Source: Paralichthys olivaceus (Eukaryota; Chordata; Actinopteri; Pleuronectiformes; Paralichthyidae). Taken from it: a stretch of 64,000 nucleotides of DNA. The notes beneath the pieces are model-generated. The model saw only the letters and a program-made list of their open reading frames with translations, did no database searches and had not been told where the DNA came from. This document shows positions 1 to 64,000 of this stretch, piece by piece. Numbering within the stretch: position 1 is the first letter of the stretch; the number at the start of each line of letters is the position of its first letter. The DNA lies in NCBI RefSeq assembly GCF_024713975.1, contig NC_091103.1:7629501-7693500 (forward strand). Reading direction: 5' to 3'. Both the position numbers and the translations under genes were made by a program.

Positions 1-3000
1 ATCTCAAAGCGCCAAACCTCCAAACCCCCGAACCTCTGTGAACTGACCACATCAGATGTTTTGCCCCAGATGCTTGGCTGAGCGCCGCGTAGCTGAGCCG
101 CCTGTGGACTCTCTGGGACCTAGTTTAATGTGTGCTTAAGAGACCGTGGGACCGGGCGGAAGCTGCGCTCTCTCCCCCTAAATATCAACCTATCATTTAT
201 TCATTCACGCTCCCAGGACGACCGCCACCGCCATCATCTGAGGACCCTGTCGTCTGAAGTTCTCTGCGCCTCTGTCGCTCAAACATACACACGCACATGC
301 ACTTTGCAAGCGGTCCCAGAGGTCTTTTAATTTTTTGAGAGGCTATTTTTAGAGAGAAAAATAATCGAGGTGGAAAGTTCCATCTGTCCAACACTCTTGT
401 TCCAGCTGCTCCTTTTTAGCGGCAGGCAGGCGGAGGAGAGGAAAAACACTACTTATCAGATAAAACTGACAGAGACAGGATTTTTTTTTCATCATATGCA
501 TGTTCTAGTTATATATTCAGCGTATTGCATGATTTAAAAAATGTGCAAGATCACCTGGGGTTACAAAAGCTGAGAGTCTGATTAAATGACCCGCTGCTCC
601 AACACTTTAATATATTTTTCTCTTTTCAAAGCTCTGGTGATTCTGCTCCTTTTAACTACCTGCAAACTGAGGAGAGGAGTTTAGTGATTAGCATTTTTAT
701 ATTGGACCTTTTGTTCTTTGTAATACTAGATCATAAAAAATAGATGTTGAAACAAATCTCTTGCTAAAGTTCACTTTTCCACCTAAGTTAATGTTTTTAC
801 CTTGGTAGTGTGTGTGGCTGGTCTGTGTGTCATGAAACATATTTAAATATTGAATTTAATGCTTCAACATATGTTCTCTTTTCAATGCTCTTGATATTCT
901 GTTGTCTAAATCAGCCAAGTATTTTAGTATCAGCTTTAATGAGACCACAAAAACATTCTAAATAAAAGTGATGAGCAGTTGTTCTTTCATTGGACCCTCA
1001 GTGTTTTGTAATAGACTGCGGTCATGAGTGTTACCGCTCACCCCAGCCGGTCCAGACATACATATTATGTGCAGGGTTTATACATCAGATTTCTCATACC
1101 AATTAAATAAACTGTGCTATATTCATATTATATATGATATCAATAGCTATCGTTTACTCTTTGCACCCTCAACTTGTGTTTTCTCGGCTTACTTTGTAAA
1201 TCTTTATTAACAGGAATAATTTGAACAATTTCATTTGTGGATGACACTTTTCTAAATTTGGTTGTGTTTGCATAATGCCAATAAAGTTTTTCTTCAAGTT
1301 TTTACTGTGGTAGCAGGACGTCTGCAAATCACCACAAACCATCATCACCGATACTGTGTGACGTGAATCTTACTGGTAAATAAAAGCAGCCAAATGAGCA
1401 GAGGAGACGGTGTGAAGAACAAAGAGAGCAGGCTCACTCTGTAATTTCATACCAGGGACTTTGCACAGAGACTCAAATGTTAACACACAGAGAGCGCAGA
1501 AGGGAACTGGTCTAAGTTCAGCTTTGATGCAGACACGAATGCCCTGAATGTCAATGAGCTGGAGAAAACTCCACGTCGTCTTTCTTTTGTGATGCTCCAG
1601 CGTTCCTCATCCCTCGCTGGACTCCTCATCTCAGGCAGCGGGATGGAAGCCTGCGGGGGCCAATCTGAACATTCCTCTGTACGCAACTTGTTCTATAGGA
1701 TGTTATTATGCAAACAACCAAAACAAACAAGTGCAGTTGAAAAGTTCAGAGCCACCACCACCTCCTCCTCTGCTTGAATTTAATTTGCTGAATTGATTAG
1801 ACCTCCGCATCGGTCCCCACCACACCCCAGAGGGTTGTTGGCGGTGGATCGTTAAATGGGGGGCTTCGTGGACAGAGCAGCTCTGAGTTGGTATCACCGG
1901 GGGGGGTGGGTTTCGTTATGACAACACGCTGAACTGATCAGATTATTAGCATCAGAACTTCTGACATTAGTAAACTTTGCTTCAAACATTTCATGCAAGA
2001 TTTCAAAAAGGCAGTGTAGCTAAAAGGAGCTAATTTCTCACTAAGAAGAAATCGATACTGTCTTTATATTGTTTTTACTGGTCATTTGTGTTTTTTCTCT
2101 TTCTTTGTGTCTGTGCATTTTGTGTTGTTAGTTCTATTTCTTATTTGTATGATTTTTACCATCAAACTGCAGGGACTGCATGTGTAAACTAGCCTGAGTG
2201 GCCAAATCTGGCACATTTACATGTTGGACTCAAGTATGGACTTTAACTAATGTGCATTGTCCCTTTTAAATGAACACATGCAATGTCTATGTGTAACAGG
2301 GGTGGAGGAGAACATGACACGTCCTCTGACGAATGCTAAAAGTACTTGACCATGACTGACACCTGCACATTATGAATTTCACCTCCTCCTCCTTGTAAAC
2401 TTGGATCCAACGTTCACTTCAAATCCACGGGTACAAGCACACGCTGGATGGCATATACATCCCATTCAAGCCAAAAAGACACTGATATCTGAGTGGAACA
2501 AGCCTGACTGTGAACATAATGAACAGATCAGATCAATCCAGTGACAATGTCTGACATGCAAAAAGTGGAGGTCAGTACACACAGCCAAAACAAGCAACCA
2601 CAATCAATACAGAGTTTGCTGCATCAGAATGTATTTATAGAAACACTGGCAGCTCCCCACCAAGACGCAAGAGGAGGGAAGAGAAACTGTCCAGAGAAGA
2701 AACACACGCAGCCTCTCTCTGAACAAGTCCTGCTAATGGAGCCGCTGAGCTCACACATGCTTGTTTGTTCTCCTACTGTAAAGTCATTTGTAGTCATGAA
2801 CACTCTTCGCTCACTGCAATAACCGAGGCAATAAACTGGGTAGACATTTGATCACTTTGGGTGAGAAGGACGGGATGGCCACAATCTACTGCTTTCATTT
2901 GGAGCCATTTTGCAAAGGGCAGACGGACGGAAAATCAAATCATGTTGTTGCACATATGTGTACGTGTGTAAGCCTGAGTAAAGCTGACAAGACACCGTCC

Positions 3001-4624
3001 GTCCACTCAGCGCAGACGTACACAGCTAAACGAGTGAGCAGCAGAGTGAAACACCTGGGCAATCTGGCTCTAAATTCAATCTCACACAATTGTTCTGTCC
3101 AAATTGACATGTCAAGTCCGTGTGTGTGTGTGTAGGTGTGTGTATGTAGGTGTGTGTCTGCATGGTTCAGTGGAAATGCTTTCAGTCTCCTGACAGGAGG
3201 TTCTATGTGGAGACTTTGTTTTCAAGCATTTTTATTTGTATGAAATATTATCTGAGAGTTGAAGTATTTCAGACAGAAGCTCATTTATTTTCAAATCACA
3301 GCTATTTATCAATCCCACAATATATTTTAACCATCATCATTTATTAGCCTGCATCATAGTTGCTTGAATACATTCACTAATGATTCTCATTCAGTCATTA
3401 GCACTGATTAATCTTTTCTGCAAAGTTCCTTAGGTTTTTACTCTCAAACTACTTTCTCTGAAATACAGGAAACCAATATATAACTTATATATTATGGTAC
3501 ACAACCTATAAAACTCACTATACTCACAGACACTCTCAATGCAAACATTTTTATATTGCTAAAACAAAAATAACAATAAGACCATTGAACTAAGTAGAGA
3601 TTGATACATGATGATTTCCATCAATAGCAAAATAACAGGTTCAATATAAATCTATGCTGCCTATGCAGTGTATAAGTACAGTGAGGAGGTATAAGTCTGA
3701 ACTGATCTACTTCAGGTTTGGAAAGTTTGAGTTAAAGTTCATGTTTAAAACCACAACCTTTCACTTTAGTCGTTAAACTTGACAGATAATGATAATGTGA
3801 CATGTATCGTTAATTATCCATATGAACATTTTTATCTTGATATAATTTAATGCCACATCCTCCAGCTCTTTACATAAAGACAATGAACTTTGCCATTTAG
3901 TGTAACACACCCATACACGTGCACACGAAGCATGATTCCACATAGAATAATCATAGGAATACACAGTGGTTTTCTTTTCCTTTGGGCTCGTCCGCTCTCC
4001 TGTGCCGCCTGGCCACCGTGCGCCTCGTTAATCGGGCGGATTACGCAGCGTAACCCTGCACCGTCTGCTCCGATTCTATTTCAAAACACACACTCTCCCG
4101 CTCCTGTGCCACGTTTTAAAGTGAATCACCGGCGGTTGCATGTTATTTTTCTTAAGATTAGCAGCAATTTGTGTTGTGTTAAACGCGCAAAAGCAAAACT
4201 AATATCAGGCACGGCAGAGGGCATTATGGATGAGAAGCGCACAATCAAAAAGTACTTTTTTGGGGGGGGGAATAAAAAAGGAGTCTAAATCTGTGCTTTA
4301 GTTTTTTTGTGATGGAAATACCGGGGATTTATAAGCTTGATCCAAACATACAGTATTAAGAAGGGGGGGCACGCGCTCCTGGAGAGGAGAGGTTGAGCTC
4401 TCATGGCACAATTTAAATCCACATACATCTGTTTTTGAAATACTGATGCAGATGTATTGTAATGATGATTTGTCCACGTGATTCAGACTGTAAGCCCTCT
4501 CCCTCAAACCTCTTATTGTTATTATTATTGTGGTTGTTGTTGTTTCTGGGGTAGTCAGTGTACAAGGTGCATGCTGCGAGTTTGGATGAGGTAGACTGAA
4601 GTTTCCAGAGGTGGATGAACTTAC
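1..4624. other. left flank, no gene resolved; possible 3' end of a plus-strand gene
   Basis: I cannot place a convincing gene here. A plus-strand AATAAA lies at 1280-1285, so the left edge could be the 3' UTR of a gene entering from outside. Frame 1 is open from base 1 to a TGA at 85-87, which would give about 28 C-terminal residues, but I do not recognise them and the stretch is too short to trust. The first 400 bases are more GC-rich than the AT-rich 500-4600 stretch. A short GT-rich run lies at about 3120-3160. If the minus-strand signal-peptide exon at 4625-4685 is real, this stretch is also its first intron. Confidence 0.3.
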
Positions 4625-4685
4625 CCTCCATGCAGAAGATGACCATCCAGGCTATCCATAGGTCCGAGTTATGAAACTTCACCAT
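4625..4685 (-). CDS. putative first coding exon encoding a signal peptide; gene continues off the left edge
   Basis: On the minus strand an ATG at 4685 in a good context (ACC before it, G after it) opens 20 codons plus one base, followed by a consensus donor GTAAGT at 4624-4619. The encoded start, MVKFHNSDLW then IAWMVIFCM, has a short polar/basic N-region and a hydrophobic stretch, as expected of a signal peptide. The exon ends in phase 1, the usual phase after a signal-peptide exon in receptor and adhesion genes. No partner exon was recognised between here and base 1, so the gene would continue to the left. I cannot name the family. A chance ATG plus donor is possible. Confidence 0.45.
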
Positions 4686-7600
4686 GGTTCGTAACTGTTC
4701 TGTGACTCGCTCTCAGTTTTGAGCCCAGTCGCTTCTTTTCCTTGTGAAATCACAGCTCCGCTTCACAGTTTACTTAAAGAAAAGTCACCGCTCCTTCTAA
4801 TGGCGTTAGACATGAAAGCAATCAGCGGGTTTTTACGCACCACATTTTCCAGAAACAGCGAGAAAAGCACAAAGAATAAAAGACGCAGAGCATTTCTATC
4901 CACCGCCGGGCACTCGTCTCTCTCCTTCGGGCGCTTTTTGTTTTACTCCTCCTTTGCTCCTGCGTCCTTTGGTCACTCCAAACTGTTTTTTTTCTTCTCT
5001 GCACCTCTCCTGTCACTTTACGCACGCTTGGAAGAAAAAAACGCACCGTGCACCTGCTCTTGAAGGAAGATGTTCCCACAGCCGGGGAAAGTGACTTTAG
5101 GCACGGAGCAGGAGCTGGCACTTCTCCCGTGCGTTCAGCGAGTGTCTCCAACACGTCTTGTTGCGCTCCATGGTTTCTCGTCTGCTCTGCCGCTGCAGCT
5201 GAGCAAAGTCACACAGCAGAGTGGACAACACGACTTCCGACTGAAGTCTTTCAGAATAAAAAACAGAGTGGAGGTGATGCGTCAATGGGACCGAGCGGAT
5301 TACAGTTTGGACAACAGCGTTGTCACGAGGTGGCAAAGGGTCAAAGGTCAGCGAACCACTTCCTTTTAATGTGTCACACCTGTGCCCTTCCCCGCACTTT
5401 CGTGCATTCAAAAAGAAAATATAAAAGAAAAAGGAAATGTGACAAATAATTTTGGAGTTGTCTTTTTAAGGAAGAAATAATCATCTCAATGGAAAAAGAC
5501 TTGAATTCAATATATTATGTCCACCTAAAATAAACTTCAATGTGAATGTCCTCTATGAAATTAAATATATTAAGTGAAGTGTAGTCTTCAAATGGCCGCC
5601 TTGGCACAATCTGAGCAAATTGCTATTTGTCATGATAAAACTTATATTTTCATATAGATTTCACTAGTTCTTATCCCATCTGCATAAAACTGTTCATCTG
5701 ATAAAAAACATTTGTGAGGTTGTTCTCCCTGAACAAGCTTGAAACTATTCTCCCCGTTTTTTTCTTCTTTTTTAAGCCAAAAAAATTATTTGTAGATTTG
5801 TAACCTTTAATATTGATGTTTAAGATACATACTGTAAATACTGTAGTCTGTCAATGTAATCAGATCAGATCAGTAGAAAGTTACAGAAGAAAAGAGGATT
5901 TTATGGTTAGGCTTATTTCATGAATGACAAACTAGACCTTCACACTGAATAGTTCATGTGGGATGTTGTAACATCTGAAAATGTCTTGTGGATGTTTCAC
6001 AGGTAACCCCATCACACTCAAATGCTCATATTTGTTGCACACGATAGAGAAGTGATTCCAACGGCACATAATTGCACTTTACTTGACATGTATGATCTGC
6101 TCCCATGAAAAAGGGTTGTTCTTATACTTATTGTTGGAGGACAGCTCATTGATAAAGCTACAGGTGAACAGTCTGAGCAGGTGAGCGGAAATTCCAGGAT
6201 CTCTCCTGAATTTAATATGCTTTTATTTCTTAGATGACTTCCTGTTTTGGTCTGAGCGCGTGAACGCGGCTTGATGACAGCGCTCAGCGGCGGATGACAG
6301 AGTTGAGCTCGAGCCGAGCTGTTGCTAGGAGACCGCTGACGCCACAAAGAGAGAGAGGAAGAGAGAGAGAGAGAGAGAGAGACGTTCATGCCATCCTGCG
6401 GTGCGTCCACTGAACGACCGATAGAATAGAAAAGTAAAGTTAACAGTTGCCATTAAACCCCATAGACTCATGACACTTAAGATGTTATAGTAGTCTACAC
6501 ATTAAGAAATATTATTATTATCATTAATAATGGTGATAATAATGAAGGCTCTTGATTAAAAGAAGTTGTGCTGGAGACTGCGTTGACACAAGCTCCTCTC
6601 ATCACACCACACTCACCTCAGGACTCCACACACGGTAAGTGACTAAAAAACAACCAAAGAGTTTTTGTTTCTTGCCCCAATTTGATTTTTTAATCATCAA
6701 GAAAGGAAAGAAATCAAAGGGAAAGACACAATGGTGTCAGTGCCCTCTACATCTGTCCATCCATCCATCCACAGCTCCATCCTTCGGCCCCAAAGCTGCA
6801 GGAGCCGTCTTTGTATATTCAAAGATCCCCGTCATGAAATGAGGAAGACAATTGAACCCACATAGCGAAATAGTTTTGGACCAGATTTGACCCACATCTG
6901 GCTCATGTTTGCCAGATCTGGGCAACAAGTAAGACATAGCAATAACACATGTCATCCAAAGGTGCCAAAGGTGGCCTGAATTTGTTTTGCGCTATCTGAG
7001 CCATATTCACCATTTGCCACATGAGCCACTTTAGGTTCTCACCAGATTACACCTCGCCCTGAGCAGCGCATATTTGTTTTGGAATATTTGGACATTTGTT
7101 GTTTTAATTATGGGTAAATTTAGGCCCAAAACCATTTTGTTCAGGCCATGAGAAGGACAGAAGTGTCAAATCATAGGCGCTGCCCACATCTGTATGCTAT
7201 CTGGGGCCACAAGGGGAATTATTTCATGACAAAACTTATAATATTAGAATATATAATTCTGAGGGATGTGTTTCATTGATTTTATAGCACATGACTTGTG
7301 ACTATGTTTTTGCCTGTTCAGAATATGCCTGTAGGCATGTTACAAAAAATTGTGGTAAACTCACAATTCACTGACGTCATCAGTGACATTATAAAAGTGT
7401 TGGCTCTCAAATGTGTTTAAACACAGGAGCAGCAAGCAACACTGCACATCCTCTGGTCACCAGGAACATCCTGGCCAAGTCTGAAGTCGACTGAAATAGA
7501 GGTTTTCGAGGAAATCAAAGGACAGACAGATTTCTACATTAGGAAATAAAAAGAGCTGGTGATTACAACCTTCTGATGTTGGTTTTTTTCATTTACCAGA

Positions 7601-8983
7601 AGCTATGGACCAGTGCTGAAGACACCAGAGATGCAGCCAGTCAGGTGGCAGAAGTAAGACGAAATCAAACAGACGCAGTTCACAGAGTCACATGCTCCTT
7701 GAGGGATATGTTAGACGGATGAAACACATGCTGCTCTGAAAAGAGATGCACATTTTGAAACCTTGTGCATGTTTCATTTGACCACATCAATACATCAAGA
7801 ACATGCTCTCGTACCTCGCCCACTGATTCCTCCCTTCAATATTCCCTCACAGGTTAAATAACAGAAGGCTTTGAACATGATGGATGGGTTAAATTGGGTT
7901 TCTCCAGCAGCCACAGAAAGATGCATGCTTGATTTATTATTGATTCCCTTCTGAAACTGCTCCATTTTTCTTTTTTCTTCTTCTGCGCCCTCATAAAAGA
8001 TTCAAAAGACCTGAAGGAGATCCTCGATGCTAAATGTTGTAATTCTCTTCAGCTGCAGTTCACAATAACTGGAATATTGATGTCAGGTAAACGGAGAAGT
8101 TGTCGGAGCTGTCAGACCTTGTGTTGAGAAGCTTCCGTTTTTTATTATTTCAGGTCTGAGTGGGTCAGTGTCAGTCATGGAATATTCATTAGCATTAAGT
8201 TACTGTACTTTTACTGCATTGAGTACTTTCTGATTGTCACAAGTAAAAATTTTAGGCATTAGTGCTCAAGTTATTTCGATGCTGCTTAATAAGGAACATG
8301 GACTGTATTTCTATGGAGCCACATAACGCGGGGATCGAGCCACTGACCATCTGCTAAGAGGACGACCCACTCTACCTCTTTACTTTATCTCACTATGTGG
8401 TCAATAGTTAATCTGCAGATCACAGATATAAAATGTATTACCAAATTATTTTCATATCTTTAATAAACCAGCATTAAAATGCTGCTTATACATGAGTGAC
8501 AATAAAATCAACTAAAAGGGTATAAATCATGAAAAGTACTGAAATTGTGTTCTAAACTAAGAACTACAAAACAATTTTTTCCAAAATACACGAAGCATGT
8601 GAACAATAATATGTCTTAAAACTTCACACCGTATCTGAACCATGTACATTCTTCACTTTTGAAGAAATGACCATGGACCATTTTGCAGCATTTGTGTTGA
8701 AGTTATTTTCTTAATTTACAGAGTATTTATGGTCAAATAAATAATAAATGGTTAAAATAAAACATCCAACCTAACTTAAGAGCTGCCTGCAGGAGGTTTT
8801 CAGTGGATTTTTACGCTGTGATATTGTCATTTTTACTGAAGTAAATGATCTGAATACTTCCTCCACCTCTGGTCCATTGTCACCTGTTGACAGCATCACT
8901 TCAGGTTCTAAAAACTATTTCCTTTTGTTTATTGATTCTTTTAGTCGAATATACCAGAACATACTTTTTAAATTTGTGTCCAT
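4686..8983. other. intergenic, with short repeat relics
   Basis: No coding exon is supported. Positions 4690-5400 would be promoter and 5' UTR of the signal-peptide exon if that is real. A GA-rich microsatellite lies near 6350-6381. The stretch 6890-7230, with alternating phrases such as CACATCTGG and CCAGATCTGG, looks like an old dispersed element. A perfect cAMP-response palindrome TGACGTCA lies at 7372-7379. Positions 8306-8395 match the tail of a fish dispersed repeat also seen at 29.8-30.0 kb (GGGATCGAGCC, then GACGACCC). The rest is AT-rich without recognisable content. Confidence 0.4.
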
Positions 8984-9132
8984 TTTATTATGTTTGGTAA
9001 GTGTGTGTCATTTCTTCTGTATTGTAAAAATACAAATCCTAAATAAACGAACTTCTCTAATCTTATACTTGGACACCTTAAAATAGAAAACGCTGCCATC
9101 TACTGGTGAAGAAAAGAAAAGACACTTTTAAT
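8984..9132 (-). terminator. candidate poly(A) signals of the small Lys/Ser gene
   Basis: Read on the minus strand, an ATTAAA lies at 9132-9127 and an AATAAA at 8989-8984, about 260 and 400 bases after the stop codon of the small Lys/Ser-rich gene at 9387. Either would give a short 3' UTR. Which one is used cannot be told from sequence alone. Confidence 0.4.
9094..9106 (-). promoter_or_regulatory. CTCF-like core motif
   Basis: The minus strand reads CCAGTAGATGGCA, an exact fit to the vertebrate CTCF core CCASYAGRKGGCR. It sits at the 3' end of the small Lys/Ser gene, between that gene and the unresolved left flank. A single core match is expected by chance now and then, so binding is only suggested. 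Confidence 0.3.
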
Positions 9133-9386
9133 TGACAGGATAATATTAAGGAGAGAAAAAAACGAACAAAAACACCACATCGTTTTGTTTGTCATCAGAA
9201 CATTTACTTCTAGGACTTGGCACATTAGTTTACACAAGATCACTATGTTTCTGTGACACCAGTGCTGGGATGAGAAAAAGATGCTTCTGTATCCTCAAGT
9301 GCGCACACACACTCACACACACACTCACTCACACATTTTGTCAATAGATGAGATGATAACAGAGCAGCTCTGTCCCCCAGGAAGCA

Positions 9387-11062
9387 TCAGTCCTGAAATG
9401 ACAAAAAGGACAATGCTGTTACTGCAGAAAGGATACATGATTTATTAAAGATCTTTAGTGCCACAGCTCCTTCTCTATCTTTAATGTATGATCGTTCCCG
9501 CAGCAGCATGAGCTGTAACAACTACTGGGTTTTGTTCTTTTTTTTTGGAGGGGGTCGTGAAGTCTTGTCAGGCCATGACAGGTCTGAGAGCAGCGTGTTC
9601 TCTTCCATTTAAGCGATTGAACAGCAGCTCTTTTACGACTCTCCTATCTGAGGGAGTTGGCGCTGAAGTCTCCCCCTTCTCTTCTTCCCTTCCGTCACTT
9701 GCACGTAAAACAGGGACAGAGTCACTTTACGACAGAATGCGCCATAAATAGAAACACACACAGCGAGGGTGTGGTTTGCGTGAAAACAGGGACTGCTGGT
9801 CAGACCTGTTTGTGACGATGTTCCATTCAAATGAACACACTACCGACGATTAAGCTGTCAACCTTTGAAACAAGGCGTGACAGCTGCGTTACCTGTCGAG
9901 CTGCATTTTATTGAGCTACAACCAACAAAAGGGAAAATGCGGCAGCACCAAAACAACCAAAATCAACAAAACCATGTTGGGATGAATCAAAACTTTGAAC
10001 TCCAAGAGTGCAGCATATGACTCACGTCCTCGCTGCTGGAGGAGGATGAAGAGGAGGATGAGCTGCCACTTTTCTCTCCGTCCTTGGACTCCTTCTTGTG
10101 CTTCTTCTCGCCTTTGTCCTTGCTAGACTTATGGGACTTGCCAGATTTGTCCTTGCCAGATTTATCCTTGCTGTGACTCTTGTCCTTGCTGTGACTCTTG
10201 TCCTTGTCATGACTCTTGTCCTTGTCGTGACTCTTGTCCTTGCCGCTGCTCTAAAAATTAAAAAAAGGGCAAAAGTTGACCATGGGAAGATCATGAATTG
10301 AGTGCATTATCTCTTGAGGATTGTTTTGGGCCCAGTGATCGTAATTAATGAGAGAATAAAGAGCTGTTGGCCCAAATCCAGATTTAAAGGGGGGAAACTT
10401 TTTTGTAATCAGCCTAAAACACTCAATATGGTCAAAAAATGATATTAAGATAATCATTTTCACTTCAGTCGATGTCAACAATTATCACGATAAATATCAA
10501 ATTATTATTCCTTTAATGATTTTAACTCCTGAGTAAAGGTTGTGGGTGTAAACTATTTTTTTATGGACAGAGAAAGACAAACACCAAATCTGAAGTAGAA
10601 CAGTTCAGTGTTATAGCTCATCACTGTGTTTGCACAATGCATAAGGACGAAATCGACAAACTTTTACTGTGCAGCCATCGTTGACAGTCATATTTCAATA
10701 ATTATTGACAACTTGTGTTGATGTAGAAACAAAGCTCCTACCTTATCCTTGTCATCATCCTTTTTCCAGGGCCAACTAAACTCATCCTTCTGAGCCTCCT
10801 TTTGCTTCACCACCTCCTCGTCATCCTCCACAGCTGCAGAACAGAGAGCAGATTCAAGTTAGAATTAAAGTGTCACCAAGAGTAAAGTCAAGTAAAGCTG
10901 CACATTTAATATGCTTCGTCTCATTATGATGCAGATTTTGGGTTTGTTTATTCATTGAGCTGCTGCCAGGTGCAAACACTAAACTACCTGTTTCTTTTTT
11001 TTAAAAGAACAAATGAAAGTGGACTGAAGTGTGAACTCACCTGAGGACAGACTGAAAGACAT
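9387..11062 (-). CDS. small Lys/Ser/Asp-rich protein, 114 aa, four exons; function unknown
   Basis: Minus-strand exons are 11062-11041, 10833-10742, 10250-10026 and 9392-9387. Coding lengths are 22, 92, 225 and 6 bases, all introns are GT-AG and the frame is kept, ending in Asp-stop. Residues 1-8 (MSFSLSSA) come from a 22-base first exon. Residues 9-38 are acidic then mixed and contain KDEFSWPWKK, the only aromatic patch apart from F3. Residues 39-95 repeat GKDKSHDKDK-like units (K-D-K-S-H), and the end is a serine run followed by EDD. No signal peptide or membrane segment is visible. The composition suggests a disordered, phosphorylatable, probably nuclear protein, but this is inference. The larger neighbour at 12.5-22.1 kb begins with an exon of the same length and phase, so the two may be paralogues. 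I do not recognise the family. Confidence 0.6.
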
Positions 11063-12168
11063 TCTTGCTGCTGTTCTTTTCCAAACAAACCGCACACTGA
11101 CAGACAGGAAGCGTTTCTCTCAGGGAAAACACGATGGCCGCACCTACAACACGTGATCCAGCCGAGACACGCCCCCTTACCGCACCTGAAATCACCTGGC
11201 TTCAACTTGTTCTGCAGAGGAGCTGCGTTCACATGCAGTCGGACATAAGAGCTTTAGCAATTGTGCGCACAGGATACACCTGCACAGTGGTTGGTCGGTT
11301 AATAACATACTCAGTAAGTGCATGGAAGGAGAGAAGAAGTCTAAAATAATTGAAAAATTGACTTATAACTTATAACTACAGCTTATTGTTATCTCTGTGC
11401 TGGGAGAGGGGGAGAAAACTGTACTTACTGGTACTTTCAAAGAAGTGTACTTATTTGAAGGTACCAGAAGGATTTCAGTGAAAACTTAAAAGAAGTCATA
11501 TGCAGAGTGGCTCCTTTCAGTGTTTGTCTATTTAACATTGGATTTTATCACATGCTGCTCTGTCTGCTGTGTCATTCCTGAGAAATGGCTGTGTCATCCT
11601 TCCTGGCCCAACCTATCCCAGGGTTCATTGCTTTAGTGACAAACCGTTTTTTCAAAGAGGGAATGGTGCGGGGCAAGCAACGAGAAGTCCAGTGTTTGAG
11701 TGTCACACTTCAGCTCATACTAAAGATACACACTTTAAAATGACACGGGCATTAAAACTTTGCAAATGTGGTAGAAGGCTCCATAGTTGTTCTAAGTCAG
11801 GGGTTTATAAGGTGTATGAGTCTGCCCTGACAGCAGCTTCTCTCACCTTTTACATGGTAACCAGCCCCTCCTGTTTATATTTCACAATATTAAGGCTGTA
11901 ATTTGTAGGATGTCAAAAATTGTGTCAGTTGTAAAGAAAACTAGTGGTGAAATAGCTTCATTGATTCTTCTTGTCTGTTTATAAGTTAATTCCGGCTCCG
12001 TACATAAAGAAGTTGACATGTAGAAGTACCTGAAGGCACCATGTGTTAAATACGCAGCCTGTGAGCTATTTAGCCACTGACATTGTTGGAGCAATACTAC
12101 TACTACTATTCCTGCTACAACTACTAATAATAATAATAAGTACAAGACACAATACAAATAATAATTGT
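11063..12168. other. short intergenic gap between the two Lys/Ser genes
   Basis: This holds the likely promoter and 5' UTR of the small gene (about 11065-11200, locally richer in CpG, with a CACGTG E-box near 11150) and, beyond it, sequence with no recognisable gene. A (TAA/CTA)n-like low-complexity stretch lies at about 12095-12140. The two Lys/Ser genes are in the same orientation with only about 1.1 kb between the upstream gene's poly(A) signal and the downstream start. Confidence 0.45.
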
Positions 12169-12174
12169 TTTATT
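12169..12174 (-). terminator. poly(A) signal of the large Lys/Ser gene
   Basis: The minus strand reads AATAAA here, about 335 bases after the stop codon at 12507. No closer AATAAA was seen, so the 3' UTR is probably about 350 bases long. Confidence 0.5.
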
Positions 12175-12506
12175 CCCCAAAGCAAGCGTTTGCAATTATC
12201 TCATGTGATCATGAGTTGACATTTCCTCCACTCGTGCTTTTTTCTTACACAAGGAGAACTTGAACATTTCCATCATGTCGCAATGCATCTTTACCCCAGT
12301 AAGCTCTGTGTTCAAACACAACACACACCAAACACTACTCCTTTCATTTTTCATGGTTTTTTGGGGGCATTAAATCAGGGGACTGAAGGGACATCATTAA
12401 AGCACAGGTCTTCATCACAATCAACCTTCTCCAGTGTCCAGTAACACGCTTTTTTACAATTTTCAACCAAGCAACGTAATTATTTGGATCAAATATGGAC
12501 GTGTCA

Positions 12507-12857
12507 TTACTGGTAGGGCCTGGGGCCTCTCAGCAGATCACTTGAGGTGAGATGGGTTGTTGAACGTGTCCCTGGCTCTCCGTACCTCCGTGGGCTCCCC
12601 ATCAGGGCCTCCATGGGACTGGGAGGTCTGCGAATGTGGGCCCTTTCTGGAATACTTACTGAAGTGCTAGAGACAGCTGAGGCCGGGGAGGGATCCAGTT
12701 TTAAGACAGGTTTGGAGGGGAGTGGTACAAACGAGACGGCTACTGGAGAGACACAGGGCTTGGAGCTGCTGCTGCCACTGGGGGCAGAACATTCACCGCT
12801 ACCTGAAGCCGACTCTTCCATTTTCGGTTCGGTGCTTTGCCCGCCTTCAGGACAGTC
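12507..12857 (-). CDS. terminal exon of the large Lys/Ser gene: unique C-terminal tail
   Basis: This exon follows the acceptor CATTACAG and encodes residues 791-906 with the stop. It begins DCPEGGQ and ends LLRGPRPYQ. It is rich in Ser and Pro, with valines and prolines in the middle (SFVPLPSKPVL) and an Arg/Pro patch (RRPPSP), and it has none of the polylysine of the upstream exons. As the only long non-repetitive part of the protein it is the best probe for homologues. An internal GTAAGT occurs at about 12657-12652 in the exon, so a shorter splice form cannot be excluded. Confidence 0.7.
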   Translation of the reverse strand, partial: DCPEGGQSTEPKMEESASGSGECSAPSGSSSSKPCVSPVAVSFVPLPSKPVLKLDPSPASAVSSTSVSIPERAHIRRPPSPMEALMGSPRRYGEPGTRSTTHLTSSDLLRGPRPYQ

Positions 12858-15800
12858 CTGTAATGACATCAACACCGTCACACATGAGAGAACCCGAGAA
12901 TGAATTAAAACTTGTTATCGCACATAATCATTTTCACAGAATCTTTATCATGAAAAACTTACAGTCTTCTTCTTCTTCTTATCAGTTTCACTTCCTGATG
13001 AACCCGAACTCTGCACACAGTGAGCAGGTTATACATTTCACCTTCGCTGGGAATATGATTTTATTATCTGATGATATTCTTATTTGAGTAATTTACCTCT
13101 TTCTTCTTCTTTTTCTTGTCCTTCTTGTCCTTTTTGTTTTCCTTATCGCTGTCACTGGAACTATCAGATGAACTAGATGAACCGGAGCTGGAGTCCTGCT
13201 CAGATTTAAAGGATGTCAATCATCTTTTTTAAGGACAAAGTGCGCAAACACTTATCACATAGTAAATTACCTTCTTCTTGTCCTTCTTCTTTTTCTTCTT
13301 CTTGCCTTTTTTTTTCTTCTTTTTCTTCTTGTCATCATCACTGCTAGAAGAATCTGAGTCCTTGGATATAATAACTGTGTTACTGTATTGCCTATTTTCA
13401 GAAGAAATGCTTTTTTATACGCACAGGAAACAACATTTTGCGAATACTACACATGCACATTGTTTTACCCTTTTCTTGTCTTTCTTTTTCTTCTTCTTCT
13501 TCTTGTCCTTTTTCTTCTTCTTCTTTTTCTTCTTATCGTCATCGCTAGAGCAGTCAGACGAAGAAGAAGAATCCTAGAAAGAGAAGTAAAATCATTTTTT
13601 CTAAATAATGTTTAATTTGAACCATAGAATTACACAGTGAGGTGTTATCATATTATAACTATAATACTCGCATTGAACATGCTATGAGTCTATCTATCCA
13701 TATATCTATTTATCTATCCATCCATCTCTCCATCCCTCCATCTCAAGGAGTTAATATCAATTGAAAATGATCACATTTCCTCAACTGAAAACCTGGGATT
13801 AAAAACAAAAGATGAGGTGTTCTCACCTTCTTTTTCTTCTTCTTGTCCTTCTTCTTCTTCTTATCTTTCTTTTTCTTCTTTTTCTAAAGTAAAACAAAAA
13901 GATGATGAATTGTGCAGCTGTGCCATCTCTTCACTGTGTGGAGTGTACTGTGTTGTAAATTGTGTGTCACCTCACCTTGTCATCATCACTATCAGAGAAA
14001 GAGGAGGATGAGGAGGAAGAGGAGCTTTCATCAGAAGAACTGGACTTCTACAAGTTTGTTCGTGGATAAATTTCAGTTACAGTAAGAGAACAGAGGTAAA
14101 TGAACCACACATTACAAGTGATCCAATATGTTTACCTTCTTCTTCTTTTTCTTCTTCTTCTTGTCATCTTCACTGTCAGAGGAAGAGCACGAATCCTGAG
14201 AAACAAAAGCAACAATAATGTTTTAATACAAGGAAAATACAAAACAACCAACCAAAACCAGCACAAGTACGAAAACTGTAAAACACAAAATTATTAAAAA
14301 CCTTATCCTTTTTCTTCTTCGTCTTCTTCTTCTTTTTTTTCTTCTTTTCATCATCGCTATCAGAGGAAGAGGAGGAGCTGGAATCCTGTAACACAAAAGC
14401 ACTGAAAATGATTTATCATCAACAATACACACAATATATAAAAAGCATAAGGACACAACATTTAATGTACACAACTGTTGTGAAGACACAAACCTTATCC
14501 TTCTTCTTCTTTGGCTTCTTCTTCTTCTTTTTCTTCTTCTTCTTTTCATCTTCGCTATCAGAGGAAGAGGAGGAAGAGCTGGAATCCTGTAAATCGAAGT
14601 AGCAGGGATAATTTTATATCAAGATAATACACAACTGCATCAGCCTAGAAAAGGCTCAACAAATAAAATGAAAACACTGAAGTGTTGTGGAGTGACAAAC
14701 CTTATCCTTCTTCTTCTTTGGCTGCTTCTTCTTCTTCTTTTTCTTCTTCTTTTTTTCATCTTCGCTATCAGAGGAAGAGGAGGAAGAGCTGGAATCCTGT
14801 TAATCGAAAGTAGCAGGGATAATTTTATATCAACATAATACACAACTGAATCAGCCTAGAAAAGGCACAACAAATAAAAGTAAATACACAAGTGTTGTGA
14901 AGAAACAAACCTTATCCTTCTTCTTTTTTGGCTTCTTCTTCTTCTTCTTCTTCTTCTTTTCATCTTCGCTATCAGAGGACGAAGAGGAAGAGCTGGAATC
15001 CTGTTAAATGAAAGCAACAAGAAGAATTTTATATCAATATAAAACACAACTGGATCAGCACAAAATAAGCACAACGACAAAAAAATGAAATAGAGATGTT
15101 GTGAAGACTGAAGACACAAACCTTATCCTTCTTCTTTTTTGTCTTCTTCTTCTTCTTCTTCTTCTTCTTCTTCTTCTTCTTCTTTTCATCCTCGCTATCA
15201 GACGAAGAGGAAGAGCTGGAATCCTGTAACACAAAATCATAGATAATCATTAAACATCATTACAATTCACAGCTGAAACCACACAGAGTACAACAAATGT
15301 AATACACGTGTCGTGACGAAACAAACCTTATCCTTCTTCTTCTTCACCTTCTTCTTTTTCTTCTTCTTTTTCTTCTTATCATCTTCACTGTCTGAAGAGG
15401 AGCTATCAGATGAAGAGGAGCTGGAGGAGTCCTGTGAATCATATTGAAACGACACATTCCCACTTCAAAATAGTTTTCCATTTGTGTCATGAGTCAAATA
15501 GTTTATATTATAATTTTAAAAGAAAGAAAAAGTCATAGTGTGATTTACATCCTTATGTATAGGAGACGATTTGGAGAAAAAAACACTATCAGTAGATATA
15601 TTCAGAGCTTCCATGGCTCTCTATACCTTTTCCTTCTTCTTCTTCTTCTTTTTCTTCTTCTTATCTTTTTCATCATCGTCACTGTCCGAACATGAACCAG
15701 ACTCCTGTACACACAAAAAATTATTATCTTTTTCATTTCATTTTTTATCATCACTGTAGATTCTGATCTTGATTATACTCTATCATAACAGCGTTATGTT

Positions 15801-18800
15801 GTAAATATTGCATTAGTACGCACTGGTGAAAACATACTATAGCAATTGCCAAGCCCATTAAAGGGCATTAAAGGAAGACTGATGCATTCTCTTTATTGCA
15901 GCATGCACATAGCACGATTACCTTCTCCTTCTTCTTCTTCAGCTTCTTCTTCTTCTTCTTCTCCTTCTCCTTGCCTCCCTCTCCCTCATCATCACTCAGG
16001 TTGCCTTGCTCATCTTGGAATGCCTCTATTCCTCCTGCTGGACAGGGAACATCATTACAACCCAAACAAAATCACATTCACTGATCCTGACTTTGTGTTT
16101 GATTTGTGTTTAATTTGTGTAGAAGCACACGTACCAGCCGATGCAGAGGACAGCTTGTCTTTGTCTGCTGCTTTAAGCTCTTTGGCTTTGGCCTGTCACG
16201 ACAAAAGAGGACAATAACTTCTTATGTGTTCGTGCACAGGAGTATGTGCAGCATGCAAACAGTTCGTATGAGTATTTCACCTTCTCAGCATCTCCATCAG
16301 TATTTGGTCCTGCAGTCTCATTTTCTGCAGAAAAGGGCAAAACAACACTGATGCATCAACACAACAAACAGTGACGATTGTTGCTGTGATTTCCAAGGAT
16401 TGGAAATAAAGTAAACACTCACCAGCTGCTGAAAGAGCGACAACACTGCTGAGCTCATTCTGCTCTTCATCCTGTGAATCCACACAGATACAATCAAGCT
16501 TAAGCTGATGATATATACTGTAACTTGTTTCTCCCTACACGTCTACACACACACACGTGCATATACGAGTCATACAAACACATCAACACCTTTGTTGACA
16601 AATAATGACAAATCAGTGTTCAGACCGACTTGTGTCTGCAGTAGTGAAGAATTTGAATAAATATGAGGCGAGGTGTCAAGACAGTGTGGAAGAAATATGT
16701 AAAATAACATGCCGTTCTCCTGCAGGCCCTGACAAGCACACAAGCTTTTTTTCTCAGGAGGTGTGTGCAGAGTTGAGGAGTCAGAGTTGCTCGCTGCTAC
16801 AAAGTGAAGACTTCAAAGTCAACACGTCATGCTCGCAGGAATGAAGAGTTTAACCCGGATCCTGCATAATAAAACCTGAGCGAATGAAAACCTGCTACGT
16901 TTAAAGGCTTTAGTCTTTTTTAAATACAAGTTTTTTAAACCTTTTTCTTATCCGTCTTCTTCTTCTTCTTTTTCTTATCTCCATCACTGTCAGATGAAGA
17001 GGATGAGGAAGAACATGAGGAGCTGGAGCCCTGTGTAAATAAATCAAGTATAAACTATATGTGACTTACAGTGTAATGATGAACATGATGCCGAAATGAC
17101 AAATCAGACATGTTCATTTACCTTTTTCTTATCTTTCTTCTTCTTCTTCTTCTTGTCCTTCTTTTTCTTCTTGTCGTCTTCGCTGTCAGAAGATGATGAT
17201 GAAGAGGAGGAGCTATCTGAGGAAGAGGAGCTAGAGTCCTGTAAAACGAAGGAGAAGAAATGAAACAATGAATTTATTATTATTAATATGATTCGTTTTT
17301 ATTCAGCCACAGGAACAGAAAATTGATATATTGGTTTAGTCATGTTTATATTTACCCTCTTCTTTTTCTTTTTCTTCTTCTTCTTTTCGTCCTCACTGTC
17401 AGATGATGAACTGTCAGATGAAGAGGAGGATGATGATTCCTAGGACGGAGGAAGCACAGCAGAGACATGAAGTAATATAAAGGTTAAGTGTCAAGTAAAA
17501 TGATTCATTATTGTTGTATAATCTGTTGGACATGAGACAAATTTAGTATACCTTCTTTTTCTTCTTCTTCTTCTTCTTCTTGTCCTTCTTCTTCTTGTCT
17601 TTCTTTTTCTTGTCCTTCTTCTTCTTCTTCTTTTTGTCTTTCTTGTCGTCCTGGTCATCTGATGAGTCCAAATCCTTAAGAAACAAACAAATAAAACCGT
17701 TAATAACAAGTGTAACATCATCAGCATGCTCAAAATGGAGAATGGCTTGTTTTCTCTCTCACCATGATCTTCTTCAGACCGTCTCCAGACACCTGCTCCA
17801 TCTGGTCATCAGGACCTGAAAATATTTAAATGGTTAAAATGAAAAGCTTTTCTTTAATAAATGAAAAGCATGTCTTCATACATTGTTAGTTGAGTTAAAG
17901 TGACTGAAAGAAAATCTGAATGTGTAAGTTTGAATAAGTTCATGAGCTGCTGTGAACACAGAACTTGAAAGACGTCTATGAACCGTACAGGAGATAATGT
18001 CACCACATACTTGCACTAGTTAATAAGACAATTCAATTACTGGAGCATCTGGACTAACTGGAAGTATCAGAAGCCCCTTAGAAAAAAATACAACCTATAT
18101 GCTCAAGCTGCTCCGCAAGCTTACCTCCACTGTAAGAAGAAAGTGTACATGCAGTATATAACCTTTGCATCGCTCTGACTCCACTTTAACAGGCTTTATT
18201 TAGTAATGTTTGCATGTTTATGAGCCTAATGAGAAAAAATATTAAGTTAAAAAACAGCAGACGAGATAAAAAAAAAAATTATCCACTTGTTATTTATAAA
18301 TAACCTTAGAAAGGATTTTATGTTGTAACACAGGAATACTTGCAAGTGGTATTTCTTTGGGCGGGACGACTATATGTATTACATACTTTTGAAATTGCAG
18401 TTTTAAACTGTGTACACTGATTACACAGCAGTATTATGTATCCAATATGCATAAAACATTCCATCACTCAGATTGTTGTGAGTTAGCCTCTGTTTGTGAG
18501 ATTTGTTTAAAGCTATAGTGTAACATGCAGTCTTATTTTTATTGTTTAATTTGTGTAGGGACCCCACATATGTTCAGCTACATGGAATTTGTTTTTTGGC
18601 TCGTTTAGTCCGAATAAACAGAGATTGCCTTCGAACACATTCATGGTCCGGCCTTTTCATTAAATGAATCACAGCACAAACATTACTTGACACCATCGGT
18701 TACAACCGCAAATAAGAAAATTCTCTTACCACACTGAGATATGACAACATTGTCCCAGATATACTCATCCTTCTTCTTCTTCTTGTCCTTTTTCTTCTTC

Positions 18801-21800
18801 TTCTTCTTGTCATCCTGTAAGGGAAAGTCAGTCTATTAATGTTATTCATATTCATTTTGTTTTGTCTTTTGTAAATATATTCATGTGCATAAAAATCATT
18901 TTCAAAATGAGTGTTATATTTATTTTATACAGTGTAAATAAAGAAAAGGGACCGGATCAGGGTTGGGTGTTTCCTACTAGATATAGATAAGGAGTTTTTT
19001 TCACTATGGTCAGATAACAAACACACACACACCTGCTATGATGGTGCAGCCAAAACCAACACATGAGACATGATATCTGCTGACTTTACATATGACACAT
19101 ACAATATTACAAACTAGATACACGATAATACAGCACATTTACTGTGTACTTATACTTTCAACATGCACTCACACCCACATGGTTAGGATTTCTAGGGTGT
19201 TCCCAATCAAAATAACTCTGCACAGGTCACACATGGGTTCGTCATTGCTGTGACATTCTTTGGTTGATACAGAGGGTGTTTCTAACTTCATCTCTGGGTG
19301 TGTCGCTCTCCTTTCAGATACTGCCTGCTATCAGATCCAGGGCATTTGAGCGTACACCTCAAGTGCCTAGAGTGAAATTCATTCTAGTGAGTACTGTTCA
19401 GCCCTAAGCGAACAAATGGGGTGGTAACTAAGTTTTTAGAATAATTTCATCTTAAAGTTTATCTTAACCTTTGCTTCTCTCTTTTGTGTTGAAAACTTGT
19501 CGCCCGCTTTTCTTGACTCTCCTGATTTTCCACCCACACCCTCAGAAAACACTCCACACATCATGCCATCGTGTGACTCCAGTCACATGAAGCAGAAATG
19601 TTACGAAACCACGTGAAAAAAAAGGTGAAATACTTTTTTTCCTTGCGACATATTTCCTTGCGGATGATTCATGCTCTTATCACATCTTTCAGAACAACAC
19701 ATCTTTTTTATTTATTTATACATACAGTCAGATTTAAAACCATTCTGTCCTAAATATTCTCATATTGTCAACTCTGAAAAACTCCAAATATCCTCACCTA
19801 AGGCGGTGACATAGTTAGATTGACAATCAGTCTCCTGTAAGCTGATGTGAAAGTGTTTATGCTTGTGGCACATGACTTAATTTAGCTGTGCTGCAGGAAA
19901 GAAAGAGCTCTAAATCTCAGGGATTAACAAAAACAACAAACCGCACTGTGGAACCATCAGATCTGAAAGACTGAAACTGAAAGACTCCCAAGAGCGGAGC
20001 GTGGAGCGACAACACCTCTCAAAATGATGGACGTAAACAGCAAGTCTCAGGCAATTGAAAGAATTGTGATGACTGCAACTACTGTGTGACATGTTGTTGC
20101 AAGACAGGAGCTGTGAGGAGGCAAGATTCCTCTGCAGCACACAGCCGTGGGATTCCTTGATCAGCATCTATGTCATAAGCACAACTTACCTCACTGTCAC
20201 TTTCTGAGGAGCTGCTGGAAGAAGAGGAAGAGGAGGAAGATGAGGAGGAGGAGGAGGACGATGAAGAAGATGAGGAGGAGCTGGAACCCTGTGCAGAAAG
20301 AAAGAAAGAAAGAGAAACTATTGCTCAACCTGCTGTACATAGGTTTAATACACACCTTAGTTGGTGAAAGTGCTAAATGAGAATCTAAATGAATGAGTCA
20401 CTAGAGAAACACACACTAGAGTGAGGCTTTGTCAGTGACACTTAGGGAGGGGCTCTTCAAACACTTAGCAACACACAAAGGAAACTACACAAGCAGCCAT
20501 TTTACAAAAAACACACACATTCCCACTTTGCTGTAAACCAAAATAATGCTGCAAAAGTGACGGTTGACATGAACTATTAACCAATTCGTTCCTTTTGTTA
20601 TTCTCTGCTGTTCGACCGGCTGTTGCTAGGCACCGCCCACATTGCACTTCCTCCTCTGTCAGATGTCAGGATTATGCAAACTCCTGATTTCTGCAGCCTC
20701 ACCTGAGCAGATTCCACTCTCCCTCCAGCAGCCACAAGATCTCCTGACTGTTGTCAAGTGACGGGATTTCCTCTCATCACTTGACACTTGTCAAGAACTG
20801 ACTTGGTGATAGAACATTTCATTGTGAATATTACTTGGTTAGCGGTGAAGATAAGTTTCTTGAGACACATACTTTCTTCTTCTTCTTCTTTAGCTTCTTC
20901 TTCTTCGTTGGTTTCTTGCCAAGACCCTCGTCCTCGCTGTCAGAGGACAGTGAGCTGTCAAATGAGTACAGATCCTGGGTCGAACAAAAAGAGAGGGAGC
21001 AGACGTTATTTCATGCGACCTAGACGTGATGCACATAATTATATTTGTAGCAGCCTCTGCATTGCTACACCGGTTAAAGCATGAAGACGTTTTACAGTTT
21101 ATTGTGGTTGGTTTTTTTAAAGAGGTTTTTCCAGGGGATTTCCACTGACTGGTAAAGTGGACTAACCAACACATCTGATGCACATTAAAATTCAAGGTGT
21201 ATAACTTCATGCAATATCATGCAGCTGCAGCAAAGGAAGGGAAAGATTGAGCAAGGCCTAAACTAAGATTCTTAACAGCATAGGTGTGGCCCTTCCTGAA
21301 ATGAGGGGGGGAGGAGGATTGGTATCATGAAGTTATAACTAACGGATCCCAGAATATTTGACAGTAGAATACAATGGATCGCTGCAGTTTAATGATTGCT
21401 CCTGCTCACCTGTCCATCTCTAGCTCCTGACAGGTGTCCGGGCTGAATGTTCTCTTCCAGACTTGCAGGCTCTGCCTCCTCAGTGAGCGGTGGCAAACCA
21501 CTGGGCAGGGGGACAGCTGCCGGGTGCTCGACACCTGCAGCGCCTGCTCCACCTGGAGCTGCACAGCACAGCAGGGTGACAGGAACAGACACCAGTTACT
21601 CAGAGTCACAATAATGAGCTGCCAGTGTCTACAAACTGCATCAGCTGTTGTAGCAACCAAGGTTTCTATGCTGGTTGTGTGAAAACAACTAAAGGATTAT
21701 TATGTGACTGCACTTCCCTGTTGCTTCACTTCCTTAAACAGACAAGTTCAATCATATCAAATATAAAACAAGTATAAGCTGCCAAATCGTTGAAGTGATT

Positions 21801-22102
21801 TCTGCAGATTAATGACTTTCTGCTGACCTTTGCCATAAACCACACAAACTATTACAACAATTGAGAAGTGCCACACCCCTTAACACTACAGGGAATGGAG
21901 ACAGTGTCTTTGCTATTTGCTATGTTATGTGTGGGACTACATCAAGTTTAAAACGGTATTGACAGCACTTTCAGTAGTGATTGTCATGTGCTGATTAAAG
22001 ATAAACAATGTAATGGAACACACAGTGATCCAGCTCAAACTAAGTCAACTTCAAAACAGAACAACTTTAAGAGAACACACCTTTGTGGAGAGTGGACTCC
22101 AT
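12507..22102 (-). CDS. large block-repeat protein of acidic-serine and polylysine modules, 906 aa, 29 exons; function unknown
   Basis: I assembled 29 minus-strand exons with GT-AG introns whose coding lengths sum to 2721 bases, in frame from the ATG at 22102 to the TAA at 12509-12507. Residues 1-57 are Ala/Pro/Glu-rich. Residues 58-790 alternate Ser/Asp/Glu clusters (SDSEDE-like, good casein kinase 2 sites) with runs of lysine broken by Asp or Glu. Residues 791-906 form a Pro/Ser-rich tail without polylysine. There is no signal peptide, membrane segment or folded domain I can recognise. Nopp140 and Treacle have the same general plan of acidic-serine and basic blocks, and Treacle also uses one exon per repeat, so a nucleolar or condensate role is a reasonable guess but unproven. 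The exons are strongly purine-rich on the coding strand. The 5' end is the least certain part; additional upstream exons are possible. Confidence 0.75.
12963..15704 (-). CDS. core repeat exons 15-28 of the large Lys/Ser gene
   Basis: Exons on the minus strand: 15704-15627, 15431-15327, 15223-15122, 15000-14911, 14796-14701, 14586-14494, 14385-14302, 14195-14136, 14047-13976, 13883-13827, 13573-13469, 13360-13271, 13195-13097 and 13010-12963. Every one is a multiple of three and lies between phase-0 introns. Most start with GAC or GAT after the acceptor (Asp), run through a serine cluster ending in DSEDE or DSDDD, and finish with 8 to 20 lysines and usually DK. Exons 23 (14047-13976) and 24 (13883-13827) look like one module split into its acidic-serine half and its lysine half. 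Many donors are AAG followed by GTTTG rather than GTAAG. Confidence 0.75.
14302..15327 (-). repeat. tandem duplication of an exon-plus-intron unit of about 205 bases
   Basis: Six successive exon ends lie at 15327, 15122, 14911, 14701, 14494 and 14302, spaced 205, 211, 210, 207 and 192 bases. Each is preceded on the plus strand by CAAACCTTATCC or a close variant. The introns between them are also alike: phrases such as ATAATTTTATATCAA, CACAACTG and TCAGCCTAGAAAAGG recur at the same offset in at least two units. Exons and introns were therefore copied together, by unequal exchange or replication slippage, recently enough for non-coding sequence to remain similar. Confidence 0.8.
15922..17815 (-). 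CDS. middle exons 6-14 of the large Lys/Ser gene, with a non-repetitive linker
   Basis: Exons on the minus strand: 17815-17763, 17674-17552, 17439-17356, 17238-17122, 17030-16941, 16471-16423, 16324-16281, 16192-16135 and 16037-15922. The first, fifth-to-last and neighbouring junctions keep phase exactly (phase 1 entering 17815, 16324 and 16037, otherwise phase 0). Exons at 16471-16135 encode a linker (DEEQNELSSVVALSAA, then acidic and Ala/Lys-rich) with little polylysine. The exon at 16037 begins with a Gly/Ile/Phe-containing acidic stretch before polylysine resumes. The donor at 16940 is GTTTAA, weaker than usual. Confidence 0.7.
18730..22102 (-). CDS. N-terminal exons 1-5 of the large Lys/Ser gene
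   Basis: Exons on the minus strand: 22102-22081 (ATG, 22 coding bases), 21558-21410, 20974-20873, 20288-20190 and 18814-18730. The frame is fixed by the downstream repeats: only the reading APGGAGAAG in the second exon joins to DLYSFDSS in the third. Exon 4 is almost pure serine (more than 20 in a row) ending ESDSE. Exon 5 has polylysine and then DEYIWDNVV, a rare hydrophobic and aromatic patch. The ATG at 22102 has T at -3 and G at +4, an average context. Sequence upstream of it in the same frame is open back to the acceptor at about 22167, so a more distal start joined to this exon cannot be ruled out. Confidence 0.6.
19000..20180. other. intron 4 of the large Lys/Ser gene, no internal feature
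   Basis: This 1.4-kb intron (18815-20189) is the longest in the gene. It contains a short CA run at about 19020-19031 and otherwise AT-rich sequence. I see no additional coding exon or recognisable transposon. The adjacent intron between 17816 and 18729 is likewise featureless to me. Confidence 0.4.
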
Positions 22103-23903
22103 CCAGGTCCGGGTCTTTCTGTCCAGGGGCCCAGGTCTCCTCTGACAGACCCACCTGAGCAACTCTGAGACAAGGTGTTGAGCTGGACTTTTTTATGGGT
22201 GGGGACAACGGGAAAGTGTCAAGGAGGCCAAAATCAGACACTTCCCTTCACACATTTCAAAATAAATTCCATTTTGAAAGACAATACCTAACATTACAAC
22301 AATTGCACCTGCTATAAACTCACTGTGCCTGATCTAGCTGTGAATGAGGAATGGTTTTTTTGTAATGTGAGAGGCAGCAGCTGACACAGTGTTTGTTTTT
22401 CTTTCAGACTGGGCCATACAGTGTTTTATTTTGAAAGCAGTAGTGTCTCATTACTGTGACTGTTTCTGACTGGTGGAGCCTCTGCAGCCAGAATGGCTGG
22501 TTTACCTGTGTCAACAGGTACTGCCAGTTTCACTGGGTGGGAGCTACAGTGTCTGCAGGAGTGGAAGGTAACGTTGTAAAGTTGTGTCATGTTCAAACAC
22601 TGACTCAATGCAGAAATGGGTTAAACAGTTTCATACCAGGATCAAATTATGATCCATGATACACAACAATAAACACATAATGAACGTGTGTCCTGCCAGC
22701 TCAGGAGCAAAACCGAGGAGTGTTTCTTCTTTGGGTCTCTAGTTAAAATGAGTGCAGTTTATATACTGACATAGAATATAGTCAATACAACACCATCCAA
22801 CATTTAAATAAAGTGCGCTGTTATTGCATATCACAACTACTTACCACTACTTCCTCTGCACATTATTGTATAACACACACACACACACACATCTTTCTAT
22901 AGTTGCACTACATAAAATATACTGCCACTTGCTATTTAGTATACTATGATGAACTTATATTGTTTTTGTATACCACACCTGCATATATACTTATCTCCTT
23001 GTACTAATGCACAAAAACTGTTTATCCTGTACCACCGTGCTTTACTGAAGTACATTTCTATGCAAACAATATGTCCAGAGTGAAAAGGTGTATATTATGT
23101 ACAGGACTTTTATTGAATTGTCTTTATTCTACTGCCTTTTCCTTCTCTTGTCTACCTCACGGTGTAGGATCAATACACTTTAATCTTATTTTATTTTATT
23201 TAATCTCATGAACCCTGATTTAAATCATGCAATGCTGCTGTGTCGCCCCCCAGAGGACGTACAGAGGATTGACCACAGGGTCACGTCTCACTTGTCAAAC
23301 GGGTTATTCAGGTTCCCTTCCAGCTTCCGTAGTTCCATAGTTCCATAAAGATAACAATGTTAAGATCGGTCAACTCCGGAAATGGTCATTTAATTCAAAA
23401 ATAAAAGTAAGTATATACTACTATTAAAGTGAAAAAACAACTAATAACGAAGGCTATATTGCAAATTTCAACAAAAAAACAGAAACATAAAATGAAAAAT
23501 ACAATATATTTATAATGAAGTTGATATAAAAGTCATATTATAAAACCTCCACGGAAAAGGAAATGCTTGTTCAACAATGTAGTGGGTTGACATGTTGTGA
23601 TGTAGTTATGGCTGAACACAACTTTCTCACCTTCATCTACGTGAGTCTTCGTCACCAGCTCTGATCCCTGTGCGATGTAGCCTGACCAGCTAACGTTAGC
23701 TTAGCTTAAAGAGGACCGCTCGTGTGTTGGCTTCATCTTTTATTTTGTTTTTAACCTTTTTTCACCGCGGCTCGCTGCTGCTGCGTTCACGGGACTTTAC
23801 CAAACTAATGTCCGCAGCCCTGCAGCTGGAGGACCAGAGGACCAGAGCCATGACTAATGTTGTGGGTCCGTTCACACTCGAATGACCGACTGGTCGTGTC
23901 GCC
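22103..23903. promoter_or_regulatory. 5' region shared by the large Lys/Ser gene (minus) and tp53i13 (plus)
   Basis: The two genes point away from each other, with start codons 1.8 kb apart. On the minus strand an acceptor-like CTTGTCTCAG ends at about 22167, just before the exon with the Lys/Ser start. A good donor (GATGAAG then GTGAGA) lies at about 23632-23625, so a non-coding first exon near 23632-23720 is plausible. Another acceptor/donor pair brackets about 22507-22553. Positions 22800-23200 are AT-rich and look like a decayed retroelement tail. The first 150 bases before tp53i13 are GC-rich. No TATA box is evident. Confidence 0.4.
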
Positions 23904-24085
23904 ATGCGGGGCCGAGCGACGTCCCCGCCGCTGACAGTGACGGTCCTGGCCGCGCTGTGGGTCAGTGTGGGTCGGTGCGATGCCTCCGGGTCCCCGGGGC
24001 CAGGGTGCGACAATGGAAAGGTGCGTGTGCGCGTGCGTGTCTTAAGGATTCAAGTTAAGGTGTTCCCTTGCTGCAGACATCAACA

Positions 24086-24143
<58 letters not shown>

Positions 24144-27100
24144 GCTCTCATTGGACAGGGACATGCCTGCAGCCTCTCTCCATTGGGACTGTCCAGTGTC
24201 CACCTGGACGAAGTCTATTCAGGTAACCATGGACACAATACACTTCATCTTCTGCATGTTCCACACAGATGGAGGGGGGGGGGGGGGGTGCTGTAACAGG
24301 CTGGGTGGCAGGAAGTTAAAACAATAAGGGAAACGTGGCCCTGCCAGGAGCATGAGTACTGTTCTCTGATCAGCTCACAGACAGACAGGGGGATACAGGT
24401 TGTCCATGTTGCTCTGTCAGTGGTTGACCCTGCGTTCTCTCTCTCTGCCTTATCTACAGAGACGTCCCAGTATTGACACAGTGTATGATCCTGAGGTGAG
24501 CAAACACTTTACAGAGCATCGTGTATCTTTATTGAGTTTTCCCTCAACCTTTGACAGTCCACACTCCCAGGGCTGTTTCCTAAAATCTGGGTTACAGTCA
24601 GTCACTCACCCAAACTAGGAGAGCACTCAGTCGGGGGACACAACAGTCCCCTTCTAAACCAAATTTAAGATCACTATATCCAGATGTTTTATTTGTATCG
24701 GCACCAAATTGCGCACACTCACATATCTGAAAACACATTCGATTTTTTTCCAGCCCTGACCCAAACCACGTCCTTCCACCAAGTTTCTTGGTAACCTGTC
24801 CAGTAAATCTTTAACTAACAAATGCAGATGAAATTAAAGTTTACAATTTTGATGCAAATGCATGACATGAACAGAAGAATCACCCTGTGGAGGCTGTTTG
24901 ACGAGTGGTGAGTAGAGTTGATAAAGTCTAACTGGACCTCATGTCTCTTCCCTGCAGCCAGCCAGGCTGATGTGTATGAACAAGCCCATCTCCTACACTC
25001 ACACCATTCCAAACAGGTGAGCAGATGTTTTGTCTAATGGCTTCAACTGAGGTGGAAAGTCTTTCAGTGGATTGCCACATCCAAGTGTAAGATCTCCAGT
25101 CCTGTACACACAGCTGACCACATTTATAAATACACTTATTGTTGTTGTCCTTATATGGTGCTTTGCAATTCCACAAGTTAGCAGCAGATGTAACTTTGTC
25201 ACATATAAAAGTTTCATGGAATCTAAGTTGTGTCTATTGTGTGTCTTTGTGCTTGTGTGCAGTGGAGCGTACAGACCAGTCAGGGCAGAGAGTGGAGAGT
25301 ACCTGTACTGTCCTCCTCACAGGTGGCTCAACAACTTGCATGTAAGTTTAAACATCAAACATCTTTTGGATCTGTATCTGTCTCCACTCTCATTGAAATT
25401 AAAACCCTCCATTTATTTTGAACCTTTTGTTGAGATGACGTCATCATGGATCATCCCAGTTTAAACTTGATAAGAACCTTTTATAAAAGGCACAATAAAT
25501 AGTTTCTAGTCCTACAAACAAATCCAGAGGTCTCATGCTGTGCGCTTGTGTTTCTGTTGTGTATTTTCCAGCATGGAGCTGCTGTTCTGCTCTACCACCC
25601 CTGTGCTCCCCTCCACGTGCGTCACTTTCTTTCCGTCCTGGCCAGCTCTTGTTTGTCAGAATACATCATTACACCACATCCACGCCTCAATCAACACATG
25701 GTAAGAAACACTTAAGCTGCTTTCCGACATGCTCTGAACTCAGGGGATCCTCCAGACCTTCTTCAGAGGGGCTGTGTTTGTGACCACTAATCTGACCCCC
25801 CCTAGTATAGACTCCCACAGCAGGAGATTCAGATACAGAAACCTTGTTTTTTAGATTATTTGTCCACCGTGACTAAATCCAGGGGATGAGTTTTCACTGC
25901 TGCCTCTGTGTTCAGCCGATAGCTTTGGTGTCCTGGGGTCGCACTTTGGAGCTGGCTGCTGTGACCTCTTCAGACGTCTGCGATTGGCTGGAGACCCTGA
26001 CAACCACAAGAAATGACTTGAGCAGTGTGACCCACATCAGAAAATATGACCTGCTGCTAGCCTGGCCGGCAAAGCTGCAGCAGCTGCATTATACACATCC
26101 AGAGGAACGTTCAACAAAAATGAAGGTTTGTAGTCTTTACTAATGATTGTGAGGATTTTTATTCACACGTTGTCAACTATAAGTCATTTTACATGCACTA
26201 CAATAAAAGAAGCGTTAAAGAGTCATTCAGCAGTCTGTGAACTGTCTCTAAGTAGCTCTTATTTTAAATCCCCAGGACTCTGTGAGACAGTGCTGTGAGA
26301 AGACCATCTCTTCTCTGCTAAATGAAGCAGTGGAGGCAGAGCTGGAATCCAGCAGGAGGAACGAAAGCTTGACAAAAATGGAAAAGGAAGGGAAAGGCAG
26401 AAAAATAAGAGCTGCCATCAGAGAAACACAGCCGGCCAGTGAGACGGGAGACGTCCAGAACAACAACACCACACTAGTAGCATCTGAGGATTCTCCTCCA
26501 GGGAACAGAACTGTCTCAGATCCTCCTGGTCCAAGTGAAGCTCTTCCTCAATCTAACATCCAAAATCTGAATCAGAGCCTTACAGCCGGGCAGATGACTC
26601 CTTCGGGGTCAAATATGTCTGAGGTTACAAGTGATTCTTTAGAATTAAAGACTTCTGATTCTCAGAAAACGATACAGACAGAAACACTGCAGCTCACATC
26701 TAAACACACTGAAGCCACAAACACAAAACCCTCTCAAACAGAGATTCTTTCAGATGTTGTGAATAGTGAAGACAAGCTCACTGCGAGGCCTGAGGCACTG
26801 GACCTCAGTCCCAGAGATGAAGGTGAAGACTCTGCTGAACACAGCGGGAAAGAGAATGACTCTAAAGAGAAAAATTATATCGCAGCAGACGGGAAGTTGA
26901 GGGACAATGAAGTAGTGGAAGTAAAAGAAAGGGAACTGGAGCATAAGCAAACACACAACACTCCACACTCTCACCACAAAAGTGAAAACAACGGCTTAGA
27001 TTCTGTTTCCAAATCCGATCCACCCCAATCCAAGCAGGCAGCCGTTAACCTGCCGAACAGCCACGACTGTGACAGCTGCAAGGCGGGCGAACACTGCGAC

Positions 27101-27778
27101 TGCACTAAGGCCTCGGCAGCTGACTTCCAAGCCACCATCATGAGCAAGGGGTTGCCGAGGACCCCTAGGACGGACGAGGCCGTGTGGGCCGCAGCAGCAC
27201 TGGGCTTCCTGTTGGTTCTCCTGACGCTGTCCGTGCTTCACAGTCGCCTGTACCGCCACTGGAGGACCACGCCTAGTCTGTACTGGCATGATCCCCGGCA
27301 GGACTATGACAGCGTGGCGGGTGAGTGGACCACACGGGAGTCAAACACAAGAGAACTGATCTTCCTGTGAACAGGTTAATCAGTTTCTCCTCAGCCTTTA
27401 CACTAAATATGTCTGAATTCATCAAGATTCACACATTTCCCCTGTTCAGCAAAGTGATAAAACATTCCTGGATCTGCACCAAAAATTCTTCCTTGGCCCA
27501 TGTCCATTAAGTTTTGTGTTCTGCTGTTTGTGTTTTTTGTGTTATCTTGCTTACAAATGAACAACAAACACACAAACAAAGAAATGAGGTGAAAACATAA
27601 CCTCCCTGCCTGAGGTCAGAATGTACCTACATGTATATTTCTTAACACTGTAATCTCTGTGTGTCTTCTAGACGTGATCCAAAGGAGGTTGAGGATTGCT
27701 AAGAGGAGGCGGAAAAGGGGCAGAAGAAAGGAGTGCGTTCTCCTGCCGAGCTCCTCCAGCTCAGATGAACTTGCGTAG
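23904..27778 (+). CDS. tp53i13: Tumor protein p53-inducible protein 13, type I membrane protein, 593 aa
   Basis: Eight plus-strand exons keep frame: 23904-24020, 24460-24495, 24958-25016, 25263-25341, 25572-25700, 25916-26125, 26276-27320 and 27672-27778. Residues 1-25 form a signal peptide (LTVTVLAALWVSVG). The ectodomain has the family core VLLYHPCAPLHV and PIALVSWGRTLELA, matching LYHPCAHPW and LVLTAWGLALEMA of the human protein. Exon 7 encodes a long Ser/Thr/Asn/Glu-rich linker, then a Cys cluster (CDSCKAGEHCDC). The segment PRTDEAVWAAAALGF opens the transmembrane helix at about 509-535, almost identical to the human one. The tail is Arg/Lys-rich and ends SSSSSDELA. In mammals the gene is induced by p53 and slows growth; its position next to git1 is conserved. 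It is longer than the human protein (393 residues), mainly in the linker. Confidence 0.88.
24091..24141. repeat. (TG)n microsatellite in tp53i13 intron 1
   Basis: About 25 uninterrupted TG units, 70 bases after the donor of exon 1. It is followed by a G homopolymer at 24274-24288. Confidence 0.9.
24159..24168 (+). promoter_or_regulatory. perfect p53 half-site in tp53i13 intron 1
   Basis: GGACATGCCT fits the p53 decamer RRRCWWGYYY with the preferred CATG core. It lies about 140 bases into intron 1 of the p53-inducible gene. No second perfect decamer is adjacent, so it is a half-site and only suggestive. Confidence 0.3.
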
Positions 27779-28031
27779 AAAAATGAAGGAAACGTCATCA
27801 AGAGCTCCAAGAACCCAAGTCTCATGGAATGTAAAAAAGGACAGAAGAGGGAGGTGTTGAATTATCAGAACTCTCTTGTGTCTGTGGAGCTGTCTTCTTT
27901 CCACAGGGCTGGGCCGCACGTTATGCTGGTTAACGTGAGAGGACTCATTTAATTTGTTGCATTTTGAAGCATTAAGATCGGTACTGTAATTATTTTTATT
28001 TCTCCTTGTAAATGGATCCATGAGACGGAGA

Positions 28032-28037
28032 AATAAA
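28032..28037 (+). terminator. poly(A) signal of tp53i13
   Basis: AATAAA lies 254 bases after the stop codon of tp53i13 and is the first in the sense orientation. A second one near 28520 could serve a longer form. Confidence 0.55.
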
Positions 28038-28599
28038 ATCAGAATTTGACTTTTTAAAAAGGAGCCAGACCACTGAGACACATGGGCTCTGCACAAGACT
28101 CAGATTTAACTCAGACTTGATGAAGTATATTTAAGAAAGATTGAAGCCATAAAAACATCAGATCAGAGACTCCAAGACAAGCCCTCAGGTTTCACTCAGA
28201 TCACATTTTAGAGAATACTTACAGTACATTTGTCTGATCACATCCTCCCAGACAGTGCTCAGTGTATAGGGACTCATTTTTCACACTCCATTTTCATCAC
28301 TAACTAGTCTCCAGATCTATTTTTCTACCCAATGAAGGTTTTTTTAATGAGTCACATTGTCTTTGTTGTGAGTAGTATTGTAATACATTGTTTTTACCTG
28401 TTCAGGTCTAGTTTGTGGTAAGTTGCTGTTCTAAGCAACGTTGTGTGCAGCAGGTGTTACTGAATGGTACGAACGTGAATCAATGTATATGAAAGATGTT
28501 TTAAGAACGATTAACACAGACAATAAATCATTGACACAAGAACTGAGTGTGTGAACTGCTTCTGGATGTCTTCTCATATCGTATAACACACATAACAAG

Positions 28600-31500
28600 T
28601 ACTTAAAACTAAATTATGGCTCAAATTACTGCTAGAACACTTCGTGATATTGACATTTGAGTTTAAACAAATCTGAAAACAACTTTCTTATATTGTTTTT
28701 TGAATAAACAAAACATCTTAATAATTAAATTCAATCTCAATTGTGGTATAGCATCAAATCACTACACACATCAGGGCACTTTACATAGTGAGGCTGAGAC
28801 CTTACAAAACTACAACAGTTCCCACAACGAGACAGAATGACTGCATGTTGAAGATAGAAAGTAAAAATAATAGTATGAAGAGCTGGTTCTTTCTTCCTAA
28901 ATGAATTAGCTGGTTTTATAGTATTTACACATCTACAGACCGTGACATAAACTTAAAGTTTTCTAACTTGCCAAGTGATCGTCACAGACTAGTTGTTAAC
29001 ACTAGGTAGCTCTGTTCTGTTAAATCAGGATCGCAGCCCAGGCCTCTCGATATCCTCGAGACACAGATGCAGTATCCATCTTGAAGCAGTGGTTTCCTGT
29101 ATTCCACATTCAGCAAAACCCCATGACGACATCATTTTTAGTTTTCCATAACTCTTTCCTGCATGCGGTGGTCCAATTGAGGTTTTGATTAATTCTGAAG
29201 CCTGTGTTTGACGTAAAGAGGAAAAAAGGATATCTTCTGTGTGTTTCACTCAGGTTTACTATTTCCATGGATAGGTTCTTGTTCATCATGTCCTCCTCTG
29301 TCTGACATCCCTGACTGGTTTAATAAGAATGATCCATGCAGAGAAACCAGAGCGAGAGACAGAGGTGAACTCCAGCAGGGATTTAAACAAAGAATCCTCG
29401 GGTGTGTTTGAGCTGCACATGAGCTCAGGTGCTGCCACCTCACTGAGGACTCTCTGCCACACCCACCTCCAGCAACAGGAGCACAGAGTGGAGAGGGTCG
29501 TCACAGCCCTCATGTACATTTACGTCTAAGAGTGGGATTATAACCTTCCTTTCTGATAATCTCATATTTATACCAGTTTAGTCATGCTGCTATAGGACTA
29601 GATTGTCAGGGAACACACAGAGCTTCTCTCTCCTCCTCCTCCTCTCCATCACATTCATGTCTCATCTATACATGTCACTGACTTTCTCATGAATTAATAA
29701 ATTTTTTCTTGATGTGTTGTTACATGACATCTCTTAAACATCTGTTCATCCTGGGAGAGGGTTCCCTCACATGCTGCTCTCTCTGAGGTTTGTTTTTGGT
29801 TGTTCTTTCTCAACTAGTTGAGGGTTAAGGGCAGAGGGTGTTATTGTTTGTATCTATATAACACTTTACTTGTCTTTCTACAGTAGTTTTTGCCATTCAC
29901 CAATTTATACAGATCATCTATGTGCATCACTTTTTCAATGAAAAGGGACACTTCAGCATTCAGAATGGGGAAGACTGGCATCGAACTGACGACCTTCTGG
30001 TAAGAGATAAACCCTATGAGGCAAATTGTGATTTGTGAATATAATAAACAATTTGATTTGTCAAATTGATGTAGTTTATGTCTACAGTTCCGGCCTTCAG
30101 GTCTTGATTGAAACTTACACACAGATGTAAATGCACATATCAGAAAATAGAGAGAAGAAGCATACTGCAGACACAAGCGGGACAATTAACTTGTTTTTTT
30201 AATTTTATTACAAATGTACAGCTTATGAGTTTCCATTACGATTGACCTTTTTTAAGTCATTGTTTTCTCTACTTTATACAGTTTTAACGTCTTCTGTTAA
30301 AAGATAACTCTCCCATCACCCATCTCCCAAAGTGTAGCGCTGTGAAGAAACATGGGGACATCAACAGTGCGGGCCACGGTGCACTGCCAATGGCTGAGTA
30401 TCAGAAGTGTGTGTGTGTGTGTGTATAATTCACCGGCTGCAAACGTAATGTTTGTACTTGTAGGAAGGCTTGGTCCAACTGAGAAGTGTGTGACGGTGTG
30501 TGTTTGATGTTGGACAAATAAGCATTAACATTCACACTGGAGGCACCCTATGTAGTGTCCATACATTTGGGGGAGGCTGAGGCCGTGTGCGTTTTTAAGA
30601 CCCTCTCCCCCTTGTTTTGAGATGACTGTAGTGCTAAGCTAAAGTGCGCTTCAGACCGCTCTATCTCCCCCCTCCTTCACCGCATCGCTGCATCCTGCAC
30701 CTCTTGTACCTGAACTAAAACCTTTGGAAGAGAGAGGTACATCATGTAGATCCTACTTCATCCAGCTGGTGTTTGAAAATAGTGCAACTGAGACCACACC
30801 TGAATCAAACGTATGTTCTCACTTCCTGTGGATTGTAATAGGATCAGTATATGCTTGACATTCGGTGTCAAGACTTAAGAGCGGAGGAAGAGAGTGAAGA
30901 TTTGGCCTGAAGCTCACTTGAGCCTACAAATAGACATAAATATCTCACAAACATAACCCTAACATATAGCTTAATATAAAATATAGCATGAAAATATACG
31001 TTCATATATATGGCTCTACTCTAAAACTTGGGCGATCATGATTGAGGGGACAAGCTTCTCCGCTGGCCCCGATGTGTGTGTTTGTATGTGTGCAAGTATT
31101 TCTGTAGTTTCAGCAGTCAGTACGTCACTGTAACTCAGCCAGTCATAAAAGGAGATGATGATGTGCAAAGGCATTCAATATCAAACAATGATACATTTCA
31201 AGAGTCTTCCGGACATGATTAGTTTTGACAGGGAACGGAGAAAACGTTCATACTTCGTCCCGCAGAGACGAAACTGCACGAGACACTGAGGAGCACTGAC
31301 AGTCAGACGCCCCAACTGATGACCAGGGGAGGAAAAGCGAAAGACTAAACGTGAATTAAGAGGACAGAGAAGTGCTGAAGGCGGTCTGGCATCAGTTTCT
31401 CAAAGTGTTTGGGGCAAGTTGGGGTTTAATTGCTTCTTGCTAATCGGCAGCAACACAAGAAAAAAAAACTCAACGTTGAGATGTACGGTGAATGCTGTTA

Positions 31501-34065
31501 GAAGGACGACGCCTTCGTTTCAGGAAGGTGAATTTCTAAATGCGCAGAATCCTTCGGAGCCAAGAGGCAAGATTATGCAGAAGACGTTAACCTTAGTTGC
31601 AGGTATAACCACATTTGCTCGGCACAGAACAACTGTGCTTGAACCTACAATAGGTTAAGTGCGTTATCTCTGAAAAGCAAACAAAAAAAAACAACTACTT
31701 TGTTCCCAATGCTGTCTCCCATGAGAGACGGTGAGCTAGAAGTTACAACTTCTAAGGCCCACGTCAGCAGGCCGTGACACAGAACCAAGCGTACGACAGT
31801 GGCTGAGGGCTTGATTGTGCTCGCCACGGTGAAAATAACACATGGCAAAGTAAATCAAGCGCACTCTGAGGTTTCAGAAATTGATTCAAATGAGCATATT
31901 TTTCATTTTCAGCTCCAGTTGACTAGATCTGGTTCTTTCCACAGATCGACTTAAAGCTTCAAGGTAGGGCTGGTAATTTTTCTCTGAAAGACCTTTTATC
32001 TTTATTTGTTTAAATCCACTTCACGCCCCGAAAGCCATCAATAAATAGTTGTTTGAAAAATAGAAAAAGAAAAATCTGCGGCCCTCGTAAAAGAGAAATT
32101 TAATTTGGACCGAAATAAAATGGGCGTACCTGTCCATTACTTTAGCAGCGGAGACATGCACCGCTGAAGCAGAGGCGATAGCTAGAAGTTAGCGACCCAG
32201 TCACGGAAAAGTTGTCTTCCAGCAGTTGTCAGACAGTGTGCGTTCATGTGTTTTGGGGGTGTAGCTTTGATGAGAGGTCCGATGGGAGGGGGTGAAATGG
32301 ATCACTTTCAAAGTGTAGTCTGCTTCTAACTTTTCCAGTATTACCAACCCAAGCTTTAACTGCAACATACCAGTATCGCCAACATGCATGCTAACAAACG
32401 TTTCACTCAACGTTTGTTAGCATGGATTTAAATAATGGATGCTATTCAAAACAAGCACCGAGAAAGCACCCCGGCCTTCTCAGTAGCCAACGGCCCTAAA
32501 ACCAAGAATGGGGGATTCATCCTCGTAAACAGGCTGGACCAAATGGTGCGCTTGATTTTTATCATCCTGCTTGACACAAAAAAAGTGAGTATGAGATTCT
32601 GAGATGATTCCACTAGTTCTATTAGAAGAGGCAAATAAAAGAGGAAACATGAAAAGAGTATTTTGATCCAGATATGCACATAATGCACCAAGGGGTTTTC
32701 AATCTGACAGAGAATCAAAAACAAATCTCCCAAAACTCCAACTCCCCTTTTCGACCACTCGGCCACAGGACAAATTACAACATGAAGAAAAAAACCTCAA
32801 CTGTCACCCACAAAAAAAGAGTCAGAGAGAAATGTTGAGGACCATTTCACAGGTTTTCTTCTGTTTTCTTTACGTGTGCATGTTCATTTAAATCCCAGTA
32901 AGAGGTTGAGCACATTTCTCCTCACCTGTCTCCCCATTCCAATAAATGAGAATCATATTGAGACAATGAAATAAAACATACAGAAACTGTTAAATCAAGA
33001 CAGTGAGTAAAAATATCAATACAAAAAAACAATTGGCATGATAAACAATAACAATAAATCACAATTATTCCAGTGTAAGTGTTTTGTTTTTGTAAGTCAG
33101 TAAGGTTTGTCCTCAGAGGTGCAGACCAAACCAATCTGCAAAAAAAATCAAACAAAGAAAAAGAGGAAAGAAATTCAAACATGCCATATCACGATGTGTA
33201 CCACCGACAATGTGGAGAGATGGGGGTGACAAATCGGAGGAAAGCAGGAACCCCCTGTAAAAGTTAACCCTGGATAAAGTATTTGGGGTGTGGAGCAGGG
33301 TGACGTTAGATGGATGCCAGGGGGTCCGTCTCTGCAGCGGGAGCTCATCCTGTATGGGACGGGACAGGGGACAAGAGGGGCCTTGTGATTTCATTGGCGA
33401 GAGAGAGAGGGGCAAAGGAGCAGGCGGGAGAGGAAAGCAGAGGAGGAACGTCCTGACTCCTCACAGGACAACGGGACGGCAGTGGTTTAAGGTACGTCAC
33501 AGGCTGCAGTGGTTGATCTGACGACCTCCCTCTCTCGCACCATTCACTCCCACTCCCTCTTAACCATGATCAGGGAGGGAGGGATGACGAGGGACAGGTG
33601 AGAATAAATAAAGCGGTTAACAGCTCAGGATCCAGTTCACTGTACATCGCCACCTCTGTATTTCACATATGCTCATCACAGTTAAACAGTTTATTATACA
33701 AATCTGATTCCAATTGTTGCTCCACACTCTAGTTCCCATGTTAGTTCCTCCCGCTCGTCCTCCCCCACTCTCACTTCCACACTTGTGGAATTTCTCCTTT
33801 TTCAGTCCTCGTGTTATATCTCAACCTTGAGCGCTTCCATCCGATTCCTTTCCCATGCATTTTCCAAACTTCTCTCTTCTTTTCCATTCCTCGTCGTGCC
33901 CATCACTCTCTCGGTCACTCCCCGTCCTCCCATCTTTAGTGTGATCACATTATCCGTCTTCATCAATATCCTAGAAGCCCCTCTGTTCCCTCTCAGCCCA
34001 CCCATGCATTGATCTGTTCTTTCTTCCTCTTCCCTCTCAATCTATCCATCCATGCATTTGTTGGG
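28600..34065. other. gap between the converging 3' ends of tp53i13 and git1
   Basis: No coding exon is supported. The right part is presumably git1 3' UTR on the minus strand. Candidate minus-strand AATAAA signals lie at 33695-33690, near 32003 and at 30209-30204, the last followed by an A-rich stretch typical of a transcript end. I cannot tell which is used; the distal one would imply a 3' UTR of almost 4 kb. Repeat relics lie at 29740-30080. Confidence 0.4.
29740..30080 (+). repeat. two fish dispersed repeats, one nested in the other
   Basis: Positions 29745-29830 (CATCCTGGGAGAGGG, then CTGAGGTTTG) and 30012-30075 (TATGAGGCAAATTGTGA, then TTTGTG) look like the two halves of one retroelement 3' tail familiar from fish genomes. 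Between them, 29832-30010 carries a different element: it starts near TATATAACAC and ends with AAGGGACACTTCAGCA and ATCGAACTGACGACC, a phrase also present at 8306-8395. I identify these from remembered consensus wording, not from a search. Confidence 0.45.
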
Positions 34066-53206
<19,141 letters not shown>

Positions 53207-53553
53207 CTCGGAAAGTGGAAGAAACCGAGAGGTGGATGTCGGCGATGATGTGGCTGCTCGCCCTCTTCCCCCCGAGCTGCCGACCGACGTCTGCCGTCAA
53301 CCGATGCGGCCCCTGAATCCCCGGAAGCCGGGTGGTGTGATCGGTTTTCCCGGGCCAGCTGACAGCTGGATTTCCCGTTTGTTCCTGCGGTATCTTCGCC
53401 CACGTTCACCACTGAGCTGCAAGTCTGCAGCGAAGTTCAGTGGACATGGTTCATCTGGCTGCTGGAGTGAACCACCATGTCTGAATATTTACTAAAAACT
53501 GTTCACCGCATTGCCCGCAACTCACCGAGAGACGGCAGCTTTCTACCTGTCAG

Positions 53554-53649
<96 letters not shown>

Positions 53650-55043
53650 GCAGGGAGTGGTGAAAATAATCCTCGTATTCTATAAATACTGAGATTCATT
53701 TCACCTCAACACAGATGATTACAAATGCAGAACAGTACATTTACTTTGTTAGACATCCCACTGACCCACTTACACCATCTTAGTGAATTGGTTTAATATT
53801 CTTTTTTTCTTTCTTTTCTTATTAACTCACCCTTGTTATTAGACTGACAAACAAACATCTATACATTTTTATCAAAAACACATATTGTGTTACAGAAGCA
53901 TGTCAAGGGCATTGACAAGAGACAAGTGTGCAAAATATATTTAAAAAAGTTAATATTATTGAATTATGGGGGAAATTATACTTTCATCTAAGGGTAGTTT
54001 TTTTCAATTTAAGGAGAGGGGCTACTTTCAAATATGTTTTTCAGGGTTTGTGGCTACCAGATAAAGACATTAATATATGTATAAATGAATACAAACATTA
54101 TATTAATATAGATCTATTTTGTGTACATGTTGATATCTCAACTACTATTATTATTGTTATTAGTATTTCCATTTTGTATTTGTTTGTCATATAGGCCTAC
54201 TTAGCAACATGTGATTAAAGTATTGACAAAACAGAAAACCGAGAACCTCTGAAACAGATTAACAAGGAAACACTGACATTAATTCATACAGTAATTTCCC
54301 TAATTGCATTCACACTGAACCTGGACATGCAAAGATGTCAAATTTAACATTTGAAAAAACAAAACTATTAATGAATAGCATATAACACAAACAAAGTCAA
54401 TACAACTGAAACAGCCCATGGCACAAAATGATTTAAACTTTAATGTATTGATGCATTTCATCTTAAATTGACATATCAGCTTTTACCTCCACTATATAAC
54501 CTGTCCCTATACGATATTCCTGCAGGGGAGTTATACCATGCGGTGGATTTCTTTATATATATATATATATATATTCGTTGTATGATTTTTCTGGGGTATT
54601 AACACTCCTCCATGAGGCAGCAGATTGGCTGCGAGTGCGCACATTTCAGTGCAGCTTGTCAGCGCATCTTTCTCAGTCACCGCCGGATGGGAGGAGAGGA
54701 GAGGGATAGATGCGTTAGAGTCAGCAGAGGGAGAGGAAGAGAGAGAGAGAAGGGGGGGAGGCAAGAGGTGGAGGAGCGGTTCGTTATCAGACGTAAAGGT
54801 GTAGCCAACGAGGGGCTTCTTCCTCTAAATGATTTCCACTTTCACTGGCCGTTTATTCTGAGCAAAGAGCGAGTCGGGGAGTCATCCACTGCTCCTGACG
54901 CGTAAGGGCTGCCCCTGTACGCCTCCAGCCACCACCGCCGCCGATAAAGGATGATAGGCTTGATTGTGTAGCGCAAATTAACATCAAAGTGTCATTACAA
55001 TACACAGTGAGGAAGAGGAGGAGGTATACGCTATGATCCGAAG
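53207..55043. promoter_or_regulatory. head-to-head interval between git1 and ankrd13b
   Basis: The start codons of git1 (minus) and ankrd13b (plus) are 1.84 kb apart and face away from each other. The first 260 bases next to git1 are CpG-containing and likely 5' UTR and promoter. A (CA)n tract of about 45 units fills 53558-53647. Positions 53700-54540 are AT-rich without features. An (AT)n run lies at about 54554-54574. Positions 54600-55040 are GC-richer and probably hold the ankrd13b promoter and 5' UTR. Confidence 0.5.
53558..53647. repeat. (CA)n microsatellite between git1 and ankrd13b
   Basis: About 45 uninterrupted CA units, 350 bases upstream of the git1 start codon. Confidence 0.9.
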
Positions 55044-55151
55044 ATGATCTCTGCCAAGAAAACTCCGGAGAAGAGTCGTTATCCTATCCACTATTTGGTG
55101 TGGCACAACAAGCACCGACAGCTGGAGAAGGAGCTGGCAACGAACGAGCAG
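55044..55151 (+). CDS. ankrd13b: Ankyrin repeat domain-containing protein 13B, first coding exon (partial gene)
   Basis: ATG at 55044 (A at -3) opens 36 codons ending in CAG before a consensus donor GTGAGA, phase 0. The product starts MISAKKTPEKSRYP and continues HYLVWHNKHRQLEKEL, matching the N-terminus of human ANKRD13B (YPLHYLVWHNRHRELEKE). ANKRD13 proteins bind ubiquitinated cargo at the plasma membrane through C-terminal UIMs. Family membership is clear; the B paralogue is chosen because its neighbour is git1, as in human. An upstream ATG at 55033 runs into a stop after three codons. The remaining exons lie to the right of the window. Confidence 0.85.
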
Positions 55152-56709
55152 GTGAGACAGAGACGAGCGATCAGACTCACATCACATCTCCTTTAGTGAT
55201 GCGGGCCTGGCTTTATTGTAAGGGTTTATATGGGCGTGTGTGTGTGTGTGTGTGTGTGTGGATTTCAGAGGTGGTGGTAGTGAGGATGTCATCCATGGAC
55301 CACCTCACTGAGGAGTCTGCTCAGTGAACTGGAATAGCGCAGTTAATTGTTATCAGTAGGATGGAGGGAGACACTTAACACCATGGTCGTGTTACTTGAA
55401 TCCATGACAGACTTTACATGTCAAGGATCTGCTTTATTCCCTGCACTGCACTACATTGGAATCAAAATACCCACCCTTCCACTCGTTTTAGTTAGCATGC
55501 CTAGGAAGTTATGTCAGGAGTTTATTCCTGGAAAAAATCCAAGTGTAATTGACTGTAAATGCTGAGTCTGTTTGTGTTGCAGTGTGAATGTGTGTGTGTT
55601 TGTCATCTCTGTCAGCGGTGCTTTATGCCAGTGTAGCATAATTCTAAAAACTGTATGCTCTCTACCTTCCCACCGGCACGTTAACCATTTGTGAGTGGGT
55701 GAGACAATGCGGATTCTAGGAATAATGACATCCATCACAGCAAATACAGTAATTGAATCATTAAGCTATAGTACAAGCTTTCCAGAGGAGGTGTTTGTCA
55801 TAATCAAAAGCAGAAAATAATTATTTTCACCTATACTGGTCATGTTACAGCATTAAGGTCGACAGACTTGATAATATGACAACAATTATTCTTTCTTATG
55901 TGTGTAAGAAAGAAAGTGACTAAGTAAGAGCTTGTATGTGTTTCAACTCTGTCTTTTTGTTTTCTGCAACTCGACTGAGGCGCTTTGTCATTACATAAGA
56001 GATGCTCTGAGGGTTTGCAACTAAACAGATTTTCCAGTGCATGCATCATGCAGCGGTCTCAATACATCGCACATGTACACTTGCCCACACACATTTACGC
56101 ACACCTGCTTGCACATGCTTATCTTCTTGTGGTTTTAAAATCATAACTAAGGAAGGTCTCTCTTCACACCAAAATGGTCAGCAAGTGCCCCAGCCATCAA
56201 TTGGTTTACCACAATCCAGAGTGAGGGAATGTGATAATGACATTTAACGTTTAACCCTTGACCATAATTACAACTACATGGTGAAACTGATCTCACCTCG
56301 AGGCTTAAAGAACCAGCTAAGACCTGGTAGTAGAGTCACTACAGGTAACAAACAATTTCTTAGAAATGGAAGCTGGAAATGAACTGTGTACACTCTGCAA
56401 AACCTTTTCCAAAACTGTGTAACTTTGCCATTGGTTAATACTCATCTTCAGCCCATTTTCATTCATTACTAAAATAAAAAGAACCTCTCTTTCTGGTTTG
56501 GTTATAAAAGTTGAGTGCAGATTCCTTGTAAACATCCATCTTTAGCCTGTAGCTACACTAGTTGTGTGAACATTGTCAGTCCACAGTCAGTCAATTTCTA
56601 TGTGTAGTTTGAAATGTCTTGAAAACTATTGGATATATTGCCATTAAATTTGGTGCAAAACCGATAGTCATTGTCTCCAGAGGGTGAATAACCTTGATAT
56701 TTGATCCAC

Positions 56710-57050
56710 TACCACTAGTATCCATCCATTCATCCATCCATCCATACAGCTTGTCCTTTTGAGGGTTGCGGAAAGAGGAGAATCTAAATCCAAGCTGACA
56801 TTGTGCATGAGGCTTGGCACATCCTGGGCAGGTCAGCAGTATGTGCCAGGGCCAACATACAACCATTCTCACTACATCACTGACGATTTTGAGTTTCCAA
56901 TTAATCCCAATCTTCATGTCTTTGGACTGTTGGAGAAAACTCATACACACACGGGAAGAACATGCAAACTCCACACAGGAAGACCACGGACAAACTGTGG
57001 AAACTTCTTCTAGTTAGGTGACAGTGCACCACTGTGCTGCCTGACACAAA
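56710..57050 (+). repeat. decayed fish dispersed repeat, copy 1
   Basis: It begins with CATCCATCCATCCAT, then TTTTGAGGGTTGCGG, and has CATGTCTTTGGACTGTTGG and GAACATGCAAACTCCAC near its end. These phrases are typical of a very common teleost retroelement tail. It is degraded and non-coding. Confidence 0.6.
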
Positions 57051-57074
57051 CAAGACAAAATACTGGATCAACAC

Positions 57075-57481
57075 TTAAAGGGATAGTTCACTGAAAAATG
57101 AAATGAAAAAAAATTATCATTCATTATCTGTTCACCACATTGCAGATGGAGGGTGAGTGAAGTGTTTGATTCTACAAAACACTTCTGGGGTCTCAGGGGT
57201 AAACGTTGCCTCAGCAGAGTCCAATACAATGGAGGTTAAAACATGGTGTAAATGACCATGTTTGGTCATGACACTTGGATGACACCACACAAGCAGTATA
57301 GAGGCATGTTATGTTTTTTCTGAAGAAGAGGACACCATTGACTTCAATTGTATTTGATTCTCCTGCAATGCTGTTTACCTCCTCCAGAAGTGTTTTGTGG
57401 ACCCAAACACTTCACCTGCCCCTCCATTGGGATTGTGGTGAGTGGGTACATTTTTTATTTTTCAGTGAACTATCCCTTTAA
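57075..57481. mobile_element. MITE with perfect 25-base terminal inverted repeats
   Basis: Positions 57075-57099 and 57457-57481 are exact reverse complements over 25 bases; the arm reads TTAAAGGGATAGTTCACTG and then AAAAAT. The whole element is 407 bases and does not encode protein. TTAA is the outermost tetranucleotide at both ends, which could be either the arm itself or a TTAA target duplication. The AAAGGGATAGTTCA start is a phrase I associate with non-autonomous DNA transposons of fish. Confidence 0.8.
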
Positions 57482-57529
57482 GCTGATGACACTCATCATT
57501 AGTGATGCAGTGTTGACATCTTCCATGTT

Positions 57530-57815
57530 TGTAGGAGGAGCTGGTGCCAAACCCAGCTGACAGTGAGCGAGAGATGGGATACACCCCAGTCACCAGTATA
57601 TCCCAGTGCTGACATATACAGACAAACAGCCATTCATCCTCAGTCACACCTAAGGATAATTTAGAGTCTCCAATTAACCAACCACAATATGCATGTCTTT
57701 GGACTGTGGGCGGAAGCTCCACACAGAAAAATCCCAGCTGAGCAAGGATTTCAGCCGGGAACCTCCTTGCTACGAGGCAGCAGTACTGCCCACTGCATCA
57801 TCATGCCACCCTCAA
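57530..57815 (+). repeat. decayed fish dispersed repeat, copy 2
   Basis: It carries CCCAGCTGACAGTGAGCGA, GGGATACACCCC, ATTTAGAGTCTCCAATTAACC, CATGTCTTTGGACTGTGGG and later AGCAGTACTGCCCACTGCA. It belongs to the same family as copy 1, in the same orientation, and lies on the other side of the MITE. Confidence 0.6.
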
Positions 57816-59169
57816 GTTTATCAGTTATTTTAATTATAATATAAATATGAAAGCAAGCTCCCACAAAGTTTATAAAAGATATTTATAAATATACCATTAT
57901 ATACATCTTATTTTGTTTCCCACTGATGATATCACTCATAACCTAGTTCATTAATATGCTGTACTTTGCCAGTATAATTGATAGTAATTTGTAGGCTGCA
58001 TCCGTGTTAACAAAATGTGAATTATTGACATGGACATGTTCTTCCTAAACCTTTACATCAAGTGCTTTAAACCGAGACTTTAGGCTGTTTGTTTCACACA
58101 GATAGGCTCAATAAATTCTCCTCTCAACCCCATAGTCATTCATTTTTTAGGAACCCTTGTATCTATAAATATTTTATGATGCAAATTTTTATTGCTTTTC
58201 TGGCTGTGCATTTGAGGCAAGGACCTTTTAATATATTATTTTTTTTTGTACATAAAGCTATACAGAAAAATCAGTTTATGACATACTTTAAACTGAGGCC
58301 CTTGTTTATATGAGCAGCTCTGCTTAAACTAGGACAGAACAAATATAAGATGCTCAAACCTTGAGCATCTGTCAGTAGTGAAAATCACATATATACACAC
58401 ATTCGTTCTGGATGGAACTTCCATGAATGGTAGGTTAAACACATTTTTGAAGCACAGGGTTTTTTGCAATTTGAGGAAGAAAAGAGACAGAAGTTGAAAT
58501 CTGAAGGAATAATTAAAAAGTAAGTTATTAAAATGTAAATCATTCTAGAGCTGCTAAAGTACCCACACTAGTAAACCAGGACAACAAAACTACCTCACCA
58601 AGTATTTCCAAGCTCTAGTTGGCCTACCTGGTCACATGCATTGACCTAAGTTTGGATTTTGATGTTGAAAATTAGAAAACCAAGGCCACCAAATTTCCCA
58701 CTATCCTACTTTGATATTATCCAGAGAGGCCAACCAAATGAGAGACGTGGTGTTGTGCGTACATCATTTTAATAATTCAAATATCAGTTCCACTAAAAAT
58801 AGATATATGATGATAGGAATCATGTGTTTGCTTTCATATTACCTGTTACCATCATGTGACATATGATGGGTTAATGTTTGTCTAGTTGTCAAAAAGTTAC
58901 TTTGTTGGGGCACTGAATATTACCCTACTATTTTTTTTTATAGTACAAACAGATGGATTCAGTTGTGCCAGCAGTTTAAGGCAGTAAACTCTCCTGAAGG
59001 AGTGAAGCCAAAATCAGGAGGCAGGTCTGGTGGATTAAATCCACTTCATGCAAACCTTGATTGTCCTGTACTGTTTAATATAAAACATTTTATTTTATAG
59101 CTTACAGAAAGATCCCACCCTCATTTGGCACATATGCACTGGAAAACGTCTGGAAATTCTGAGTCTTCA

Positions 59170-59690
59170 GTGTAGTTCGAACCAAAATAACAGGTGTGAC
59201 CACAGTCCAGACTTTTTGTTTCGGACTTTCAGACCAATTGCAGGACGTTCCTACAGCGTTTAACAATAGAAGAAGAAAAAGAAGCAGACGATGACATAAT
59301 GTTTGAATATTCATTTTGTGGGTCATAATACCATAATGATATTACATTCGCAAAGAAATTAATGAAATGAACTGGTTTAATAAATTTTCCTCAAATCATA
59401 CGGAAAAACGACTTTTCTCAGAACAGAACTGACGACTTGCAGTTGTCAGACACATGCCCGTCTATGAACCAATTATTCTCAAGTATAGGTAGATGCAGCC
59501 CACGTAAGTGATAACGGCAGGATATACTCATATAAAAGTCTTACGTCCGCTTCCTAAATTACAATATGAAACCAAAACTAAACGGATCAAATATAAACAA
59601 TGTATCAAAGACATCTACTTTGGTTTGGACCATGGTCCAGACAATCAGGTGTGAAAACCCCCAGAAGTGACTTTATGCACACCCTTCTAA
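59170..59690. mobile_element. candidate DNA transposon relic in ankrd13b intron 1
   Basis: The left part has GTTCGAACCAAAATAACAGG then TGTGACCACAGTCCAGAC; the right part has TTTGGTTTGGACCATGGTCC and CAGGTGTGAAAACC. These are inverted or related phrases as found at the two ends of some fish non-autonomous DNA elements. Boundaries are approximate. Confidence 0.35.
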
Positions 59691-61289
59691 AGAGAGCAAG
59701 GACAAGAGGCAGATTCCTATTATGAGCCATGACAGAAAAAACGGAGGGAGTGTAACAGGGGAAGAAGAGGAAGATATTTGAGTGAAAAATGCAAAATCCT
59801 TGTGGCAACAATACGTTATAATACACTGAGTGCATTGTTATAATTTCCATGATATCACATGTTAGGCATTAGGGTATCACATTCTGACCATGCTGTTACA
59901 GCCCAAGTAACAAAGGCAGTGTTGTGCTGATAATGTCTGGTCTCTGGTGAATTCAGTTCCCACTCTACTGTGTAGTAAACAGTATATCACTGACCTCTGA
60001 ATTATGCTACAATAAAATAAAGGTAATCTAAAGCCATCTCCATACTACAGGTTTTAAAAGTCTCCCTTCGCTTTGGAGAAATGAGGAGACTCATTTAATT
60101 TCACTGTGTTCATGCATCCAATATCCGGCACTGTTTCTGATGGCACTCTTATTTCCTTCCTGCACAATAAGGCAGTGGACGGTTGGTGTGTGATGGTGCT
60201 GACAGTGTTTAAGACTTGTGTTATGGCAACGTGAGACTGTCTGTAGGCTTCAGTGTTTTCCCAATGATCCATAAGCAGCATAGCAGATTGCAAATATGAA
60301 TGAGTGACTGGAAGAGATATTGTGCTGCGCTACAGAGGAAGAATTGTTACAATGGATATCAATGTTACGACACAAAGTCAGAGAGAGAAACTGAATCGAA
60401 AGAGTGGTCGTATAAATGCCAAAGACAAACATCTGACCACAGAGGAAGCACAAAGAGAACGAGAAAAATATGATGTAAAATAGGAAGAACAAAACAGTGG
60501 ATAATAAAAGATGGGGTGAGGTTTCAGCAGTTTTTATATCTTTTCATCAGGCATAAAAGTCATCGTAAAACTTGTCATGAAACAAGGTGGTTGTTAAGAA
60601 AATAACTGGCAGTTGGGAAAAGAGAGGAGAGATGGGAAAAGCAAGGGGGCAACATTCACTATCACACTGAAATAACGACAGACTTTGACCATGAACAGAG
60701 GCTGTCTTGATTTCGCACAGAGTGTGATTGAAACAGAACAGGACCATTTAAGGAATGATGGTCTATCTCAAGACAAAGGCAGGAAATGACACAAAGATGT
60801 CTGTTCTCTTTCTGTGGGGCTGCTCTTTGTCCTCCCTGTGTCTCTATGACTGACTGCAGCCATCTCTTTTTCCATCGGTGCATGGTTTGATTATAATGCC
60901 CTCGGCAAGGTGCTAATGCTAAATCAGCATTATAAAATCTTCTGCTCTGTTGCTGGCTTGAGGGAACAGAACCATAAATTCAAGGCTCTCATTCTCATTG
61001 CAGTCGTTCTAGGGCTAAATCTTTACACCACCCATCTGCTCTCTGCTTGCACCTGTCTACTACAAACCTTTCTCTTTTTCCTGCTCCTCTCATCCTCTCA
61101 GCCTCCTTCTCCCTGTCTTCAAATCACATTCAGCCACTGTCAAGTTTCCCTTATCTGTTTCACCTGGTGCCTTCCATCCCTCATTACCTCCAACCATTCA
61201 TCCAACTCCCCCACTCTCACCCCTCCCACTTTCCTCTGTGAAAAGAAACCCAAGTCCTAATTGTTGGCATCCGTCCTATAGGGCTTACG

Positions 61290-62735
61290 ATGGTTTGTGG
61301 CTCAAGGGCCATCAGTTTTTGTTGCAGCAGCAATTGTGACTGTGCAGCCCTTCTCTAGAGAAGGAATCTCTTCTACTGTTGGCACAGATGAAGGAAGAGG
61401 GGCTGGGCACTGCTTGTAGTTTGACTCCTGTCTTTTCTCCTGCAGTAAAAAAGTGTCCTCATATGCATGGTAAATTCCTGCAGCAACAGACTGTCTCCAT
61501 GGCAAACAGGATTTTGGATGCCACTTGATCCAGCAGATTTGTATTTCTGGTGCAGGGGTCCAGGCTTCATTGTTGTATACCAGGGTGTTAATGATACAGA
61601 CTTTGTAAAACAGTAAATAAGTTGCGTTGACAACTTGGCCTTCAATGTGTAACCCTCGCATGATGGGTGCTCAGTTCTTCGTCAATTGAGAGGTTATGAG
61701 ACACTGTGGACTTGCGTGATGTATGCTGTTGACACAATCAAGCTTCTTTTTGTTAATGGAGATGGGCGGACAGGCTTCAAGTTCTTGGCCCATGATGTTG
61801 TTCTTTGTAATCCTTATTTGAGGGCAAACTCCTTACAAACATGTAAGAGCCATCAGCCCCTGGAACTGTGACTCAGTGTCTGATGCTATCGCTGCTCTGT
61901 CTGCGAATTGCATTTTCCTCTGGAGCCCACTGGTTACTTTGTTCTTAGAGAACACATTGGCAAGATTAGAGACTTTGCTGTCAGCTCTGGTGCAAGTTAC
62001 AAATAATGTTACATTCTGGTTGAAGGCAGAGAGAGAAAGAGCTAGACGACAGCTGGGTTGGTGGAGTGACCGGCATTTATGGGAGGGCGTACCAAAAGCT
62101 TAGCATGGTTAATCTGCTTGCACTGTAGCTCGACCTTGCTCATTATGAGGAAGTGGTCCATGTTGTAGTCTTAATTAATAGTTATAGGTGATTTGGAACT
62201 GGTGATTGCAGCGCAGTTTCCTTCCATTCTCATACAAGTTCCCCGGTCTGAAATGACCAAGGCAATCTGGCAAGGATTCATTTTTAGCATCCAGCCTGGC
62301 ATTGAACACCCTCATTGAATTGGGATGAATGTGATGAACATGTCGAGCTCCTTGTAGAACTTGTCTTCCTACTCTGGTGGCAAGCAGAGAGTTGAGCTGT
62401 AGACACTCCGCAGATTGACTGGTCCACTGCTAGTAGATACAAGTTTGAGCCTTTGAGCTTCATGTTAAGTTATGGCATGCAGGGTTGTCTTCACTGAAAA
62501 GCCCACACTATATTCTCAGGTCTTGTCTGCACACTTGACATGCCAGAAAAAGGTGTGGTTATGTCCCTTCAGGGAAATGCTGTCAGCAAACTGTATCTCT
62601 TGGAGAGCAGCAGTGTCAACAAGAAGTCTGTTAAGCTCTCGGTCAATGATGGTGGTCTTGTGGGAGTCTTCGATGTTGTTGAAGCTGTCTGAGAGCCCTG
62701 CACAGAGAGTCCTGATATTCCAGCTACATATTCAA
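61290..62735 (-). mobile_element. decayed non-LTR retrotransposon (APE endonuclease and reverse transcriptase relic)
   Basis: Read on the minus strand from 62735, one frame begins WNIRTLCAGLSD, continues DRELNRLLVDTAALQE and ends near HTFFWHVKC. This is the N-terminus of an apurinic-like endonuclease of a LINE, with the LQE motif. Further along, 61.6-61.3 kb encodes INTLVYNNEAWTPAPE, equivalent to the TLLYGxETWT stretch near the end of LINE reverse transcriptases. Stops and frame changes are frequent between these parts, and the total length of 1.45 kb is too short for a complete element. It is inserted opposite to ankrd13b and cannot be functional. Confidence 0.65.
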
Positions 62736-64000
62736 AGAACTGATGTCTTCATTTTGGAGATGTCCTATTTTTAGCACTACAAAGAAACAAGCAGATGTCA
62801 CACAGGCTGGGTTAGTGTCAGATTTATTTAAGTTACTGAAAGCTATTAATAGAAAGAAAGAGAGTGAGAGAGAAACAATTACACTGTAATATGTGAGAGA
62901 AAAGTCAGATTTTTGAGGAAATAAAAGAGAAAAATTGAAGAAGGGAAGAATAGAAATAGATATATGTGGAATTGGAGAAACAATATGAGGAACCAGAAGC
63001 AAAGACCCATTCAATAAACACAATGCAATTAATAATTACAGATGCAGCAGTCATCTCACAGACTATGAAGTTAACACTCTTTGGTTTTACTAAATCCAGG
63101 TGCTGTTTTATTGATCCTTTGAAAGTCCTCACCTCTATGCACTTTTGTGTTATTCTAATGCATCTCATTAAAGGTCACCATTTCCCAGGGTGGGCTCAGC
63201 ATGTTTGTAAATGCCCTGATCATTGTTTATGAGCACTGAAGTCAGATCTCATAGAGATGAATGTGGTGGCAAGTTCAAGAGTTCCATGATTAATAGGATC
63301 CAAGGATGATCTGTACTAAAACATCCTTCAGGAGGATTGTTGTAGGATTTTTGTTGTACTTTGGCACTGGTTGTGGGGACATTATCTGCTGGGAGCGGTG
63401 ATCCAGAATTTCTCAAATAGTTTCTTGATGAATCGGATTTAATTATCAGGGTGTGATATTTGTAAGTCACCTTGGAAAAATGTGATTCAGGAAAAAAGGC
63501 CTCCTCTTGCAACCTCCACTGTGAGTCATTCTTTAACAATAATGATGTGGTCACTGAATTCTTGCAGAAAGTATATACATGAGACCCTTTGGCTTACAAC
63601 ATACAATATGTAGTTGTTATCTGTATCACTCAGGTCTTTAAATTAAAATGTGATGTAGAAAATTACCCCAAATCAATATGCTGACATTTTGGATTTTTCT
63701 TTCTGCATCGCCCCTTGGTTTTTAAAGGTGTCTCAGCATAACTGAGGCTCTTAAATGTATCCACTTGTTAAGTGCAAAAAACATGAAGTAATGTCAAGAA
63801 AAACATTTAAAAAATCATGATATCTATTTATTATGCCCTGCACATCTTCTTGTTGTGCCAAAATGACCCTTTGATTTCATTGTCAGCCCTTTCTGTGCAC
63901 AACCATTTACCAGACCAAAGAAAGAGAGTGACAGCTGTCATGTTTCACTCCAACAGGCCAAAGCATCATGTGACTATGCTGTTGTATAGCATATGCACTG

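Follow-up and report, generated by a model that had tools for sequence, protein, structure and literature searches.

In the 64,000-nucleotide stretch of Paralichthys olivaceus DNA analysed here (the window), a gene on the minus strand can be deduced which runs from position 22102 to 12507 and whose coding part (12507..22102) is made up of 29 exons separated by 28 introns, all of them GT-AG (28/28). The coding length amounts to 2718 nt, corresponding to 906 codons including the stop (905 amino acids) in one frame. Upstream of the first coding exon, a putative TATA-like element is located at 22185..22199, and an AATAAA is found about 330 nt past the stop (12169..12174). Exon 1 (22081..22102) encodes MESTLHK and has an in-frame stop upstream of its ATG, while exon 2 (21410..21558) encodes a unique N-terminal part.

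Most of the remaining protein consists of about 20 modules showing the same order, a serine run that closes with SDSEDE or a similar motif, followed by a lysine run, with module exons spanning 16-41 residues. The first module is encoded by exon 3 (20873..20974), and the next is split between exon 4 (20190..20288, a 27-serine run then ESDSE) and exon 5 (18730..18814, lysine runs then the unique DEYIWDNVVISQC). After the unique exon 6 (17763..17815), a lysine-rich module with two serines on exon 7 (17552..17674) and the modules on exons 8 (17356..17439), 9 (17122..17238) and 10 (16941..17030, with a very weak donor) precede three further unique exons, namely 11 (16423..16471), 12 (16281..16324) and 13 (16135..16192). 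The module of exon 14 (15922..16034) combines acidic residues and lysines with a single serine, and exon 15 (15627..15704) encodes a further module. Exon 16 (15327..15431) carries a module of a young tandem array and is followed by module exons 17 (15122..15223, with the 14-lysine run), 18 (14911..15000), 19 (14701..14796), 20 (14494..14586), 21 (14302..14385) and 22 (14136..14195). A second split module has its serine half on exon 23 (13976..14047) and its lysine half on exon 24 (13827..13883). Modules are again found on exons 25 (13469..13573), 26 (13271..13360), 27 (13097..13195) and, in short form, 28 (12963..13010), before exon 29 (12507..12857) closes the gene with a unique 116-residue tail and the stop.

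The first-pass annotation of one module per exon applies to 18/29 exons as read from the gene model, while four exons carry split module halves (4+5, 23+24) and seven are non-module exons (1, 2, 6, 11, 12, 13, and 29). The longest lysine run has 14 residues and the longest serine run 27. A strict regular expression recovers 15 modules. The 905 amino acids include 295 K, 222 S, 112 D and 57 E (K+S+D+E = 76%), with the acid being mostly D, and contain 37 lysine runs of four or more residues.

Evidence for the Gene Model

The model derives from a dynamic programme for splice sites and frame and was afterwards reduced manually to a core. The splice weight matrices used, here and in all splice-site and donor comparisons below, were not trained on P. 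olivaceus. The relaxed programme returned 36 exons, of which seven weak ones (20747-20703, 20548-20527, 20384-20356, 19834-19798, 19320-19175, 16793-16630, and 12519-12507) were removed, while exon 10 was lengthened from 16988 to 16941 and exon 29 was read on to the stop. The 29 exons, 28 GT-AG junctions and 906-codon frame claimed previously from inspection could be rebuilt by the dynamic programme with this manual reduction and are thus confirmed. All 20 phase-0 exons have both splice sites in frame (20/20), compared with 4.29 on average and 11/20 at most in a null consisting of 300 dinucleotide shuffles of the introns. With the frame ignored, the acceptor used in the model is also the best one within 45 nt for 18/22 module exons and not for the remaining 4, and the same figures apply to the donor (18/22, 4 not). 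Lengths that are multiples of three are found in 20/27 internal exons versus 10/28 introns. As 20/27 internal exons have phase 0 on both sides, any of these could be gained or skipped with the frame preserved. Tracts of at least six AAR codons within the 64-kb window are all exonic and in frame (23/23; none on the plus strand), with the caveat that K and S content partly guided exon choice.

Introns 4 and 5, with 1375 and 914 nt, are long compared with the approximately 100 nt of most others, some donors and acceptors are weak, and the relaxed programme proposed seven additional weak exons, all of which would fit two neighbouring genes having been joined or wrong exons having been included, the true protein then being shorter. 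This is unlikely, however, as all 28 junctions keep one stop-free frame and the 20 phase-0 exons hold up against the shuffles, although the latter comparison does not by itself prove membership in one transcript. Even the assumption that no working gene exists, but a dead gene or AAG/CTT microsatellites with splice signals arising by chance, could draw on the resemblance of AAG codon runs to trinucleotide repeats. It is very improbable in view of the low number of pure repeats among the lysine tracts (3/23), all 23 being in frame, of 905 codons without internal stop, of splice sites beating their shuffles, and of exon copies differing mainly at synonymous sites. The serine-lysine module gene is thus probably real and intact.

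Relationship Among the Modules

AGY codes for the final serine ahead of the acidic cluster in 17/19 places, compared with 24/151 for the other run serines, so that the sequence itself shows that the modules share one ancestor and spread by exon duplication, with TCN and AAG run lengths varying among the copies. Among exons 16-22, identities range from 82 to 99% in 21 pairwise comparisons (82-99%), whereas the introns after them show 40-88%. In all 21 pairs of exon copies pN is lower than pS (21/21), the alignment being biased toward synonymous pairing.

Searching the own genome for the module gave five matches, all in the gene described here (150 scored of 2596 candidates), and a search for islands gave three matches among eight candidates, again all in this gene. 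GIT coiled-coil places are found three times in this genome (C11, C4, and C18). With respect to an ohnolog, no lysine or SDSED module was detected in the 40 kb 3' of the other two GIT places (8 stretches). The 40-kb flanks of these two places contain one ORF with a six-serine run.

Lysine Codons and Splicing Enhancers

Lysine is mostly encoded by AAG (242/295, 82%), so that the lysine runs are at the same time strings of GAAGAA, a known exonic splicing enhancer tied to weak sites according to PMC10760453. Hexamers GAAGAA/AAGAAG occur 286 times in exons and once in introns, and the enhancer hexamer density of the gene reaches 106 per kb. In addition, donors are weaker in the 20 lysine-rich exons than in the 8 others (p 0.0005), a value that stays at 0.0005 with exons 16-20 counted once. 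These p-values are optimistic, since related exon copies are not independent. What is new here, as a reading of sequence, is this pairing of AAG-rich lysine runs acting as putative GAAGAA enhancers with weaker donors in the lysine-rich exons. Double use of AAG, for charge and as enhancer, would explain the retention of short exons with weak donors. However, the AAG bias itself may be ordinary, as the control samples are small and discordant (AAG in 11/13 lysine codons of three GIT1 exon pieces, 10/22 of a membrane ORF, and 47/75 of NOLC1), and AAG-repeat slippage alone would also give it.

Tail and Family Assignment

No Pfam family reaches the cut-off for the 905-residue protein or its tail. 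For the latter, no family was found at E up to 1 either. The tail occurs once in the own genome and gave a best E of 1 against the PDB. Neither viral contigs nor prokaryote genomes, where fish genes are unexpected, yielded a confirmed relative. AlphaFold2, run without alignment, resulted in a mean pLDDT of 59.5, a weak indication that the tail may be disordered. With the first 422/905 residues as query, five PDB matches at E up to 1 were obtained, with the lysine-rich end of Nop56 as best (E 0.011) and snRNA-activating protein complex subunit 4 at E 0.013 and 0.014, which were taken as low-complexity matches. Below the Pfam cut-offs, sperm microtubule inner protein 11 (SPMIP11; E 0.012, 16.5 bits versus a cut-off of 25.9) and UBA_HOIP (E 0.042) appeared. 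SR-25 (ARL6IP4, PF10500), which is similar in having serine runs beside lysines, was rejected with 30.9 bits, short of the cut-off of 40, the best-matching stretch being 69-139.

An earlier description of the gene was not found among the open-licence papers listed. The first-pass statement that no described family has such blocks has to be qualified, as both the composition (polyacidic serine and lysine, PASK; PMC7008358) and a nucleolar lysine-block grammar (PMC10936679) have been described.

Charge Pattern and Possible Function

At each of three block sizes, charges in the protein are more segregated than in any of 300 shuffled sequences. CK2-type sites comprise 67 primary S/T-x-x-D/E, increasing to 183/238 S/T after hierarchical priming, and the computed net charge changes from +137 in the unphosphorylated state to -229 with all CK2-reachable sites filled. 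The best reading, in which we place about even confidence, is a largely disordered 905-residue phosphoprotein of repeated PASK-type modules which is nuclear, probably nucleolar, and functions by its charge blocks. CK2-type kinases would phosphorylate the serine runs starting from the acidic end, so that every module would pair a strongly negative block with a positive one, while RNA, DNA, polyphosphate or acidic tracts might serve as binding partners of the lysine blocks. The succession of many modules would then provide the valency for joining or helping to scaffold a nuclear, most likely nucleolar, condensate, and exon skipping could set the number of modules. The pairing of lysine blocks and acidic disordered regions has been described as a nucleolar grammar, and lysine blocks promote entry to the nucleolus, according to PMC10936679. 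Serine runs in such an acidic setting, as present here, are reported to become pyrophosphorylated in NOLC1 and TCOF1 (PMC11427299).

Counting against a nucleolar role are the dominance of D, given that nucleolar regions are richer in E, not D, than speckle regions in the part of PMC9470157 available, the tail without a Treacle-type lysine-rich end (4 lysines/116), and the TATA-like promoter, which would suit a tissue-restricted gene.

The TATA-like promoter, in keeping with restricted expression, would likewise suit a real gene whose protein acts outside the nucleus, for instance in the cytoskeleton, in sperm or as a muscle-type protein, being rich in lysine and with charge blocks binding a polyanion or partner there. 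Cylicin and triadin are parallels for such lysine-rich non-nuclear proteins, the nucleolar features considered are those of composition, and the weak SPMIP11 match points in the same direction. However, this match is a low-complexity stretch below cut-off, no signal peptide or membrane span is discernible by eye in the 905 residues, and lysine blocks favour the nucleolus (PMC10936679, available part). A location outside the nucleus is hence possible but rather unlikely.

Going beyond the charge-block reading, the gene might be an independent counterpart of Treacle in a Treacle-less fish, i.e., a nucleolar scaffold of one-exon charge modules in which lysine codons serve as both charge and enhancer, and duplication and skipping set module number and condensate behaviour. 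This is a speculative proposal that we consider doubtful. Zebrafish ordinarily lack a fibrillar centre, yet supplying them with TCOF1 leads to a comparable compartment, as stated in PMC10936679. If the proposal is true, a purer charge grammar, reached via exon duplication, would represent a nucleolar scaffold step arising separately in fish. The gene would then bear on the origin of nucleolar scaffolds, and its near-identical module series is natural material for testing block number versus condensation.

Comparison With Known Systems

A LisH motif at the N-terminus is a feature of Nopp140. Pfam did not detect LisH in the module protein, but with E up to 0.01 it fails to recognise the N-terminal exon of this genome's NOLC1 as well. 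SRP40_C is absent from the 905 residues and the tail (Pfam, E up to 1), whereas the same model does detect NOLC1 on C14 of this genome. In both genes, acidic serine clusters alternate with basic linkers, and in NOLC1, too, some of the 5' clusters are placed on individual exon-like ORFs. However, its linkers consist of A/P/K/T instead of nearly pure lysine. The large NOLC1 repeat ORF (13 clusters in 582 residues; A 23%, P 15%, K 13%) is without a lysine run of four, compared with 37 such or longer runs and 33% K in the module protein, and has AAG in 47/75 lysine codons and about 10 enhancer hexamers per kb (242/295 and 106 per kb in the module gene). Three NOLC1 pieces gave no BLASTP match to the module protein at E up to 1, BLASTP being insensitive on low-complexity sequence. 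Judged by the missing SRP40_C, the own NOLC1 on C14 and the different linkers, the gene is not Nopp140.

The charge-block style of Treacle and Nopp140 proposed at first is supported, with mostly one module per exon as in Treacle. A diverged fish homolog of either protein would explain this alternation of acidic serine and basic stretches, the modules on successive exons, and why no other Treacle was found in the own genome, a search without working control. Pfam Treacle (PF03546) had no match in the protein or the own genome, with a positive control in no genome searched. Considering the SRP40_C, linker, lysine codon and BLASTP results, such descent is quite improbable.

Treacle carries 11 repeat motifs on exons 6A-16 (PMC7957619) and forms condensates (PMC11996177), according to the parts of these sources available. 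The likeness extends to acidic serine clusters with CK2 sites alternating with basic stretches, and to repeat motifs on successive exons (18/29 plus 4 split halves here). In contrast, the Treacle clusters described there are S/E-rich, with linkers containing alanine, lysine, proline and glutamate, whereas the module protein is D-rich with nearly pure lysine linkers, and Treacle has a C-terminal lysine-rich nucleolar signal that the tail does not resemble. Binding to UBF and RNA polymerase I and a nucleolar location are further features of Treacle. The module gene thus appears similar to nucleolus-organising proteins in style, not in shown ancestry.

PASK proteins, such as yeast Nsr1 and Top1, have stretches in which serine occurs together with lysine and acidic residues, and are proposed targets of polyphosphate (PMC7008358). 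Whether this link is covalent is disputed, with PMC12077175 calling it non-covalent. The module protein has this composition (76% K+S+D+E), but in about 20 modules with a fixed serine-acid-lysine order. Nucleolar disordered proteins of the K-block type, as far as described in the available text, combine lysine blocks with E-rich regions, while lysine blocks and charge segregation come with mostly D here. For RPA43, finally, the copy number of lysine-rich regions decides nucleolar entry, as given in the available part of PMC9470157, and its three regions compare with 37 lysine runs of four or more in the module protein.

Structure of the S/K gene

The coding part of the S/K gene, in which serine/acidic and lysine modules lie mostly one per exon, occupies positions 22102 to 12507 of the window on the minus strand (C11:7629501-7693500, part of a 588 Mb genome with 25 contigs). 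The rebuilt model recovers the 29 exons, the 28 GT-AG introns and the single frame of 906 codons, counting the stop, that the first-pass annotation had proposed, and both ends coincide. An in-frame stop lies on the upstream side of the ATG, a TATA-like element is located upstream at 22199-22185 and an AATAAA follows about 330 nt beyond the stop (both minus strand).

All 23 AAR tracts of at least six codons in the whole 64 kb, only three of them pure repeats, lie in frame inside the exons and the plus strand holds none, a count to be read with the exons having been selected partly on lysine and serine content. Because of this selection, splice sites were also tested frame-blind, with weight matrices not trained on this species. 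Within a radius of 45 nt, the model's acceptor ranks best in 18 of the 22 module exons and not in four, with the same numbers for the donor. At thresholds loose enough to admit the model's weak donors, all 20 phase-0 exons possess an in-frame acceptor and donor, compared to a mean of 4.3 and a maximum of 11 in 300 intron shuffles, and their summed splice score amounts to 117 versus -189 (s.d. 29) in shuffled introns. The S/K gene is very probably real.

Directly downstream, a small minus-strand gene (10026-11062) was found with three coding exons, encoding 113 residues up to the last donor-like site or 125 on read-through, lysine/serine-rich with KDKSH repeats followed by a serine run and ED. 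Both genes open with a 22-nt coding exon ending in phase 1; the small one is possibly a tandem relative. Its Pfam search gave no match and its genome search two, both own exons. At about 4685 (minus), an ATG followed by the signal-peptide-like stretch MVKFHNSDLWIAWMVIFCMEGK is perhaps the first exon of another gene. Divergent from the S/K gene, a plus-strand ORF (26252-27370) ending in a membrane-like segment, which by mammalian synteny may be TP53I13, lies beside a GIT1-like gene (about 34000-53300, minus; Pfam matches ArfGap, GIT_CC and GIT1_C). The GIT coiled-coil occurs at two more places, on C4 and C18, and the adjoining 40 kb fetched at each contain no S/K-type gene.

Origin of the modules

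Exons 16-22 form a tandem array with 82-99% identity between exons and 40-88% between the introns following them (21 pairs each), and every one of the 21 pairs has a pN lower than its pS, in an alignment biased toward synonymous pairing. The final serine ahead of an acidic cluster is encoded by AGY at 17 of the 19 places matched by the search expression (exceptions: residues 175 and 637) versus 24 of 151 other run serines (p = 2e-10), and the second serine at 10 of 19 versus 14 of 132 (p = 6e-5), both p-values being optimistic as the module copies are related and not independent. Slippage cannot turn TCN into AGY, and for this reason the AGY core marks a common descent of the modules. NOLC1, the genome's own Nopp140 (C14, 10057424-10059376), has a large ORF in which acidic serine clusters have multiplied into a series of similar repeats. 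A single genome thus shows modules growing by two routes, inside one ORF and through duplication of exons.

Lysine codons and splicing

AAG accounts for 242 of the 295 lysine codons, more so within lysine runs (213/251) than outside (29/44; p = 0.005). This bias is above two of three controls (NOLC1 repeat ORF, 47/75; membrane ORF, 10/22), but not above the third, small one (three GIT1 exon pieces, 11/13). GAAGAA/AAGAAG hexamers number 286 in exons and one in introns; the CDS holds 288, compared to a mean of 106 and a maximum of 152 under 50/50 lysine codons, and its longest A run is 9 instead of about 20. Hexamer-rich exons (at least four) carry weaker donors, with upper medians of 1.2 (n = 20) versus 6.8 bits (n = 8; p = 0.0005) and a Spearman coefficient of -0.62 over 28 exons. 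Counting exons 16-20 once, the medians are 2.05 (n = 16) and 6.05 (n = 8; p = 0.0005) and the coefficient is -0.55 (p = 0.005). In the available text of PMC10760453, GAAGAA is a known enhancer, commoner where exons have weak splice sites. A second possible reason for the AAG preference is avoidance of iterated AAA, which reduces protein output more than AAG (excerpts of PMC4363877), and a third possible one is plain AAG-repeat slippage.

Charge blocks and relation to known proteins

The 905 residues comprise 295 K, 222 S, 112 D and 57 E, with longest runs of 14 lysines and 27 serines, and charges are more strongly segregated than in any of 300 shuffles, whichever of three block sizes is used. 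Predicted CK2-type sites are 67 primary ones, reaching 183 of 238 S/T by hierarchical priming; the computed net charge is +137 or, with the predicted CK2-reachable sites filled, -229. Pyrophosphorylated serines of NOLC1 and TCOF1 sit in acidic regions and are primed by acidophilic kinases, CK2 above all (PMC11427299, in excerpt). Lysine blocks favor nucleolar entry (PMC10936679, in excerpt), decided in RPA43 by lysine-rich copy number (PMC9470157, in excerpt). A nuclear or nucleolar condensate is the best reading of the predicted role, with about an even chance. Against its nucleolar form, the acid is mostly D, whereas nucleolar regions are enriched over those of speckles for E and not for D (PMC9470157, in excerpt).

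The S/K protein is not Nopp140, as SRP40_C is missing from it and found on C14, and SR-25 scored under the cut-off. Unlike the S/K gene, the large NOLC1 repeat ORF has A/P/K/T linkers and zero lysine runs of four, although some 5' clusters of NOLC1 occupy separate ORFs; BLASTP of three NOLC1 pieces against the S/K protein gave no match. The unique tail in exon 29 occurs once in the genome. Treacle gave no match in protein or genome, in a search run without positive control. An independently evolved Treacle counterpart, the boldest reading, requires that this fish lack Treacle, an absence that is putative. The first-pass view that no described family fits holds for named families, outside of which the gene falls by the tests that worked. 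Its kind, however, is known: judged by sequence, it belongs to the charge-block proteins with polyacidic serine and lysine (PASK) repeats, whose composition, as given in the available text of PMC7008358, it matches.
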